From: Nitrosomonas sp.
Lineage (GTDB): Bacteria; Pseudomonadota; Gammaproteobacteria; Burkholderiales; Nitrosomonadaceae
Assembly (NCBI RefSeq): GCF_019752095.1
Contig: NZ_JAIEMO010000025.1
Location: 1 to 64,000, forward strand
DNA: 64,000 nucleotides
Direction: 5' to 3'
Below the pieces are notes generated by a model. The model was given only the letters and a program-made list of their open reading frames with translations, had not been told where the DNA came from and made no database searches. A program made the position numbers and the translations under genes. Below, piece by piece: positions 1 to 64,000 of this stretch. Each line of letters opens with the position of its first letter. Position 1 is the stretch's first letter.

Positions 1-74
1 AGAGGACTCGAACCTCCACACCCGAAGGCACATGGACCTGAACCATGCGCGTCTACCAATTCCGCCATCTGGGC
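1..74 (-). tRNA. tRNA-Leu (anticodon CAG), 3' end cut off by the window
   Basis: Read on the minus strand, the sequence begins GCCCAGATGGCGGAATTGG at position 74, a typical class II tRNA-Leu acceptor stem and D arm. It continues with an anticodon loop TTCAGGT (anticodon CAG), a variable arm with the TGCCTTCGGGTG hairpin, and the T-arm GGTTCGAGTCC. The last bases of the T stem and the acceptor 3' strand lie beyond position 1, so the gene is partial here. It is divergent from rnr, leaving about 57 bases for both promoters. The assignment as tRNA-Leu is secure from the long variable arm and the CAG anticodon, which reads CUG codons. Confidence 0.93.
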
Positions 75-131
75 AAGAGACAGCCGGATCGGACTGCCAA
101 AGAACGCGTAATTCTATAGGAAATCACTGTT

Positions 132-2357
132 TTGTCAAATGAGAAAAAGCGAAAGCTGCGCCACTTGGATCCGCACTATGAGCGAGAAAAAGAACGCTAC
201 AAGCACCCATTACCTAGTCGAGAATATATTCTTCAAACCCTAAAGCAGCAAGGTATTCCGATCGCCGAGCAATTGTTACGAAAATTACTGTCCATTACAA
301 GAAAAGAGGAAGATCTCTTTAATCGCCGCTTATCGGCGATGATGCGTGATGGCCAGATTTTCCGTAACCGCAAAGGCGATATTTGCGTGATGGAGAAACT
401 GGATTTAATTAAAGGAAAAATTCAGGGGCATGCCGATGGGTTTGGTTTTCTGATTCCAGATGATGGTAGTGCAGATTTGTATCTGAGCGCCAAGGAAATG
501 CAAAAAGCGTTGCATGGCGACCGTGTTTTAGTGCGTGAAACCGGTCTGGATCGGCGCGGACGCAGGGAAGCTGCGATCGTGGAAGTGTTGGAGTCTTGCA
601 ATACGAGATTAGTAGGACGGCTACATATTGATCATGGCATTCTATTGGTGGTAGCCGAAAATAAACGCATCAGTCAGGATATTTTGATCGCCCAGGAGCA
701 CTCACTAAAGGCTGAAGCCGGTCAAGTCGTGATGGTGGAAATAATCCAACAACCGAGCAAACGCGCCCAGCCCATCGGTAAAATTATTGAAATTCTTGGC
801 AACTATACTGCTCCCGGGATGGAAATTGAAATCGCTTTACGCAAGCACGATCTACCTCACGAGTTCTCGCCTGATATTGAAAAACTTTCAGCCAAATTCC
901 CTAAAAATGTATTAAAGAAAGAGTTGGTCGAACGCAAAGATCTATGTCATTTACCGCTGATAACCATTGACGGGGAAACTGCAAAGGATTTTGACGATGC
1001 CGTTTTCTGCGCAAAAGATGGCAAAGGATACCGATTGTATGTAGCAATTGCGGATGTCAGTCACTATGTAAAACCGCACGATCCGATTGACCACGAGGCC
1101 CTCAATCGAGGGAACTCGGTTTACTTTCCGCGCCGCGTCATCCCGATGCTGCCAGAAGTATTATCTAACGGATTATGCTCCTTAAACCCTGATAAAAAAC
1201 GTCTGTGCATGGTGTGTGAAATACAATTCCAAGCCAACGGCGATATACTGGACTATTCTTTTTATCCCGCCGTAATGTACTCACATGCGCGACTGACCTA
1301 TACCAAAGTTGCGGCTATACTGGCCGATGCAAAAAGCTACGAGGCTCAGGAATATGCAGAATTATTACCGCATTTACAACTAATCTACAAGCTCTTTAAA
1401 GCCTTACTGAAAGCACGCAAAAAACGCGGCGCTATTGATTTTGAAACCACTGAAACGCAGATGTTTTTCAATGATCAAGGAAAAATCGAAAAGATTTTAC
1501 CAGTGCATCGCAACGAGGCGCACCGTTTAATTGAGGAATGCATGCTGGCGGCCAATGTCTGCGCCGCAGATTTTCTGCAGAAACACGGGCAGACCACACT
1601 CTATCGTATTCATGAAAGCCCTAAGCCAGAGAAAATTGACATATTGCGCAATTTTTTGAAGGAATTTGGTATCCAGCTAGGAGGAAAAAACAAACCCAGC
1701 GCACAAGATTACGCGCAAACCTTACTCAAAATACAAGGAAGACCGGATGCACAGCTACTTCAAACAGTGATGCTAAGATCATTGCAGCAAGCCATTTATA
1801 GTCCCGATCTCGCCGGTCATTTCGGACTTGCATACGATGCTTACACACATTTTACCTCGCCAATCAGGCGCTACCCTGATCTGCTGGTACATCGTGCGAT
1901 TAAAGCAGTATTAAACGGAGAGACTTACCATCCTGGCGATTGGTCCGAATTTGGGCACCACTGCTCAATGACCGAGCGACGCGCCGATGATGCCACACGT
2001 GACGTTGAATCCTGGTTAAAATGCTTTTATATGCAGGATAAAATCGGCGAATGTTTTGACGGAGTGATCAGCAGCGTTACCGGATTCGGTTTATTCGTCG
2101 CGCTTGATAACGTATACGTAGAAGGACTGGTGCATATTTCCGAGCTACCGAGTGACTATTTCCATTTTGATGCAACCAAGCATGTTTTACTGGGCGAACG
2201 TAGCGGCAAACAATATCGCCTAGGCGATCGAATACGCATCAAATTGGTTCGGGTCGATTTAGAAACCAGTAAAATAGATTTTGTTTTAGCCGAACCAGAA
2301 AAGAAAGCCGGGCAATCTAAGGCAAAGACTTCCACTAGAAACAAGAAATCGCATTAA
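132..2357 (+). CDS. rnr: Ribonuclease R (RNB-family 3'-5' exoribonuclease)
   Basis: This 741-residue protein is a processive 3'-5' exoribonuclease that degrades structured RNA and takes part in RNA quality control in the cytoplasm. It shows an N-terminal winged-helix/cold-shock region (about 25-160, with GFGFL), the RNB catalytic domain from about residue 275 with the metal-binding stretch DGETAKDFDDAV, and a C-terminal S1 domain (about 639-720, GFGLFVAL..VEGLVHISEL) followed by a basic tail, the standard order for RNase R. The start is a TTG at 132; AGGAAA at 118-123 lies eight bases upstream and no ATG fits the conserved N-terminus better. The gene lies 123 bases upstream of rlmB, the same pairing as in many proteobacteria. 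RNase II is excluded by the length and the Lys-rich tail. Confidence 0.95.
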   Translation: MSNEKKRKLRHLDPHYEREKERYKHPLPSREYILQTLKQQGIPIAEQLLRKLLSITRKEEDLFNRRLSAMMRDGQIFRNRKGDICVMEKLDLIKGKIQGHADGFGFLIPDDGSADLYLSAKEMQKALHGDRVLVRETGLDRRGRREAAIVEVLESCNTRLVGRLHIDHGILLVVAENKRISQDILIAQEHSLKAEAGQVVMVEIIQQPSKRAQPIGKIIEILGNYTAPGMEIEIALRKHDLPHEFSPDIEKLSAKFPKNVLKKELVERKDLCHLPLITIDGETAKDFDDAVFCAKDGKGYRLYVAIADVSHYVKPHDPIDHEALNRGNSVYFPRRVIPMLPEVLSNGLCSLNPDKKRLCMVCEIQFQANGDILDYSFYPAVMYSHARLTYTKVAAILADAKSYEAQEYAELLPHLQLIYKLFKALLKARKKRGAIDFETTETQMFFNDQGKIEKILPVHRNEAHRLIEECMLAANVCAADFLQKHGQTTLYRIHESPKPEKIDILRNFLKEFGIQLGGKNKPSAQDYAQTLLKIQGRPDAQLLQTVMLRSLQQAIYSPDLAGHFGLAYDAYTHFTSPIRRYPDLLVHRAIKAVLNGETYHPGDWSEFGHHCSMTERRADDATRDVESWLKCFYMQDKIGECFDGVISSVTGFGLFVALDNVYVEGLVHISELPSDYFHFDATKHVLLGERSGKQYRLGDRIRIKLVRVDLETSKIDFVLAEPEKKAGQSKAKTSTRNKKSH

Positions 2358-2480
2358 GTTTTTGAAATTGTTTTACAATACAGATACACACAAAAATTCA
2401 GTCACACAATCTATCGGTTCCTATTTTGACACGCTTCACGATAAGTGATGCCTCATCATTTTTTTAGGATTAATTAAAAC

Positions 2481-3221
2481 GTGCCCAGCACTCGCTTTAT
2501 ATTTGGCTTTCATGCAGTTACCAGTCGCTTACGACAGAATCCGAATAGTATCAAAGAGATCTTTATCGATGCCACACGCGCAGATCAACGCGCACAGGAG
2601 CTAATCAAGCTGGCCGAAAACAAGAAAATCCACGTTACCTCCTGCGATGGATCAAAACTCACTAACATGTCAGGCAACGACCATCATCAAGGCATTGTGG
2701 CCAATATCGACGGTATAAGCAATTATGTCAGTATTGATGACATCCTCGACGCATTAACCGAACCTGCGCGATTGTTGGTGTTGGATGGAATTCAGGATCC
2801 GCACAATCTAGGTGCATGTCTACGCGTTGCCGATGCTTTTGGGGTGCATGCTGTAATTGCGCCAAAAGACCGGGCTGTTGGATTAACTCCCACTGTATAC
2901 AAGGTCTCTAGTGGTGCGGCTGATACCGTGCCTTTTATATCGGTCACCAATCTGGCGCGCACACTGAATCAATTGAAAGAACAAGGTGTTTGGATTTTTG
3001 GTACTGCCGAAGACGCTGAACACGACTTAGCCAATTTCAAGATTAGCGGTGCTGTTGCCTGGGTATTCGGCTCTGAGGAAAAAGGACTACGACGCTTAAC
3101 GCGCGAGAATTGCGATCAGTTGGTTCGAATTCCAATGCAAGGCAATATCGAAAGTTTGAATGTTGCCGTCAGTGCAGGAATTTGTCTTTTTGAAACCCAT
3201 CGTCAACAATCTTTGGCCTGA
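2481..3221 (+). CDS. rlmB: 23S rRNA (guanosine-2'-O)-methyltransferase RlmB
   Basis: SPOUT-class (TrmH/SpoU family) methyltransferase that in E. coli 2'-O-methylates G2251 in the peptidyl-transferase P loop of 23S rRNA. The 246-residue length is normal. An N-terminal substrate-binding domain (about 1-75) precedes the knotted catalytic domain, in which DGIQDPHNLGACLR, FGSEEKGLRR and the cofactor-binding IPMQGNIESLNVAVSAGI are all visible. It starts with GTG at 2481 behind AGGAT at 2466-2470. Its place after rnr supports the RlmB assignment over other SpoU-family members. Nothing suggests degeneration. Confidence 0.94.
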   Translation: MPSTRFIFGFHAVTSRLRQNPNSIKEIFIDATRADQRAQELIKLAENKKIHVTSCDGSKLTNMSGNDHHQGIVANIDGISNYVSIDDILDALTEPARLLVLDGIQDPHNLGACLRVADAFGVHAVIAPKDRAVGLTPTVYKVSSGAADTVPFISVTNLARTLNQLKEQGVWIFGTAEDAEHDLANFKISGAVAWVFGSEEKGLRRLTRENCDQLVRIPMQGNIESLNVAVSAGICLFETHRQQSLA

Positions 3222-3226
3222 GTCAC

Positions 3227-3243
3227 GCACCTGATAAAATGTA
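3227..3243 (+). repeat. 17-bp direct repeat, copy 1 (matches the argS 3' end)
   Basis: GCACCTGATAAAATGTA, lying six bases after the rlmB stop codon, is identical to the 17 bases at 5069-5085 that encode the last residues of ArgS and most of its stop codon. This copy is non-coding. It may be a remnant of a duplicated argS end or a chance match. Confidence 0.6.
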
Positions 3244-3325
3244 TTTCATGTAGAAATAACACAGCTGTGTATGCTATGCGCTTTAATTTAGTGCAATAAA
3301 CTAATAATATCGCTTGCCCTTAACT

Positions 3326-5086
3326 ATGACATCAACTGATTTCCCCAACTTCAAAACTCACTTTATCGGGCTTTTCCAGCAAGCAAGTAACGCTATTAGA
3401 TCTCTTGAAGCCGCAGTGGTTGACATTGAATTGACCCGTACCAAACAAGCCAGTCATGGCGATTATTCGTGTAATCTGGCCATGCAATTAGCCAAACCGT
3501 TACATAAAAGCCCACGAGAAATTGCACAATTATTGGTTAATGCACTGCCACCTTCACCTTATCTTGAAAAAGTGGAAGTGGCCGGCGCTGGATTTATCAA
3601 TCTGTTCTTAAAAAATTCTGCCAAGCAACAATTTCTGCATTATATATTGCATAGCAAAAATACATTCGGAAATTGCACCCTTGGACAAGGAAAAAGAATC
3701 CAGGTGGAATTTGTCTCGGCCAATCCAACTGGACCACTGCATGTTGGTCATGGCCGTGGCGCAGCGATTGGGGCAAGCTTATCCAATATTTTGGCAGCTG
3801 CAGGATTTGATGTGTCCCGGGAATTCTACGTCAATGACGCAGGGCGGCAAATGGATATCTTGACGTTGTCAACGTGGTTGCGTTATCTGGAGCTTAATCA
3901 CATCCATATTCCTTTTCCGCAGAATGCTTATCAGGGAGAGTACGTTAAAACTATGGCGCAACAAATTTTTCAAGCGCATGCACAACGTTATGTACATCAA
4001 CCCGAGTTATTGCTGGATAGTTCGCCGGAAGCTGTGCTAGCGGCTGAAATGAATATCGACGAACAACTAGACAAACTGATTGCCAACACGAAGAAAATAT
4101 TGGGTCAAGATTATGCATATATACACAATTTTGTGCTAACGGAGCAACTGGGCGATTGCCGCAATGATTTAATGGAGTTCGGTGTCGAATTTGATACCTG
4201 GTTTTCAGAACAATCGTTATTTGATAATGGCTTGGTGGCACACGCGATTGAACTACTTGAAAAAAAACATCACTTATATCAACAAGATGGAGCGACTTGG
4301 TTTCGTTCCACAGATTTTGGCGACGAGAAAGATCGTGTCGTGCAACGGGAAAATGGCCAATTTACCTATTTCGCTTCGGATATCGCTTATCATCTGAATA
4401 AATTTGAGCGGGGCTTTGATCAGGTAATCAATATCTGGGGTGCAGACCATCATGGTTATATCCCACGAGTAAAAGGCGCGTTGCATGCACTGGATCTGGA
4501 TGCCGAAAAATTGCAAATCGCTTTGGTGCAATTTGCCGTACTTTACCGGAATGGCAAGAAAGCTCCGATGTCTACTCGTTCCGGTGAATTTGTCACCTTA
4601 CGTGAATTACGCCAAGAAGTCGGTAAGGATGCCGCGCGATTTTTTTACGTGATGCGCAAAAGCGATCAGCACTTAGACTTTGACATGGATCTGGCCAAAT
4701 CGCAAAGCAATGAAAATCCGGTCTATTATGTTCAGTATGCTCACGCTCGTGTGTGCAGTGTGTTAACACAATGGGATGGAAATGTCGACGATCTGCAAGA
4801 TGTCAATGCAGACATATTGTCCAGCCCAGCAGAATTGGCTCTGCTGCAAAAATTAATTGATTTTCCCGATACGCTCGAAATGGCAGCCAAAGAGTTTTCG
4901 CCTCATCTCATTGCATTTTATCTCAGAGAACTGGCCAGCGAATTTCATAGTTACTATAATTCAACGCGTTTTCTGGTACCTGAAATTTCATTGCAACATG
5001 CTAGGCTAGCGCTAATTGCATCGATTCGTCAGACATTGAGTAACGGTTTACTATTACTTGATGTGAGTGCACCTGATAAAATGTAA
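3326..5086 (+). CDS. argS: Arginyl-tRNA synthetase
   Basis: Class I aminoacyl-tRNA synthetase that charges tRNA-Arg with arginine. The ArgS N-terminal additional domain (about 5-105) is followed by the HIGH-type signature PTGPLHVGHGRG (about 134-145), the KMSKS-equivalent APMSTRSG (about 412-419) as usual for ArgS, and a DALR anticodon-binding domain at the C-terminus ending APDKM. I chose the ATG at 3326 (586 residues). An in-frame TTG at 3314 would add four residues but has no better ribosome-binding site, and neither start has a strong Shine-Dalgarno. It is followed 24 bases later by the SPOR protein, a neighbourhood common in betaproteobacteria. The last codons form one copy of a 17-bp direct repeat whose twin sits upstream of the gene. 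Confidence 0.94.
   Translation: MTSTDFPNFKTHFIGLFQQASNAIRSLEAAVVDIELTRTKQASHGDYSCNLAMQLAKPLHKSPREIAQLLVNALPPSPYLEKVEVAGAGFINLFLKNSAKQQFLHYILHSKNTFGNCTLGQGKRIQVEFVSANPTGPLHVGHGRGAAIGASLSNILAAAGFDVSREFYVNDAGRQMDILTLSTWLRYLELNHIHIPFPQNAYQGEYVKTMAQQIFQAHAQRYVHQPELLLDSSPEAVLAAEMNIDEQLDKLIANTKKILGQDYAYIHNFVLTEQLGDCRNDLMEFGVEFDTWFSEQSLFDNGLVAHAIELLEKKHHLYQQDGATWFRSTDFGDEKDRVVQRENGQFTYFASDIAYHLNKFERGFDQVINIWGADHHGYIPRVKGALHALDLDAEKLQIALVQFAVLYRNGKKAPMSTRSGEFVTLRELRQEVGKDAARFFYVMRKSDQHLDFDMDLAKSQSNENPVYYVQYAHARVCSVLTQWDGNVDDLQDVNADILSSPAELALLQKLIDFPDTLEMAAKEFSPHLIAFYLRELASEFHSYYNSTRFLVPEISLQHARLALIASIRQTLSNGLLLLDVSAPDKM
5069..5085 (+). repeat. 17-bp direct repeat, copy 2 (inside the argS 3' end)
   Basis: This copy of GCACCTGATAAAATGTA encodes the end of ArgS (Ala-Pro-Asp-Lys-Met and the first two bases of the stop). 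The identical copy at 3227-3243 lies just upstream of argS, so the two repeats flank the gene in direct orientation, about 1.84 kb apart. Confidence 0.6.
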
Positions 5087-5110
5087 CTTAAAAATTGTAT
5101 AAGGACGCTC

Positions 5111-5902
5111 ATGAGCCGGGATTATAAAACTCGCAAGTCTTCAGCCAAATCCACAAATGAGAAAGGGGGGTCGGCATTCTTAGGCGGATTCGTCGGTTAT
5201 GCGTTAGGTCTTGCGAGTGCAATTGGAATATGGTTGTATCTTAACTATGCACCCAGTCCATTCTTACCCGCTGAGAAAAATCAAACTCAGTCTTCTATCG
5301 AGACACCCAAAAGCACTGAAAAATCCATGCTTATGACAGAAGAACCAATAAACTTAGTCGAAGAAAAACCTCGGTTTGATTTTTACAAAATACTACCAGG
5401 TATAGATGAACCTGAAATGGACCATGAGTACCAAAAAGATATTGAACCGCCAGCACAACCGCAAGTGGCTGCCAAAGCACCCGAAGTCAGCAACAAGTCG
5501 CTGGAAAGATCACCACAAGTAGCTTTACCGAACTCTGGCATCACGTCTACAGCACCTCCTCAACAAACTGCCGCCATTCCATCTCGCGTGCTTCCAATCG
5601 AACCCCAACCTATTCCACAATCGCAGCAGCCTGTATCACCTCAAATACAAAGCCCTCCAGCTATGAAAGAAAGAATATTTTTACAGGCTGGCGCATTCAG
5701 AAAAAATGATGAGGCTGAGAACCTTAAAGCACGGCTCGCATTACTCGGCGTGTTTGCATCCATACAATCCATTGATTTAGCCGAAAGAGGAACCTGGTAT
5801 AGAGTTCGAATCGGCCCTTTTACAAACAAATCGGATAGCGATCAAACTAGCCATTCTCTAAAGGAGAACGGCATCGATACTCACTTTATCAAAATACAAT
5901 AA
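5111..5902 (+). CDS. SPOR-domain inner-membrane protein (FtsN-like)
   Basis: A 263-residue bitopic membrane protein: a short basic cytoplasmic N-terminus, one transmembrane helix at about 22-46 (Gly/Ala-rich, then IGIWLYLNYA), a long Pro/Gln-rich periplasmic linker (about 50-185), and a C-terminal SPOR domain (about 186-263, beginning RIFLQAGAFRKNDEAENLKA and containing WYRVRIGPF). SPOR domains bind denuded peptidoglycan strands at the division septum, so a role in cell division or wall remodelling is likely; true FtsN function is not shown. ATG at 5111 follows AAGGACG. It lies between argS and dsbA, an arrangement I recognise from other betaproteobacteria. Confidence 0.88.
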   Translation: MSRDYKTRKSSAKSTNEKGGSAFLGGFVGYALGLASAIGIWLYLNYAPSPFLPAEKNQTQSSIETPKSTEKSMLMTEEPINLVEEKPRFDFYKILPGIDEPEMDHEYQKDIEPPAQPQVAAKAPEVSNKSLERSPQVALPNSGITSTAPPQQTAAIPSRVLPIEPQPIPQSQQPVSPQIQSPPAMKERIFLQAGAFRKNDEAENLKARLALLGVFASIQSIDLAERGTWYRVRIGPFTNKSDSDQTSHSLKENGIDTHFIKIQ

Positions 5903-5998
5903 AAGATTTACCAAACAACGCTGAAATTTGTTTTGACCGTGTTCTGCAGCATCCAGAATCCAGTAATCAATGAAATACTTTTTTATTAGGAGATTTAA

Positions 5999-6643
5999 AT
6001 GAATCGATACCAGTCTGTTACGATTTTCTTCTTGGTTTTAGTGTCGGTTTTTTCTTTTATCACTAAAACTCACGCACAAGCTAACATTATTGAAGGTAAG
6101 GATTATGTTGTTCTGAGTAAAACCCAGCCTACTGACGATGATACCAAGATTGAAGTTCTTGAATTTTTCTGGTACGGTTGCCCGTCTTGCTACAGCTTAC
6201 ATCCGCACCTTAAAACCTGGCTGATGAATCTACCTAGTGATGTTAGCTTCCGTTATGTGCCTGCTATTCTTCGCACCAACTGGGCATTCGGTGCCAAAAT
6301 ATTTTATGCCATTGAAGCCATGTCGCTAACCGATACGCTAAACGACAAGATTTATGATGCCATTCATCGCGACAAAATTGATTTAAACAATGAATCTGTT
6401 TTATTTGATTGGATCGAAAAACAAAACATCGATAGAAAAAAATTTGAAAATACCTACAATTCATTTACGGTTCAAAATCAGGTAGCGAAATCGACACAAA
6501 TGACACGCCAATATCAATTCAAAGGCGTACCTTCTTTAATAATTAATGGAAAGTATCTCACCAGCGGTGGAATGAGCGGAACGCCACAAGCTACTATTAA
6601 AACTCTGGAAGCGCTCATTGAAAAAGTACGTAAAGAACGATGA
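5999..6643 (+). CDS. dsbA: Periplasmic thiol:disulfide interchange protein DsbA
   Basis: Thioredoxin-fold oxidase that introduces disulfide bonds into exported proteins and is normally re-oxidised by DsbB. It has a signal peptide (about 1-26, ending THAQA) and the active-site motif C61-P-S-C64 within FWYGCPSCYSLHPHL. The cis-proline loop is GVPSLIINGKY near residue 177. CPSC replaces the more usual CPHC; the residues between the cysteines tune redox potential, so this variant may be less oxidising than E. coli DsbA (inference). The 214-residue length is normal. ATG at 5999 follows AGGAGA at 5989-5994. msrA begins 10 bases after the stop, so both methionine and cysteine redox repair may be co-transcribed. 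Confidence 0.92.
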   Translation: MNRYQSVTIFFLVLVSVFSFITKTHAQANIIEGKDYVVLSKTQPTDDDTKIEVLEFFWYGCPSCYSLHPHLKTWLMNLPSDVSFRYVPAILRTNWAFGAKIFYAIEAMSLTDTLNDKIYDAIHRDKIDLNNESVLFDWIEKQNIDRKKFENTYNSFTVQNQVAKSTQMTRQYQFKGVPSLIINGKYLTSGGMSGTPQATIKTLEALIEKVRKER

Positions 6644-6653
6644 GAAAAAATTA

Positions 6654-7118
6654 ATGGCTGCAAACAAGATCATTTTTGGAGCGGGCTGTTTCTGGGGAGT
6701 AGAAGCAGCTTTTCGTCGCAATAAGGGCATTAAAAATGTCACCTGTGGTTATTCTGGCGGACACACTACTAATCCAACTTACACATCAGTCTGCACCGGC
6801 ACTACCGGCCACATTGAAGTAGTATTAGTAGAATATGATGATAATGAAATCTCTTTTGAAGCTTTGTTAAACGAATTTTGGAACTGCCATAATCCTACCA
6901 CACAGGATCGACAAGGCCCGGACATCGGTGAACAATACCGCTCAGTCATTTTTTATTTCACGCCAGAGCAAGAAAAATCCGCAAGAGAATCCAAGGAAAA
7001 ACTAAAAACAAGCAAACGCTGGCAAGATCCGATCATAACGCAAATTTTGCCCGCCAGCCAATTCCATAACGCAGAAGAATACCATCAGAATTATCTCGCC
7101 AAACATGGCATTTATTAA
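6654..7118 (+). CDS. msrA: Peptide-methionine (S)-S-oxide reductase MsrA
   Basis: Repairs oxidised methionine by reducing the S-epimer of methionine sulfoxide in proteins. The active-site motif GCFWG has its catalytic cysteine at residue 12, and the family signatures GYSGGHTTNPTY, EVVLVEYD and the C-terminal EYHQNYL are present. I start at the ATG at 6654 (154 residues). The frame is open upstream to a TTG at 6618, but that extension overlaps dsbA, encodes an unlike Lys-rich tail and is not part of the family. The spacing to dsbA suggests an operon. No MsrB domain is fused. Confidence 0.93.
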   Translation: MAANKIIFGAGCFWGVEAAFRRNKGIKNVTCGYSGGHTTNPTYTSVCTGTTGHIEVVLVEYDDNEISFEALLNEFWNCHNPTTQDRQGPDIGEQYRSVIFYFTPEQEKSARESKEKLKTSKRWQDPIITQILPASQFHNAEEYHQNYLAKHGIY

Positions 7119-7267
7119 CTATATTATCAATCAATTTCGATTTGTGTCGATAACAGAAAAACTAAAAATACAATTAATTAATAGTGTATTCAGACAAAGA
7201 ATCTGGCACGAATAGTTATAACACTATTATTTCAAATATATCAGTATCTTTTAAAAAGAACATTACG

Positions 7268-8890
7268 ATGGGATCTATACAAAAACCTGGTTATCCACAA
7301 GGCCCATCAAATTCCTTTGTTCATACGGCCACAATAAAAGGCGATGCCATAACTTTAAAAGATCGTCTGTTCAATGCCGTCACTAATGATCCAAATCTTC
7401 CTGCACTTGGTAGTTCCATCGCGCGAATTGTAAAACTGTCTTCTTCGGATGATCAGTCGATACAACAATTGACTTATTATGTTTTATCCGATGTTTCATT
7501 AACGCAAAAAATCCTGCGCTTATCGAATTCCGCAGCTTTCAAAGCAATTACAAATAAAGAAATTTCCAGCATCAATAAGGCAATATTCTTGTTAGGATTT
7601 GATTCTGTCAAGACCAGTGCTTTGGCTATATTGTTAGTCGATGGAATGTCCGCAAAACATGCAGCACATGTACGTATCGAATTAATTCATGCATTAGCAG
7701 CAAGCATGATTAGCCGCAAATTAGCTGCGCGAACTTCATTTGTTAAAGATATCGAAGAAGTTTCTATTGCTGCTTTATTCAAAAATCTTGGACGCATTTT
7801 ATTAGCCACTTATGAGCCTGATCTTTATCACCAAATGATGGCGCTTGCCGCTCAAGGTCAGCACACGCCAGAACAAGCATCCATGCAAGTACTTGGCTTC
7901 AGGTTGGATAGTTTGTCAGAAACTTTATTAGATGACTGGAATGTACCTGTCAATGTGATTCAGGCCCTCAGTGCAAAACCATCCAGTGTCTTGATTACGC
8001 CCAAGAACAAACAAGAATGGATGCAGATAGCAGCAGAATTTTGTGAGAAAGCCTCGCCGCTTGTTCTAAGTGCCAATCCAACCAAGGAATATCTCAAACT
8101 AAAAGAAGAATTACTTAGTCGGTTTGGCAAAGCGCTCAATCTGACTATGCCTGTACTGAATGAGTTGATCGATAAAGCTAGCTTAGAAACTCGTGAACTT
8201 CTAATCACAGCCGATTTGGCTTCGGTGGATAAGAATAATAAAATCAGCCAAGACTCAGCGCATTGCGAATTCGATATTGCTGCGGAAGAAAATTTAATCA
8301 ATAATTTGACGATAAATAACGATGAGACTCATAATCTACAAATTACTGAACGTTATTCCTGCAACAAACCCTATAATGCATCGATATTGCTATTAAAAGG
8401 CATTCAGAACACCACTGAAATGATGTCATCGGGTGATTATAGACTTGAAAATCTTATCAACCAAAGCTTGGATTCTCTTTGTTCTGCACTTGGATTTCGT
8501 TTTATTACATTATGTCTAAGAGATTCTAAAATGAATTCTTTTCGTGCACGCAGTTCGCTAGGTAAAAGAAATTTAGAATATCAAAAAAGCTTCAATTTCT
8601 CTGCCGTGCCTACTAATGATTTATTTCATCTTGCCATGCAAAGAAATATAGATCTCGTCATTTCGAATGCCTTTATACCCAGAATCCGTAAACTTATGCC
8701 GCTGTGGCACACAACTTTATTACCTGATGCACACAGCTTCCTTCTGCTTCCCTTGGTAGTTAATAAGAAACCTATTGGTTTAATTTATGCGGATCGTGAG
8801 ACCGTATCATCTGAAGTAATAACGCACGATGAAGCGAAGCTTGTTAGAATCCTGAAAGGACTAATACTGATCGCTCTTAATTCAAAATAA
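7268..8890 (+). CDS. HDOD-domain signalling protein with C-terminal GAF-like domain
   Basis: About 540 residues from the ATG at 7268. The N-terminal half carries an HDOD domain (about 30-230: LPALGSSIARIVKLSS, LTQKILRLSNSAAF, INKAIFLLGFDSVK), a catalytically dead relative of HD phosphohydrolases found in regulators of motility, cell cycle and stress. The C-terminal part (about 375-535) looks like a GAF sensor domain (LDSLCSALGFRFITLCL, LLPLVVNKKPIGLIYADRE). HDOD-GAF architecture is common in betaproteobacteria, but the ligand and output are unknown. The frame is open back to a GTG at 7184 without a visible ribosome-binding site; the extra 28 residues are unlike the family, so I prefer 7268, whose own Shine-Dalgarno (AAAGAA) is weak. 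Monocistronic, between msrA and gmk. Confidence 0.82.
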   Translation: MGSIQKPGYPQGPSNSFVHTATIKGDAITLKDRLFNAVTNDPNLPALGSSIARIVKLSSSDDQSIQQLTYYVLSDVSLTQKILRLSNSAAFKAITNKEISSINKAIFLLGFDSVKTSALAILLVDGMSAKHAAHVRIELIHALAASMISRKLAARTSFVKDIEEVSIAALFKNLGRILLATYEPDLYHQMMALAAQGQHTPEQASMQVLGFRLDSLSETLLDDWNVPVNVIQALSAKPSSVLITPKNKQEWMQIAAEFCEKASPLVLSANPTKEYLKLKEELLSRFGKALNLTMPVLNELIDKASLETRELLITADLASVDKNNKISQDSAHCEFDIAAEENLINNLTINNDETHNLQITERYSCNKPYNASILLLKGIQNTTEMMSSGDYRLENLINQSLDSLCSALGFRFITLCLRDSKMNSFRARSSLGKRNLEYQKSFNFSAVPTNDLFHLAMQRNIDLVISNAFIPRIRKLMPLWHTTLLPDAHSFLLLPLVVNKKPIGLIYADRETVSSEVITHDEAKLVRILKGLILIALNSK

Positions 8891-8929
8891 GAAATCAATG
8901 ACGTATAAAGTTGGTTGGATACAAGCATT

Positions 8930-9547
8930 ATGATTAAAACTCCAGGCTGTTTGTTTGTTATCAGCGCACCATCAGGAGCCGGAAAAACTAGTCTGGTTCG
9001 AGAATTGCTGCAATCGAGTTTGAATCTTAATCTGTCAATCTCACACACCACTCGACCACCCCGCAATGGAGAAATCGATTGCCGTGACTATCACTTTGTC
9101 ACTGAAGCGAAATTCAAACAAATGCTATTTAATGGTGAATTTGTGGAAAGCGCAGAAGTTTATGGCAATCTCTACGGTACCTCGCAACACTGGCTCAATG
9201 ACGCGATGTCATCCGGACAGGATATTTTGCTTGAAATTGACTGCCAGGGCGCAAAGCAAATAAAACAAATTTTCCCTCATTCTACCGCTATTTTTGTTCT
9301 TCCGCCTTCAGCCGAAGCGCTGGCAACCCGGCTAAAAACTCGCGCACAAGATGATCCTGAGGTCATCAAAAAGCGACTTAAAGCGGCTCGGGAAGAAATC
9401 AGCCATATTGCAGAGTTTGATTACATCATTGTTAACGGCAAACTGAACGAAGCGCTCAGCGACTTAATTTGCCTTGTTAAAGCTGAACGCTTGAGGACAG
9501 AACGGCAAATGATGAAGCACCACGCTTTAGTTGCGCAGCTATCATAA
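8930..9547 (+). CDS. gmk: Guanylate kinase
   Basis: Converts GMP plus ATP to GDP and ADP in nucleotide recycling. The P-loop SAPSGAGKTSL lies at about 10-20, and the GMP-binding signature SISHTTRPPRNGEIDCRDYHF and the lid region follow in standard order. Starting at the ATG at 8930 gives 205 residues, the usual family length. The open frame extends five codons to a TTG at 8915, which has no support. rpoZ and spoT follow, the classical gmk-rpoZ-spoT group that links guanine nucleotide supply with (p)ppGpp metabolism. Confidence 0.95.
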   Translation: MIKTPGCLFVISAPSGAGKTSLVRELLQSSLNLNLSISHTTRPPRNGEIDCRDYHFVTEAKFKQMLFNGEFVESAEVYGNLYGTSQHWLNDAMSSGQDILLEIDCQGAKQIKQIFPHSTAIFVLPPSAEALATRLKTRAQDDPEVIKKRLKAAREEISHIAEFDYIIVNGKLNEALSDLICLVKAERLRTERQMMKHHALVAQLS

Positions 9548-9629
9548 TTGGTGTTGATTAATAAACGCCATCATTTCATGTTTTTTCCTGTAAAATTCGT
9601 ACATTATTATCATTCCTGAGGCAAATGAA

Positions 9630-9836
9630 ATGGCACGAATTACTGTTGATGATTGTTTGAAAAGGATATCCAACCGATTTGATATGACGCTAGTTGCAAC
9701 GACGCGTGCAAGACAACTGGCAATTGGTTCTGCACCTTTGGTTGAAGCTGGGCGTAATAAGCCTACGGTTGTAGCTTTGCGTGAAGTAGCCCAAGGCAAG
9801 GTGGGTTTGGACATTCTCAATCCCAGAAATATGTAA
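9630..9836 (+). CDS. rpoZ: RNA polymerase omega subunit
   Basis: A 68-residue omega subunit that helps assemble the beta-prime subunit and forms part of a (p)ppGpp-binding site of RNA polymerase in proteobacteria. The N-terminus [20 protein letters not shown] and the stretch [11 protein letters not shown] are diagnostic. ATG at 9630 follows TGAGGCAAATGAA. It sits 82 bases after gmk and 186 bases before spoT, the usual order. The length is typical for betaproteobacteria. Confidence 0.96.
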
Positions 9837-10022
9837 AATGACTTTAAAATTACAAAACACGTAAACCCCGGTAGTTTATAAAATCTAGTTACACGTCGAT
9901 TGTGTTGGATATCCTGACACATCGTCGCAACAAATTTTAAAATATTAATTCTGATTTAAGCTTAAACTTGAGAACTTAAATATTCAGTAATTTAATGACG
10001 CATACTAAATTAATTAAACTCA

Positions 10023-12128
10023 ATGGCAGAAGCAGATTTTTTATTTTCAGAGACATCGCAATATCTTAAACCTGAAGATATTATTCAGCTCAGAAATGCT
10101 TATTCATTTGGTTTAGGAGCGCATTCAGGGCAATTCCGCAAGTCTGGGGAGCCCTATATCTCTCACCCTGTAGCGGTAGCAAGAATTCTAAGCAAGCTGC
10201 ATCTTGATGCTCCTACCCTGACGGCAGCCCTATTGCATGATGTGGTCGAAGATACAGATATCTCTAAAGCTGAAATTAGTGAAAGATTCGGTGAGCCCGT
10301 CGCGGAATTAGTGGATGGTGTTTCTAAGCTTGCAAAAATTGAATTCCAGACACAAGAAGAAGCGCAAGCTGAAAATTTTCGCAAGATGTTACTGGCAATG
10401 GCCCGTGATGTGCGTGTCATTCTAATAAAATTGGCAGATCGCTTGCATAATATGCAAACATTATCCGTCATGATCCCGGCCAAACAACGCAGCATCGCGC
10501 GCGAAACTCTGGAAATTTATGCCCCCATTGCCCACCGGCTGGGACTTAACAATATCTACCAAGAACTTCAAGAATTGGGCTTTCGCTATTCTTATCCCTT
10601 GCGCCATAAAGTACTGGTGAAAGCGACTAGGGCCGCGCGCGGCAATCGGCGTGAAGTGGTTGGAAAAATACTCGAAACCATTACGTCAAAGCTCAAAGAA
10701 GCGCATTTGGATGCGGAAGTGACCGGGCGTGAAAAACATCTTTACAGTATTTATAACAAGATGCTGGAGAAACATTTGTCTTTCTCTGAAGTACTTGATA
10801 TTTACGGTTTTCGCGTGATCGTCAAAGATATACCCTCATGCTATGTTGCACTAGGAATGTTGCATGGTCTATACAAACCAATCCCGGGAAAATTTAAGGA
10901 TTACATCGCGATTCCAAAAAATAATGACTATCAATCCTTGCATAGCACATTATTGGGCCCCTTTGGCATACCGATCGAAATTCAAATCCGTACTGCTGAA
11001 ATGCACCGAATTGCTGAAAATGGCGTAGCTTCCCACTGGCTCTATAAAAATTTAGATGGAAATTTTGATGAACTGCATTTAAAAACTAGTCAATGGCTGC
11101 ATAGCTTAATGGAAACACTCAGCAGCTCAACGGATTCATCAGAATTTCTGGAACATCTTAAAATCGATTTATTCCCAAGCGATGTTTTTGTTTTCACCCC
11201 ACAAGGTAAAATATTAACGCTACCCAGGGGATCAACCGCCGTTGATTTTGCCTATGCAGTGCATTCCGATGTCGGCAATTGCTGTGTAGCTGCCAAAATT
11301 AATGGTGAAAATGCGCCATTACGCACAAAATTGAAAAGTGGAGACCGTATAGAAATCGTTACCGCGCCATATGCCAAGCCCAATCCATCCTGGCTTGGTT
11401 ATATTGCAACCGCAAGAGCGCGCTCACATATCCGCTATTTTCTCAAGACGATTCAATATGAGGAATCCGTTAAGTTAGGTGAGCGCTTGTTAAATCAGGC
11501 GCTTATATCGTTTAATATCAATCCAGACTCTATTACCGCGACTCAGTGGAATAAGTTAGCGCGCGATAGCGGCGTCAAATCCAAGCAAGAATTATTTACT
11601 GAAATGGCTTTAGGCAAACAGCTTGCAGCCGTGGTAGCGAGGCGATTAATAGCCCCGTCAGAATCCATTTCCAAGGAACAGACTGCAACCCCCATTACCA
11701 TACTGGGAACAGAAGGTTCAGCGGTGCAATTTGCCAAATGCTGCCGCCCGATACCAGACGACGCCATCGTCGGCATTATCAAAAAAGATTCTGGATTAAT
11801 TGTTCATGTACTGAATTGTAATAACATTTCACACAACCCCAAGAATCAGGAAAACTACCTCAATGTGACCTGGGGAAAAGACATCACGCGAACTTTTGAA
11901 GCGGCTATTGAGATAATCACAGACAATAAACAAGGCGTTTTAGCGCGAGTTGCAGCTGAAATTGCCAAGGCCGATTCAAATATTGATGATATTGCCATGG
12001 AAAACGAAAATGAGCGCATGCACATGCGCTTCGTCCTGCAAGTTAACAACCGGCTCCATCTCTCACAAGTCATTCGCGGCCTCAGGCATTTACGTGAAAT
12101 TACCACCATTCGCCGCATAGAAGATTAG
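10023..12128 (+). CDS. spoT: Bifunctional (p)ppGpp synthetase/hydrolase SpoT/Rel
   Basis: A 701-residue long RSH enzyme controlling the stringent-response alarmone. In order it has an HD hydrolase domain (about 45-145) with an intact HDVVEDT motif, a synthetase domain (about 235-345: DIYGFRVIV, PIPGKFKDYIAIPKNNDYQS), a TGS domain (about 385-445: DVFVFTPQGKILTLPRGSTAVDFAY), a zinc-finger/helical region with AKCCRPIP, and a C-terminal ACT domain (about 625-701). Both catalytic sites look complete, so a bifunctional SpoT-type enzyme is expected rather than a synthesis-only RelA. ATG at 10023; the Shine-Dalgarno is weak. It converges with hsdR, 87 bases away. Confidence 0.95.
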   Translation: MAEADFLFSETSQYLKPEDIIQLRNAYSFGLGAHSGQFRKSGEPYISHPVAVARILSKLHLDAPTLTAALLHDVVEDTDISKAEISERFGEPVAELVDGVSKLAKIEFQTQEEAQAENFRKMLLAMARDVRVILIKLADRLHNMQTLSVMIPAKQRSIARETLEIYAPIAHRLGLNNIYQELQELGFRYSYPLRHKVLVKATRAARGNRREVVGKILETITSKLKEAHLDAEVTGREKHLYSIYNKMLEKHLSFSEVLDIYGFRVIVKDIPSCYVALGMLHGLYKPIPGKFKDYIAIPKNNDYQSLHSTLLGPFGIPIEIQIRTAEMHRIAENGVASHWLYKNLDGNFDELHLKTSQWLHSLMETLSSSTDSSEFLEHLKIDLFPSDVFVFTPQGKILTLPRGSTAVDFAYAVHSDVGNCCVAAKINGENAPLRTKLKSGDRIEIVTAPYAKPNPSWLGYIATARARSHIRYFLKTIQYEESVKLGERLLNQALISFNINPDSITATQWNKLARDSGVKSKQELFTEMALGKQLAAVVARRLIAPSESISKEQTATPITILGTEGSAVQFAKCCRPIPDDAIVGIIKKDSGLIVHVLNCNNISHNPKNQENYLNVTWGKDITRTFEAAIEIITDNKQGVLARVAAEIAKADSNIDDIAMENENERMHMRFVLQVNNRLHLSQVIRGLRHLREITTIRRIED

Positions 12129-12215
12129 AACCGTCACTGATGACAGCCGCCAAAATAGCGGATGATTCAGGAATGGACTAGTCAGAAACGCATAATACTG
12201 ACAAGCATTACCCAT

Positions 12216-15200
12216 TTATTTTCGCGCAGCAACCATTCCCGCGTTCTGATTTACGTCATGAATACGCTCGACAATCTGTCGGCTCAGTTCATCGCCAAAA
12301 ACACCGACCACGCCCAGCTCATGATAATGATTAAACGGCGTTTCAAAAATCGCGCGAGGCTCCATCACGCCGTTTTTCACCAGATATTCGACGATCTCGT
12401 TCAAGAAAGCCATTTGATCCGCATTCAAAGCGGGCGATCGGGCTAAAAACTCGGCAAATACCGCCTTGGCGGCACTGCGATCCAGACCGATAACCGAGCG
12501 CACCAGTTTTCCCAGCGGCTCCTGACCATAAATTTTCGCATACTCGTCTTTGGGGATCGGGCCACTTTCGGCGAACAGAATGGTTTCCAGCGCCAAAATG
12601 TCGGTCGGTGCGATCGGTTCATTATTTCTCAAGCGCCGGATCGTGACATGATCCTGATGCTCGCGGATAAAGCGCTGCACCCGCTCGCGATAATTCTGCA
12701 GATTCGGATCGCGCTTGACCACCTGATATTCGGTCGCTTCTTCCTGAATCAGCGTATCGGTAAAATGCGTGTACACATCCGCCTGCTCCTGCAGGCTGAT
12801 AAACCGCGTCAATCCACGCAACCGCACCCGCACGTCTTCCAGCATCGGCAACGTGACATCCTGCCACCAGGCATCGGTTTGCAGCTCCAGAATGAGCGTC
12901 ATCTGCGCCGCCACGCTGGGAATCGCCGCCTTATCTTCCAGTTCCCTGGCGATTTGTCGCACTGTGCGTTGATAGTTCTGCTGTGCCGGATTATTCTGCC
13001 ACAGCGCTAACTGCAGATTCAAGAGCAACAGATCAAAACGGCGCACGCTTTCATCGTCGCTATCCACCGCGGGCAATCCGCTGATTTTTTTCGCCAGCAC
13101 GTTCACATCGCGCTCATCCAGCGTTTGCCAGGCTTGCTGCCGGGCGTATTGCTCCACTGCCCTGCGCTGCTTGCGGATGATAAAATTATCCAAATCCAAC
13201 GCCGCCACCACGCCGTGCAATTGATCCTTCAACTGCACCGCAAAATTTCTCACCGCCGCATCTTCCACACGTCCGTTTTGCAACGCGACCGCCAATTCCA
13301 GCCGCCGTTTGAAAACCTTCTGCTTCACCGAATCCTGCGTCGCGGCATCATAACCCGCAGGATTAACGTCAAAAAACTCCAGGTTCTGGCAGTAATCGAA
13401 AATGATGAATTCTTTTTTGTGCTCGCCGGGTGCGAATAAATCCTCGCACAGCCGCGTGCCCCGCCCCAACATCTGCCAGAACTTGACGCGCGAGCGCACC
13501 AGCTTGAAAAACACCAGATTGACGATTTCCGGCACATCGACACCGGTATCCAGCATATCGACCGACACCGCAATCTGTGGAAATTTGTCCTTAATCTTGA
13601 ATTGGTCGATCAGACTTTGCGCGTATTTCACCGAAAAATCGATTTTCTGGCAAAACTGGCCAGCAAAGTGCGGATAATTCCTGTCGAACTGCGCGACGAT
13701 AAAATCCGCGTGCTTGCTGTTCTTGGCGAAAATGATGGTTTTGCCAAGCGTATCGCCGCCTTGCACCTTGATGCCGTTTTCCATCAAGTGCATCAGCACC
13801 TTATTCACAGTATCCACATTGAACAACCACTGATTCAGCGCCGGTGGGTCGATCGCCTCCTTCAGCTCGCCGCTTTCCTCGTCGTAGAAACGTTCCTGCT
13901 GCTCGTATTCCTCCTGCTCCTGCGGCGACAAATCATGGTACTTGATGCCCTCGCGCTGAAATTTGAGCGGCACCGAAATCGCGCGCGGCGGTACCAGATA
14001 GCCATCCGCCACCGCCTGCTCCAGTTCGTAGGCAAAGGTCGGCTGGTGATCGTCGAGTTCAAACAACCGGTAGGTATTGCGATCCACCTCGCCGCGCGGC
14101 GTGGCGGTCAATCCCAGCAGCAGCGCGTCGAAATAATCGAAAATCGCGCCGTACTTCTGGTACACCGAGCGATGCGCTTCATCGATGATCACCAGATCAA
14201 AATGCGCCACGCTGAAAGTCTCCGTAATATCGCGCCGCGTGCCGTCGATGCAGTTCAACAGGGTCGGATAGGTGGAAAACACCACGCGCGCGTCGCCTTG
14301 CGTCGGTTCCAGCAGGCTCGTCACCGTCACGTGCGGCAAATACCGCTTGAATTCGCGTTTCGCCTGCCCCACCAGCGTGATGCGGTCGGCCAGAAACAAC
14401 ACCCGCCGCACCCAGCCGGCGCGCAACAGTATGTCGACCAGGGCAATCGACAAGCGCGTTTTGCCGGTGCCGGTGGCCATCACCAGCAGACTTTTGCGCT
14501 TGCGCTCGCGGCCAAAATGTTCCAGCACGCGGGTCGCGGCCTCGATCTGGTAAGGACGCCCGATGATCTCCGGTTTCGCTTGCAGCCCATGCAATGCCTC
14601 GCGCGTGGTGCGCTGATGCAGGCGCCATTGCAACTCGTCACGGGTGGCGAAGCCCTGCACTTCGCGCGGCGGGTAACAATGATCGTCCCACAACCACGTG
14701 GTGTAACCATTGGAATAATAAATCAGCGGGCGCTGGCCGAACTGCCGTTCCAGACCATCGGCATACAGAGCCGCCTGCTGCTTGCCTGCGAGCGGATTGC
14801 CACGGGTCTTTTTGGCTTCGATCAGCGCCACCGGCTTAGCGTCGCTGCCCCACAACACGTAATCCACATACCCATTGCCCGTGTGCTCGCCGCTGGCCGT
14901 CGGCATGCACTGCCGCACCTCGTATTCGGCCACATGCGCTCCCTTCGGGTCCCAGCCAGCCTCGCGCAGCATCACGTCGATGATCAGCTCGCGCGTCTGC
15001 GCCTCGGTATATTCGCCACTGCCGATGGTTTTCTGGTTGGCTTGCTTGAGTTGCTGCAGCGCAGCCAATTGCGCCTTTAGTTCTGCCAGTTCTGTTTCGG
15101 TGTGCGTGAGTTTTTCGTGCGCGGCGGCAGCCGTTGCATCCTTGGCAGCCAGTTGATCCTGCAACTGCTCCAGTTGCCGCACCGTCAATGGCGGGGTTTG

Positions 15201-15662
15201 CGGCTCAGTGCGAGATGTCGGTTGCGGCAGCCAATCCACCTGAAACGGCTGCGGCGCAGCATTCTGCCGCGTATACACGCGCGACAGCCAGCCGAGGAAG
15301 GTGTGCAGCGCCTGCGCGGCTTTCAGGCTTTCTTCTGCGGAAATATACTGATCGCCATGCGCGGCGACATTGCCCAGCCGGTGAATGAACTTGATGTCGT
15401 GAAACAAACCCTGTTTGATATTCTCGGCAAACGTCGGCTCATGAATCATCGCCGCCAGACTTTTTTCATATGGATGTTTCAAAGCGGTATCGTTGGCGAA
15501 CAACCAGCGCAGCGACAACTCCAATGTTCGGCGAGCATAAATCGCCGCCGCGCGCGGATCGCGCAAGGCGTAGCTTTCGACTTGCTGCGCGTCGGCGTGT
15601 AGAAAAACCCAGTGTTTGGTAAGGAAACTGAAGTTGCTCAATTTTTCGTTGTTTCCCGCCAT
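12216..15662 (-). CDS. hsdR: Type I restriction enzyme, R subunit
   Basis: The 1148-residue motor and nuclease subunit of a type I restriction system. It has an N-terminal DUF4145-like helical domain (about 1-140), a coiled coil (about 155-210), a PD-(D/E)XK nuclease domain (VDYVLWG, then ALIEAKKT, then QAALYADGLE as the QxxxY motif), a superfamily II helicase with MATGTGKT (Walker A) and IIDEAHRS (DEAH box), and a C-terminal region resembling the EcoEI HsdR C-domain. It translocates DNA and cuts at a distance when the HsdS target is unmethylated. It begins 15 bases after the hsdS stop, so M-S-R form one transcription unit. Its DNA is clearly GC-richer than flanking housekeeping genes and hsdS, a sign of transfer. 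All motifs are intact. Confidence 0.92.
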   Translation of the reverse strand: MAGNNEKLSNFSFLTKHWVFLHADAQQVESYALRDPRAAAIYARRTLELSLRWLFANDTALKHPYEKSLAAMIHEPTFAENIKQGLFHDIKFIHRLGNVAAHGDQYISAEESLKAAQALHTFLGWLSRVYTRQNAAPQPFQVDWLPQPTSRTEPQTPPLTVRQLEQLQDQLAAKDATAAAAHEKLTHTETELAELKAQLAALQQLKQANQKTIGSGEYTEAQTRELIIDVMLREAGWDPKGAHVAEYEVRQCMPTASGEHTGNGYVDYVLWGSDAKPVALIEAKKTRGNPLAGKQQAALYADGLERQFGQRPLIYYSNGYTTWLWDDHCYPPREVQGFATRDELQWRLHQRTTREALHGLQAKPEIIGRPYQIEAATRVLEHFGRERKRKSLLVMATGTGKTRLSIALVDILLRAGWVRRVLFLADRITLVGQAKREFKRYLPHVTVTSLLEPTQGDARVVFSTYPTLLNCIDGTRRDITETFSVAHFDLVIIDEAHRSVYQKYGAIFDYFDALLLGLTATPRGEVDRNTYRLFELDDHQPTFAYELEQAVADGYLVPPRAISVPLKFQREGIKYHDLSPQEQEEYEQQERFYDEESGELKEAIDPPALNQWLFNVDTVNKVLMHLMENGIKVQGGDTLGKTIIFAKNSKHADFIVAQFDRNYPHFAGQFCQKIDFSVKYAQSLIDQFKIKDKFPQIAVSVDMLDTGVDVPEIVNLVFFKLVRSRVKFWQMLGRGTRLCEDLFAPGEHKKEFIIFDYCQNLEFFDVNPAGYDAATQDSVKQKVFKRRLELAVALQNGRVEDAAVRNFAVQLKDQLHGVVAALDLDNFIIRKQRRAVEQYARQQAWQTLDERDVNVLAKKISGLPAVDSDDESVRRFDLLLLNLQLALWQNNPAQQNYQRTVRQIARELEDKAAIPSVAAQMTLILELQTDAWWQDVTLPMLEDVRVRLRGLTRFISLQEQADVYTHFTDTLIQEEATEYQVVKRDPNLQNYRERVQRFIREHQDHVTIRRLRNNEPIAPTDILALETILFAESGPIPKDEYAKIYGQEPLGKLVRSVIGLDRSAAKAVFAEFLARSPALNADQMAFLNEIVEYLVKNGVMEPRAIFETPFNHYHELGVVGVFGDELSRQIVERIHDVNQNAGMVAARK

Positions 15663-15677
15663 TCTTGGATTCCCGTT

Positions 15678-16853
15678 TTATGCAATTTTGAATTGTTGGG
15701 TTAATTCGCTACGAAAAACTTGCTGATTTAAAGCAGAAAACAAATGGCAAGAATCTTCAGTAAAAATATTTAATTTCTTATTATTCTTTATAAACCTAAT
15801 GAACATTTCCGAAAATTGCTTCTGTAATTCAATTGGAGGGACCATTATTTCGTATCGCGCAAATTCTTCACGATTGAGTTTTGGGATGTTCGCTCGTGAT
15901 GGTAGAGATTCCGTATATTTTACAAATGCTTCAGATATCAAAATAAACCATAAATATTCTTTTAAAAGAATTCGATCATCGGGTCTTACAGGATAAATAT
16001 CTGCGCTACAAATACCAACAAAATCTGGAAGCGCAACTTTCCTCAAATACGGACGAATCTTGGTATACAGGATATATCGACCATCGAAAAGAAACTTATT
16101 ACTTATCAAATTTTCCTCTATAGCTGATAAGCATTTCCGTATCTTCCCGGTATCTTTCTCTATTCTTTCAGCTCCAACATGTTTCAGATGTTTATATTCA
16201 TCTTTCTTTGGGTCGATCATCCTTGCATCTAAGTAGGTACATTCACCAAGTTTCAGAGTATTCCATCCCTTCGGATTCGTCACCGGATCACCAAACATGT
16301 CCAGAAAAACGGAGCGAAGAAGTTGGTCGGTGAGGGCTATGGCTTGCTGGCGTTTGCGGCGTATGGCATCGGCCTTGTCCAGTATCCCTGCGATGTGTTT
16401 TTGTTCTTCTAATGGCGGAAGAAAAATTCGAATATTTTTAACTTCACTTGTTTTTATTGATGGATAAGCATCATTAACGATCAATCCTGATGGTGGGTTC
16501 TTTTCAAACCATCTATGCAGATAGCCTGCATCAACTTGTTTTCCGGGAATAACTGCTGCCAAATGACTTACTAAGAAAGCATCTTGTTTAAGACAATACA
16601 CTCGCCCAATCTTTGCTGACATACCGCTTTTAGCAAAGATTACAGTATCTTTATTAAAAAGCTTTAGTCGAAATTCTTTTGCTTTTTCTTTATTAATTTT
16701 CTCAAAATTAGTTTCCTGCATTCCAGAAATTAATCCATTAAGACTACCTGCTCGAATAAAAGGTATGCCTTCTTCTGAAAACGCTTCTTGATCTTGTGGT
16801 GCACTTTGCCCAGTCGTGACTCTACAAACATCGCCTAATAGTACTTCTTTCAC
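15678..16853 (-). CDS. hsdS: Type I restriction-modification, specificity (S) subunit
   Basis: A 391-residue DNA-recognition subunit with two target-recognition domains (about 1-150 and 195-350), each followed by a conserved helical spacer. The central one contains DKADAIRRKRQQAIALTDQ (about 158-178), and the motif PPLEEQKHIAGI just before it is typical. A shorter C-terminal spacer follows PPIELQKQFSEMF. The TRDs define a bipartite asymmetric target that cannot be read from sequence by eye. The start overlaps the end of hsdM by four bases (translational coupling). The gene is AT-rich compared with hsdM and hsdR, as expected of a subunit whose TRDs are exchanged between lineages. Confidence 0.92.
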   Translation of the reverse strand: MKEVLLGDVCRVTTGQSAPQDQEAFSEEGIPFIRAGSLNGLISGMQETNFEKINKEKAKEFRLKLFNKDTVIFAKSGMSAKIGRVYCLKQDAFLVSHLAAVIPGKQVDAGYLHRWFEKNPPSGLIVNDAYPSIKTSEVKNIRIFLPPLEEQKHIAGILDKADAIRRKRQQAIALTDQLLRSVFLDMFGDPVTNPKGWNTLKLGECTYLDARMIDPKKDEYKHLKHVGAERIEKDTGKIRKCLSAIEENLISNKFLFDGRYILYTKIRPYLRKVALPDFVGICSADIYPVRPDDRILLKEYLWFILISEAFVKYTESLPSRANIPKLNREEFARYEIMVPPIELQKQFSEMFIRFIKNNKKLNIFTEDSCHLFSALNQQVFRSELTQQFKIA

Positions 16854-18379
16854 AACATTCCCCTCAACGCTCTCAAATCCGCCAAAATCTCCACTTCCAA
16901 CGCCTCCAGTTGATCCAGAATCACCTGCGGCGCGTCGTATTCCACAGCTTCATATTCAAGTTCCCGATAACGATTGATCGACAGGTCGTATTTGTTGGCG
17001 GCGATGTCGGCTTTGCTCACCACAAAAGCTTGTTGCTTTTTATCCTCAAAACCCTGTCGAGTTGTTTGCCATTGTTCATAACGGGCGATAATATCCGGGA
17101 TATTATTTCGGATGTGAAGTGCTGGATTCCCGCTTTCGCGGGAATGACGGGTGAGTTCCAGTTGTTGCTCCGGGGTCAATAGCGGTTCGCGTTTGTCGTC
17201 CAGGCTGTAGCCGTCGGCCTGCATGTCATAAAAGAATACCTTGTCGGTGCCGCCGGAGTCGGTGCGGGTGAAGATCAGGATCGCGGTGGAGACGCCAGCA
17301 TAGGGTTTGAATACGCCGGAGGGCATGGAAATGATGGCGTCGAGTTTTTGTTCTTCCACCAGTGTCCGGCGCAGTTGCTGGTGCGCGTTGCTGGAACCGA
17401 ACAGCACGCCGTCCGGGACGATGCAGGCGCAGCGCCCGCCGGGTTTGAGCTGTTTCAGGAACAGGCTGATGAACAGCAGTTCGGTTTTTTTGGTTTTACA
17501 AACTTGCAGCAGATCCTTGGCGGTGCCGTCAAAATCGAGCGAGCCCTTGAACGGCGGATTGGCGAGGATCAGCGTGTAGGCATTGCGTTGCAGCGCGTGG
17601 TCTTCGCTGAGACTGTCGCGGTTTTCGATCGAGGGGTTGTCGATGCCGTGCAAGGTCATGTTCATCGCGCCGATGCGCAGCATCGACGAATCAAAATCGG
17701 CGCCGTGGAACATGTGGTGATGAAAATGTTCCTTCAACGCGGCATCAAAGAACAGCGATTTGTGGTGCCGTTCCAGATATTCCGCCGCCGCGACCAGATA
17801 ACCGCAGGTGCCGCACGCCGGATCGCAAATGATATCCTTCGGCGTCGGTGTGGTCAGCTCGACCATCAGCTTGATGATATGGCGCGGCGTGCGAAACTGC
17901 CCGTTCTGCCCGGCGCTGGCGATCTTGGACAGCATGTATTCGTACAGATCGCCCTTGGTGTCGCGGTCGTGCATCGGAATGGCGTCGATCATGTTGGTGA
18001 CTTTATCCAGCAGCGCCGGGGTCGGGATGATGAACACCGCATCCTTCATGAAGCGGGTGTAAGCGCTCCCGGCGCGGCCATTGAGCGATTTGATGAACGG
18101 AAATACCTGATCGCGGAATACGGTGAATTTGCGCTCCGGGTCGAAATCCTTGAAGTACGACCAGCGCAGTTCGCTCTGCTGCGGTTCAAAAATGGGGTTG
18201 TCGAGGGTTTCGCCGAGCAGATTGGCCTGGCTTTCCTTCGCGGTGTGCAGTTCATCCAGCCGCTTGGCGAACAACAGATAGGTGATCTGCTCGATTACCG
18301 ACAGCGGATTGGACACGCCACCGGACCAGAACGTGTTCCAGATTTGATCGACTTGATTCTTGATGGCACCAGTGATCAT
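16850..18379 (-). CDS. hsdM: Type I restriction-modification, DNA adenine methyltransferase (M) subunit
   Basis: A 509-residue N6-adenine methyltransferase: an N-terminal HsdM helical domain (about 5-130), SAM-binding motif I DPACGTCGYLVAAA (about 187-200), and catalytic motif IV NPPF (about 270-273). With two HsdM and one HsdS it protects host sites. ATG at 18379. An unusual feature is an insert around residues 408-420 reading TRHSRESGNPAL, just before IPDIIARYEQW. It is the translation of a short palindromic genomic repeat (17126-17145) read in frame, so the methyltransferase tolerates a repeat inside a loop. The gene heads the hsdM-hsdS-hsdR unit. Confidence 0.94.
   Translation of the reverse strand: MITGAIKNQVDQIWNTFWSGGVSNPLSVIEQITYLLFAKRLDELHTAKESQANLLGETLDNPIFEPQQSELRWSYFKDFDPERKFTVFRDQVFPFIKSLNGRAGSAYTRFMKDAVFIIPTPALLDKVTNMIDAIPMHDRDTKGDLYEYMLSKIASAGQNGQFRTPRHIIKLMVELTTPTPKDIICDPACGTCGYLVAAAEYLERHHKSLFFDAALKEHFHHHMFHGADFDSSMLRIGAMNMTLHGIDNPSIENRDSLSEDHALQRNAYTLILANPPFKGSLDFDGTAKDLLQVCKTKKTELLFISLFLKQLKPGGRCACIVPDGVLFGSSNAHQQLRRTLVEEQKLDAIISMPSGVFKPYAGVSTAILIFTRTDSGGTDKVFFYDMQADGYSLDDKREPLLTPEQQLELTRHSRESGNPALHIRNNIPDIIARYEQWQTTRQGFEDKKQQAFVVSKADIAANKYDLSINRYRELEYEAVEYDAPQVILDQLEALEVEILADLRALRGML
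17126..17145. repeat. Palindromic repeat ATTCCC-N8-GGGAAT inside hsdM (dRS3-like)
   Basis: The 20 bases read ATTCCC, GCTTTCGC, GGGAAT, with the palindrome reinforced by GCG-TTT-CGC pairing. The form matches the dispersed repeat known as dRS3 in Neisseria and seen in many beta- and gammaproteobacteria. The flanks also fit the common longer repeat (GTCATTCCCGC on one side, GGAATCCAGC on the other). It lies in frame within hsdM and contributes the residues SRESGN. It is the only copy I found in this window. Confidence 0.8.
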
Positions 18380-18525
18380 AATAATTCAAAGCCTGCTTAT
18401 TCGTTTAAAAAAGCAGCAGCGTACACTAACAGGCGGTTAAAAATCTATCGGCATTGCCGCTGCGGTGTTAAAAACAGGATAAAAATTCTTATTTGTCAAG
18501 TACTTCCGAAATATTGACCTACTTT

Positions 18526-20025
18526 CTAGCGCCGCCTTTGACCTAATAATGATCCGAGCAGGCCGCGAGTAATTGCGCGTGCAATGGACGATCCGATTGA
18601 ACGCGCTGCACTTTTCGCCATCGCATCCATCACCCCATCGCGCCGCCCTCCTCGCCCGCTTGATGAGCTTGAGAATAAATCGCTCAAATCTTTCAGCCCT
18701 CCCTCTTCCAGCGGTCTTTTCAAGTTTTCATTATCGGACGAGCTTCCAGTGCCCGCCCGTGCCAGGAGCAGTTCAAAGGCACTTTCGCGGTCGATTTCCT
18801 GCTCATACACGCCCGCCACAATAGAAGATTGCAGCAGCTGTTGTCGCTCTTCCTGTGAGATCGGCCCAATCTGGCTGGCCGGAGGAAGTATATACGCGCG
18901 CTCGGTAATGCCCGGAGAACCGTCGCGCTGAAGAAATGAAATCAACGCCTCGCCCACGGAAAGTTCAAGGATAGCTTGCTTGATATTCAGTTCCGGATTG
19001 GGTCGCATGGTATCAGCCACAGAGTTCACTGCTTTTTGATCACGTGGCGTAAATGCGCGTAAGGCATGCTGAATACGATTGCTTAGCTGGGTCAGCACTT
19101 TCTCGGGGATATCAAACGGATTCTGCGTGATGAAATAAATGCCGACACCTTTGGAGCGTATCAACCGTACAACCTGTTCGATTTTCTCCAATAAGACAGG
19201 CGTCGCGGTGCTAAACAACAAATGCGCTTCATCGAAAAAGAATATCAGCTTAGGTTTATCACGATCTCCGATTTCCGGTAAATTCTCGTACAACTCGGAT
19301 AACAGCCACAGCAAAAAGGTGCTGTACAATCTTGGCGCGTTTAATAACTTATCAGCCGCAAGAATATTTATAACGCCTTTGCCATCGATAGTCTGCAATA
19401 AATCCTCGATATTCAACATGGGCTCACCGAAAAAGTGATCTCCACCCTGTTCTTCTATTTGCAACAAACCACGTTGAATGGCGCCAATCGATGCCGATGA
19501 AACGCTGCCGTACTGGGTCTTGAATTTATCCGCGTTATCGCCCACAAATTGCAGCAATGCGCGCAGGTCTTTGAGATCGAGCAACAACAATCCATAATCA
19601 TCCGCCACCTTAAAAACCAGCGTCAAGACACCTTCTTGCGTTTCATTGAGATTCAGCAGACGAGCCAGCAACAACGGCCCCATGTCGGAAATAGTCGCGC
19701 GCAACGGATGTCCATTTTCTTGCAACACATCCCACAGCGTAACCGGAAAACCTTGCCATTGTGGAACATCCATCTGCATCCTATTCAGATGAGTTTCTAA
19801 TTTATCTGTCAATGAACCCGGTTGACTGATGCCGGTTAAATCACCTTTGACATCGGCCATGAATACCGGCACGCCGATGTTGGAGAAGCTTTCAGCCAGT
19901 TTTTGCAAAGTCACCGTCTTGCCTGTCCCCGTGGCACCTGTAATACATCCGTGACGCGTGGCCATTTCGGGCAAAAGCGCCAACTCGATTTTGTTTGTTT
20001 TGGCAATAATCAACGGCTCAGACAT
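18526..20025 (-). CDS. HerA-like ATPase, DUF853 (YjgR) family
   Basis: A 499-residue P-loop ATPase of the HerA/FtsK group. Walker [13 protein letters not shown] lies at about 29-40 and Walker [11 protein letters not shown] at about 260, with arginine-containing segments ([13 protein letters not shown]) typical of the family. The function in bacteria is unsettled; archaeal HerA works with the NurA nuclease in DNA-end processing, but no nurA is adjacent. I start at the ATG at 20025 ([10 protein letters not shown]), which matches the family N-terminus; the frame is open to a TTG at 20076 without support. The C-terminus is Gly/Ser-rich and basic. It stands alone, upstream of the hsd cassette on the same strand but separated from it by 146 bases, and divergent from glk. 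Confidence 0.85.
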
Positions 20026-20198
20026 TTGGATTGATGAGATACCAGAATATGCATTGAAGGTCGCATTGTAAGTCAATTAAGCGGAATGGCAATGGAAACA
20101 TACATATCGATGTATACTACCCATTGGTTTTGCTAAAGCCTAAAGTCGCTTATCAGCTTTAAATCAAGATTTTTGATTAATTTCTAAATAAAAAGCCC

Positions 20199-21191
20199 TT
20201 GAACAAGCAATTAGTCTGTGGAGATATTGGCGGTACCAAAACCATTCTGCAAGCAGCAGAAATAAGTAATGGTATGGTGCGCGAGTTATTCACTCACCGT
20301 TACGACAATCATAAATTTGCGACCTTCTCTGAAATCTTGCAAGACTTCCTGAACCGGACCCAAGCTACAAATCGTCCACTTTCAGCATGCTTTGCAGTCG
20401 CGGGACCCATTGTTACGCAGCAAGCACAACTGACTAACTTGCCCTGGCAAATCAGTAGCAGCGACATTTCGGCTGAATTTTCAATTCCTTCTGTCAAACT
20501 GATTAATGATTTTGAAGCCGCCGCTTTAGGCATTGAAAGCTTGTCACCGAGCGATATGGCAACACTACAGACTGGAAAATCACTGGCACAGTCAATGCGC
20601 GTGGTACTTGGCGCAGGCACGGGAATGGGTGTAGCCTGGCTCACTTGGCTGGAAGATCGCTATGTTGCAATACCCACCGAAGCGGGTCATATGGATTTTG
20701 CTCCGACCAACGCACTACAAATTGAGCTGCTTGAAACGCTCCTTAATAAATTTGGTCATGTATCCGTAGAGCGATTACTCTCGGGGTCCGGATTAACAAA
20801 TATTTTCAAATTTCTACAAATGAATTCTACAACTGTTTCAAATCTTGCGCCTATCGACCTTGAAGAAGATTGTGGTGCCACAATTACAACACTGGCGTTT
20901 ACGCATCAGCATCCAATCGCGATAAAATCGATCAGTTTATTTGCCGAGATTTATGGCGCCTATGCCGGGAATCTGGCATTGACAGGACTCACACGAGGCG
21001 GTGTATATATAGCTGGCGGCATTGCCCCTAAGATTCTCAGTATTCTGGAATTTGGTGGCTTCATGCAAGCATTCCACGACAAAGGGAGATTTTCTCAATT
21101 AATGCACGAATTTCCGGTGTCTATCATTACAAATTCTGAGGTCGGCTTGCTGGGCGCGAGACAGGAGGCACATCGCTTGCTCAACAGTTAA
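20199..21191 (+). CDS. glk: Glucokinase
   Basis: ATP-dependent glucose 6-kinase of the Glk family (330 residues). The phosphate-binding GDIGGTKT is at about 8-15, catalytic-region LINDFEAAALGIESL at about 99-113, and the second phosphate loop LGAGTGMGVAWL at about 136-147; RGGVYIAGGIAPKI near residue 270 is the adenosine motif. The start is a TTG at 20199 because the conserved phosphate loop begins only seven residues later and no ATG precedes it in frame; the ribosome-binding site is poor. It lies 88 bases upstream of glycogen phosphorylase, so the two probably serve glycogen and glucan breakdown, with glucokinase handling free glucose. Confidence 0.92.
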   Translation: MNKQLVCGDIGGTKTILQAAEISNGMVRELFTHRYDNHKFATFSEILQDFLNRTQATNRPLSACFAVAGPIVTQQAQLTNLPWQISSSDISAEFSIPSVKLINDFEAAALGIESLSPSDMATLQTGKSLAQSMRVVLGAGTGMGVAWLTWLEDRYVAIPTEAGHMDFAPTNALQIELLETLLNKFGHVSVERLLSGSGLTNIFKFLQMNSTTVSNLAPIDLEEDCGATITTLAFTHQHPIAIKSISLFAEIYGAYAGNLALTGLTRGGVYIAGGIAPKILSILEFGGFMQAFHDKGRFSQLMHEFPVSIITNSEVGLLGARQEAHRLLNS

Positions 21192-21279
21192 GATTGAAAG
21201 TTTGACTACTTCAGATTTAAATCTGATTTCCTTACTTTTCAGATCAACTCAAACATAACTCTAATTAAGGAGAACATGA

Positions 21280-23832
21280 ATGTTTCCGCGCACCGCTTAC
21301 ACCATTACCGTCAATCCTAAAATACCAAACCGCCTTAGACGGCTGGAAGAATTGGCCAACAATCTTTGGTACAGCTGGGATCGCGCTACGCGCACATTGT
21401 TTTCCCGCCTTGATCCACATTTATGGGAAGCAGTCGGCCATAATCCTAAAGCATTTCTTAAACGCGTGGATGAGTCAGTACTCATAAAAGCCACAGAAGA
21501 TCGTGTTTTTCTGGCTTCTTACAATAGTATTCTATCCACCTATGATTCCTATCACGATGCTACTGCAGCGCCGATTAATGACGAGTTAGATCCACAAGAT
21601 CAGATTGCCTATTTCTGTTTTGAGTTTGGTTTTCACGAAAGCTTGCCCATTTATTCAGGGGGCTTGGGCATCTTGGCAGGCGATCATTGCAAAGCAGCCA
21701 GTGATTTACATCTTCCATTTGTAGCGATTGGCTTACTGTATCGGCAAGGATATTTTTCTCAAACTATCGATGTTTTGGGTAATCAGCAAGTCGCTTACAC
21801 TGTTTCTGACTTTGATGATCTGCCTGTCACGCCGGTAACGCGCGAGGATGGTTCGAGTTTGCAAATTACAGTGCCGCTTTCGCAGCGTGAGGTCACGGTA
21901 AAAGTATGGCAGGCAAAAATCGGTCATGTCACATTGTTTCTGTTGGATGCCGATTTGCCGGAAAATTCTGCTGAAGATCGTTACATCACCCACAACCTCT
22001 ATGGTGGTGACAAAGTCATGCGCATAGAACAAGAAATTATTCTAGGTATGGGCGGCGTGCGTGCTCTGCAAGCGCTCGGCATCAAACCTACGATATGGCA
22101 TATCAATGAAGGTCACGCTGCTTTTATGATTCTGGAACGCATTCACGCGCTTGTGCAGCAAGGACTCGACTTTGCCAGCGCTTTGGAAAGTGTGGCAGTC
22201 AACACAGTTTTCACAACCCATACCGCAGTTCCTGCCGGACATGATCATTTCAATACTGATCTCATCCAAACCTATTTTGACAACTTTTATCGTAGTTTGA
22301 ATATTACTCGCGAAGAATTCATGGCACTCGGACATGTGGCAGGAAGCCCGGATTTTAATATGACAGCATTGGCAATCCATGGCTCACGTACTCATAACGG
22401 GGTCAGCAAGATACACGGTAGTGTTTCCTCGAATATTTGCCGGGATTTATGGCCACAAATCGAGCCGGAAGAAAATCCGATTTCTTATGTTACCAATGGC
22501 GTCCATGTTCCGACCTTTCTTGCGCAGGAATGGTCCGATCTGTTTGATCGTTATCTAGGCCATGAATGGCGCAACAAAATGTGTGATACCGATTATTGGT
22601 CAGGCATTGATGCAATACCGGATCATTTGTTCTGGAGTGTACGACAATCATTAAAATCACAAATGTTTTATGGTATTCGCTCCCGTATTAGCGAGCAGAA
22701 CGCTAGAAATCGTGGCTCCGAGGCACATCTCGACCGGCTGTTAAAATTTGTCGACCCCATCAATCCGAATATTCTGACATTGGGTTTTGCGCGTCGTTTT
22801 GCAACCTATAAACGCGCTGCATTATTATTTGAAAACCTCGATTGGCTACGGAAAATTATTCTCGATCAAGAGCGCCCCGTACTGTTTTTGTTCGCCGGCA
22901 AGGCACACCCAGCCGATGTGCCAGGACAGGACTTGATACGGCGCATCAGTCAGATTGCACATTTTCCTGAATTTGAAGGACGGATTTTATTGGTGGAAGG
23001 TTATGATCTGCGGCTCGGCCGACGCCTTGTCGCCGGGGTCGATGTCTGGCTTAACAACCCGATTTATCCATTGGAAGCAAGTGGCACTTCCGGCATGAAA
23101 GCCGGCATCAATGGCGCAATTAACCTGAGTGTACTGGATGGCTGGTGGGGAGAAGGCTATGATGGGAGAAATGGCTGGGCGATCAAACCAGGGCTTGAAA
23201 ATATGGATGCAGCATTACGTGACCAAGAAGAAAGCCGGGCACTCTATGAAATCCTTCAAGATCAAGTGGTTCCACTGTATTACAACTATGGCAAGCTTGG
23301 CTACTCGCCGGAGTGGGTAAGAATGGCCAAGCTTTCGATGATGTCCCTATTGCCGCGCTACAACGCAACCCGCATGGTCGATGAATATGTGACAAAATTC
23401 TATCGTCCGGCCAGCAGCAAAGGCATGTTATATGCAGCAAACGATTTTACTGACGCAAAGAATATTGCTACGTGGAAAACCAAAATAAAACAGGCATGGC
23501 GCGGCGTTACGATACGCCGGTTGGATACGCCTTGTGAGCGGATTCATTTTAATGAAGCAGTGAATTTCAAAGTGGCCGCAAATCTGAATGGCCTGTCCCC
23601 GGAAGACGTCGTCATCGAGCTGCTGATCTGTCGCCAGTTTAAAACGACCAAGCTATGTAATTTCCAACACTTCAAGTTTGAATCCACCGGCACTCAGGAT
23701 TCGCACGAGCATTTATTCGAACTTAAACTGATTCCTGAATTATGCGGCAAACAGGAGTATTTCATCCGTGCTTACCCTTACCATTCATTGCTTTCCCATC
23801 CTTTGGAAATGGGCTTGATGGTATGGCTGTAA
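21280..23832 (+). CDS. glgP: Glycogen/alpha-glucan phosphorylase (DUF3417-containing)
   Basis: An 850-residue PLP-dependent phosphorylase that releases glucose 1-phosphate from alpha-1,4-glucans. It belongs to the short alpha-glucan phosphorylase type with an N-terminal DUF3417 domain (about 8-115, starting RLRRLEELANNLWYSWD) rather than the E. coli MalP/GlgP form. The PLP lysine lies in SGTSGMKAG at about residue 607. ATG at 21280 has an excellent AAGGAG at 21267-21272. It follows glk. Carbon storage as glycogen is well known in ammonia oxidisers; no synthesis genes are in the window. Confidence 0.93.
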   Translation: MFPRTAYTITVNPKIPNRLRRLEELANNLWYSWDRATRTLFSRLDPHLWEAVGHNPKAFLKRVDESVLIKATEDRVFLASYNSILSTYDSYHDATAAPINDELDPQDQIAYFCFEFGFHESLPIYSGGLGILAGDHCKAASDLHLPFVAIGLLYRQGYFSQTIDVLGNQQVAYTVSDFDDLPVTPVTREDGSSLQITVPLSQREVTVKVWQAKIGHVTLFLLDADLPENSAEDRYITHNLYGGDKVMRIEQEIILGMGGVRALQALGIKPTIWHINEGHAAFMILERIHALVQQGLDFASALESVAVNTVFTTHTAVPAGHDHFNTDLIQTYFDNFYRSLNITREEFMALGHVAGSPDFNMTALAIHGSRTHNGVSKIHGSVSSNICRDLWPQIEPEENPISYVTNGVHVPTFLAQEWSDLFDRYLGHEWRNKMCDTDYWSGIDAIPDHLFWSVRQSLKSQMFYGIRSRISEQNARNRGSEAHLDRLLKFVDPINPNILTLGFARRFATYKRAALLFENLDWLRKIILDQERPVLFLFAGKAHPADVPGQDLIRRISQIAHFPEFEGRILLVEGYDLRLGRRLVAGVDVWLNNPIYPLEASGTSGMKAGINGAINLSVLDGWWGEGYDGRNGWAIKPGLENMDAALRDQEESRALYEILQDQVVPLYYNYGKLGYSPEWVRMAKLSMMSLLPRYNATRMVDEYVTKFYRPASSKGMLYAANDFTDAKNIATWKTKIKQAWRGVTIRRLDTPCERIHFNEAVNFKVAANLNGLSPEDVVIELLICRQFKTTKLCNFQHFKFESTGTQDSHEHLFELKLIPELCGKQEYFIRAYPYHSLLSHPLEMGLMVWL

Positions 23833-23892
23833 GGAAATTTTTTAGGTGTAATTATCGCGAATCTTTACTTTTTTTCTACAGGAGAAATTAGG

Positions 23893-24273
23893 ATGAACAA
23901 TAACCCTGTCGGCTGGTTCGAAATTTACGTACAGGATATGGATCGGGCCAAGCGCTTTTACGAATCGGTTTTTCAAGTTCAGCTGGAACGGTTAAACAGT
24001 CCTGTAGAAATGGAAATAGAATTGTGGAGCTTTCCAATGAAAAGTGATCAGTTTGGAGCGTCTGGAGCACTGGTCAAAATGGAAGACGGTCCCGGCGGAG
24101 GGAATGGCGTACTCGTCTATTTTACCTGCGCTGATTGTGCTATTGAAGCTGATCGCGCAGCCACTGCAGGTGGACACATCGTACGCGAGAGAATGCCCAT
24201 TGGCCAATATGGCTTCATTGCTTTGATCCAGGACACTGAGGGCAATATGATCGGCTTGCACTCCATGAAATAG
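23893..24273 (+). CDS. VOC-family (glyoxalase/bleomycin-resistance fold) protein
   Basis: A 126-residue single VOC module beginning with GWFEIYVQDMDRAKRFYESVF, the characteristic first beta-alpha-beta unit, and ending with GFIALIQDTEGNMIGLHS. VOC proteins bind a divalent metal and act as glyoxalases, dioxygenases or resistance proteins; the substrate cannot be told from sequence. ATG at 23893 follows AGGAGAAATTAGG. It lies 60 bases after glgP on the same strand and could be read through from it. Confidence 0.85.
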   Translation: MNNNPVGWFEIYVQDMDRAKRFYESVFQVQLERLNSPVEMEIELWSFPMKSDQFGASGALVKMEDGPGGGNGVLVYFTCADCAIEADRAATAGGHIVRERMPIGQYGFIALIQDTEGNMIGLHSMK

Positions 24274-24343
24274 TTTTATTTTTGAATCTGAAATAACTAA
24301 CGGCATTGGTCATAGTATTCGTTTTCAACACTGATTTGGATCG

Positions 24344-24378
24344 TAAAAAAGCCACAGGGAAAATTTCCCCTGCGGCTT
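24344..24378 (-). terminator. Rho-independent terminator of the PEP-CTERM gene
   Basis: On the minus strand an 11-bp stem (AAGCCGCAGGG paired with CCCTGTGGCTT, one G-U pair) encloses an 8-base loop and is followed directly by a run of six T. It lies 45 bases past the stop of the PEP-CTERM gene. In the plus direction the stem is followed by AAAATG, so it works on the minus strand only. Confidence 0.88.
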
Positions 24379-24422
24379 AAAATGATGAATTAGCAACTAA
24401 TTATAATTATAATTATAATGTT

Positions 24423-24953
24423 TTATACTGCACGACGGCGTCGTAATGAAAAGCCAATCATCCCTAATCCAGCGAGTAACATTGCATAGGTTTCCGGTTC
24501 GGGTACTGGGGAAATGTAGGAATCCAGTGTATAAGAACCACCTTTCGAGCCTAAAACAGCGCCTGTAACTTCATAATAGTAATTACCAGGCCCCAGTTTG
24601 CCAAAATCCATGCCTACCGATGAAGAATCAAATGCAAACGACCCCACGGAGGTGTCATTCGTGTAGTTACCATCAACACTGGTTTCTTTCCACAACTGCA
24701 ATGCAGCGCCATTAATATTAAACTTTCCGAAATCATTGGTGACCGCGATAGACACCACATCGTTTCTATTGGGCAAGTTAAATGTAAATATGTGATCAAA
24801 CGAGCCGGCACCTGATCCTAGCAATACACTTGCATGCTCAACAGGATCATCGTGAATACCCCAGTTGCCCATAACAGTCGGTGCAGCGTTAGAAACACCA
24901 CTTGCCATCAGAATTGCAGCTGCTAATAGTTTCAGTTTAAAACTGTTTCTCAT
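24423..24953 (-). CDS. PEP-CTERM sorting-domain exported protein
   Basis: A 176-residue secreted protein with a signal peptide (MRNSFKLKLLAAAILMASGVSNAA) and a C-terminal PEP-CTERM tail: PVPEPETYAMLLAGLGMIGF followed by RRRR. The Pro-Glu-Pro motif, hydrophobic helix and basic end are the recognition signal for exosortase (EpsH), which processes the protein for surface attachment. The middle part is beta-rich and contains FDHIFTF, resembling the FxDxF-type PEP-CTERM group. ATG at 24953 follows GGAG at seven bases; the longer frame to a TTG at 24965 overlaps that ribosome-binding site. A sigma-54-like site lies about 70 bases upstream and a strong terminator follows. No exosortase gene is in the window. 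Confidence 0.9.
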   Translation of the reverse strand: MRNSFKLKLLAAAILMASGVSNAAPTVMGNWGIHDDPVEHASVLLGSGAGSFDHIFTFNLPNRNDVVSIAVTNDFGKFNINGAALQLWKETSVDGNYTNDTSVGSFAFDSSSVGMDFGKLGPGNYYYEVTGAVLGSKGGSYTLDSYISPVPEPETYAMLLAGLGMIGFSLRRRRAV

Positions 24954-25653
24954 TTGAATCTCCAATAGAGTAAATAAAGAAAATATTAAAAAACCAACCG
25001 TCTTGGACCTACTGAGGTTTTAATGCAACACAGGTGACATTCTAGGTTTAATATTTAACTGTATCTATAGGAAATTACTACTTATTTTATACTACGCCCG
25101 GATAGCACAGCATAGTACATTCATACTGATTATAAATATTTAGTTTAATCTAATTAATTAGATATACGATATTTCTCAATCAGGACAAGCAGGGTTTACT
25201 GGTCAATTTTGGTCCGCAATAACGAATTTGAAACCTCGGCAAAAGGCATCATTCAGACCGATCTTTCCGTACTGCATCCAAAAGGCCGCAGTTCGTAATT
25301 TTGGCTATGACGCAATTTTTAATCATGACAGCTTGAAATGTACAAATAATATCTGCAAATAGAAATTCCTCCACAAAAAATCTCCGGCAAATCCACGAGA
25401 ATTTACACTGACTTGCTCGCACAAAGAATCAAATTTCTCTCATTACTTTTTGGGACAAAACCAGGACAAGCAGACTAGAAAAAAAGTTCAGATGTCTCTT
25501 ACTTATATATCTGTTTATTAATACTATTTAAGTGGCAGTTATTGAAAGTGAATAATCACCGACTGTCGTTGTAAAAATTAATCTGACCAAGATCAAGTGA
25601 AGGTTGTACGTCATGAAGGTTATGGTCATTACACAAAATCAAGAGGGGGAAAA
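24954..25653. other. 700-base non-coding region between PEP-CTERM and multicopper oxidase genes
   Basis: This AT-rich divergent region holds the sigma-54-like site at 25023-25039, a 16-bp perfect palindrome ATCTAATTAATTAGAT at 25148-25163, and a short open stretch at 25160-25222 ending QGLLVNFGPQ and a stop, which may be a scrap of a GxxExxY-type protein. A 12-base word CAGGACAAGCAG occurs at 25181-25192 and again at 25462-25473. I see no intact gene. Confidence 0.6.
25023..25039 (-). promoter_or_regulatory. Candidate sigma-54 (-24/-12) promoter of the PEP-CTERM gene
   Basis: On the minus strand the sequence reads TGTCAC, five bases (CTGTG), TTGCA. The consensus is TGGCAC-N5-TTGCA, so there is a single mismatch, although it falls in the conserved GG of the -24 box. 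The site lies about 70 bases upstream of the start codon. PEP-CTERM genes are known in some betaproteobacteria to be controlled by RpoN with the PrsK/PrsR system, which makes the position meaningful. It is a prediction only. Confidence 0.45.
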
Positions 25654-27639
25654 ATGAAGGGAAATCAGTCAAGAAAGATGTATTGCAACTTAATTGTTGC
25701 AGCATTTCTTTGCATAGGATTACAGGTTTCAGTGCATGGAGCATTACCGGGGGGGTCACTTGATCCAACGACGATTCCGAAATATATCAAGCCACTCAAA
25801 ATCCTACCTGCAATGCCGAAATCAACAAACCCAAATAATTTTTCTGGAGATTATTATGAGATCGCTGTGCGGCAGTTTCAACAAGAAGTGGTACCGGGTT
25901 TAAATACTACCGTCTGGGGTTATGGTTCGATCAGTGATGATAGCAGTTTCAGCTATCCAGCCTACACCATTGAAGCAGTCCAAAATAAACCGGTCCGGGT
26001 CAAATGGATAAATGATCTGAAAAAGCCAAACGGAAAATATCTGCCACACCTCTTGCCGATTGATCAAACCCTGCACTGGGCTAATCCGCTTATGGCAGAT
26101 ATGCACGGCGATGATCCCACCCCTTACACAGGGCCCGTGCCGATGGTGCCGCACCTTCATGGTGCGCACGTAACCCAGGACAGTGATGGTTATCCTGAAG
26201 CCTGGTTTCTGCCGAATGCCACCAATATTCCGGCTAGCTACGCCAGATTTGGCACCAAGTATGAACAATTCAAAGGTGAAGCAGAAGCAGCCTACGGACA
26301 AACATGGGAACCAGGTACCGCCGTTTATCAATACCCTAACGATCAGCGGGCTGCAGCTCTCTGGTACCATGACCACTCTCTGGGTATGACCCGCACTAAC
26401 GTGTATGCCGGACCGACTGGTTTCTACTTGATTCGCGGCGGAAGCGACGATTTAACCTCTGGCCTTCCTTCCGGCGCTTACGAAATCCCCTTGATCATCC
26501 AGGATAAATCATTTAACAAGAATGGGTCGCTGTTCTATCCAGACAACCGCGCCTTTTTTGAAGGACTAAAACAAAATAAATTGAAGATACCATTTATTCC
26601 GGAGCTGACAATTGATGGCGAACAAAGCGATGTATCGCCTATCTTCAATCCGGAATTCTTTGGCAATACCATGGTAGTCAATGGCAGCACCTGGCCTTAT
26701 CTCGAAGTGGAAAAACGACGCTATCGTTTCCGTGTATTGAATGCTTCAGATTCCCGCTTCTTAATCCTAAAGATGAGCAATAATCATAAGTTTTGGGTAA
26801 TCGGTAATGACGGCGGTTTCTTGTCAGCGCCGGTTAAGCTTAAGACGCTGCTCATCGCACCGGCCGAACGATTCGACATTATTATCAATTTCGCTAAAAT
26901 TCCAGCGGGCACAAAGATTACTCTGCAGAATATTGGCCCAGACGAACCTTTTGGAGGCGGAGAGCCAGACAATGATTTCGATATAGCAGATCCTGACACT
27001 ACGGGTCAGGTAATGCAATTTCGTGTTGTGGCGAATAGCGGTTCTGATGACAGTATTCGACCAAAAAATATACAGTTGCCTGCGATCACTCCCATTTCTG
27101 GCAATCCGGTTATCCGTCATCTGTCGATCAACGAATTGGTATCGCAGACCGTATTCATTCCCGTTGATAGCGAAGGTGATCCCATATTGAACAATCAAGG
27201 CAAACTTGTCGCAGTGCCAGCAAACGCGCCGGGGGCAGATAGGTTTGGGCCGGTAAAAGCGGAATTAGGAACCATGGAAAACGGCGTTCCGGTACCACAG
27301 TCCTGGATGGGACCAATAAGCAATACCCCTACCGTGGGTCAAACCGAAGAGTGGGTGCTCTACAACTACACAGAAGATGCCCATCCTATCCACCTGCATC
27401 AAATACAGTTCGAGGTCATTGAGCGCATCGATCAAATGGGAAAAGTAACAGGCCCAGAGCCTTGGGAAACCGGATTCAAGGACACCGTTATCGCCTATCC
27501 TGGTGACGGAGATGCAAATCCAGGTATTACCCGCCTCAGGGTCAAATTTGACCTTCCTGGACTTTTTGTGTGGCACTGTCATATTCTCTCGCATGAGGAC
27601 AACGAAATGATGCTCCCGATTAAAACCGTAGCGCCATAG
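25654..27639 (+). CDS. Secreted multicopper oxidase (CotA/bilirubin-oxidase-like)
   Basis: A 661-residue three-cupredoxin oxidase with a signal peptide (about 1-32, ending VSVHGA). All four copper-ligand motifs are present: HLHGAHV (about 168), WYHDHS (about 237), HPIHLHQ (about 577) and HCHILSHEDNEMM (about 640), giving the type 1 site and the trinuclear cluster. The axial type 1 ligand is Met. It oxidises a metal ion or phenolic substrate with reduction of oxygen to water; the substrate (copper, manganese, bilirubin-like or phenols) is not predictable. The start at ATG 25654 follows GAGGGGGAA and gives a proper signal peptide; the frame is open to a GTG at 25597 but this would bury the signal. 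It is followed by a good terminator, so it is probably monocistronic. Confidence 0.9.
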   Translation: MKGNQSRKMYCNLIVAAFLCIGLQVSVHGALPGGSLDPTTIPKYIKPLKILPAMPKSTNPNNFSGDYYEIAVRQFQQEVVPGLNTTVWGYGSISDDSSFSYPAYTIEAVQNKPVRVKWINDLKKPNGKYLPHLLPIDQTLHWANPLMADMHGDDPTPYTGPVPMVPHLHGAHVTQDSDGYPEAWFLPNATNIPASYARFGTKYEQFKGEAEAAYGQTWEPGTAVYQYPNDQRAAALWYHDHSLGMTRTNVYAGPTGFYLIRGGSDDLTSGLPSGAYEIPLIIQDKSFNKNGSLFYPDNRAFFEGLKQNKLKIPFIPELTIDGEQSDVSPIFNPEFFGNTMVVNGSTWPYLEVEKRRYRFRVLNASDSRFLILKMSNNHKFWVIGNDGGFLSAPVKLKTLLIAPAERFDIIINFAKIPAGTKITLQNIGPDEPFGGGEPDNDFDIADPDTTGQVMQFRVVANSGSDDSIRPKNIQLPAITPISGNPVIRHLSINELVSQTVFIPVDSEGDPILNNQGKLVAVPANAPGADRFGPVKAELGTMENGVPVPQSWMGPISNTPTVGQTEEWVLYNYTEDAHPIHLHQIQFEVIERIDQMGKVTGPEPWETGFKDTVIAYPGDGDANPGITRLRVKFDLPGLFVWHCHILSHEDNEMMLPIKTVAP

Positions 27640-27667
27640 ATAACAACGTTAATAGAGTAGATAAATG

Positions 27668-27695
27668 AAAGCCGCAGCTTTGCTGTGGCTTTTTT
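27668..27695 (+). terminator. Rho-independent terminator of the multicopper oxidase gene
   Basis: AAGCCGCAGC, loop TTT, GCTGTGGCTT followed by a T run; the stem has one G-U pair. It lies 28 bases after the stop codon. Its stem shares the arms AGCCGCAG and CTGTGGCT with the PEP-CTERM terminator 3.3 kb away. Confidence 0.88.
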
Positions 27696-27841
27696 GGGTC
27701 TAGGAAATCAAGTGAATTACCTTATTCTTTCAAGAAATAAAGATGTGAGAGAATAAAAAGATAAAAATTCAAGCCAACTACCCCGTGAGGCGCAAAACAA
27801 ATTGATAAGGCGAAAAAAGACGGATGTGTAACGAAAATCGA

Positions 27842-28702
27842 TTACGAGCATAAAGCCTCGGTTAACAGCCTTACTTCATCTTCTGAATCTTTTAAAATAT
27901 TGCTTAGTGTTACATCATCGGTTAAAAAATCAACGTTGGCGCAAGCATCATACCTTTTTTGATCAGAGGGTAAAGCAAAAGGCGATTTGACGGGAGCCAG
28001 TTGATTGGCAATTAGCAGTGTATCGCCAAGTGAGCTTGGTGGAAATGCTAAATACCCTTGCCACAGATAAGTTATATTTTCCAATACCAATTCTGGTACT
28101 GAAAGTGCTTTTAAGATGGCAGTGCCGATGATAATTTCACAATTGAGCTCATTCTCGTCTTCCAGCTCTTCGTCACTGTTCCATGAACTCGCCATGCTTT
28201 CATCGATTAATCCCGGATAATATTTTTCTCGAGCTAATAGGTAAAACCAGCTAATTTCATGGATCATTCCGGCAAACATGGCTGTTTCCGGATCTTGCCG
28301 CGTGACTCGACGTGCGATCACTTGGGCTAGTGCAGCTACATAAGCGGAATGTTTCCATAATTGGGTAACTTGCTCACTTTTAGCTAACGATGCTACTAGT
28401 TGCTGCACCACCACAGCTGTTGCTAAATTTCGCACCGTTCGCATGCCAATCAGCGTAACCGCTGAGCGCACATCGGTGATTTTTCTGCCTGAGCGGTTAA
28501 ACACAACTGAGTTGGCGATTGCAACCACCTTTGTCGATAGCAACGGTTCGGCTTGAATCAACCGTACTATAGAATCGATACTACAATCGGGATCTTCTAA
28601 TTTTTCCTTGATCTTGATCGCCGCAGTGGCTGACGTCGGAAAAATCAATCGACCTTGTTCTACTTCGGCTGCCAATACACCTAATATTGCGCTTTTTTCC
28701 AT
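27842..28702 (-). CDS. HDOD-domain signalling protein
   Basis: A 286-residue protein consisting mainly of one HDOD domain (about 18-215): FPTSATAAIKIKEKLEDP, LLSTKVVAIANSVVF, VRSAVTLIGMRTVRNLA and the degenerate HD position MIHEISWFYLLA, where a catalytic HD phosphodiesterase would have HD. It is therefore expected to be a regulatory scaffold rather than an enzyme. ATG at 28702 follows AGAGG at six bases. It is divergent from proA across 250 bases and ends opposite the multicopper oxidase. It differs from the first HDOD protein of the window by lacking the GAF part. Confidence 0.85.
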   Translation of the reverse strand: MEKSAILGVLAAEVEQGRLIFPTSATAAIKIKEKLEDPDCSIDSIVRLIQAEPLLSTKVVAIANSVVFNRSGRKITDVRSAVTLIGMRTVRNLATAVVVQQLVASLAKSEQVTQLWKHSAYVAALAQVIARRVTRQDPETAMFAGMIHEISWFYLLAREKYYPGLIDESMASSWNSDEELEDENELNCEIIIGTAILKALSVPELVLENITYLWQGYLAFPPSSLGDTLLIANQLAPVKSPFALPSDQKRYDACANVDFLTDDVTLSNILKDSEDEVRLLTEALCS

Positions 28703-28952
28703 AAATACCTCTTTTCACTGTACCGGGCACTGCGTGATTTATTTTCACTATCCTGTAGGTTACGCCAAGATGTTAAAAATAAATTAACAAAAAGAGCAGC
28801 TAATAGAAGCTATTTCTAGCGCACTCTGTTGTAACAACTGAAATAAAGAATAGTTTTGTAACCGGCAGCGCCTGTGGCAGCTTATAATGAAACCCTTATC
28901 TTGTATATAATCCTAAATATTACAAATTTAAATATCGGTTAAAACTCAATCC

Positions 28953-30218
28953 ATGGACACCACAGACATCAAAAGTTATATGCATTTCGTCGGCCAAGAG
29001 GCGCGTGCGGCCTCCCGTTTGGTTGCGAAAGCCGATACTGCGGCTAAAAACCAAGCATTAACCGCGATGGCCAATGCAATCCGACGCGATGAATCATCTC
29101 TATTGGCGGCCAATGCTAAAGATCTGGAAAATGCGCGCGCGAAAGGCCTGGATGCCTCAATGATCGACCGGTTAGCTTTGTCGGCTAAAAGCGTGGCAAC
29201 GATGGCGGAAGGTTTGATGCAGATTGCTGCATTGGCTGATCCGGTGGGAGAAATCAGTGAATTGAATTACCGTCCATCCGGCATCCAGGTAGGAAAAATG
29301 CGTGTGCCTCTTGGTGTCATCGGAATTATTTATGAAGCACGCCCGAATGTGACAGCTGACGCTGCGGGTTTGTGTTTGAAATCGGGTAATGCAGCTATTT
29401 TGCGTGGCGGCTCGGAAGCCATTAATAGTAATCAGGCAATTGCTGCGTGCGTAAAAGAAGGATTGCGCTTGGCCGGATTACCGGAAACGGCGGTACAAGT
29501 GATTGAAACCATCGATCGCGCGGCAGTTGGTGAACTAATCGCGATGAAAGATTTTGTTGACGTGATCGTACCTCGTGGTGGTAAAGGTTTGATCGAGCGT
29601 ATTACAAAAGATGCACGCATTCCAGTGATTAAACACTTGGATGGTGTTTGTCATGTTTACATTGACAATGAAGCAGACTTTGATAAAGCGGTACGGATAG
29701 TGGATAACGCAAAAACCCAACGATACGGCACCTGCAACACGATGGAAACGCTGCTGATCCACGAAGCAATTGCACCAAGGATATTGCCAGTGCTGAGCAA
29801 AATCTATTTAGATAAAGGCGTCGAGTTACGAGGCGATGAAACGGCTTGTAGCATCATCCCACATATGAAAGCGGCTACTGAGCAAGATTGGTATGAAGAA
29901 TACCTGGCACCCATATTGAGCATCCGCATTGTCGATGGATTGGATCAGGCGATTGACCACATCACGAAATACGGCTCGCAACATACCGATGCGATTGTTA
30001 CCGAAAACTATGCCCGTGCGCGCCGCTTTCTACGTGAAGTCGACTCCAGCTCAGTGATGGTCAATACCACTCCGCGTTTCGCAGATGGATTTGAATACGG
30101 TCTGGGTGCAGAAATTGGCATTTCTACCGACAAAATCCATGCTCGCGGCCCAGTTGGACTAGAAGGATTGACCAGTCAAAAATATATCGTGCTGGGTGAC
30201 GGCCAGATAAGACAATAA
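28953..30218 (+). CDS. proA: Gamma-glutamyl phosphate reductase
   Basis: The second enzyme of proline synthesis, reducing gamma-glutamyl phosphate to glutamate semialdehyde with NADPH. The 421 residues show the aldehyde-dehydrogenase fold with [17 protein letters not shown] (about 120-136), [13 protein letters not shown], and the catalytic cysteine in [13 protein letters not shown] at about residue 261. ATG at 28953 gives the usual N-terminus (a short lead, then [11 protein letters not shown]) despite a weak ribosome-binding site. The partner proB is not in the window. lpdA starts 22 bases downstream, so the two are probably co-transcribed although functionally unrelated. Confidence 0.95.
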
Positions 30219-30240
30219 ATTCATCAATAAAAAAGGTGTT

Positions 30241-32007
30241 ATGGCGCAAGTTGTTGAAGTAAAGATTCCCGATATCGGTGATTTTAAGGATGTTCCAGTT
30301 ATCGAAGTGCTTGTTGCACCCGGAACATCAGTTGAAAAAGAAACCTCGCTTATTACGCTGGAAACTGATAAAGCTTCGCTGGAAGTACCTTCTCCACACG
30401 CCGGAGTGATTAAGGAAATCACAGTTAAAGTCGGCGATAAAGTATCTGAAGGCTCGGTTATCCTGACTTTGACAATAGCTGAACAATCCACGGGCGCAGG
30501 GAGTCTTGAAAGAGAAGCCAGAGACAGCCAAGAAATACCGGTGGTATCAGTTGCTGCTTCGATCCCTGCGACAACATCAACGAAATCCCTGTCACAAGGC
30601 GATATTCATGCGGAAGTGGTGGTTATTGGTGCCGGCCCCGGAGGATATACCGCGGCTTTCCGCGCAGCTGATCTAGGGAAAAAAGTGGTCCTAATCGAGC
30701 GTTATCCGACGCTCGGTGGCGTGTGTTTGAATGTAGGCTGCATTCCATCCAAGGCTTTGCTACATATTGCCAAGGTAATTACTGAAGCGGAAGATGTGCG
30801 AGCGCAAGGAATCGTATTTGGCAAATCTCAAGTAGATATTAACAAGCTGCGCACCTGGAAGGAGTCAGTCATCAGCAAACTGACCAAAGGCCTGAAAGTA
30901 CTCGCTAAACAACGAAAAGTTACAATCATTCATGGTGCCGGAAAATTTGCCACGCCACATCTAATAAAAGTTGAAACAAGCGAAGGCGAAAAAACGGTAT
31001 CATTTGACAACTGCATAATTGCGGTCGGCTCTAGCGTGGCCCGTATTCCCGATTTTCCGTATGACGATCCACGATTGATGGATTCTACCGGCGCTCTTAA
31101 ATTGAGCGATATACCTCAACGTATGTTGGTTATAGGAGGTGGCATTATCGGTTTGGAAATGGCAACCGTCTATGACGCACTAGGAAGCAAAATCAGTGTT
31201 GTGGAATGGATGGATCAATTGATTCCGGGCGCTGATGCTGACCTGGTAAAGCCATTGTACCGCCGCATTAAGAAACGCTATGAAGCGATTTATCTTAAAA
31301 CCAAAGTAACCCGGATTGAAGCTAGAGAGAACGGACTCATTGTGACCTTTGAAGGCGAGAATGCGCCGAAACCGCAAATCTATGATCGCATTCTGATGGC
31401 GGTTGGGCGCCGCCCTAACGGACGCGCCATCGGTGCCGAGGAAATTGGCATTCAAATCAACGAGCGCGGTTTCATTCCTGTGGATCAGCAGATGCGTACT
31501 AATCTTCCGCATATCTTTGCAATCGGAGATACCGCTAGCGAACCAATGCTAGCCCATAAAGCAACCTATGAAGGCAAACTAGCCGCCGAGATAATCGCCG
31601 GGCACAAAGCAGTTTTTGAGGCCCGCACCATTCCTTCAGTGGCATATACCGATCCCGAGATCGCCTGGATGGGCTTGACCGAGAAAGAAGTTATTCAGCA
31701 GGAAATTGATTACGAAAAAACTAGCTTCCCTTGGGCGGCTAGTGGCAGAGCAATCTCAATGGCACGTGAAGAAGGATTAACGCAACTACTCCTGGACAAA
31801 AGCACACGACGTATTCTGGGAGCCGGTATTACAGGCGTCAATGCCGGTGAACTGATCGCTGAAACCGTACTAGCATTAGAAATGGGAGCAGACATGCAGG
31901 ATATTGGTTTGACAATCCATCCCCATCCCACGCTCTCGGAAACAGTTTTATTCGCAGCCGAAATGGCAGAAGGAACCATTACCGATCTTTTCATACCTAA
32001 GAAATAG
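30241..32007 (+). CDS. lpdA: Dihydrolipoyl dehydrogenase (E3) with N-terminal lipoyl domain
   Basis: A 588-residue flavoprotein that reoxidises dihydrolipoamide in 2-oxoacid dehydrogenase complexes. The first about 80 residues are a lipoyl domain with the modified lysine in ETDKASLEV (residue 44), followed by a Pro/Ala/Thr linker. The E3 part starts near 122 with the FAD motif VVVIGAGPGGYTAAFRA and the redox disulfide GGVCLNVGCIPSK (about C162/C167); the C-terminal active-site HPHPTLSE is present. The lipoyl-E3 fusion is characteristic of the PDH complex of Neisseria and other betaproteobacteria. The E1 and E2 genes are not adjacent, which is less usual. ATG at 30241 follows AAAAGGTG. Confidence 0.94.
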   Translation: MAQVVEVKIPDIGDFKDVPVIEVLVAPGTSVEKETSLITLETDKASLEVPSPHAGVIKEITVKVGDKVSEGSVILTLTIAEQSTGAGSLEREARDSQEIPVVSVAASIPATTSTKSLSQGDIHAEVVVIGAGPGGYTAAFRAADLGKKVVLIERYPTLGGVCLNVGCIPSKALLHIAKVITEAEDVRAQGIVFGKSQVDINKLRTWKESVISKLTKGLKVLAKQRKVTIIHGAGKFATPHLIKVETSEGEKTVSFDNCIIAVGSSVARIPDFPYDDPRLMDSTGALKLSDIPQRMLVIGGGIIGLEMATVYDALGSKISVVEWMDQLIPGADADLVKPLYRRIKKRYEAIYLKTKVTRIEARENGLIVTFEGENAPKPQIYDRILMAVGRRPNGRAIGAEEIGIQINERGFIPVDQQMRTNLPHIFAIGDTASEPMLAHKATYEGKLAAEIIAGHKAVFEARTIPSVAYTDPEIAWMGLTEKEVIQQEIDYEKTSFPWAASGRAISMAREEGLTQLLLDKSTRRILGAGITGVNAGELIAETVLALEMGADMQDIGLTIHPHPTLSETVLFAAEMAEGTITDLFIPKK

Positions 32008-32068
32008 TTTCATCGATAAATCAATAAATTAATGTTAATAAGCAATATTCACAACTACTCCAATTTCT

Positions 32069-32473
32069 ATGATGGCTCCTAAAAAAATTTATCTCATTTC
32101 ATTGATCCTCCTCTGTGTATGTAGTGGAGTAAAAAATTCATTTGCGACACATATTTCGCAACCTATCTTAATCGACCCTAAAACACACTATGCTGTTGGC
32201 GACACCATTATTCTAAGTGGATGGGTGGAATACAATACCCAACCCGCGCCTGATGTTTTACTTCATTTCAAGCTAACTCGTTTTGATGGATTGCTAGTGG
32301 CGGATCAATCCTATCCTAGCAATCAAGAAGGCCATTTTGAATTTAAATTCGATACCCAAAAAGAAACTCCTGGTAAATATCAGTTCACCGTTACGTCGCA
32401 TTGTCTGGAAATTCATCGATATGCTTGTATTTATAAAAATCAAACCCTACCCATTCAGTTAAACAATCCATAG
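32069..32473 (+). CDS. Small secreted protein of unknown function, Ig/macroglobulin-like fold suspected
   Basis: A 134-residue protein with a signal peptide (about 1-27, ending SFAT). The mature part is beta-rich: YAVGDTIILSGWVEYN, PDVLLHFKLTR, GHFEFKFDTQKETPGKYQFTV, a pattern reminiscent of an immunoglobulin-like or macroglobulin MG-type domain, with two late cysteines that could pair. I do not recognise the family. ATG codons occur at 32069 and 32072; either is possible. It lies 61 bases after lpdA and 141 bases before the retropepsin-like lipoprotein; whether it belongs to that operon is open. Confidence 0.65.
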   Translation: MMAPKKIYLISLILLCVCSGVKNSFATHISQPILIDPKTHYAVGDTIILSGWVEYNTQPAPDVLLHFKLTRFDGLLVADQSYPSNQEGHFEFKFDTQKETPGKYQFTVTSHCLEIHRYACIYKNQTLPIQLNNP

Positions 32474-32614
32474 CAATAACATATGATCCCGTAAAGCTTA
32501 TTGAGTTTTGCAAAGCAAGGATATTTCAAGCTGCGTCCAATAAATGGACAGATTAACTGATATTATCCGTGCAGCTATAATGCCATCGTTTAGATAATTA
32601 AAACTAAGAAAGTT

Positions 32615-33379
32615 ATGAGAATTGTTCACCGGCCTTACACGAAAAATTGTTGCTGTTATTTGTTGTTAACGTTTGCAATATTCACTTTATCGGCCTGTAA
32701 CACGCGCGAAAGTCAACTAGTTGAGCGTGAAGCCAAGATTAGTGCTAGAGAATCAGAGCTAGTTTCCTTGTTATCTGAGCTGGTTGAACAAAAAAAAATG
32801 TTAGAAAAAAATGACTCCGAAAATCTTCCCGAAGCAATACAGGATTCAGCGAAGAAAACTTGTTCGTGCGATTCAAACCTTGACGAAGAAACCAAAAAGA
32901 AACTATCGGATATAACTGAGACTAGAACTAAAACATTATTGGGTGGCATAGAGAATGTTTTTCTCGATCCTCCTGGCATGGAATTTAGCGCACGAATCGA
33001 TACCGGAGCACAAACTTCATCGTTGAATGCGCTCGATATTGTTGAGTTTGAAAGAGATGGGAAGCCATTCGTAAAATTCAACTTAATTCATCCGTTCACC
33101 GGAGATAAACTGGAACTGACCCGGCGATTACGGCGGCACGTACGTATTAAGGGACGTGGCGGCAGGGAATCACATCGTCGCCCGGTGGTCAAAATTCGTG
33201 TTGTACTCGCCGATATTGATGAGCAAATCAATTTTACACTGGAAGATCGCAGTCGCTTCAAACACCAAATACTGATCGGGCGCAATTTACTGCAAGATCT
33301 GGCTATTGTCGATGTCAGCAGGAGAAATGTTGCAACACCCAAAACCGAAAACTCAGATACAGCGAGCGAGATTAAATAA
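32615..33379 (+). CDS. Retropepsin-like lipoprotein (RimB / 'ATP-dependent zinc protease' family)
   Basis: A 254-residue exported lipoprotein: a hydrophobic signal with lipobox LSAC (Cys28), a coiled coil at about 30-75, then a retropepsin-like domain at about 110-240. The key motif is DTGAQTSS near residue 129, the aspartyl-protease signature, with the second half represented by HQILIGRNLL. The family was labelled putative ATP-dependent zinc protease, but the visible motif is that of a single-domain, dimerising aspartic protease. It is the first gene of a tight three-gene set with the 7TM transglutaminase-like protein (stop and start overlap by one base) and an ATP-grasp ligase. This co-occurrence is known from genome comparisons of amidoligase systems. 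The protease substrate is unknown. Confidence 0.85.
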   Translation: MRIVHRPYTKNCCCYLLLTFAIFTLSACNTRESQLVEREAKISARESELVSLLSELVEQKKMLEKNDSENLPEAIQDSAKKTCSCDSNLDEETKKKLSDITETRTKTLLGGIENVFLDPPGMEFSARIDTGAQTSSLNALDIVEFERDGKPFVKFNLIHPFTGDKLELTRRLRRHVRIKGRGGRESHRRPVVKIRVVLADIDEQINFTLEDRSRFKHQILIGRNLLQDLAIVDVSRRNVATPKTENSDTASEIK

Positions 33380-34929
33380 TGCATGCAAAACTAAGGCTCT
33401 ATATTCTCGTTATCCTAATCATGGGATTTGGAATTGGTCTGATTTTGTACAAGCACTTTGCTTTAGGATTTCCCTTATTACCAGACGACAAGAAAGCAGT
33501 CTGGACTATTGAAGCTCGAATAGATTTTGCCGCGCGCGGCGATCCTGTAATCGTATCTTTTGCATTACCCCCGAGGACTCCAGATATTGTTTTTATGAAA
33601 GAAGACTTCGCTTCCCCTGATTACGGGTTTAGTGAAGTTACTTCACCAACAGGGCGTCGTGCTGAGTGGAGCAAAAGAACCGCAAATGGCCCGCAAACAG
33701 CTTATTACCGACTTAGTCTATATGAGACCGAGCAAATTGTTTCTACTCAATTAACAGATGACCTTCCCGCAGAACCTGAGAAACCTGAATTTGATGAAGT
33801 TATCAAGACGGCAGCAATTACTCTGTTGGAACAGGTGCATAGCAGATCTGCCAACACTGAAATTTTTACTCGTGAATTGATCACCACATTAAACTCCAAG
33901 GCACCTAGTCAGAATCAGAGCCTGTTACTAAATGAAAAATCTAGTGAAGATTATAAAACTCATCTAATTATCAATCTGTTGGCAATGGAAGGAATCAGCG
34001 CACGTATTGTCCGCGGGCTGTACCTAGAAGATGGCCGTCGCAGACAATCACTCATCAATTTTGTGGAGGTTTATATTGGCGGGCAATGGCTCTTGTTCAA
34101 TCAGAATACCGGCGTGCATGGAAAACCGGAGAATTTTCTGATCTGGCAGCGTGGCGATCAATCTTTGCTCGATGTAGTGGGCGGCAAGAACTCACAAATA
34201 TCATTCGCTATCATTAAGAACGTTCATTCGACCCGCAATCTAGTGGTAAGCGATGGCATGAACAAACAAGCTGGCTTGGTGGATTTCTCTATCTACAGTC
34301 TACCCATTGAGCAGCAGAATGCATTCAAAATGATTTTATTGCTACCTATTGGCGCCTTAATAGTTGTTATCATGCGTTTACTGATAGGCATAAGGACTTC
34401 CGGAACTTTTATGCCCATTCTGATTGCATTAGCATTAATACAAACAACTTTGCTGACCGGCATTATCATTTTCTTAACAGTTGTCGGGATAGGATTACTG
34501 ATCCGATCATACTTATCGCGTCTAAATCTCCTGTTTGTAGCGCGCATTTCGGCCGTGATTATTGTAGTGATCGCGATCATCGCAAGTATCAGCATTATCA
34601 GCAACAAACTTGGGCTCGATCAGGCCATGACGGTCACTTTCTTTCCAATGATTATTCTATCTTGGACCATTGAACGTATGTCGGTGCTATGGGAAGAAGA
34701 TGGTCCCCGAGAAGTATTTATCCAGGGAGGCGGCAGTCTGTTGACGGCGGTGATTGCCTATTTATTTATGACCAACCAAACCGTTGAGTACCTGACTTTT
34801 AATTTTCCCGAATTGATGCTGGTTAATCTGGCCCTCATCCTGGTGCTGGGACAATATACCGGTTACCGTTTATCCGAGCTGTATCGTTTTCATTCACTGG
34901 AAAGACGCAATGTTTCTGGCAAGCGCTAG
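33379..34929 (+). CDS. Inactive transglutaminase fused to seven transmembrane helices
   Basis: 516 residues: an N-terminal membrane anchor (about 7-27), a large periplasmic part containing a transglutaminase-like fold (about 150-250), and about seven hydrophobic helices from about 318 to 505. The transglutaminase catalytic positions are lost: where an active enzyme has a HAW motif before the EVYV strand there is INF followed by VEVYIGGQWLLF, and the Asp of the last motif lies in NQNTG. The cysteine position is also replaced. It matches the Pfam families described as inactive transglutaminase with 7TM. It probably binds a peptide or amino-acid ligand outside and relays to, or works with, the ATP-grasp enzyme whose gene overlaps its 3' end by 20 bases. 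The starting ATG at 33379 overlaps the previous stop. Confidence 0.88.
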   Translation: MHAKLRLYILVILIMGFGIGLILYKHFALGFPLLPDDKKAVWTIEARIDFAARGDPVIVSFALPPRTPDIVFMKEDFASPDYGFSEVTSPTGRRAEWSKRTANGPQTAYYRLSLYETEQIVSTQLTDDLPAEPEKPEFDEVIKTAAITLLEQVHSRSANTEIFTRELITTLNSKAPSQNQSLLLNEKSSEDYKTHLIINLLAMEGISARIVRGLYLEDGRRRQSLINFVEVYIGGQWLLFNQNTGVHGKPENFLIWQRGDQSLLDVVGGKNSQISFAIIKNVHSTRNLVVSDGMNKQAGLVDFSIYSLPIEQQNAFKMILLLPIGALIVVIMRLLIGIRTSGTFMPILIALALIQTTLLTGIIIFLTVVGIGLLIRSYLSRLNLLFVARISAVIIVVIAIIASISIISNKLGLDQAMTVTFFPMIILSWTIERMSVLWEEDGPREVFIQGGGSLLTAVIAYLFMTNQTVEYLTFNFPELMLVNLALILVLGQYTGYRLSELYRFHSLERRNVSGKR

Positions 34930-35905
34930 GAAACTCAGAAGTTTAGGCATCATCGGGATGAATCAAAGAAATTTTGGCTTGATCTCTCGTTATAACCCGC
35001 GCCATTTGTATCCCCTTGTTGATGACAAGCTCAAGACTAAACTGTTAGCGCAAAAAGCCGGCATTACGGTGCCGAAGTTACTCGGCACCGTGCAATATCA
35101 GCATGATGTCAAGTTATTGAAAGAAATACTCCACCCACATGATCAATTTGTAATCAAACCAGTCAAAGGAAGTGGGGGCAAAGGCATTCTGGTTATTACT
35201 GAACATGATCATAGTCTTTACTTCAAACCCAGTGGTGATTCCATCCAGCTGGTGGAAATTGAAAGACACGTATCAAATATTCTAAGCGGTTTACATAGTC
35301 TGGGCGGCAAACCGGATACTGTCATGATTGAATCGCTGATACAATTGGATCCAGTTTTTTCAGACTATAGTTACGAAGGTATTCCGGATATACGTATTAT
35401 TGTTTTTCGAGGCTACCCTATCATGGCAATGCTACGACTGACGACGCATGTTTCGGATGGAAAAGCCAATTTACATCAAGGTGCAGTGGGTGTCGGGATC
35501 GATATAGGATCAGGCAAAGCGTTGCATGCAGTGCAATACGGCAAATCTATTTCGCACCACCCCGATACACGCAAGACATTTTCAGAACTAACGGTTCCTC
35601 ATTGGGATAAACTGCTGCAACTTGCCGCTGCTTGTTATGAAATGACCGGCTTGGGGTATTTAGGTGCTGATCTGGTATTGGACAGAGATAAGGGTCCCAT
35701 GATTATTGAACTTAACGCACGTCCTGGGCTAGCCATCCAAGTGGCTAACTTTTCTGGCCTAGCGCCACGTGTTGCCGCAATCGAGGCCCTTAAAACTATT
35801 GATCCCAATCCGAAACTACGCGCCGCTTTCAGCAAGACTCATTTCGCTGCCGATGCAGATATTCCATCGCTTCGTCAGCTCCGCACACGTAGTGATGACC
35901 CTTGA
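34910..35905 (+). CDS. RimK-like ATP-grasp ligase (alpha-L-glutamate ligase-related)
   Basis: A 331-residue cytoplasmic ATP-grasp enzyme. The ATP-binding lysine region FVIKPVKGSGGKGILVI lies at about 82-98, the acidic metal-binding end IIELNARPGLAIQVANFSGL at about 265-284, and RIIVFRGYPIMAMLRL is the central strand. RimK-type enzymes join glutamate or other amino acids to peptides or proteins by an isopeptide or peptide bond using ATP. The substrate of this subgroup is not known to me. Its start overlaps the 7TM gene by 20 bases, so expression is coupled. The protease, sensor-like membrane protein and ligase would form a build-sense-cleave system. It converges with the GGDEF gene. Confidence 0.88.
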   Translation: MFLASARKLRSLGIIGMNQRNFGLISRYNPRHLYPLVDDKLKTKLLAQKAGITVPKLLGTVQYQHDVKLLKEILHPHDQFVIKPVKGSGGKGILVITEHDHSLYFKPSGDSIQLVEIERHVSNILSGLHSLGGKPDTVMIESLIQLDPVFSDYSYEGIPDIRIIVFRGYPIMAMLRLTTHVSDGKANLHQGAVGVGIDIGSGKALHAVQYGKSISHHPDTRKTFSELTVPHWDKLLQLAAACYEMTGLGYLGADLVLDRDKGPMIIELNARPGLAIQVANFSGLAPRVAAIEALKTIDPNPKLRAAFSKTHFAADADIPSLRQLRTRSDDP

Positions 35906-35950
35906 CCTTGAAACTATTTTGCAAAATCAGACTTATCGCCAGTAAGTATT

Positions 35951-37615
35951 TTAATCATTTTTATTAATAATCACTTTGTTCCGACCTCTTTGTTTTGCTT
36001 GATAAAGTGCAGCATCAGCTGCTTCACTCAAGCTTGCAGCATCGGGAAAATGTGCAAGATCTGCTATACCGCAGCTAAAATTCACAAAAAATTCCTCATC
36101 GTGACTCAAATGTAATAGCCGCGAGAAAACATTACGTATCTCGTCAATCACTTTCGCTGCCGAAGTTGCATCTGTATCATTCATAATAATTGCAAATTCT
36201 TCGCCACCATACCGGCCGACAATATCTGTTTCTCTTAAGCGTTGCTTGAGCAACCGCGCTAAGCTTTTAATAACGCGATCACCTGCAGCATGCCCATAGG
36301 TATCATTGATATTCTTAAAAAAATCAATATCCACCATAGCAAATGATAATGAAGTATTCAATCGGCTGGAGCGTATTACTTCACGCGCCAGCTCTTCTTT
36401 GATGGCAGTATGGTTGAGTAAGCCGGTCAATCCATCATGAATCATTAAAGATCGTAAGAATCGTGCTCGAGTCACACGTGTTGTTACCGCTGAAATCAAA
36501 TAGATCGGATCGATGGGCTTAACCAGAAAGTCATCACCGCTCAGGGTCATAGCTTCCGGTTGCGTATTGAAATCATTCTCAGAAGAAAGATAGACGATAG
36601 GTGTACTCAAAAAACCATCTATCTGCCGGATAATTTTCGCCAACTCCACACCATTACATCCCGGCATGTACAGATCCATCAAAATGAGATCAGGATTAAA
36701 ATCATTCAATTTATCTAATAGTTGCATTGGCTCGGAAACCGTTCTTACATGCATTTCTGCCTGCTCTAATATGGCTGCATGATAAGCAAGCAGCGTTGGA
36801 CTATCATCCACAATCAATACACGAAACGGCTCCTGAATTTGCGATGCTGTGATTAAGTCCAGTTGATCAATTAATTCATTAGAGTTAATGGGTTTTGTAA
36901 AATACGCGACACTGCCGGCTCGTACTGCACCTAGCCGATACGCCATATCGTCATGCGCTGAAATAAATATCACTCGAAGTGGCCGTGCCTGCCCTTTCTG
37001 AATTTGTTCCATGATTTGAATTCCGCCCATTTCATCCTCAGGAAACTCAATATCCATTAGGATAATCGCATGGGGACACTGCTCAACAGCGACACGGAAT
37101 TTATCGAGATGATTGTAAACCTCAACTTCATAGCCATAATAACGTAACTGCAAAGCGAGTTCTTGCGCTGCCTCGTAATCATCTTCCACCACAAAAATTA
37201 GATTAGATGCGGGAATATTTGGAAGAAGCGCAGACTCATCAGTAGCTTTTGAAATAACCTCGATAGTTAGTATGGATTCTTTTTCAATCGAAATTTTCTT
37301 CAATTCAAGAATCTGCTGCAGAATCCGGGATGTTTGCAATGCATCGGCTGATATATCTTTCTGCATCAGGTTCTTAAGAACCTGTTCCAATGCTCGCGCC
37401 TCTATACTCAGTTCGGGATAACCAAATGTTTTTCCATTGCTGACTAAATTATGCACAGAACGATGCAGCTCTTGAAGCACTTTGACATCCCATTCAATTT
37501 GTAGCTTGGCCCAGAGAGCTTCAATTTCATCCATTCTATCTGGAAGCTCGTGCGCAAATAGTGCCAATAACAAGCGCATCCTTTCCCGAAATTCTTTGTG
37601 TTCTGTCATGTTCAT
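35951..37615 (-). CDS. Response regulator with Hpt-like, two receiver and GGDEF domains (diguanylate cyclase)
   Basis: A 554-residue signalling protein. An Hpt-like helical domain (about 1-115, with LHRSVHNLVSNGKTFG) precedes REC1 (about 140-255: VVEDD, phospho-acceptor LMDIEF, ISAHDD, TKP) and REC2 (about 262-380: IVDDS, ILMDLYMPG, LSSEND, VKP), then a GGDEF domain (about 390-554) with active-site GGEEF near 469 and the product-inhibition I-site RETD five residues before it. All catalytic and phospho-acceptor residues look intact, so phospho-dependent c-di-GMP synthesis with feedback inhibition is expected. The cognate kinase is not nearby. ATG at 37615 lies in an AT-rich context with no strong ribosome-binding site. 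Confidence 0.9.
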   Translation of the reverse strand: MNMTEHKEFRERMRLLLALFAHELPDRMDEIEALWAKLQIEWDVKVLQELHRSVHNLVSNGKTFGYPELSIEARALEQVLKNLMQKDISADALQTSRILQQILELKKISIEKESILTIEVISKATDESALLPNIPASNLIFVVEDDYEAAQELALQLRYYGYEVEVYNHLDKFRVAVEQCPHAIILMDIEFPEDEMGGIQIMEQIQKGQARPLRVIFISAHDDMAYRLGAVRAGSVAYFTKPINSNELIDQLDLITASQIQEPFRVLIVDDSPTLLAYHAAILEQAEMHVRTVSEPMQLLDKLNDFNPDLILMDLYMPGCNGVELAKIIRQIDGFLSTPIVYLSSENDFNTQPEAMTLSGDDFLVKPIDPIYLISAVTTRVTRARFLRSLMIHDGLTGLLNHTAIKEELAREVIRSSRLNTSLSFAMVDIDFFKNINDTYGHAAGDRVIKSLARLLKQRLRETDIVGRYGGEEFAIIMNDTDATSAAKVIDEIRNVFSRLLHLSHDEEFFVNFSCGIADLAHFPDAASLSEAADAALYQAKQRGRNKVIINKND

Positions 37616-38097
37616 AGTTTTATCTACCTAATGATGTGAGATTTCAGCTATCAGTTACATTGAAGGGAACTTCTCAATCCTGCTTGTTGTTTTCAAAGTA
37701 GATTCCAATAAAACACCCTGTTCCAAGGAGCAAGCGATTAATTCTGCAAGAGATTAAATCCGTACTCCCATTCACTCACTTTATTTTAAATAATAAGAAT
37801 TTAATTTTTGAATCTAACATATAAAAATCAATTACTAAATCAAATTACTTCTAAACTTACTTATCATCATATACAAGATTGTAAACTCAATAAATAAAAT
37901 TACGAACGAATTGACTCTATCGAAAGATAAAAATCTATTGCCAATATAAAGTAACTCATTGACTAAAAGCAGAAAAACAAAGATCTCCTGAAGACTGGAA
38001 TTTTAATCAAGCTATGCAATATGACTCATGCTGCCAGCATTATAGCAGACCATATAGACTTCCCTTTAAAACAAAGTGTTGTACGTTAACTTGAAAT
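37616..38097. other. 482-base AT-rich intergenic region without a recognised gene
   Basis: It lies upstream of the GGDEF regulator and past the end of the 242-residue unknown protein, both on the minus strand, so it should contain the GGDEF promoter. It is strongly AT-rich with stops in all frames. I see no RNA gene, convincing hairpin terminator or repeat. Confidence 0.6.
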
Positions 38098-38826
38098 CTA
38101 ATCAACAACTTCGATTTCTGAAACAATGGATCGAGACCCAAATCCATAAAAAGTAGTGAAAAAAGCAAGCCGGTCACTATAATGCACTTTGACGATGGCC
38201 GCATTTTTTAAGGCTGTGACTGCAAAATCATACAAATCATGATCATCGATGAAGAAATGGCGAAACTTGCTGCCGCCAGTACCAACCTGTATGGTCATAA
38301 AATAGTTTCTATTCGCACTCCTGTTTTTAATCAAATTTGTGATCCTCCCGAACTCAACACCATGAGCTATTTCCCGATCCATAGTATAAATACTGCCAAT
38401 AAGATGTTTCTGTTCCAATGGTTGATTCTGAATAACCGGATAAACTTCCACTAATTCGTTTACAGATGAGCAAGAAAGTAATGAATTATTCTTGGGTGTT
38501 TTAAATTCCAGCACGACATCACTACCAATGAGATTTTCAAGCTCTTCGTAGCGATCTTTCTCAAAACAAAACTGCCATGGATTAGAAACCAGATTAGGCG
38601 GCTGATTTCCAAGACTGATAAAAGTCATACTCTCATGGCCTAGCGATATTTCACCGACATAAGCTCTGGTTACATTAATATCGCGGCTTACCCTGCTTAA
38701 TTGACCAGAGGCGTAACCTTCCGTCGAAAGAAGTAGCGGTCCAGCAATAGCCCATTTAGAAGAATAAATCAGCATAAGCAATAGAGACATCACAGTGATG
38801 CCAGAATACTTGAGTGATTTAGCCAT
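38098..38826 (-). CDS. Exported protein of unknown function
   Basis: A 242-residue protein with an N-terminal signal (about 1-28: basic start, then ITVMSLLLMLIYSSKWAIAG). The mature part has a YVGEISLGHESMTFISL segment and several cysteines (CFEKDRYEELE, LLSCSSV). A second half reads GVEFGRITNLIKNRS, FRHFFIDDHDLYDFAV, VKVHYSDRLAFF. It may contain a repeated beta-rich OB-like unit, but I do not recognise the family. I chose ATG 38826 because AAGGGC lies nine bases upstream and a normal signal peptide results; an upstream ATG at 38862 has no ribosome-binding site. It stands alone, divergent from the VIT transporter. Confidence 0.65.
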   Translation of the reverse strand: MAKSLKYSGITVMSLLLMLIYSSKWAIAGPLLLSTEGYASGQLSRVSRDINVTRAYVGEISLGHESMTFISLGNQPPNLVSNPWQFCFEKDRYEELENLIGSDVVLEFKTPKNNSLLSCSSVNELVEVYPVIQNQPLEQKHLIGSIYTMDREIAHGVEFGRITNLIKNRSANRNYFMTIQVGTGGSKFRHFFIDDHDLYDFAVTALKNAAIVKVHYSDRLAFFTTFYGFGSRSIVSEIEVVD

Positions 38827-39013
38827 AATTTTTATGCCCTTGTGTTTAAGTTGAGTTTGCATTACAAATATACCTTTAAACGAGATTTCAATATGCCTTT
38901 CGGCAGTGAGTCGATATAAATTTTTCCTATTGATGCTAATCTACACGATTAAAGTTAAATAAATACTGAATGGAGCAAGAGTCCATCACTAAACAACCAC
39001 CTCGGAGAAAGCT

Positions 39014-39703
39014 ATGAGTCGTTACAAGACACATCGATCACACCGTACTGGATGGTTACGTGCTGCTGTTCTCGGCGCCAATGATGGTATTGTTTCAACA
39101 GCGAGCCTTATTATCGGCGTAGCATCGGCCCGGGCAATGCATGCTGATATTCTTATTGCTGGCGCTGCCGGATTGGTTGCAGGTGCCATGTCTATGGCTG
39201 CAGGTGAATACGTATCGGTCAGCTCTCAATCAGATACAGAAAAAGCAGATCTTGAAATCGAAAAGGACTCACTAAAAAATGACTTTGAATTTGAGCTGAA
39301 GGAACTTGCCAATATTTATGAAAAAAGAGGATTGGATTCAAATTTAGCCCGGCAAGTAGCAGAGCAGCTAATGGCATATGATGCATTAGGAGCACATGCA
39401 AGAGATGAATTAGGCTTAGCTGAAAATGCTAGAGCTCGTCCCATTCAAGCCGCATTGTTCTCAGCGAGCACATTCACTATTGGCGCTGCGCTGCCATTAT
39501 TGGTGGCATGGAATATGGCAGGTTCTCAACTTATACTCGCAGTTGCAGTATCATCACTGGTATTTCTGGCAACCTTAGGCGCTATGGCTGCACGCGCGGG
39601 CGGTGCAGTCATGTCTATCGGCGCAATCAGAGTTACATTCTGGGGCACACTTGCAATGAGCCTGACGGCGGCAGTCGGTAGATTATTTGATGTAACTGTA
39701 TGA
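39014..39703 (+). CDS. VIT/CCC1-family iron/manganese transporter
   Basis: A 229-residue integral membrane protein of the vacuolar iron transporter family. The N-terminal signature LRAAVLGANDGIVSTASLIIGVASA and AGAMSMAAGEYVSVSSQSDTEKADLE (helices 1-2) are diagnostic, followed by a cytoplasmic acidic helical segment (about 75-140) that in homologues binds metal, and three more hydrophobic helices. It is expected to move Fe2+ or Mn2+ out of the cytoplasm. ATG at 39014 follows GGAGAAAGCT. No Fur-like box was evident upstream by eye. A 33-base near-perfect inverted repeat begins at the stop codon. Confidence 0.9.
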   Translation: MSRYKTHRSHRTGWLRAAVLGANDGIVSTASLIIGVASARAMHADILIAGAAGLVAGAMSMAAGEYVSVSSQSDTEKADLEIEKDSLKNDFEFELKELANIYEKRGLDSNLARQVAEQLMAYDALGAHARDELGLAENARARPIQAALFSASTFTIGAALPLLVAWNMAGSQLILAVAVSSLVFLATLGAMAARAGGAVMSIGAIRVTFWGTLAMSLTAAVGRLFDVTV

Positions 39704-39732
39704 TTTATTGCTACCAGGTAATAATAAATCAT
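39700..39732. repeat. 33-bp near-perfect inverted repeat at the end of the VIT gene
   Basis: Two 16-base arms (ATGATTTATTGCTACC and GGTAATAATAAATCAT) around one central A match at 14 of 16 positions. The repeat starts at the last base before the stop codon. There is no T run after it, so it is not a standard intrinsic terminator; it may act as a transcript-end hairpin or a protein-binding site between the convergent VIT and 39748-40110 genes. Confidence 0.7.
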
Positions 39733-39747
39733 TGTCAAGACAAACCA

Positions 39748-40110
39748 TCAATGCACACTTTGAGGTCGAAGCTGGTTTCCGATGATTTCGGCAGCGATGA
39801 TCTGCAATCCCTGTTCAGGCATCAGTTTCGAACCATCCACTTGCCAACTCTTTCTATTAAGTGGATGTCCGGGATGCATAAGCTTACTCATAAAGTCCAA
39901 CAAAAATCCGCTAATTATCCGCTGCGCTGATTGGCTGGTATCACCAAAGCTGCTTGCGCCATGAGTTGCCATCTGCTGCAAAAATAGAATAGCTTCATCT
40001 TTCGCGTGAAAATCATCTTTCGTCATGACTCCAGGTGCATTAAGCCACGAGTTTGCTTTGAGAAGCTCTAAGATTAATTCTGCAGCATGCTCTGCGGTGA
40101 TAGTTTTCAT
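39748..40110 (-). CDS. Hypothetical protein, small helical
   Basis: About 120 residues from the ATG at 40110. Predicted mostly helical (MKTITAEHAAELILELLKANSWLN, DEAILFLQQMATHG, AQRIISGFLLDFMSKLM), with no signal or membrane segment. I do not recognise it. The frame is open to a TTG at 40155 (135 residues) and neither start has a convincing ribosome-binding site. It follows the DUF1993 gene on the same strand at a distance of 57 bases and is probably co-transcribed with it. A real gene is likely because the frame is long for this AT-rich region and the composition is normal. Confidence 0.6.
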   Translation of the reverse strand: MKTITAEHAAELILELLKANSWLNAPGVMTKDDFHAKDEAILFLQQMATHGASSFGDTSQSAQRIISGFLLDFMSKLMHPGHPLNRKSWQVDGSKLMPEQGLQIIAAEIIGNQLRPQSVH

Positions 40111-40167
40111 CAAAGTCAAATCATCAGCATTTGTCTGATTAGTATCGATAATCAATTGCGGAAAAAC

Positions 40168-40680
40168 TTAAAAATTACCCATAAAATCACCTTTGCCAAC
40201 TGCCAATCCATTGTGTCGCAGAATTGCATAGGCGGTAGTCACATGGAAGAAAAATTGTGGCAGCCCATAGTTATTCAAATAGTTGTGTCCAAGCAGCTTT
40301 TTCTCTTTTGGTGTACCCGGGCGTAACACGATTTCACGCATCTCGCTGCCTTCGAATTGGGTGGGCGCCAAACTTTCAATAAACACCAGAGTTTTACTAA
40401 TTCGCGCCTGCAGATCAGCAAAGGTCTGTTCATTATCTTCATACGCTGGCACTTCAACCCCTGCCAATCGCGCTGATACGCTCTTGGCAAAATCGGCGGC
40501 GACTTGCACCTGGCGAAGCAAAGGAAACATATCAGGATACAGCCGGGCATTCAGTAACACTGCTGGTTCAAATTTTTTTTCGGCTGCGTAAGCTTCGGCT
40601 TTAGTTAAAATACCGCTTAAACTGTTTAATAATTGTTTAAAAACGGGTATGGATGTTTTGTGCATGTAAGAGCTGATCAT
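40168..40680 (-). CDS. DUF1993-family protein
   Basis: A 170-residue soluble protein matching the DUF1993 family: the N-terminal TSIPVFKQLLNSLSGILTKAEAYA, the central LYPDMFPLLRQVQVAADFAKSVSARLAG and the C-terminal LNNYGLPQFFFHVTTAYAILRHNG are typical. The fold is probably a four-helix bundle of the DinB/YfiT-like class; no activity is established. The His in FFFHVTTAYAILRHNG would be a candidate metal ligand. ATG at 40680. It is upstream of the small hypothetical gene on the same strand. Confidence 0.85.
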   Translation of the reverse strand: MISSYMHKTSIPVFKQLLNSLSGILTKAEAYAAEKKFEPAVLLNARLYPDMFPLLRQVQVAADFAKSVSARLAGVEVPAYEDNEQTFADLQARISKTLVFIESLAPTQFEGSEMREIVLRPGTPKEKKLLGHNYLNNYGLPQFFFHVTTAYAILRHNGLAVGKGDFMGNF

Positions 40681-41081
40681 ACGATTTTCCCGGTTAATTG
40701 ATGAAAGACATTATTGAATATTGCAGTGAAGTATCTCATGAACGAATGTGAATTAGCACGAACAACGCATGAAATATGATTAACCGAGATAATTAATTGA
40801 CCCTGAAAAAGAAAAGTATTCAATATAGTCATTTTGACAATTCATCAGAAAATGGCTATAAGTGTCTGCAAGAATGCACTTACGATTCAAAGTATGAGAT
40901 CTTTGAACTGATGGTGATTATGTCGCAACTGTAAAGGAAGGAGCGGATTGGAGTATAGCTGAGAGTTCTGCTAAGAATCAGGGCAAGCCAAAATAAGAAC
41001 TGCGTCAGCATGGGATTTTCTTGTACCCCGAAGCCTTACCATGGGGTAGTTACAAAAAATAAACGCGACTACGCTACCGTA
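40681..41081. other. 401-base intergenic region without a recognised gene
   Basis: It lies between the CBS protein gene (ending at 41082) and the DUF1993 gene start, both on the minus strand. A short hairpin with arms TACCCC and GGGGTA (41023-41048) has no T tail. A 28-codon open stretch around 40909-41000 (reading DGDYVATVKEGADW) has no upstream start and resembles nothing I know. Nothing else is seen. Confidence 0.55.
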
Positions 41082-41519
41082 TCATTCCGGCGTGCTGTAT
41101 ATATAACGCTCAAGCTGATGTATTATAAATTGATGTTCTGAAATCGTATCCTTAACCAGATCGCCAATCGATATTAAACCTATCACACGGTCGCCATCCA
41201 GAACGGGCAAATGACGAACCCGCATTTCTGTAACCAATGCCATACAATCCGTATTGGTATAGTCCGGACTAACATATGCCACCTGACGAGTCATAAGTTC
41301 ATTGACACGCACATCCGTTAATGGCTTGTTCAAAAGATACGATTTCCGGGAAAAATCTCTTTCTGTCAGAATACCCACCAATTTGCCACCGTCCATTACC
41401 AGCAATGCACCAATGTTGTTGGAGGACATTTGCTGCATAGCATCGATGAGCGAATCTTCAGGAGATACAATTTTAACCTCATGTCCTTTTTCATCTAATA
41501 ACTGTCTTACGGTTTTCAT
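41082..41519 (-). CDS. CBS-domain pair protein
   Basis: A 145-residue protein consisting of two CBS motifs (about 8-65 with NNIGALLVMDGGKLVGILTERDF, and 73-135 with MRVRHLPVLDGDRVIGLISIGDLVK). Such stand-alone CBS pairs bind adenine nucleotides and often act as energy sensors; a partner is not obvious. It is divergent from the nuo operon with a 291-base gap, so a shared regulatory region is possible, but no functional link is shown. ATG at 41519. Confidence 0.88.
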   Translation of the reverse strand: MKTVRQLLDEKGHEVKIVSPEDSLIDAMQQMSSNNIGALLVMDGGKLVGILTERDFSRKSYLLNKPLTDVRVNELMTRQVAYVSPDYTNTDCMALVTEMRVRHLPVLDGDRVIGLISIGDLVKDTISEHQFIIHQLERYIYSTPE

Positions 41520-41642
41520 GGCAATCCCCCTTTTTTCCTACAAAATAAATCTAGTTTCTATTCATATCCAAATGACAATTCTAGCATAGCATCTCGGTTC
41601 AGCGAACGCATAGCCTATGAGAAATGACAACAATTCTTTCAC

Positions 41643-41671
41643 TTGACAAGCGACTAAACTTACCGTAGTTT
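41643..41671 (+). promoter_or_regulatory. Candidate sigma-70 promoter of the nuo operon
   Basis: TTGACA at 41643-41648 is a perfect -35 box, 17 bases before TAGTTT (41666-41671), a weak -10. It would give a leader of about 130 bases before nuoA. The leader contains two inverted repeats: GAAACAGTT/AACTGTTTC (41678-41686 and 41712-41720) and TATGAACG/CGTTCATA (41764-41771 and 41783-41790, 11-base loop), the latter just before the nuoA ribosome-binding site. Prediction by eye only. Confidence 0.45.
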
Positions 41672-41810
41672 TTTAATGAAACAGTTCTTTCCTGAACGTG
41701 GTCATATTTTCAACTGTTTCGACGCTTTTGACTGCAGAAATTAACAGGCATGAACGAAGCTGATATGAACGATTCCGAGAACCGTTCATAAAAACATAGG
41801 GGATGCCGCA

Positions 41811-42197
41811 ATGCAAAACCTTTCACCCGCTACCGTTATTGGTCTTTTTGCGCTACTTGTATTGTTCGCGCTATCAGGTTTGTTATGGCTTTCCCACTGG
41901 CTGGGGGGATACCGTTCACAGTGGGACAAGGAACAACCCTATGAATGCGGTATTCCCCCAACAGGTGATGCGCGTGCCCGTATGCCGGTGCGCTTCTATG
42001 TGGTCGCGGTCTCTTTTCTGATATTCGATATTGAAGCAGCGTTCTTGTTCATCTGGGCTGTAACTTACTGGGAGCTGGGCGCACAAGGCGTGATTGGTGC
42101 CTGTGTGTTTATCATGATTTTGCTGTTCGGCTTAATTTATGAATGGCGCAAAGGAGGTTTGGCATGGACTCCGGACAAAACAACCAGGGGCCTTTAA
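41811..42197 (+). CDS. nuoA: NADH-quinone oxidoreductase subunit A
   Basis: A 128-residue membrane subunit of complex I with three transmembrane helices. The conserved loop [39 protein letters not shown] is recognisable (YECG and FDIE are the family hallmarks; the Cys-bearing loop lies near the quinone channel). ATG at 41811 is preceded by AGGGGA at 41799-41803. It is the first gene of the 13-gene operon and overlaps nuoB by 34 bases. Confidence 0.95.
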
Positions 42198-42661
42198 CAG
42201 CCGTTTTCGGCAAACTGGAAGAAGCCGTTTCTTGGGGACGAAAGTATTCCTTATGGCCATTCAATTTTGGCCTTTCATGCTGTTTTGTCGAGATGATGGC
42301 GGCATTCACGCCGCGCCACGACATAGCCCGTTTCGGCGCCGAAGTAATGCGCGGCTCACCACGGCAGGCCGACCTGTTAATTGTTTCGGGGACGGTGTTC
42401 ATCAAAATGGCGCCCATGATCCTACGGCTCTATCATCAGATGCTCGAACCCAAATGGGTTATCTCCATGGGCTCATGCGCCAATTCCGGCGGCATGTACG
42501 ATATCTACAGCGTTGTTCAGGGAATAGACAAGATTTTGCCGGTGGATATTTATGTGCCAGGCTGTCCTCCACGACCGGAAGCATTATTACAAGGTTTAGT
42601 CTTATTACAGGAATCAATTGGCAACGAACGCCGACCGCTTGGCCTGAGAATCGAGGGATAA
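42164..42661 (+). CDS. nuoB: NADH-quinone oxidoreductase subunit B
   Basis: Carries the terminal [4Fe-4S] cluster N2 that passes electrons to quinone. All ligands are visible: the tandem cysteines in LSCCFVEMM, one in [10 protein letters not shown] and one in [12 protein letters not shown] start at ATG 42164 because the full Shine-Dalgarno AAAGGAGG (42150-42157) sits just before it; the in-frame ATG at 42143 lies upstream of that site. This gives 165 residues. The gene overlaps nuoA and is separated from nuoCD by three bases. Confidence 0.95.
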
Positions 42662-42664
42662 TTG

Positions 42665-44377
42665 ATGACTGATGGAGAAATGGTGCTTATCTCGCAATTA
42701 GAGTCGCGCTTTAACGCGGTTTCCAGCGAACTGCCCTGTGACGGAGTCACTACCTTATCAGTGCTACCGGAACGTATTACCGAAACACTCAAATTTCTCA
42801 AACATGAGGCAACGCCCCAGTTTGAGATGCTCTTTGACTTGTCTGCAATAGACGAAACAAAAAGAAACGGCGGTCTGACCGTGTTCTATCAACTGCTATC
42901 ACTATCCGGAAATGCTGATTTACGTATAAAAGTTAATCTACCTGCAGAAGATCCAGTATTGCCCAGCATTTGCACTATCTGGAATGCCGCCAATTGGTAT
43001 GAACGTGAGCTCTATGACATGTTCGGGATCCACGTCGACGATCACCCCAATCTACAACGGATTCTAATGCCCGAATATTGGGAAGGCCATCCCCTGCGCA
43101 AAGAACATCCTAATCGTGCCACAGAAATGCCACCCTACCAGCTGCCTGAGGCACGTTATCGTGAGATTATGGAAAGTTACCGCGCCGAGGATTATCACGA
43201 ACCAGCAAATATCGCCGAAGAAATGACTCTTAATATCGGCCCTACGCATCCAGGCACACATGGTTTGCTACGTCTGGTCGTGCGGCTGGAAGGCGAAGAG
43301 ATCCGCGACGTACGTCCTGATATTGGATTTCATCACCGTGGCGCCGAAAAAATGGCCGAGCGCCAGACCTTTCACAGCTACATTCCTTATACTGACCGCA
43401 TAGACTATCTATCCGGCGTACAAAATGAACTACCTTACCTACTGGCGGTAGAACAGCTTGCTGGGATTACGGTTCCGCAACGCGCGCAGGTAATCCGTGT
43501 GATGCTTTGTGAGTTGTTCCGTATTTCCAGCCATCTAGTCTGGTTGGCCAGCTACTCTCATGACTTGGGTGCTTTGGCGCCTCCATTCTATGCGTTCCGA
43601 GATCGTGAGTATCTGTTCGATGTAATTGAATTGATTACGGGTGGACGTATGCACCCGGCTTTTTTTCGCATCGGCGGCGTAGCAATGGATTTACCTGAAG
43701 GTTGGCACGAAGCATTACAAGACTTTCTGAAACGCATGCCTGCTGCGATAGATGAGTATCAGGCACTACTCACGAGCAACCCCATCATGCGCCTGCGTAC
43801 TCGCGGCATTGGCGTTCTGACCACCGCGCAAGCGATCGACTGGGGATTCAGCGGACCTAATCTCCGCGCCTGTGGATTTGCATGGGATTTACGCAAATGT
43901 CGCCCCTACAGTGGATATGAGCAGTATGATTTCGAAGTGCCTACCGCAATCGAAGGCGATTCCCTGGCCCGCGCCGAAGTGCGTCTGGAAGAAATCCGTC
44001 AAAGCCTTTACATCGTTGAACAAGCCATGCAAAACATGCCTGGCGGCCCGGTTCTTTCCGACCAGGCACGCTATGCCTTTGCGCGCAAGGAAGCAACATT
44101 GCAAGATATTGAAACACTAATCCACCATTTCATTACCGTAGGGCGAGGAATGGCCTTTCCACCCGGAGAAAGCCTGTTTATCACCGAAGCCCCCAAGGGG
44201 ATGAACGGCTATTTTGTCGTCAGCAACGGCACGGAACATCCTTACCGCCTGCGCATTCGTACGCCTTCTTTTCCGCACATGCAGGCCCTTGCGTCACTCG
44301 CAACAGGACATTTCCTGGCAGACTTGATCGCTATACTCGGATCAATCGACTACGTCCTGGCCGACATCGATCGCTAA
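42665..44377 (+). CDS. nuoCD: NADH-quinone oxidoreductase, fused subunits C and D
   Basis: A 570-residue fusion: NuoC (30-kDa type) about 1-170 with [40 protein letters not shown], then NuoD (49-kDa type) about 185-570 with [46 protein letters not shown], and the quinone-site His and Tyr regions. NuoD forms the quinone pocket with NuoB. Many betaproteobacteria encode C and D separately, so the fusion marks an E. coli-like complex I type. Start at ATG 42665 behind GAGGGAT; the preceding TTG is not needed. Confidence 0.95.
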
Positions 44378-44390
44378 AGGGATTGCAGAC

Positions 44391-44870
44391 ATGAATAATA
44401 TCTTGAAAGAATTGCAAAAAGATCTGCTCCACCTGCCACGCACCCATCCGAAGCGCCGGGCGGTGGCAATACCGGCAATGCAGGCGTTGCAAGCCGAATT
44501 GGGTTATCTCGACGATGCGGCAATTGAGAAAATCGCACAGATTACCGGCCTATCTACAACCGAAGCAGAAGAACTGGCTACATTCTACAGCTTAATTTAT
44601 CGCCGGCCTGCAGGCCGACACACTGTCCGGATCTGTGACAGCGTCTGCTGCAGCATGCGCGGCGCAGATCAGTTATTGACAGCAGCCGAAGAATATATTC
44701 GTACGCCTTTAGGCACGGTTACTCCAGATGGCGCTCTTACCGTTTTACCTGGCATTTGTCTGGGTCTGTGCGACAAAGCGCCTGCGGCACTTGTCGACGG
44801 AGAAGCGTTGGGACCATTGAACGATGCATCTCTGAAAGCGCTGCTGCAACGCTTGCAGCAAAAGGATTAG
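44391..44870 (+). CDS. nuoE: NADH-quinone oxidoreductase subunit E
   Basis: A 159-residue thioredoxin-like [2Fe-2S] subunit of the NADH dehydrogenase module. The four ligands of cluster N1a lie in RICDSVCCSMRGAD and GICLGLCDKAP. The N-terminal helical region (RRAVAIPAMQALQAELGYL, TTEAEELATFYSLIYRRP) is typical. It is 13 bases after nuoCD and six before nuoF. Confidence 0.95.
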   Translation: MNNILKELQKDLLHLPRTHPKRRAVAIPAMQALQAELGYLDDAAIEKIAQITGLSTTEAEELATFYSLIYRRPAGRHTVRICDSVCCSMRGADQLLTAAEEYIRTPLGTVTPDGALTVLPGICLGLCDKAPAALVDGEALGPLNDASLKALLQRLQQKD

Positions 44871-44876
44871 CGCGCC

Positions 44877-46157
44877 ATGGAAGCTTTACTGACTCGTCAT
44901 CTTGACCCAGTCGCTCCACTGAACCTGGTCGCTTACCAAGCAACCGGCGGCTATCGCAGTCTGACTTCAGCTTTTGATCTCAAGCCTGAAAAAATTATTG
45001 GCATAGTTGAAGCCGCTAATCTGCGCGGCCGCGGCGGCGCAGGCTTCCCATGCGGTCTGAAGTGGCGCCTGCGAGGTGCTGATGCGCCATCGCCACGCTA
45101 CCTGATCTGTAATTTGGATGAGTCTGAGCCTGGCACTTTCAAGGATCGTTACTTGCTTTATGGCGGCCCTCATCAGATCATTGAATCAATCATTGTTTCC
45201 GCCTTTGCACTACAGGCCGAACGCGCTTTCATATTTGTACGGGGCGAGTACGCCAAAGGCGGGAATGCTTTGAATCAAGCTATTCAGGAAGCAGAAACGG
45301 CCGGATTGTTGGGAACTAATATCAGAGGTAGCGGCTTTAATCTACAGATCGAAGCGCATCTGAGCGGCGGACGCTATATCTGTGGTGAAGAAACCGCACA
45401 GATTAACGCTATTGAAGGCAAGCGCCCCAACCCCCGCCACAAGATACCGCGACCCAGCACGCATGGGTTATGGGGACAGCCCACCACCACAAATAACGTC
45501 GAAACACTGATCAATGTACCGCATATTCTGCTCAATGGCGCGGACTGGTTTCGTGAACTTGGTGTCAATGGTGGCTGTGGTTCCAAATTATTTTGTGTCA
45601 GCGGCAAAGTAAAGCATTCAGGCCTGTTTGAACTGCCATGCGGCACGCCGGCCCGGGAATTGATCTTCGAACATGCTGGCGGCCTTGACGAGAACAGAGC
45701 ACTGCTCGGCTTCTTGCCGGGTGGTGCTTCAACAGCTTTTTTGTTACCCAAACACCTTGATGTACCAATGGATTTTGATCCTATCGCAAAAGCAGGATCA
45801 AGACTTGGCACAGGCAGTATCATTGTCCTGGATGACGCCACCTGCCCGGTTGAAGTTACGTTGAACCTGATGCGCTTCTTTGCACGTGAATCCTGCGGTT
45901 TTTGCACGCCCTGCCGAGACGGATTGCCCTATCTAACACAGATTCTAACTACTATCAGCTCTGGTTCAGGTCGAGCTGATGACTTGGCACTCCTAGATGA
46001 ACTGTGCGCCACAATTGCTTCACAATCTTTTTGCGCCTTTGCGCCAGGCGCAGTGATGCCACTCGTCAGCAGCCTAAAATGCTTTCACGATCATTACGAG
46101 CACCATGTTACAACAGGTCGTTGCCCATTTAACGAAGCTAACAAAAACGGGGCATAA
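44877..46157 (+). CDS. nuoF: NADH-quinone oxidoreductase subunit F
   Basis: A 426-residue subunit binding NADH, FMN and [4Fe-4S] cluster N3. Visible are the FMN-loop GRGGAGFPCGLKW (with Cys where Thr is more usual), the NADH/FMN segment RYICGEETAQINAIEGKRPNPR, and the cluster ligands ESCGFCTPCRDG plus a late Cys in ASQSFCAFAPGA. ATG at 44877. In operon with nuoE and nuoG. The Thr-to-Cys change beside the flavin loop is the only oddity. Confidence 0.95.
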   Translation: MEALLTRHLDPVAPLNLVAYQATGGYRSLTSAFDLKPEKIIGIVEAANLRGRGGAGFPCGLKWRLRGADAPSPRYLICNLDESEPGTFKDRYLLYGGPHQIIESIIVSAFALQAERAFIFVRGEYAKGGNALNQAIQEAETAGLLGTNIRGSGFNLQIEAHLSGGRYICGEETAQINAIEGKRPNPRHKIPRPSTHGLWGQPTTTNNVETLINVPHILLNGADWFRELGVNGGCGSKLFCVSGKVKHSGLFELPCGTPARELIFEHAGGLDENRALLGFLPGGASTAFLLPKHLDVPMDFDPIAKAGSRLGTGSIIVLDDATCPVEVTLNLMRFFARESCGFCTPCRDGLPYLTQILTTISSGSGRADDLALLDELCATIASQSFCAFAPGAVMPLVSSLKCFHDHYEHHVTTGRCPFNEANKNGA

Positions 46158-46159
46158 CC

Positions 46160-48469
46160 ATGGGTAAAATTATGCTTGACGGTCATGCCATCCCCTTTAA
46201 ACTGGGCGACAACATTCTCCAGACTGCGCTGGAAGCAAATCTAGAAATCCCCCATTTCTGTTACCATGCTGCACTTGGTAGTCTCGGTGCCTGTCGTCTC
46301 TGTGCCGTGGAGATCACCCCTAAAGATTCCGGCAAAGCTCCAAGGGTTGCAATGGCCTGCCTCGAGCCCTCCGAAGACGGACTTAAAGTCTCCGTTTCTG
46401 CCATTGCAGCACAGCAGGTAAGGCAGCACGTGATCGAATTCTTGATGATCAATCATCCTCATGACTGCCCAATCTGTGACGAAGGTGGAGAATGTCACTT
46501 GCAGGATATGACTGTCGTCTGTGGTCCGCCCTATCGCCGCTACCGCGGCCGTAAACGCACCTTCCCGAATCAGGATTTAGGCCCCTTAATTCACCATGAG
46601 ATGAACCGCTGCATTACCTGCTATCGCTGCACCCGATTTTACCAGGACTATGCGCTAGGCAACGATCTCGGCGCAATGCGCCTGCGCAATGAAGTATATT
46701 TTGGGCGTTTTCAGGACGGTCCGCTGGAGAATCCCTTCGCCGGCAATTTAGTTGAGGTTTGCCCGACCGGGGTCTTTACTGATGCCATATTCCGGCAGCA
46801 CTTTGCCAGGGTCTGGGACTTGAAAACCGCACCTTCCATCTGTCCCCATTGCAGCGTCGGCTGCAATACCCTGCCTGGCGCAAGAGATGGCACACTGCGC
46901 CGCGTGCGCAATCGTGCTCATCCTGAACTCAATCGATGGTTTATCTGTGATCGTGGCCGTTACGGTCATCAATACAGCGAACACAGTGCCCGGCCGCTAG
47001 CACCGCGTGTTTCAGGTACAGATACGAGTTATCATGATGCGCTTAACGCCGCTGCTTCACAGATCAAATCGACTCAAGATTGCATCGGAGGACTCGGATC
47101 GACACGGGAGGATCTGGAAGGTAACGCAATGCTGCAGGCTTTACTGAACAACCTGGGCGGTATCTTTACTGCATTTAGTGATCCCAAACTAGAAACAGCA
47201 ACAATCGCAGCCGTCAGTTCACTTCAAAATATAGGTAACGCACCATCCCTTGCGGAAATAGAACAAATAGACGCAGCATTAATTATTGGCGATCTAACCG
47301 CTCATGCGCCTATGATCGATCTAGCCCTGCGCCAGGCTTACCGTAAAGGTGCCAAACTAGCGTTTCTGTACAGCAGTCCCACGCCACTGGCGCAATTCGC
47401 AACTACTGCAATAACCGTATCACCACAGGAAATGTGCACAGAACTATCGCGTTTATATCAACTGATAAATGCTCAATCTGCAGCCGAAGACATAACTGAT
47501 ACACCAATGACAGATATCGCAGCGTCTCTGATGGGAGCCCGGAAATCACTGCTGATTGGCGCTATCGAAACTATGACTTCCCAAGAGGTATCTACACTTT
47601 CGAAACTGGCCACTGCACTTGGATCGGACACCAAACTCGCATACGCATTTTCTGGAGCAAATGCTTATGGAGCCGCTCTACTCTCACCTACAGGCAGTGC
47701 TGTGGCTATGCTTGAAGCAGTTGAAGCTGGTCAGATCCGGATCCTGATTGTTGCTGGCAATGATCCACTCGGTGATTCACGTTTTGGCACGCGCTGGCGT
47801 GCCGCCTGCCGCAACCTTAGCGCTCTTATCGTTCTCGATTGTATTTTGACCGCTACTGCAAAAGCAGCAGATATTCTGTTTCCAGTAGCTGCCTGGACAG
47901 AGCGTGGCGGCACTTTCATCAATTATGAAGGCCGTGCTCAAGGCTTCGCGACTGTCTTTCACCGCCCAGAATACCTTCCCAACGTAGCTAGGGTAATTAC
48001 AGATCTGGCTCAGTATCTTGGTCACTCCTTACAAGCTGCTCCATCTGTGCTAGGTGATATCTTTTCTGACTTTCAAATACCCAAACCCGGCACAACGGGA
48101 TCACTGATAACCGCCCCCTCCTTGCCCATGCCTGCCACTGCATCCGCACATTCAATTCAAGAATCTTGCAATAGTACATGGCAAGCCGCTTTAGCGAGCT
48201 GGTATGGCGATGAAGCACTTGCCAGCTTTGCACCGGGCCTGATGGCACTCACACCTAAAACTGTCGCGATGATCGAACCGACCTCAGCCATTGATGCAGG
48301 CATCAAGAATGGTTCGAAAATAAAATTGCGTGGTTCTTCCGGCTCAATGGTTCTATCTGTGCGGTTTAATCAGGATGTGGCAACCGGTACAATTGCCATT
48401 GCACGCAACGTGCTCGTCCAATTGGGTGTCGGTCACGGCGATTCACTTGAACTGGAGCAGGTTCTATGA
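46160..48469 (+). CDS. nuoG: NADH-quinone oxidoreductase subunit G
   Basis: A 769-residue iron-sulfur subunit. An N-terminal ferredoxin domain carries a [2Fe-2S] cluster (HFCYHAALGSLGACRLCAVE), followed by HDCPICDEGGECHLQDM and RCITCYRCTRF for [4Fe-4S] clusters, and CPHCSVGC with a later FICDRGRYG, the four cysteines of the extra cluster N7. The remainder is a molybdopterin-oxidoreductase-like domain without cofactor. N7 is typical of the E. coli and Thermus types and absent from many others. It is shorter than E. coli NuoG (about 900) by loss in the C-terminal part. It overlaps nuoH by four bases. Confidence 0.95.
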   Translation: MGKIMLDGHAIPFKLGDNILQTALEANLEIPHFCYHAALGSLGACRLCAVEITPKDSGKAPRVAMACLEPSEDGLKVSVSAIAAQQVRQHVIEFLMINHPHDCPICDEGGECHLQDMTVVCGPPYRRYRGRKRTFPNQDLGPLIHHEMNRCITCYRCTRFYQDYALGNDLGAMRLRNEVYFGRFQDGPLENPFAGNLVEVCPTGVFTDAIFRQHFARVWDLKTAPSICPHCSVGCNTLPGARDGTLRRVRNRAHPELNRWFICDRGRYGHQYSEHSARPLAPRVSGTDTSYHDALNAAASQIKSTQDCIGGLGSTREDLEGNAMLQALLNNLGGIFTAFSDPKLETATIAAVSSLQNIGNAPSLAEIEQIDAALIIGDLTAHAPMIDLALRQAYRKGAKLAFLYSSPTPLAQFATTAITVSPQEMCTELSRLYQLINAQSAAEDITDTPMTDIAASLMGARKSLLIGAIETMTSQEVSTLSKLATALGSDTKLAYAFSGANAYGAALLSPTGSAVAMLEAVEAGQIRILIVAGNDPLGDSRFGTRWRAACRNLSALIVLDCILTATAKAADILFPVAAWTERGGTFINYEGRAQGFATVFHRPEYLPNVARVITDLAQYLGHSLQAAPSVLGDIFSDFQIPKPGTTGSLITAPSLPMPATASAHSIQESCNSTWQAALASWYGDEALASFAPGLMALTPKTVAMIEPTSAIDAGIKNGSKIKLRGSSGSMVLSVRFNQDVATGTIAIARNVLVQLGVGHGDSLELEQVL

Positions 48470-49428
48470 ATTTCACCCAATGGCTTCTCGCGTTTTCCGG
48501 CCTAGGATTAGTGCTGCTGGGACTGTTGTTTATTGCTGCTCTTATGGTATATGGCGAGCGCCGGATACTCGCCCTGCTGCAGGATCGCCTTGGTCCTAAT
48601 CGCGCCGGTCCTTTTGGCTTGTTACAACCCGTTGCTGACTTTCTCAAACTGTTGACCAAAGAACATTTCGTACCACCTTTTGCCGATCGAAACATCTATA
48701 TCATTGCTCCCATTATCGTGCCTTTCACCGCACTGCTTAGCTTTGTTGTCGTTCCAGTGAGCGATGATTGGTGGTTGGCGGATCTCAATATTGCACTGTT
48801 ATTTATACTGGCGCTCTCCTCGCTGCGAGTTTACGGCATCATGCTCGGCGGATGGGCATCCAACAGCAAGTATCCACTGTTCGGCGGCCTACGCTCCGCT
48901 GCACAGATGATCAGTTATGAACTGCCTATGAGTCTTGCTCTTATGGGTGTCGTTATATTAAGCGGTTCCTTCAGCCTGGTGGATATCGTCGCGGCCCAGG
49001 AATTACCATTTATTATTTTTCAACCCATTGGATTCATGATCTTTCTCGTATGCGGTATTGCCGAGACTAATCGTCTGCCATTCGATCTTCCCGAAGCAGA
49101 AAACGAGTTGGCATCCGGCTACAATACCGAATACGGTGACATCAAATTCGCTTTCTATTATCTGGGTGAGTATATCGGCGTACTGCTCATCGCGGCGTTG
49201 ATAGCGGTACTGTTTCTGGGTGGCTGGCATGGTCCCTGGCTACCTGGTGTCTTCTGGTTTATGCTAAAGACACTGGTATTAATTTTCCTATTTTTCTGGT
49301 TGCGCACTAGCCTGCCCCGACTGCGTTATGATCAACTCATGAATAGTGGCTGGAAACTGCTGTTGCCGGCAGCCTTGATTAATCTTCTGGGTACAGCTTT
49401 ATTAGGGCTGTTCTGGATGGAAGGTTAA
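48466..49428 (+). CDS. nuoH: NADH-quinone oxidoreductase subunit H
   Basis: A 320-residue membrane subunit with eight predicted helices that forms the entry of the quinone tunnel and the first proton half-channel. The family signatures [34 protein letters not shown] and [28 protein letters not shown] are present. The ATGA overlap with nuoG indicates coupling. nuoI follows after five bases. Confidence 0.96.
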
Positions 49429-49433
49429 TAATC

Positions 49434-49988
49434 ATGAATAAAAAACAGACAAACAATTACACATTAGCACTGATTAAAGGATTAGGCCGTTCACTATGGG
49501 CGGTTCTGCGCCATGCTTTCGTAAAACGTGAGACAGTATCTTATCCAGACATCAAGCGAACATTGCCTTCACGCTGGCGTGGACGCATTGTTCTGACACG
49601 TGACCCTGATGGTGAAGAGCGGTGTGTCGCCTGTTACTTATGCTCGGCTGTCTGTCCGGTAGATTGTATCCATCTGCAGGCTCGTCAAAATGGCGATGGC
49701 CGCCGTTACCCAGAAACCTTTTCTATCGATTTCAGCCGCTGTATTTTTTGCGGTTTTTGTGAAGAAGCCTGTCCAACACTGGCGATTCAGCTTACACCGG
49801 ATTTCGAAATGTGTGAGCGGCATCATGAAAGCCTAGTTTACGAGAAAAACCAATTGCTGATTGACGGTCAGGGAAAACATCCCGGCTATAATTTTTATCG
49901 GCATGCCGGTGTGGCGATACCCGGCAAAGCCATCGGCGAAGCTGAAGGTGACACGCCGCCTGTGGATCGTGATAATAATTTGCCCTGA
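49434..49988 (+). CDS. nuoI: NADH-quinone oxidoreductase subunit I
   Basis: A 184-residue subunit carrying the two [4Fe-4S] clusters N6a and N6b. Both ligand sets are complete: [16 protein letters not shown] and [16 protein letters not shown], in an 8Fe ferredoxin domain at about 60-125. The N-terminus is basic with an amphipathic helix that contacts the membrane. It is the last gene before the only sizeable gap (106 bases) in the operon. Confidence 0.95.
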
Positions 49989-50094
49989 CAAAAGAATAAT
50001 TGACCTATTGGCCAAGCAGCACAGCAATTGACCACGAATAGAACGGAATAAGTAAAAATCATGACAACAACCATTAATTTAATGAATAAAGCTT

Positions 50095-50586
50095 ATGTAT
50101 GAAGTTATTTTCTATCTCACTGCCGCCATCGCGGTGCTTGCTGCCGCTGCGATATTGAAAGTGACCCACCCGGTGCATGCCGCGCTTTACCTCGTCATCT
50201 CATTGCTGGCATTGGCACTGATATTTTTTCTCCTCGGCGCACCACTACTGGCGGCACTGCAAGTCATGATTTACGCCGGTGCAATCATGGTTCTGTTTCT
50301 TTTTCTGATTATGGTAATGAACCTGCGATCCGAACGAAATCAGTCACTTCCTCTGCCCTCTGGCTGGAAAGGGCCTGCATTCCTGGCGCTGATTCTGTGG
50401 CTGGAGCTCCTGCTATTACTCAACAGATATCCGGCAGAAGAAACAAATGAAAATACGGCAATTGAACCTAAAGCAGTAGGGCATGCACTGTTCGGACCAT
50501 ATCTTGTGTTGGTAGAAGCCGCTGCAGTTTTACTACTGGCAGCACTTATTGCCGCTCTTTATCTTAGCCGCAAAGGACGCTCATGA
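50095..50586 (+). CDS. nuoJ: NADH-quinone oxidoreductase subunit J
   Basis: A 163-residue membrane subunit with about five helices, including the pi-bulge helix region (PLLAALQVMIYAGAIMVLFLFLIMVMNL) typical of NuoJ. ATG at 50095 lacks a strong Shine-Dalgarno. A 13-codon open frame from ATG 50061 ends with a TGA at 50100-50102 that overlaps this start, which could couple translation across the gap. nuoK overlaps its end by four bases. Confidence 0.94.
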   Translation: MYEVIFYLTAAIAVLAAAAILKVTHPVHAALYLVISLLALALIFFLLGAPLLAALQVMIYAGAIMVLFLFLIMVMNLRSERNQSLPLPSGWKGPAFLALILWLELLLLLNRYPAEETNENTAIEPKAVGHALFGPYLVLVEAAAVLLLAALIAALYLSRKGRS

Positions 50587-50906
50587 TTCCTTTAACTCAT
50601 AGTCTTATTATTGCAGCGCTATTGTTCACCCTGGGGCTCTTGATCATACTGCTACGACGCGAGCTGCTCTTCATATTGATGGGATTGGAGGTCATGTTCA
50701 ACGGAGCGGCTTTGACAGCCATAGCGGCCGGTCAATACTGGAATAATGCTGATGGTCAGGTACTGACCATCTTCCTGATGGTAGTAACTGCTGCTGAGTT
50801 GGCCGTAGCGCTGATTCTGGTATGGCTGGCCTATGAACACTTCAAGGTAACACAAGTAAATATGCTCACCCAACTCAAGGATGATACTCGAGGTGAACCG
50901 CCATGA
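50583..50906 (+). CDS. nuoK: NADH-quinone oxidoreductase subunit K
   Basis: A 107-residue subunit with three helices. The conserved glutamates lie in LLFILMGLEVMFNGAALTAIA and in the second helix around VVTAAELAVALILV; both are part of the central proton path. Four-base overlaps with nuoJ and nuoL on either side indicate tight coupling. Confidence 0.95.
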   Translation: MIPLTHSLIIAALLFTLGLLIILLRRELLFILMGLEVMFNGAALTAIAAGQYWNNADGQVLTIFLMVVTAAELAVALILVWLAYEHFKVTQVNMLTQLKDDTRGEPP

Positions 50907-52840
50907 GTCAGCTTCTGTGGTTGATTCCTGGCGCACCCATGTTGAGCGCACTGATCATTGCCTTGTTGGGAGGGCTACTGCAACGTAGACATCTCGCTAT
51001 CTTGGCGACTTGTGCTGCGGCCATTGCTTTTCTAGTCGTGCTGCTGACATGGCTGGCCGGTGCCGCTACCAGCCAGCCATTACAACAAACGCTTTACACC
51101 TGGATAGCGGTGGGCAACTGGAATCCAACGATAGGATTTACCCTGGATCGTCTTGCTCTGGTAATGGTGAGCGTAGTAAGCGGCATCGGTTTACTGATTC
51201 ATATTTACTCGATAACTTTCATGGCCGAAGACAACGATCAACGCCGCTACTATTTTTTCCTCAACTTGTTTCTCGCAGGTATGCTCATTCTAGTACTTGC
51301 TGATAATCTGCTGCTTCTCTATCTGGGATGGGAACTGGTCGGACTCTGTTCTTTTGCCCTGATCGGCTTTTGGTATCGTGAACCAATGCGGGCCAGCGCA
51401 GGACGCAAAGCATTCGTCACCACTCGTATTGGCGACATGTCACTGGCACTCGGTATCTTTCTTTTGTACAGCCAGTTTAACGATCTGTCACTGTCATATC
51501 TGCTTGCAAATGCCACTGCGCAGTGGGAAACGGGTTCACAGCTGGCCACACTAACAGCGCTCCTGATACTTGGCGGAGCTATCGGTAAATCGGCGCAGTT
51601 ACCACTCCAGGTCTGGTTACCGGACGCCATGGCTGGCCCCAGTCCGGTCTCTGCATTGATTCACGCCGCCACCATGGTCACAGCCGGAGTCTATTTAATC
51701 GCCCGCACTTATCCTTTGTTCGAACTGGCACCTCATGTTCAGTGGTCGGTGGCAGCCATTGGTACGTTAACGATTGTCTATGGAGCCAGCGCTGCTCTGG
51801 CGCAAAACGATTTCAAACGCGTATTGGCATACTCCACTATCAGTCAGGTCGGTTATATGTTTCTAGCGCTGGGTTGTGGCGCTTATGCGCTGGCACTGTT
51901 CCATCTGGTTACGCATGCCTTTTTTAAATCCTTGTTGTTCCTGGCAGCGGGAACAGTAATCCACTTTAGCGGAAATGAACACAATATTCATAATCTGGGC
52001 AGACTTGACAATCACTCACCTCTGGTTCGATGGACTTTTCTGATCGGCGCTGCTTCGTTAGCAGGATTCCCCTTAATTACCGCTGGATTTTATAGTAAAG
52101 AGGCCATTCTTACCGCTACGTGGTCGGCACCTGCAGGCCCTTTATTATGGGCTTTTGCAGCTTTCGGTGTACTGTTGACTGCAGTTTATATCTTTCGTGT
52201 TTATTTTATTGTTTTTCAGGGTTCTCGATCCAACGCTTCAACACCATCAGCTCCCGGTTCAATGACATGGCCATTGCTTATCTTAGCCTTGCTCAGCCTT
52301 ATTGGCGGATTTGTTGAGTTTCCAGTAGGTTGGCTGGCTCCTCACCAGTGGAGCGTATGGTTGGAAGATGAATTCAGGTTAACAGTGCATCCTCCGCTTG
52401 AGATTGCTTACAGCCTGCAATTCATCACCAGTCTGTTGACATTAATCGGTATCGGACTGGCCCTTGTGCTAGTGCGCCGTGAACAGGCAGGCCATTACCT
52501 GACCAAAATAATTTTTTTACGTACCGGATGGGGTTTCGATGCTCTTTACCAAACCATGTTGATACAACCGTATTTCAGCCTGGCTCGCTTATTAAAGGCC
52601 ACAGATGCGCTTTTAATTGAGGGAATACTGCATAAAATGACACATGCATGCCTGCTCCTTGCCTCCGCCTGCCGCAGAGGTGTAGAGCACGGTGTGCTGG
52701 ATAAGAGTATCGCTGGCTTGTTAGCAGGATTTCGATTCGGATATGCACGACTCAGCGCCACACAAAATGGCTTGTTAAGTCGCTATGCTCTGATGATCAG
52801 CATGGGAGCCGTCTTTTTGTTAAGCTATTGGTTATGGTGA
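50903..52840 (+). CDS. nuoL: NADH-quinone oxidoreductase subunit L
   Basis: A 645-residue antiporter-like proton-pumping subunit. The N-terminal domain signatures (LGWELVGLCSFALIGFWY with the key Glu, and the lysine in GKSAQLPLQVWLPDAMAGPSPVSALIHAATMVTAG) are present, as is the discontinuous-helix stretch KRVLAYSTISQVGYMFLALG. The long C-terminal lateral helix expected in NuoL occupies the last about 100 residues. ATG at 50903 overlaps nuoK. nuoM begins seven bases after its stop. Confidence 0.96.
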   Translation: MSQLLWLIPGAPMLSALIIALLGGLLQRRHLAILATCAAAIAFLVVLLTWLAGAATSQPLQQTLYTWIAVGNWNPTIGFTLDRLALVMVSVVSGIGLLIHIYSITFMAEDNDQRRYYFFLNLFLAGMLILVLADNLLLLYLGWELVGLCSFALIGFWYREPMRASAGRKAFVTTRIGDMSLALGIFLLYSQFNDLSLSYLLANATAQWETGSQLATLTALLILGGAIGKSAQLPLQVWLPDAMAGPSPVSALIHAATMVTAGVYLIARTYPLFELAPHVQWSVAAIGTLTIVYGASAALAQNDFKRVLAYSTISQVGYMFLALGCGAYALALFHLVTHAFFKSLLFLAAGTVIHFSGNEHNIHNLGRLDNHSPLVRWTFLIGAASLAGFPLITAGFYSKEAILTATWSAPAGPLLWAFAAFGVLLTAVYIFRVYFIVFQGSRSNASTPSAPGSMTWPLLILALLSLIGGFVEFPVGWLAPHQWSVWLEDEFRLTVHPPLEIAYSLQFITSLLTLIGIGLALVLVRREQAGHYLTKIIFLRTGWGFDALYQTMLIQPYFSLARLLKATDALLIEGILHKMTHACLLLASACRRGVEHGVLDKSIAGLLAGFRFGYARLSATQNGLLSRYALMISMGAVFLLSYWLW

Positions 52841-52847
52841 GAATACT

Positions 52848-54356
52848 ATGTACTGGATAAGCGTTCTAATATTTCTGCCTTTGTCAGGAGCGCTCATAAT
52901 TGCGTTGACAAGCCGCTTTTCTGTAAACTGTGTTCGCTGGCTAGCACTGGCCATTACGGTCGGCGAGCTATTGATTGCATTGAGTCTTTGGTGGAGCGCA
53001 AGCCCTGATTCAAATGGCTACCTGTACCTAGTCCAGGCTCCCTGGATTCCGATAATGGGTATTCAGTTTCTGCTGGGCATGGATGGCCTCAGCCTGTTGC
53101 TGGTACTTCTGACCGCACTACTTGTTCCGATAGCTATACTTGTGTCATGGAACTCAATTCGCCACAACTGGCCTGCTTACGCCGCACTACTACTTGCAAC
53201 CCAAGCCGGCATCATGGGCGTCTTTCTGGCATTGGATCTAATATTGTTCTACGTATTCTGGGAGCTCATGCTGGTGCCGATGTATTTTCTAATCGCATTA
53301 TGGGGCCATGAACGGCGGCTCTACGCCGCCTACAAATTCTTTCTTTTTACAGTTACCGGCTCTCTATTAATGCTGGTGGCTATTCTGGGATTGTATTTTA
53401 TTCACGGCGAACAAACCGGCGTTTACACATTCAGCTACTTTGATCTACTGCACACCAATCTGTCTGACGGTATCGGAATGTGGCTTATGCTCGGGTTTTT
53501 CGTAGCATTCGCTGTTAAAATTCCACTCTTCCCGATCCACAGTTGGTTACCTGACGCCCATACAGAAGCTCCGACAGCAGGCAGTATCATTCTTGCTGGC
53601 CTATTACTGAAAACAGGTGCCTATGGCCTGCTACGTTTCTGCTTGCCGCTTTTCCCCGAAGCCTCCGTAGATTTTGCACCATTTGCTATGGCTTTGGGTG
53701 TTATCGGTATTCTCTACGGTGCCCTACTGGCTCTGGTACAAGAAGATATGAAACGCCTGATTGCCTACTCCTCTATCAGCCACCTCGGCTTTGTCGTTTT
53801 TGGAATTTATGCCTGGAATCAGGAGGGCTTGCACGGCGCAATGCTTCTGATGCTTGCTCACGGCGTGACAACAAGCGCAATGTTTGCCATTGTCGGCATG
53901 CTGGAAGAACGCGTCGGTACCCGCTTGTTGCCCCGCATGGGCGGCCTGCTGTCACCCATGCCACGCTTGGGCGCCATGCTGTTGCTTTTCACACTCTCAG
54001 CCATGGGCATGCCGGGATTAGCCAATTTCGTCGGTGAATTTCTGGTTCTTGCTGGTGTATACCAGGTCTCAATCGGGCTTGCCATAGCGGGTGTCATAGG
54101 CATTGTTGCAAGCGCTATTTATCTGCTATGGATGTACCAGCGCGCCATGTTGGGCGAAATAAGTAGCGACCACGCATGGAACGACCTTGATCACCGCGAA
54201 ATGCTGATACTTGGGTTACTGGCAATCACTGTGCTTTGGCTCGGACTGTACCCGGCTCCTTTCCTGGATTATTTGCAAGCTCCGGCAAGCGTTATTATCG
54301 AATCGAATACTGCAACATTGGCAGGAACAGAAGATGCATTCCGCAGACCTGATTAG
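52848..54356 (+). CDS. nuoM: NADH-quinone oxidoreductase subunit M
   Basis: A 502-residue antiporter-like proton-pumping subunit with about 14 helices. FYVFWELMLVPMYFLIALWG contains the conserved Glu; KIPLFPIHSWLPDAHTEAPTAGSIILAGLLLKTGAYGLLRF contains the conserved Lys and is diagnostic for NuoM, as is KRLIAYSSISHLGFVVFGI. Its end overlaps the nuoN start by 23 bases. Confidence 0.96.
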   Translation: MYWISVLIFLPLSGALIIALTSRFSVNCVRWLALAITVGELLIALSLWWSASPDSNGYLYLVQAPWIPIMGIQFLLGMDGLSLLLVLLTALLVPIAILVSWNSIRHNWPAYAALLLATQAGIMGVFLALDLILFYVFWELMLVPMYFLIALWGHERRLYAAYKFFLFTVTGSLLMLVAILGLYFIHGEQTGVYTFSYFDLLHTNLSDGIGMWLMLGFFVAFAVKIPLFPIHSWLPDAHTEAPTAGSIILAGLLLKTGAYGLLRFCLPLFPEASVDFAPFAMALGVIGILYGALLALVQEDMKRLIAYSSISHLGFVVFGIYAWNQEGLHGAMLLMLAHGVTTSAMFAIVGMLEERVGTRLLPRMGGLLSPMPRLGAMLLLFTLSAMGMPGLANFVGEFLVLAGVYQVSIGLAIAGVIGIVASAIYLLWMYQRAMLGEISSDHAWNDLDHREMLILGLLAITVLWLGLYPAPFLDYLQAPASVIIESNTATLAGTEDAFRRPD

Positions 54357-55737
54357 CCTAGCGCCTTTCATTGTACTCATATTGGGTGGACTGACAGTAC
54401 TGGCTCTAGGCATCTGGCCGCAGCATGTCTCTACGCGGACCTTAGCGACGGTTTCGGCACTGTTTCTATTGCTCGGGGCTGCGACTACTATGCTCTGGGA
54501 AACACCTCAGACAGTAAGCGGCATGCTTATCATTGACAATTTAGGGAGATTGTTTGCTCAGTTTTTTATGTTAGGTGCTGTAGCCATCATAATTCTATCT
54601 TTTAACTATGCGCCCACCAAGAATGAAGTGCGAGAAGAGTATTTGAGCCTGATCGTATTTGCAACCTTGGGAATGACTTTGCTCGTGACCTCGCATAACC
54701 TTGTTACGGCATTTGTTGGACTCGAAATTCTGGCCGTACCACTTTTCGCACTTATTGCCTGGAAACCACAGCGAAGTGGCGCAATTGAGGGTAGCGTGAA
54801 ATATGCCATACTCGCTGGTTTTGCAGCTGCTTTTTTTCTATACGGAATCACTCTAGCTTATGCCAGTACCGGCACACTGAATCTGGCAGCACTGGGTTCT
54901 ATAACTATCGACAATTCTTTACTGATAGTCGCTGTAACCTTGATCCTGGTTGGCGTTGGATTCAAACTCGCGCTGGTTCCTTTTCATATGTGGGCGCCTG
55001 ACATTTATCAGGCTGCGCCCGCTCCGATAACAGCACTATTCGCTAGCATTGCAAAGGTGGCAGTATTAGTGTTTTTGATCCGGTTATTATGTCTGCAACT
55101 ACAACATATATGGGAAGCTTTGCTACCATTATTAGGGATTCTTGCCGTAGTCACTATGATAGCTGGTAATTTATTAGCACTGCATCAGCAGAATTTGAAA
55201 AGATTACTAGCCTATTCGTCCATCGCCCATCTCGGCTATATTCTGGTTGCGCTGGCAGCAGGGAATTCCCTGGGACGTGACGCTGCTATTTACTATGCTT
55301 TGACCTATGCACTGATGAATCTGGGTATTTTTGCTGTTGTAGCTGCCTTTTCTCACCCCAACCAGGATCGCCAGAATCTGGAAGAATATCGTGGATTTGG
55401 ACGACGATTTCCTGCACTGGGTATAGCCATAGGGATATGTTTCCTGGCTCTTGCAGGCCTTCCTCCAACCGCAGGATTTGTTGCCAAACTGCTCGCGTTT
55501 GGTGCCGCCATCGAGGCCGGTCATATGGCACTTGCGATCATAGCGGTGATTAACACGGCACTCGCTTTTTATTATTACTTACGCATCTTAATTGTATTTT
55601 ATGGAGAAGAATCTACAAGAGAGAATGTCATGTATCTCTCACAGGGAACACTATCCATCGTGACTATTACCAGTTTACTTATCATCGGATTGGGTGTTTT
55701 CCCCGAGTGGATATTGGATTTTATTAAAACTCTTTGA
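54334..55737 (+). CDS. nuoN: NADH-quinone oxidoreductase subunit N
   Basis: A 467-residue third antiporter-like subunit. VGLEILAVPLFALIAW has the conserved Glu; GFKLALVPFHMWAPDIYQAAPAPITALFASIAKVA has the conserved Lys and is the NuoN signature. The open frame reaches back to 54211 inside nuoM, but AGGAAC about six bases before the ATG at 54334, and the normal first helix beginning MHSADLISLAPFIVL, fix the start. It is the last gene of the operon; a minus-strand gene ends 16 bases later. Confidence 0.95.
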   Translation: MHSADLISLAPFIVLILGGLTVLALGIWPQHVSTRTLATVSALFLLLGAATTMLWETPQTVSGMLIIDNLGRLFAQFFMLGAVAIIILSFNYAPTKNEVREEYLSLIVFATLGMTLLVTSHNLVTAFVGLEILAVPLFALIAWKPQRSGAIEGSVKYAILAGFAAAFFLYGITLAYASTGTLNLAALGSITIDNSLLIVAVTLILVGVGFKLALVPFHMWAPDIYQAAPAPITALFASIAKVAVLVFLIRLLCLQLQHIWEALLPLLGILAVVTMIAGNLLALHQQNLKRLLAYSSIAHLGYILVALAAGNSLGRDAAIYYALTYALMNLGIFAVVAAFSHPNQDRQNLEEYRGFGRRFPALGIAIGICFLALAGLPPTAGFVAKLLAFGAAIEAGHMALAIIAVINTALAFYYYLRILIVFYGEESTRENVMYLSQGTLSIVTITSLLIIGLGVFPEWILDFIKTL

Positions 55738-55753
55738 TTGAGTTGTGCTTCGA

Positions 55754-56131
55754 TTATTTCTGCCACAGTAAATTAATCGACAAAACAATCACCATAAAAC
55801 AAATAATCCAAAAAACAATAGGAGCCGCGCCTCCCTTGAATTTAAGGCCACCTATTTCAAATTCTATTGGTCCTGTCGATATTCGCAAAATCAGTGTGAC
55901 AAAAAGTGAACCCAGACCAGCCATAGGTAATCCGATTAATACCGGGAATTGCTCTTTAACCATATTTTTCCAGTAATCACCAGGTGTATTATGGAAATTG
56001 GTTAGCTTATACAACATGAGTGTCCCGAAACAGGTCAGGATAATTACCACAACCCAGCTTATAAAGATTCGCAAGCGTACATTGTGTGATTCATCCGTCG
56101 TAACTTCTAAGTTTTTTTGTTCTTCACTCAT
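55754..56131 (-). CDS. Small membrane protein of unknown function
   Basis: A 125-residue protein with an acidic N-terminus (MSEEQKNLEVTTDESHN), a transmembrane helix at about 22-42 (FISWVVVIILTCFGTLML), a second hydrophobic stretch at about 63-83 (VLIGLPMAGLGSLFVTLIL) and a third at about 104-121 (IVFWIICFMVIVLSINLLW). Between the last two is GPIEFEIGGLKFKGGAAP, a short beta hairpin I have seen in small membrane proteins of unknown role. ATG at 56131. It converges on nuoN with no terminator in the 16-base gap. No function can be assigned. Confidence 0.7.
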   Translation of the reverse strand: MSEEQKNLEVTTDESHNVRLRIFISWVVVIILTCFGTLMLYKLTNFHNTPGDYWKNMVKEQFPVLIGLPMAGLGSLFVTLILRISTGPIEFEIGGLKFKGGAAPIVFWIICFMVIVLSINLLWQK

Positions 56132-56231
56132 ATATTTATCTCGGCTTTATCATTCTTAAACAAAACGTTATTTTAAGTCAATGTAGCGAAGTTCATGATC
56201 TGATTTTATCGAATACAAGTTCTCAATAATA

Positions 56232-57515
56232 TCAGGACGGTTGCGGAGGCACTTTTATCCATTCACCGGAGCATTGCTTAACATACGGATAATATCCTTC
56301 CGGATTACGACAATAGTACCAGTAATTATTTCTTTGCACAGTAGCTGGCCGGGGCGCCACATTTTGTTGAATATACGTTGGTCTTATTGCCGGGGCGGTG
56401 ACAACGCCAACAGGATAACCACCTAATGGATAATAGCTTTCAAATTGGCGATAAGGACCAAACGCATAATTATTATAGAAGCCACCTACCCTTCGTGCGC
56501 TGTAGAAACCAACGCTATTAAAAGGTGCAAAACCAGCATAACCAATCCCCCAACCAGGACCCCAACCCCAACCCCAGCCTGGCCCCCAGCCCCAACTTGG
56601 GCCTAATCCCCAGCCTAATCCCAATCCCAGACCAAATCCTAAACCAAACCCATCGAAATGGTGATGATGCCCATGATGATTGTCATGGTGGTGATCAGAA
56701 TTATGATGGTTTGCAGTATTTTGATCCGCCTGTACGTTGTTTTGTATATTCACATTCTGAGTGTTGGAGCCTTCCTGATTTGTTCCATCGGCTCCCGTTG
56801 AATCGTTATTCTCAATGGCTTGATTATCTGGAGTCTCGGTATCTTGTGAAACAGCGCTGTCTTGAGCAACTTCATTGTCAGAGTCGGAATTATTTTCATT
56901 AATTGCGTTTTGGACGGAAGGGTCAGCTTGATTAACATCATCTCTTTGAGCAGATGTTCCAATTTCGCTCGATTCATCGGGAGTCGCCAAGTTATCTTGG
57001 AAGGATTCTGGTGCAATTTCTTTACTTTGTGCAGCGTCAGTATTTAAATCAGCGTTATTATTCACACCAAAATCATCCGTTTGGTTAAATTCACCCGTTT
57101 GATTTAAGTCGTTTTCCGAGTTTAAATCATCGGCAAAATCGATACTTTCTTGTTGATCCAACGCATTATCTGGATAAAATGCATCGTCTTGCCCAAAATC
57201 ACCTTGATCATAACTCTCTTCGAAACCACTATTCTGGTCATAGTAATCTCCAGAATCAAAACCGCCATCATCAAAATTGTCATGGCCTCCGCCATCGTAG
57301 CTGTCGTAACTGTCGTAACCTCCATCATAACCCCCATCATAACCCCCTCCGTCGAAGTCTCCACCATCGAAACCTCCTCCATCATAACCACCGTCGAAGC
57401 CACCTCCATCAAAGCCTCCCCCGTCAAAGCCTCCGCCGTCTTCAGCTCCTACAGTGCTGATTAAAAAAACGCTGCATAGCGCAATTGCCATACACGTGAT
57501 TTTAAATTTTTTCAT
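56232..57515 (-). CDS. Secreted low-complexity Gly/Asp-, His- and Trp-rich protein
   Basis: A 427-residue exported protein with a signal peptide (about 1-24, ending STVGA). It has five zones: tandem GGGFDG/GGYDG repeats (about 26-85), an acidic Asn/Gln/Asp/Glu-rich stretch (about 86-262), a His cluster (about 266-284: HHNSDHHHDNHHGHHHH), a Gly-Trp/Leu zone (about 288-325), and a Tyr-rich zone ending in YWYYCRNPEGYYPYVKQC and WIKVPP. That last motif recurs at the end of many proteobacterial exported proteins (two cysteines, YYPYV, VPP). The His and acidic parts suggest metal binding, the rest an aggregating or surface-coating role (inference). ATG at 57515 has AGGTGAGG upstream. Confidence 0.8.
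   Translation of the reverse strand: MKKFKITCMAIALCSVFLISTVGAEDGGGFDGGGFDGGGFDGGYDGGGFDGGDFDGGGYDGGYDGGYDSYDSYDGGGHDNFDDGGFDSGDYYDQNSGFEESYDQGDFGQDDAFYPDNALDQQESIDFADDLNSENDLNQTGEFNQTDDFGVNNNADLNTDAAQSKEIAPESFQDNLATPDESSEIGTSAQRDDVNQADPSVQNAINENNSDSDNEVAQDSAVSQDTETPDNQAIENNDSTGADGTNQEGSNTQNVNIQNNVQADQNTANHHNSDHHHDNHHGHHHHFDGFGLGFGLGLGLGWGLGPSWGWGPGWGWGWGPGWGIGYAGFAPFNSVGFYSARRVGGFYNNYAFGPYRQFESYYPLGGYPVGVVTAPAIRPTYIQQNVAPRPATVQRNNYWYYCRNPEGYYPYVKQCSGEWIKVPPQPS
57260..57440 (-). repeat. Tandem Gly-Asp coding repeats
   Basis: About 180 bases made of imperfect 12-18-base units encoding GGGFDG, GGYDG and SYD repeats in the N-terminal part of the low-complexity secreted protein. Such arrays can change length by slippage; synonymous changes between units show that they are not freshly duplicated throughout. 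Confidence 0.75.
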
Positions 57516-57543
57516 ATACCCCTCACCTTTTGATTTCCCATTT

Positions 57544-57560
57544 ACAGCTATATTAGCTGT
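57544..57560. promoter_or_regulatory. Operator-like inverted repeat upstream of the low-complexity gene
   Basis: ACAGCTA-TAT-TAGCTGT, a perfect 7-bp inverted repeat with a three-base spacer, 29 bases before the start codon of the minus-strand gene. It lies in the leader or promoter and could bind a regulator. Such repeats also arise by chance, so support is weak. Confidence 0.3.
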
Positions 57561-57769
57561 GTTAGTCTGAACAGATACTGAATAAAGCTTTGGGTTTTTT
57601 ATTATGGTTTCGATACCTTAGTAGTTAGCGGGGCAGTCAGTAAGCTCTTCAAAAGTAACATAAATTAATGCACCTTATTATTCGTGAGATTGTGAAATCG
57701 AATCATTATTGATGATTAGGTTATACTTAGAATCTTGATATTCTAAATCATTCCGATGAGGACATGCCC

Positions 57770-58930
57770 ATGAAGATTCACGAGTACCAAGCCAAAGAAA
57801 TTTTACGCAAATATAATGTGATCACACCAAAGGGTGTTGCTTGTTTCAGTGTTAACGAGGCGGTGCAAGCTGCGCAGCAATTAGGTGGTGATGTGTGGGC
57901 AGTGAAGGCACAGATTTATGCCGGTGGGCGGGGTAAGGGTGGTGGAGTAAAAGTAGCCAAGTCATTGGATGAGGTACGTCAGCGCGCGAGTGAAATTCTG
58001 AACATGCGCTTGATAACTCATCAGACTAGCCCGGAAGGACAGATAGTCCATCGACTTTTTATTGAGCAGGGGATACAGATAGAAAAAGAATTCTATGTCG
58101 GTATGGTGGTGGATCGCGGCCGACAACGCGTTTGTTTGATGGCAAGTTCGGAAGGTGGCATGGAAATTGAAAAAGTCGCAGCTGAAACACCCGAGAAAAT
58201 TCATAAAGTGTTTATTGATCCCATCGCGGGTTTAAGTCAACAGCAGGCTGAAGAAGTTGCGCAAAAAATTGGCATCCCTAAGCAAAGTTTGTCAGGTGCT
58301 GTTACCTTATTGCAAGGCTTATATCAAGCATTTGATGAGACTGATGCATCACTGTTGGAAATCAACCCATTGGCAGTAACTGTAGAGCAGCAGGTAATGG
58401 CACTCGATGCCAAAATGAATTTTGATGAAAACGCACTGTTTCGTCATCCCGAGATCGTCGCATTGCGTGATTTGGATGAAGAAGATCCAGTGGAGATTGA
58501 AGCATCGAAACACGAATTATCCTATATCCCTTTGGACGGTAATATTGGCTGTCTGGTAAATGGTGCAGGCTTGGCAATGGCGACGATGGATATCATCAAA
58601 CTGTATGGTGGCAATCCCGCCAACTTTCTCGATGTTGGCGGTGGAGCAACGGCGGAAAAGGTGACTGAAGCATTTAAACTGATGCTGCGCAATTCTAAGC
58701 TAAAAGGGATTCTGGTTAATATTTTCGGTGGCATAATGAAATGTGATGTAATTGCGCAAGGCATAGTAGCAGCTGCTCGTGATGTGCAACTTACAGTGCC
58801 ATTGGTTGTTCGGTTGGAAGGCACCAATGTAGATCTTGGGAAGAAAATTCTGGCGGATTCCGGGTTAAAAATCATTTCTGCAGATAACATGGCTGATGCG
58901 GCGCAAAAAGCGGTTAATGCAGCCGGGTAA
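57770..58930 (+). CDS. sucC: Succinate-CoA ligase, beta subunit
   Basis: A 386-residue TCA-cycle enzyme subunit that holds the nucleotide-binding ATP-grasp domain. The N-terminus [17 protein letters not shown] is diagnostic; [17 protein letters not shown] is the ATP-grasp glycine loop, and [25 protein letters not shown] with NFLDVGGGA forms the CoA-ligase domain. ATG at 57770 is eight bases after GAGGA; an ATG at 57764 is too close to it. sucD follows after 50 bases. No other TCA genes are adjacent. Confidence 0.95.
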
Positions 58931-58980
58931 GCCAACTTATCAATGTCAATGCTAGTCATCATATAAGGAATCCTTTTGCT

Positions 58981-59856
58981 ATGTCCATCCTGATTAATCA
59001 CAACAGTCGTGTAATGACACAAGGCATTACCGGTAAAACCGGCCAATTTCATACGCGTATGTGCCGCGACTATGCCAACGGCAAAGCATGCTTCGTCGCA
59101 GGTGTGAACCCGCGAAAACCTGGCGAGAATTTCGAAGGTATACCGGTTTATGCAACGGTCAAAGAAGCCAAGCAACAAACCGGCGCCAATGTTTCAGTGA
59201 TTTATGTGCCCCCTCCTTTCGCTGCCGCAGCGATAGATGAAGCAGTTGAAGCTGAACTGGATCTCGTGATTTGCATTACCGAAGGCATTCCGGTGCGCGA
59301 TATGATCCGTACTCGCTACAAAATGCAAGGCAAGAAAACTCGCTTGATTGGTCCGAATTGTCCGGGAATTATTACACCAGATGAGATAAAAATAGGGATT
59401 ATGCCGGGATATATTCATAAAAAAGGTCGGATTGGGGTGGTTTCACGCTCGGGTACACTGACATATGAGGCAGTGGCGCAACTGATGTCGCTAGGACTTG
59501 GACAATCTACCTGCATCGGCATTGGTGGTGATCCGGTGAATGGTTTAAAACATCTGGATGTAATGCAATTGTTCAATGACGATGACGAAACTGATGCCGT
59601 AATGATGGTAGGTGAGATCGGCGGCACGGATGAAGAGGACTGCGCACGTTGGATAAAAGATCATATGCATAAACCCGTAGTCGGATTTATTGCTGGTGTG
59701 ACAGCACCGCCAGGCAAACGCATGGGACACGCTGGCGCTATCATTTCCGGTGGCAAGGGAACAGCTCAAGAGAAGCTTGAAGTAATGGAATCGTGCGGAG
59801 TCAGAGTCACACGCAATCCAGCCGAGATGGGAAAACTATTAAAATCGGTTTTGTAA
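58981..59856 (+). CDS. sucD: Succinate-CoA ligase, alpha subunit
   Basis: A 291-residue CoA-binding subunit whose phosphohistidine carries phosphate during substrate-level ATP formation. The N-terminal Rossmann domain shows [15 protein letters not shown], the central part [20 protein letters not shown], and the active His is in [14 protein letters not shown] (about residue 250). ATG at 58981 follows AAGGAAT. With sucC it makes the complete enzyme. Confidence 0.96.
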
Positions 59857-59890
59857 CTTGTTACTTAGAAAATATTGAAGGCAATTTACC

Positions 59891-60199
59891 ATGCGCTATC
59901 GTTTACCATTTTTTATCATTTTAACTGTGCTCATTATTTCCGCCTGCAGCGGAATTTCCACCAAACAACCATTTCCAGCCAAAAAACCTGAGCGACCGAC
60001 AGGTCCTTTACCCGATAGTGCTAAGCCAAAATACAACCTGACGGGTTATCCGATCAGCACTCAGCAAGGTTATATTGATGGTTGCGAAACCGCTAAAAGA
60101 ACAAGCTGGGCCTTTAAAGACTTGAATCGATATGACACGGATGAACAATATCGCATGGGATGGGATGATGGATTTTCCCTGTGCAAAAACGCAAAATAA
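59891..60199 (+). CDS. Small lipoprotein of unknown function
   Basis: A 102-residue protein with a lipoprotein signal (lipobox ISAC, Cys19), a Pro/Lys-rich linker (about 25-50) and a short conserved-looking domain GYIDGCETA..YRMGWDDGFSLC with two cysteines that could pair. GY/GW-x-DG repeats of this kind occur in small outer-membrane lipoproteins. Gene context between sucD (34 bases upstream) and dacB (24 bases downstream) suggests joint transcription, and the dacB link hints at an envelope role. ATG at 59891. Confidence 0.75.
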   Translation: MRYRLPFFIILTVLIISACSGISTKQPFPAKKPERPTGPLPDSAKPKYNLTGYPISTQQGYIDGCETAKRTSWAFKDLNRYDTDEQYRMGWDDGFSLCKNAK

Positions 60200-60223
60200 T
60201 CTTTCTGAAAGTGAAGTATTAAA

Positions 60224-61669
60224 ATGACCAAGATTTGTTTATATCTTGGTTTTTTAATTGGACTGACTGCTACATTAGCCGCTCCAATATTTGCCAATGA
60301 GTTACCTTTAGTAGTGAAACAAAAACTACAACAGCTAGCCATCCCGGAAGCGATGATTGGTGTATATATCCATGAAATTGGCGCCAGCCAGCCAGTGCTC
60401 ACAATCAATGCGGATTCAAGCATGAACCCGGCTTCGGTAATGAAGTTGTTGACTACCTATGCTGGGCTGGAATTGTTGGGTCCTGCGCATACCTGGCAAA
60501 CCAAGCTTTATGCCAATGGAAAAATTACCGATGGCATTTTATATGGCGACTTAATCATAAAAGGTTATGGTGATCCCAAACTGAACCTAGAAAATTTCTG
60601 GCTGCTGATCTATCGCTTGCGTCAAACCGGATTACTTGAAATTAAAGGTAACCTGATTCTGGATCATTCATATTATGAGATTCCCCGCGAAGATCCAGGT
60701 GAGTTTGACGGACAACCCTATCGCACCTACAACGTGCTACCAGAGGCATTTCTGATCAATTACCGTGCATCCACGTTCTACTTGTTTCCACAACCTGAAA
60801 AGAATGTTGTACGTGTCGTGATTGATCCTGTCCCAGAATCTTTGCAAATACAAAATAATTTAAAGCTTACTCAAGAAAAATGCGGAATTTGGCAAAATTC
60901 TCTTACTATTGAAGCAATTGTGGATGAAAAAAATAAGAATAATTTTACGGTTGCTATGAATGGTAGTTTTTCCCAGCATTGTGGAAAACAATCGTATATG
61001 TTGAGTCTGCATGACAGTACTATTTATACCCGTGATTTGTTCAGACACTTGTGGACGCAGCAAGGTGGCATATTTGATGGTAATGCCATCCTGGGTAAAA
61101 CACCGCAATACTTGTTACCGCTCAAAATTTATCAATCACCACCGTTGTCAGATATTGTCCGTGGCATCAATAAATTCAGCAATAACATTGCAGCACGTCA
61201 ATTGTATTTAGCGTTGGGCACAGGTAATTCGGTAATTGATAACTCACCAGCCACTTTGGCTAAATCGGATGCAGCAGTCAGACGATGGTTAGCCAGCAAG
61301 CAATTGAGTTTTCCGGAATTAATGATTGAGAATGGCTCTGGATTATCGCGCATAGAACGAATCAGCGCTCGGCATATGGGGCAACTATTGCTTGCCGCTT
61401 TCAATAGTCCGGTAATGCCGGAATTCATCGCATCATTGCCGATTGCTGCGGTAGATGGAACACTGAGAAATCGTTTTACTGATACTCCGATTAAGGGATT
61501 AGCACATATGAAAACCGGCACATTGAATAACGTGCGTGCGTTGGCAGGGTATTTGATCGACGAGATGGGGCGACGCGTTGTGGTTGTTTTTTTTATTAAT
61601 CACGATCAAGCTGAACAATCCCGTGCCATCATGGATACGTTGGTGCAATGGGTTTATCGCCGAAAATAG
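60224..61669 (+). CDS. dacB: D-alanyl-D-alanine carboxypeptidase/endopeptidase (PBP4)
   Basis: A 481-residue periplasmic penicillin-binding protein that trims pentapeptides and cuts cross-links in peptidoglycan. Signal peptide about 1-25. The three active-site motifs are SxxK in NPASVMKLL (about residue 70), SxN in FSNNIAARQ (about 319), and KTG in MKTGTLNN (about 430). The large insertion domain between SxxK and SxN typical of the S13 family is present. ATG at 60224 follows GAAAGTGAAG. Substrate range follows from the family. Confidence 0.93.
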   Translation: MTKICLYLGFLIGLTATLAAPIFANELPLVVKQKLQQLAIPEAMIGVYIHEIGASQPVLTINADSSMNPASVMKLLTTYAGLELLGPAHTWQTKLYANGKITDGILYGDLIIKGYGDPKLNLENFWLLIYRLRQTGLLEIKGNLILDHSYYEIPREDPGEFDGQPYRTYNVLPEAFLINYRASTFYLFPQPEKNVVRVVIDPVPESLQIQNNLKLTQEKCGIWQNSLTIEAIVDEKNKNNFTVAMNGSFSQHCGKQSYMLSLHDSTIYTRDLFRHLWTQQGGIFDGNAILGKTPQYLLPLKIYQSPPLSDIVRGINKFSNNIAARQLYLALGTGNSVIDNSPATLAKSDAAVRRWLASKQLSFPELMIENGSGLSRIERISARHMGQLLLAAFNSPVMPEFIASLPIAAVDGTLRNRFTDTPIKGLAHMKTGTLNNVRALAGYLIDEMGRRVVVVFFINHDQAEQSRAIMDTLVQWVYRRK

Positions 61670-61800
61670 GCATGTCCCAGATAGAATTATTACTATTGAT
61701 TGAAAATTAATTTCGGCGTAAAGTGCGTGTTCAAGATCGATGATCTATTTTGAAATCAGGTGATTCCCTTCCATTCCAAGAGTGAGGAGTACACAAAGTG

Positions 61801-62388
61801 ATGAATGAATATAAGTCTCTCGCGGTAAAGTATCTAACAGGCACAGTACAAGTTTCCCAACCCATATCCCCTAATCAAGTAACGTTTAAATCTCCCGCAA
61901 TTGAAGTGATGACTGATTTGCGCACAATACAAGCAGCCGTCATATCTCCTTATATTACAATGCAAATAGCCAACACTTACATGATGCAACGTGGTGTGCG
62001 CACGCTTCTGGTCATAAATGACAGCAATTCTCTGGCAGGAATTATCACGGCAACCGATATTCTGGGTGAAAAGCCTATGCGTTTTATTCAAGAAAGAGGT
62101 GTAAAACACAGCGAAATTCTGGTGATGGATATGATGACGCCATTGAATAAGTTGGAAGCCATTCCATTGGAAGAAGTAATGCACGCCAGAGTTGGCAATA
62201 TAGTCGCAAGTTTGCGCGAGAGCGATCGCTTGCATGCGCTAGTAATCGACGATCCTACCATCGGGCTACCCAGGATATGCGGGATTTTCTCCTGGACGCA
62301 AATTGAGAAACAGCTTGGTACAGTTATTCCACAGAATAATGTAGCGAAGAGTTTTGCGGAAATTGAATCATCATTAATTGCACATTAG
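61801..62388 (+). CDS. CBS-domain protein
   Basis: A 195-residue protein with a CBS pair at about 45-170: PYITMQIANTYMMQRGVRTLLVINDSNSLAGIITATDIL for the first and RVGNIVASLRESDRLHALVIDDP..ICGIFSWTQIEKQLG for the second, which is interrupted by an unusual linker (ERGVKHSEILVMDMMTPLNKLEA). It probably senses adenine nucleotides; the partner is unknown. GAGGAG at 61784-61789 serves either a GTG at 61798 or the ATG at 61801; the difference is one codon. It is different in sequence from the CBS protein at 41082-41519. Confidence 0.85.
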   Translation: MNEYKSLAVKYLTGTVQVSQPISPNQVTFKSPAIEVMTDLRTIQAAVISPYITMQIANTYMMQRGVRTLLVINDSNSLAGIITATDILGEKPMRFIQERGVKHSEILVMDMMTPLNKLEAIPLEEVMHARVGNIVASLRESDRLHALVIDDPTIGLPRICGIFSWTQIEKQLGTVIPQNNVAKSFAEIESSLIAH

Positions 62389-62390
62389 AA

Positions 62391-62437
62391 AAAAACAAGC
62401 CAGCCAGTAAGTTTCGATTCTGCTGGTTTGTTTTACT
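62391..62437. terminator. Bidirectional intrinsic terminator
   Basis: A 10-bp stem (ACAAGCCAGC with GCTGGTTTGT, one G-U pair) around a 17-base loop. On the plus strand it is followed by TTT after the CBS gene stop; on the minus strand it is followed by GTTTTTTTC after the sulfotransferase stop, the stronger direction. It sits between two convergent genes, as expected. Confidence 0.75.
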
Positions 62438-62444
62438 AGGTGGA

Positions 62445-63365
62445 TCAAATATTCCAAGGTATATTTTTTGTTCTAATAAGCGTCTGTAGTGCCACAATAC
62501 TCGGCAAGTAATATTGTTTTAAACGATCACGACTTTCATCGGAAATTTCGTTATATCCTTCTCTTGCTTGGTTAATTTTCTTATATAAGCTCACTATAAA
62601 CTGCTTTAATTCAGGTCGTTGCCGCAGGAATCGTTCAGACTTCGCATTAAAGTAGACCGCGATCTTATGCAACCATTTTAACTTGCTTTCATAAGTAACA
62701 TTAATTCGTCTAAAATCATATCCATTGAAATAGTCTGGAGAAATCTCTAAGAACTGACACAGTTCCCGCATGAAACCGTCAATATCCTGAGTCATATCTT
62801 CAAAAAACATAATCTTGATCTGATTTTCCGGAAATAGCTGGTAATAGTATTTCAAGTAGTCAACATACCGACCAAAACTGATGATCTTTAAATACCATTC
62901 TTTAATGCTCAATTCAGCGGGTGTTTCTTGACCAGAGTCATACGCAATACACTTATCAATATACTCCTCAAAGCTTAAATCAGGATCAAGATTCAGTTTT
63001 CCAACATGAAAATTGAATGAGGAGTATATCCGATCAATGGGATTTCGCAATATGAACAGAAGCTTGGTTTCCGGCACTAGTGCATGGATACGAGCTGCTA
63101 CTTCTGCACCACTACCCAGATATCCCGGTGAAGCTTCCATCAGAATCGGAATTTCAGGAGAGCAACGCTCAAAATAACTGGCATAATTAGTAGTATCTTT
63201 TTTGGGATCACCTGTATATAAATTACGAAAAAAATCTGTTTCCTTGACAGCTGAACCGCAAACTGATGGATGCGTACTTAGATACGTAAATATCGACGTT
63301 GTACCAGCCTTCTCTGTACCCGCGATAATAAAGTTAGCCAAATTAATACTAGAAATCGCTTTCAT
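62445..63365 (-). CDS. Sulfotransferase-family protein
   Basis: A 306-residue PAPS-dependent sulfotransferase. The 5'-phosphosulfate loop is IAGTEKAGTTSIFTYL (about 13-28) and the 3'-phosphate motif is LRNPIDRIYSSFNFH (about 107-121). It would transfer sulfate from PAPS to a hydroxyl of a glycan or lipid. The next gene upstream on the same strand is a WecG/TagA-type glycosyltransferase, so a sulfated exopolysaccharide or lipopolysaccharide is a plausible product (inference). ATG at 63365. Confidence 0.88.
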   Translation of the reverse strand: MKAISSINLANFIIAGTEKAGTTSIFTYLSTHPSVCGSAVKETDFFRNLYTGDPKKDTTNYASYFERCSPEIPILMEASPGYLGSGAEVAARIHALVPETKLLFILRNPIDRIYSSFNFHVGKLNLDPDLSFEEYIDKCIAYDSGQETPAELSIKEWYLKIISFGRYVDYLKYYYQLFPENQIKIMFFEDMTQDIDGFMRELCQFLEISPDYFNGYDFRRINVTYESKLKWLHKIAVYFNAKSERFLRQRPELKQFIVSLYKKINQAREGYNEISDESRDRLKQYYLPSIVALQTLIRTKNIPWNI

Positions 63366-63426
63366 AAATTTAAAATCAACATTATTTTCTCAAGAATATT
63401 CTTAATCAGATCGAATTCCATTCCTC

Positions 63427-63999
63427 TTACTTCATACCATCAAGCAGAACAGCTTCTTGTAGATTTTTCTGACCCTTTAAACGCCGCCATAATGTTCGAA
63501 TGATAAATACCGGATTGCCTACAATATATCGCATAAACATCCTTCTTGGTTCCATCATATACCGGAATAACCATTCCAGACCAAGACGACGCATCCACTG
63601 CGGCGCACGTGGCATCGTACCTGAATAAAAATCAAACAAAGCGCCCACACCAAGGACTACAGCCACATTAAGTTTGTTTACATGGCGTGCGATCCATAAC
63701 TCCTGAATAGGCACCCCCATCGCCACAAACAAAATTTCCGCTCCGCTACGATTGATAGCATCGATAATATCGTCTTCACTTTCTTGCTTAAAGTAGCCAT
63801 CATGAATCCAAGCAACATCTAATTTAGGAGATTGAATTTTCATATTTTCTGCGCAACGTTCTGCGATTCCTGGACGAGCGCCCAATAAAGCCAGTTTGAC
63901 ACCAGCTGCCGCAGCATCATGACAGATCACCGGAAACAAGTCGGTGCCATTGACATTGTCTTTTAGGGAGAAGCCGGCTAATCCGGCAGCGAAACGCAT
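63427..63999 (-). CDS. WecG/TagA/CpsF-family glycosyltransferase, truncated by the window end
   Basis: 190 residues of a GT26-type glycosyltransferase. LALLGARPGIAERCAENM, DAINRSGAEILFVAMGVPIQELWIARH and VVLGVGALFDFYSGTMPRAPQWMRRLGLEWLFRYMMEPRRMF are the conserved motifs. The N-terminal substrate region usual for the family is missing because the gene runs off the end of the window; the Met at 63999 is not a credible start. It would add an N-acetylhexosamine or hexosamine-uronate to a lipid-linked sugar in exopolysaccharide synthesis. It lies 61 bases upstream of the sulfotransferase on the same strand. Confidence 0.9.
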   Translation of the reverse strand: MRFAAGLAGFSLKDNVNGTDLFPVICHDAAAAGVKLALLGARPGIAERCAENMKIQSPKLDVAWIHDGYFKQESEDDIIDAINRSGAEILFVAMGVPIQELWIARHVNKLNVAVVLGVGALFDFYSGTMPRAPQWMRRLGLEWLFRYMMEPRRMFMRYIVGNPVFIIRTLWRRLKGQKNLQEAVLLDGMK

Positions 64000-64000
64000 A

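Follow-up and report, generated by a model that had tools for sequence, protein, structure and literature searches.

Three consecutive genes in the window (the whole 64,000-nucleotide stretch of Nitrosomonas sp. DNA that was analysed) are the Nitrosomonas rloABC operon, and they encode a protease to be exported, a membrane protein and a cytoplasmic ligase. The initial annotation had taken them for a candidate undescribed system, but rloABC, the retropepsin-like osmotic stress tolerance operon, was already published in 2025 in Pseudomonas aeruginosa (PA14_41690-41710-41730; Lormand et al. 2025, PMC12239564). What is new here is that the RloA of the window represents a subclass predicted to be tethered, and that the RloB membrane module is found in other settings. 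The features discussed below are the following:

32069..32473, + strand: gene of a 134-aa protein, a secreted neighbour, Ig-like at best
32615..33379, + strand: rloA, 254 aa; secreted retropepsin-like aspartic protease, predicted lipoprotein, whose protease domain follows a charged, heptad-like spacer
32696..32698, + strand: Cys28 codon; predicted lipid-anchored cysteine at the end of the lipobox-like LSAC; +2 residue Asn
32999..33022, + strand: DTGAQTSS active-site motif, RloA residues 129-136
33379..34929, + strand: rloB, 516 aa; inner-membrane protein, dead transglutaminase domain and 7TM module (PF14400, PF14402)
33448..34248, + strand: pseudo-transglutaminase region, RloB residues ~24-290, predicted periplasmic
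34279..34917, + strand: 7TM module, RloB residues 301-513 (PF14402)
34910..35905, + strand: rloC, 331 aa; cytoplasmic RimK-like ATP-grasp ligase (TIGR02291)

The four open reading frames lie where the initial annotation had placed them, all on the + strand, and the overlaps that it gave for the last three are right to the base: base 33379 is common to the stop codon of rloA (TAA) and the start codon of rloB (ATG), and rloB and rloC overlap by 20 bases. Motif position and family matches also confirm the retropepsin-like predicted lipoprotein with DTGAQTSS and the RimK-like ligase. Its general picture stands: the three genes are linked, the ligase works inside the cell and the protease outside, and the membrane protein has a dead transglutaminase domain. 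The novelty of the system and a proposed fourth member do not stand. The window shares with the Pseudomonas operon its gene order, a secreted DTGA retropepsin, a dead transglutaminase on a 7TM module, a cytoplasmic ATP-grasp protein and the arginines tested for polyglutamate binding (PMC12239564). By contrast, its RloA, predicted to be a lipoprotein, has a long spacer and lacks the cysteine pair of the protease domain, and both RloA and RloB fall below the NCBIfam cut-offs for Rlo proteins (for RloA, those of RloA3, RloA2, RloA and RimB, with a best score of 101.4 of 210 against RloA3; for RloB, 381.7 of 900). Judged by sequence, therefore, the system is of the same kind as rlo, but its RloA and RloB are not the Pseudomonas proteins named by NCBIfam.

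RloA matches PF05618 (E 1.7e-32) and can be aligned to the solved RloA chains 9g58 and 9g59, from the published crystal structures (PMC12239564). Its catalytic Asp129 is kept in all 108 canonical (type I) loci. When the polyglutamate-contact residues K46, R114 and R137 of the published numbering are located on 9g58 by their offset from the catalytic Asp, their counterparts in the window are R127 (a conservative change), R189 and R212. Among the 108 type I proteins, the first of these positions is R or K in 106, whereas the second is R in 107 and the third R in 106. The N terminus is hydrophobic and has a lipobox-like motif; by the lipobox and +2 rules, we take LSAC, ending at Cys28, to be the lipobox. 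No Cys is present beyond residue 85. The disulfide of the protease domain has been called conserved in periplasmic orthologs (PMC12239564), but 88 of the 108 type I RloA proteins have no Cys after the DTG motif and, consequently, the disulfide marks a subclass, not the family. The cysteine pair is missing in 80 of the 81 lipobox-bearing RloA proteins, and the RloA of the window belongs, by these predicted features, to this tethered subclass.

RloB matches PF14400 (E 3.1e-50) and PF14402 (E 5.1e-107), and its full-length predicted model has a pLDDT of 80.8 and a pTM of 0.59. The best PDB neighbour of the modelled pseudo-transglutaminase region is 3isr (Z 15.0, 221 aligned residues, rmsd 4.0). 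The window has E-I-N where a catalytic relative has C-H-D, so the initial reading of INF in place of HAW was right, and the triad is missing in all 108 type I loci. Modelled alone, the 7TM module (pLDDT 78.1, pTM 0.71) has a helix arrangement like that of RnfA/NqrD (best Z 9.1, 126 aligned, rmsd 3.2; Foldseek E 0.33), and ranks 1-5 of the fold search are RnfA/NqrD/MtrC subunits (8ahx, 9eri, 8acy, 8q3v; Z 7.9-9.1 over 126-127 residues). Homology to Rnf/Nqr was rejected: the likeness is at most one of fold, with no sequence similarity (hhalign 0.1-0.4%), and PF02508 has no match in the window's genome; a Z of about 9 to ion-pumping complexes may reflect just a common arrangement of helices. Homology to CapC/PgsC, an idea prompted by a similar G-x-x-P stretch in whose register the hhalign match falls, is likewise unsupported (probability 1.3%, P 0.042, with a CapC profile built from only 8 domain copies of 4 proteins). 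CapC proteins are absent among the best 25 non-RloB matches of an unfiltered HMM search, and PF14102 (CapC) has no match in the window's genome. CapC genes occur in 6 of 299 genomes of the phylum, 5 of them over the cut-off; the 4 loci viewed whole encode fused proteins of 1079-1083 aa and lack the TPR and barrel genes described below for type II loci, so a replacement in place is not demonstrable. A viral structure search gave nothing below E 0.001, and viral contigs gave 7 pattern matches and 0 relatives. The inactive-transglutaminase protein HM2192 of Shewanella vesiculosa has the same annotated architecture as RloB, and its disruption leads to hypervesiculation (PMC12096838).

RloC matches PF14397 (E 3.3e-98) and passes the TIGR02291 cut-off (458.6 bits, cut-off 314.2). 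Its ELNARPG motif at residue 267, presumably the metal site, recurs in the ligases of 106 of the 108 type I loci. The match to PF08443 is weaker (40.9 bits, against 220.2 bits in the RimK of locus L083, which also has a Rimk_N domain). RimB-RimK resembles the system of the window as a retropepsin and an ATP-grasp ligase that erase and write a glutamate chain; unlike RloA, its protease is cytoplasmic, without signal, and no membrane protein takes part (PMC11957791). No cytoplasmic RimB beside a RimK-type ligase was found in the window's genome (assembly 94% complete), where both PF05618 proteins have N-terminal hydrophobic segments and the best PF08443 match reaches 44.8 bits.

All 108 type I loci have the order A-B-C on a single strand, which goes beyond chance; of the 127 loci that entered the survey, 80 had been picked for similarity to the window's RloB. 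Co-location is not confined to close relatives, as the trio is also present in Vibrio, Aeromonas, Shewanella, Marinobacter, Endozoicomonas, Desulfobacterales and Sulfurovum. The search for constant extra partners that had been suggested found none. Among 786 ORFs within 4 kb of rloABC in the 108 loci, grouped in BLAST clusters (some loci end at contig ends), the two largest families reach 30 loci each, nearly all from Vibrio, Photobacterium, Aeromonas, Shewanella and relatives. Next comes a receiver/GGDEF family in mixed orientation (23 loci), whose members may be joined by a common domain, and among the 22 largest clusters listed lpdA is in 13 loci.

Relatives of the membrane-and-ligase core, some of them fused, suggest that machines of this kind form a larger family. 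In type II loci, the module carries an intact Cys-His-Asp transglutaminase (13 of 13), and a ligase, a TPR protein and a putative outer-membrane barrel are also encoded (11 of 13), although the barrel matches no Pfam family and no solved chain. TPR proteins and outer-membrane barrels are also part of envelope-polymer export pathways. With their intact triad, the type II relatives offer an active counterpart of the dead RloB domain and should be useful for learning its ligand. Of the 8 type III loci, only 3 have a RimK-like ligase close to the module. The module and an ATP-grasp domain also occur in one chain: with an RloC-like ligase in L077 and in the haloarchaeon Halobacterium sp. DL1, and with a D-Ala-D-Ala-ligase-like one in L191 and L014. 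The type IV fusions lack the transglutaminase and are accompanied by HlyD and CapA-type proteins (a PGA_cap gene in L191). The module has no transglutaminase match in L191, L222 and L215. Judged by the order and size of their genes, L190 and L192 are similar to L191. The literature searched yielded neither type II nor fused forms, of which an earlier description in print is possible; Iyer et al. 2009 is cited for amidoligases in PMC12096838. We tentatively propose, as something that may well not hold, that the RloB module and an ATP-grasp ligase form an unrecognised class of amino-acid-polymer synthase-exporters of Bacteria and a haloarchaeon, whose outside modules would vary: a dead transglutaminase and a retropepsin (rlo); an intact-triad transglutaminase with an outer-membrane barrel and TPR proteins (type II); or no transglutaminase, the module being fused to the ligase and either accompanied by HlyD and CapA-type proteins, as in type IV, or on its own, as in Halobacterium. 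The rlo product would then be a polymer of glutamate that stays in the periplasm, much as osmoregulated periplasmic glucans do, but protein-like. The poly-gamma-glutamate synthase-exporters PgsBCA/CapBCA are alike in combining an amide ligase, a small membrane protein and an outside depolymerase, and a CapA-type gene adjoins one fusion; by contrast, CapC homology is undetectable in the 7TM module and CapB is a Mur-type ligase where the window has an ATP-grasp.

In Pseudomonas, the rlo genes have effects on osmotic tolerance, on biofilm and on sensitivity to antibiotics, and the natural substrate was the question that the work on them left open (PMC12239564). The recurrence of the module with a ligase, sometimes in one polypeptide, makes this question testable. 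Beyond the family membership, dead domain, kept arginines and recurrent linkage and occasional fusion of the module with an ATP-grasp ligase observed here, we infer the synthesis of polyglutamate by RloC, its export by RloB, its osmotic role and every function in Nitrosomonas. RloC would use ATP in the cytoplasm to build a glutamate-rich chain, probably alpha-linked, free or on a carrier, and the RloB module, docked to RloC, would move this chain to the periplasmic side; there, the dead transglutaminase domain would bind or guide it, doing no chemistry. A dimeric RloA, tethered here to an envelope membrane through lipid and spacer, would cut this anionic chain, which might tune the osmotic and electrostatic balance of the periplasm at low osmolarity. 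As a whole, this mechanism seems to us to fall just short of an even chance. In its favour, P. aeruginosa RloA cleaves reporters with 8 or 10 Glu, not 6, and the R114A and R137A variants cleave less and give no rescue in vivo (PMC12239564). The growth of a triple rloA mutant in salt-free medium is fully restored by deleting rloB, rloC or both, a defect and rescue published for P. aeruginosa only (PMC12239564). If unchecked accumulation of the chain is toxic, as we propose, loss of the protease would be harmful and loss of RloB or RloC would rescue. As single rloB and rloC mutants have defects of their own (PMC12239564), the product appears useful and not merely toxic. Additionally, the cytoplasmic cousins RimK and RimB together produce poly-alpha-L-Glu of up to 28 units in vitro (PMC11957791). 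A genome-encoded substrate is not apparent: the rlo study found no encoded periplasmic substrate (PMC12239564), and a search of the window's assembly for pure-Glu runs showed none that reaches eight codons. The kept polyglutamate-contact residues, the invariant gene order, the fusions, the PGA_cap gene of L191 and the TPR and putative barrel genes of type II count in favour. Against it count the cleavage data, obtained with an RloA that has the disulfide missing in the window, the ion-pumping complexes as nearest solved folds, the scarce type III ligases, the defects of single rloB and rloC mutants, the unmatched barrel and the unsupported CapC homology; in its available parts, the rlo paper has no report of a polymer or of the RloC reaction (PMC12239564).

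It is rather unlikely that RloB and RloC, instead of making a free polymer, place a polyglutamate tail on one particular acceptor, which could be a protein of the envelope, a lipid carrier or an intermediate of peptidoglycan. RloA would then take this tail off, as RimB removes the tail put by RimK on ribosomal protein S6, RpsF (PMC11957791). RloA cuts C-terminal as well as internal Glu runs, and cell-shape and beta-lactam phenotypes indicate the cell wall (PMC12239564); 4 mutants selected with ceftazidime had PA1767 (rloB) mutated (PMC10187892). However, no candidate acceptor gene travels with the operon, the commonest extra family within 4 kb being that of 30 of 108 type I loci, all but one in the Vibrio-to-Shewanella group named above. 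An acceptor gene could sit elsewhere in the genome. A sensor system, implied by the initial annotation, in which RloC makes a small conjugate, RloB senses it and RloA responds, is improbable. The lost triad is what binding domains can show, and a receiver-GGDEF gene adjoins the operon in the window and some relatives, so a regulatory link is possible; but none of the Pfam matches of RloB is an output domain, its module exists both without a transglutaminase match and with an intact triad, and the folds nearest to this module belong to membrane subunits of ion-translocating complexes.

More improbable still is that the 134-residue secreted protein acts as a fourth member, as a substrate or inhibitor of RloA. 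The protein is genuine (10 aligned relatives, 28 invariant columns), with a conserved TSHC-E-H-R--C-Y core, and a weak MG2 match in 9 of 10 members (17.4 bits in the window, cut-off 32.8) makes it Ig-like at best. Within Nitrosomonas it has relatives in 66 of 85 genomes, of which 57 carry it upstream of rlo on the same strand with a spacing that fits an intervening rloA, 8 do not (two may be contig breaks) and 1 has no rlo match. However, relatives are found in 2 of 369 genomes of the class, both Nitrosomonas, and in 10 of 108 type I loci; the gene is missing in 18 of 83 rlo-bearing Nitrosomonas genomes, and the 7 separated copies viewed all lie beside unrelated genes. The 141 bases between it and rloA are unconserved among 6 aligned, and a promoter in this gap was rejected (one 10-of-12 match at 32553-32581; 8 sites against 9.6 in shuffles). 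We consequently judge it a Nitrosomonas-restricted neighbour and not a member of the system.

The RloB family itself is present in 83 of 85 Nitrosomonas genomes, in two separate lineages, which suggests a basic envelope role; the host being an ammonia-oxidising bacterium, this spread is relevant to nitrifier biology. In a plasmid collection, matches occur in Aeromonas caviae, Legionella adelaidensis and Halobacterium, and the A. caviae record, of 4.9 Mb, reads like a chromosome.

The window spans positions 1-64000 on contig 2 of its source assembly (2.82 Mb in 48 contigs, 94% complete). The operon within it consists of three overlapping genes preceded by a small one, and all four open reading frames lie where the initial annotation had placed them:

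32069-32473, + strand, small secreted protein of 134 residues
32615-33379, + strand, rloA, retropepsin-like protease
33379-34929, + strand, rloB, inactive transglutaminase with a seven-helix membrane module (PF14402)
34910-35905, + strand, rloC, RimK-like ATP-grasp ligase

The overlaps are of 1 base (rloA/rloB) and 20 bases (rloB/rloC), and Pfam and NCBIfam assign RloA to retropepsin-like peptidases, RloB to inactive transglutaminases on seven helices and RloC to alpha-L-glutamate ligase-like proteins, with scores for RloA and RloB far under the cut-offs of NCBIfam's specific Rlo models. The closest named relative among the best 80 of 582 is from an uncultured Nitrosomonas, with a 99% identical RloB. 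Although these genes were initially proposed as a candidate undescribed system, rloABC was published in 2025 from Pseudomonas aeruginosa (PMC12239564), and the window operon is a new example of it; the accompanying idea that it makes a conjugate is plausible.

According to that report, P. aeruginosa RloA is secreted and dimeric and cleaves runs of at least eight Glu; a mutant without the three RloA proteases does not grow in salt-free medium, and growth is regained when rloB or rloC is removed (PMC12239564). These genetics (protease loss toxic in Pseudomonas, loss of the ligase or of RloB curative) and the preference of RloA for polyglutamate fit a proposed line in which RloC would write, RloB would pass and RloA would erase; the reaction of RloC and the export role of RloB are both proposed steps. 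The same study names polyglutamated proteins or free polyglutamate as substrate options for RloA, its authors not deciding between them (PMC12239564). The main rival to the write-pass-erase line is the tailing of one envelope acceptor. RimK and RimB, cousins of RloC and RloA, are reported to make poly-alpha-L-Glu together in vitro (PMC11957791). Since neither a RimB-RimK pair nor a run of eight Glu codons was found in the window's assembly, the product of RloC is the likeliest substrate of RloA. The rlo genes also turn up in other screens: PA1766, PA1767 and PA1768 appear in a suppressor-mutation table in a study of exopolysaccharide in flagellar mutants (PMC7314104), PA1767 is reported as mutated in four ceftazidime-selected mutants (PMC10187892), and vesicle overproduction is described for a Shewanella mutant of an inactive-transglutaminase gene (PMC12096838).

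To place the operon among its relatives, 127 loci, the window included, were compared, of which the 80 named ones are the top 80 among the 582 that were obtained, so that the set is biased to the window's type. An RloB relative is present in 125 of them (all except L084 and L087), and sorting by sequence and neighbours gave 108 type I (canonical rloABC), 8 type II, 8 type III and 1 fusion of the type IV kind (L014). In type I, the order A-B-C and the catalytic Asp of RloA are kept in 108/108 loci, and the two arginines important in Pseudomonas RloA in 107/108 and 106/108 proteins. No constant extra partner was found within 4 kb of type I rlo, no other family reaching beyond 30 of these 108 loci.

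RloA itself seems to be divided. The window protein has a lipobox, with about 100 residues ahead of the active site. Among type I proteins, no more than one Cys follows the active-site motif in 80 of the 81 lipobox-bearing RloA, whereas 15 of the 27 that lack a lipobox carry at least two there (lipoboxes were called by pattern matching rather than with a signal-peptide predictor, and a stricter motif gives 78). For this reason, the RloA disulfide described from two Pseudomonas structures (PMC12239564) appears, judging by sequence, to be limited to one subclass, and most of the loci compared, including the window, appear to belong to another, probably lipid-anchored one. In seven loci (L097-L102 and L105; six Endozoicomonas and one Oceanospirillales bacterium), two retropepsin motifs are fused in one RloA chain, which, by analogy with the step from retropepsin to pepsin, would be a natural single-chain form of the dimer.

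The 134-residue protein, which had been suggested as a fourth member, is genuine and secreted (Ig-like at best), but is a neighbour in Nitrosomonas and not a member of the system. Among 85 Nitrosomonas genomes, 66 encode it or a relative: in 57 it precedes rlo with the strand shared, in 8 it is not so placed (two perhaps because of contig breaks), and 1 has no rlo match. The gene is absent from 18 of the 83 rlo genomes and, when away from rlo, adjoins unrelated genes in all seven such cases read. In the class sample, it was found in 2/369 genomes, both Nitrosomonas.

PF14402 is present in 83/85 Nitrosomonas genomes, 6/120 sampled from the order (four of them from the window's genus), 79/369 from the class and 48/299 from the phylum. 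This patchy record across the order suggests that rlo may have been acquired from other Gammaproteobacteria. In a tree of 62 RloB rows (midpoint root, for drawing purposes only), Nitrosomonas rlo takes two distant positions, each at 100/100: 13 rows including the window fall within a clade of 43 rows that also contains Vibrio, Aeromonas and Endozoicomonas, whereas six (L011, L012, L186, L188, L193, L194) lie outside it. Their chromosomal sites also differ, as one kind follows proA-lpdA and the second is beside thiG/trmB in four of its six loci (L011, L012, L186, L193), where RloA is short (190-201 aa).

The membrane module also occurs in other settings. The Cys-His-Asp transglutaminase triad, found in none of the 108 type I and none of the 8 type III loci, is kept in 13/13 type II loci, eight (L070-L077) by alignment and five from the phylum search (L216-L220) by motifs. 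Eleven of the 13 encode, in this order, the module, an ATP-grasp ligase, a TPR membrane protein and a putative outer-membrane barrel; in L077 the module is fused to the ligase and no barrel was found, and L218 ends at a contig end. The barrel is proposed from a signal-like start, a Tyr-rich sequence and its end residues, and matched no family or structure. A TPR lipoprotein-like gene lies upstream in L071, L072, L074 and L076. In type III, a retropepsin-family gene is opposite in strand to the module in 7/8 loci (about 4.8 kb away in L081; of the signal-less RimB kind in L083), and a RimK-like ligase is near the module in 3/8, as the domain scan confirms for L083.

In type IV, the module forms the N-terminal start of a longer protein, in three Nitrosomonas genomes (L190, L191, L192) and in L014. 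A domain scan of the L191 and L014 proteins places a D-Ala-D-Ala-ligase-like ATP-grasp at the end of both, and L190 and L192 resemble L191 in size and gene order. The type IV operon of L191 and a further fusion, from an archaeon (L215), are:

L191:4060-11529, HlyD, then 7TM-ATP-grasp fusion, then PGA_cap (CapA-type), by domain scan
L215:6845-8599, 7TM module fused to RloC-like ATP-grasp, 584 aa, Halobacterium sp. DL1 plasmid CP007061.1

The Halobacterium protein has no transglutaminase and is missing from the collection's gene table, and in L222, from a genome outside the class, a module without transglutaminase is followed by an RloC-like ligase. Across these settings, the most recurrent partner of the module is an ATP-grasp ligase; the exceptions are 5/8 type III loci, with no such ligase found close by. 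This comparative linkage, together with the fusions, supports module and ligase being one machine. The wider family is worth following, in particular the type II operon with its intact triad and the proteins that join module and ligase in a single chain.

In a model of RloB built from 43 sequences (pLDDT 80.8, pTM 0.59), the transglutaminase domain resembles 3isr (Z 15.0). The nearest folds to the module modelled alone (pLDDT 78.1, pTM 0.71) are RnfA, NqrD/E and MtrC, which fill ranks 1-10 (Z 9.1 to 7.2), with the next kind of fold at 6.4. As these are membrane subunits of complexes that translocate ions, the likeness hints that the module may be transport-like rather than receptor-like. Foldseek gave only E 0.33, and profile comparison of the module with subunits of these types detected no sequence kinship.

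Some further genes were noted. Directly downstream of rloC and convergent with it, the window encodes a Hpt-receiver-receiver-GGDEF protein (35951-37615, - strand); L187 and L183 have a similar gene (546-553 aa) at the same place, and 23/108 type I loci have receiver/GGDEF relatives no further than 4 kb from rlo. On contig 21 of the window's own genome (L015:7734-8279), a second secreted retropepsin (DTGAETAS) adjoins a GreB-like gene and could, by analogy with Pseudomonas, be redundant with the window RloA. Finally, four loci (L237:6487-9726, L238, L239 and L240), unlike an ordinary CapBCA locus, encode proteins of 1079-1083 aa with two CapC domains in tandem, adjoining proteins of 818-827 aa (that of L237 without a Pfam family); in L237, a CHASE2 protein also adjoins the CapC-domain protein.
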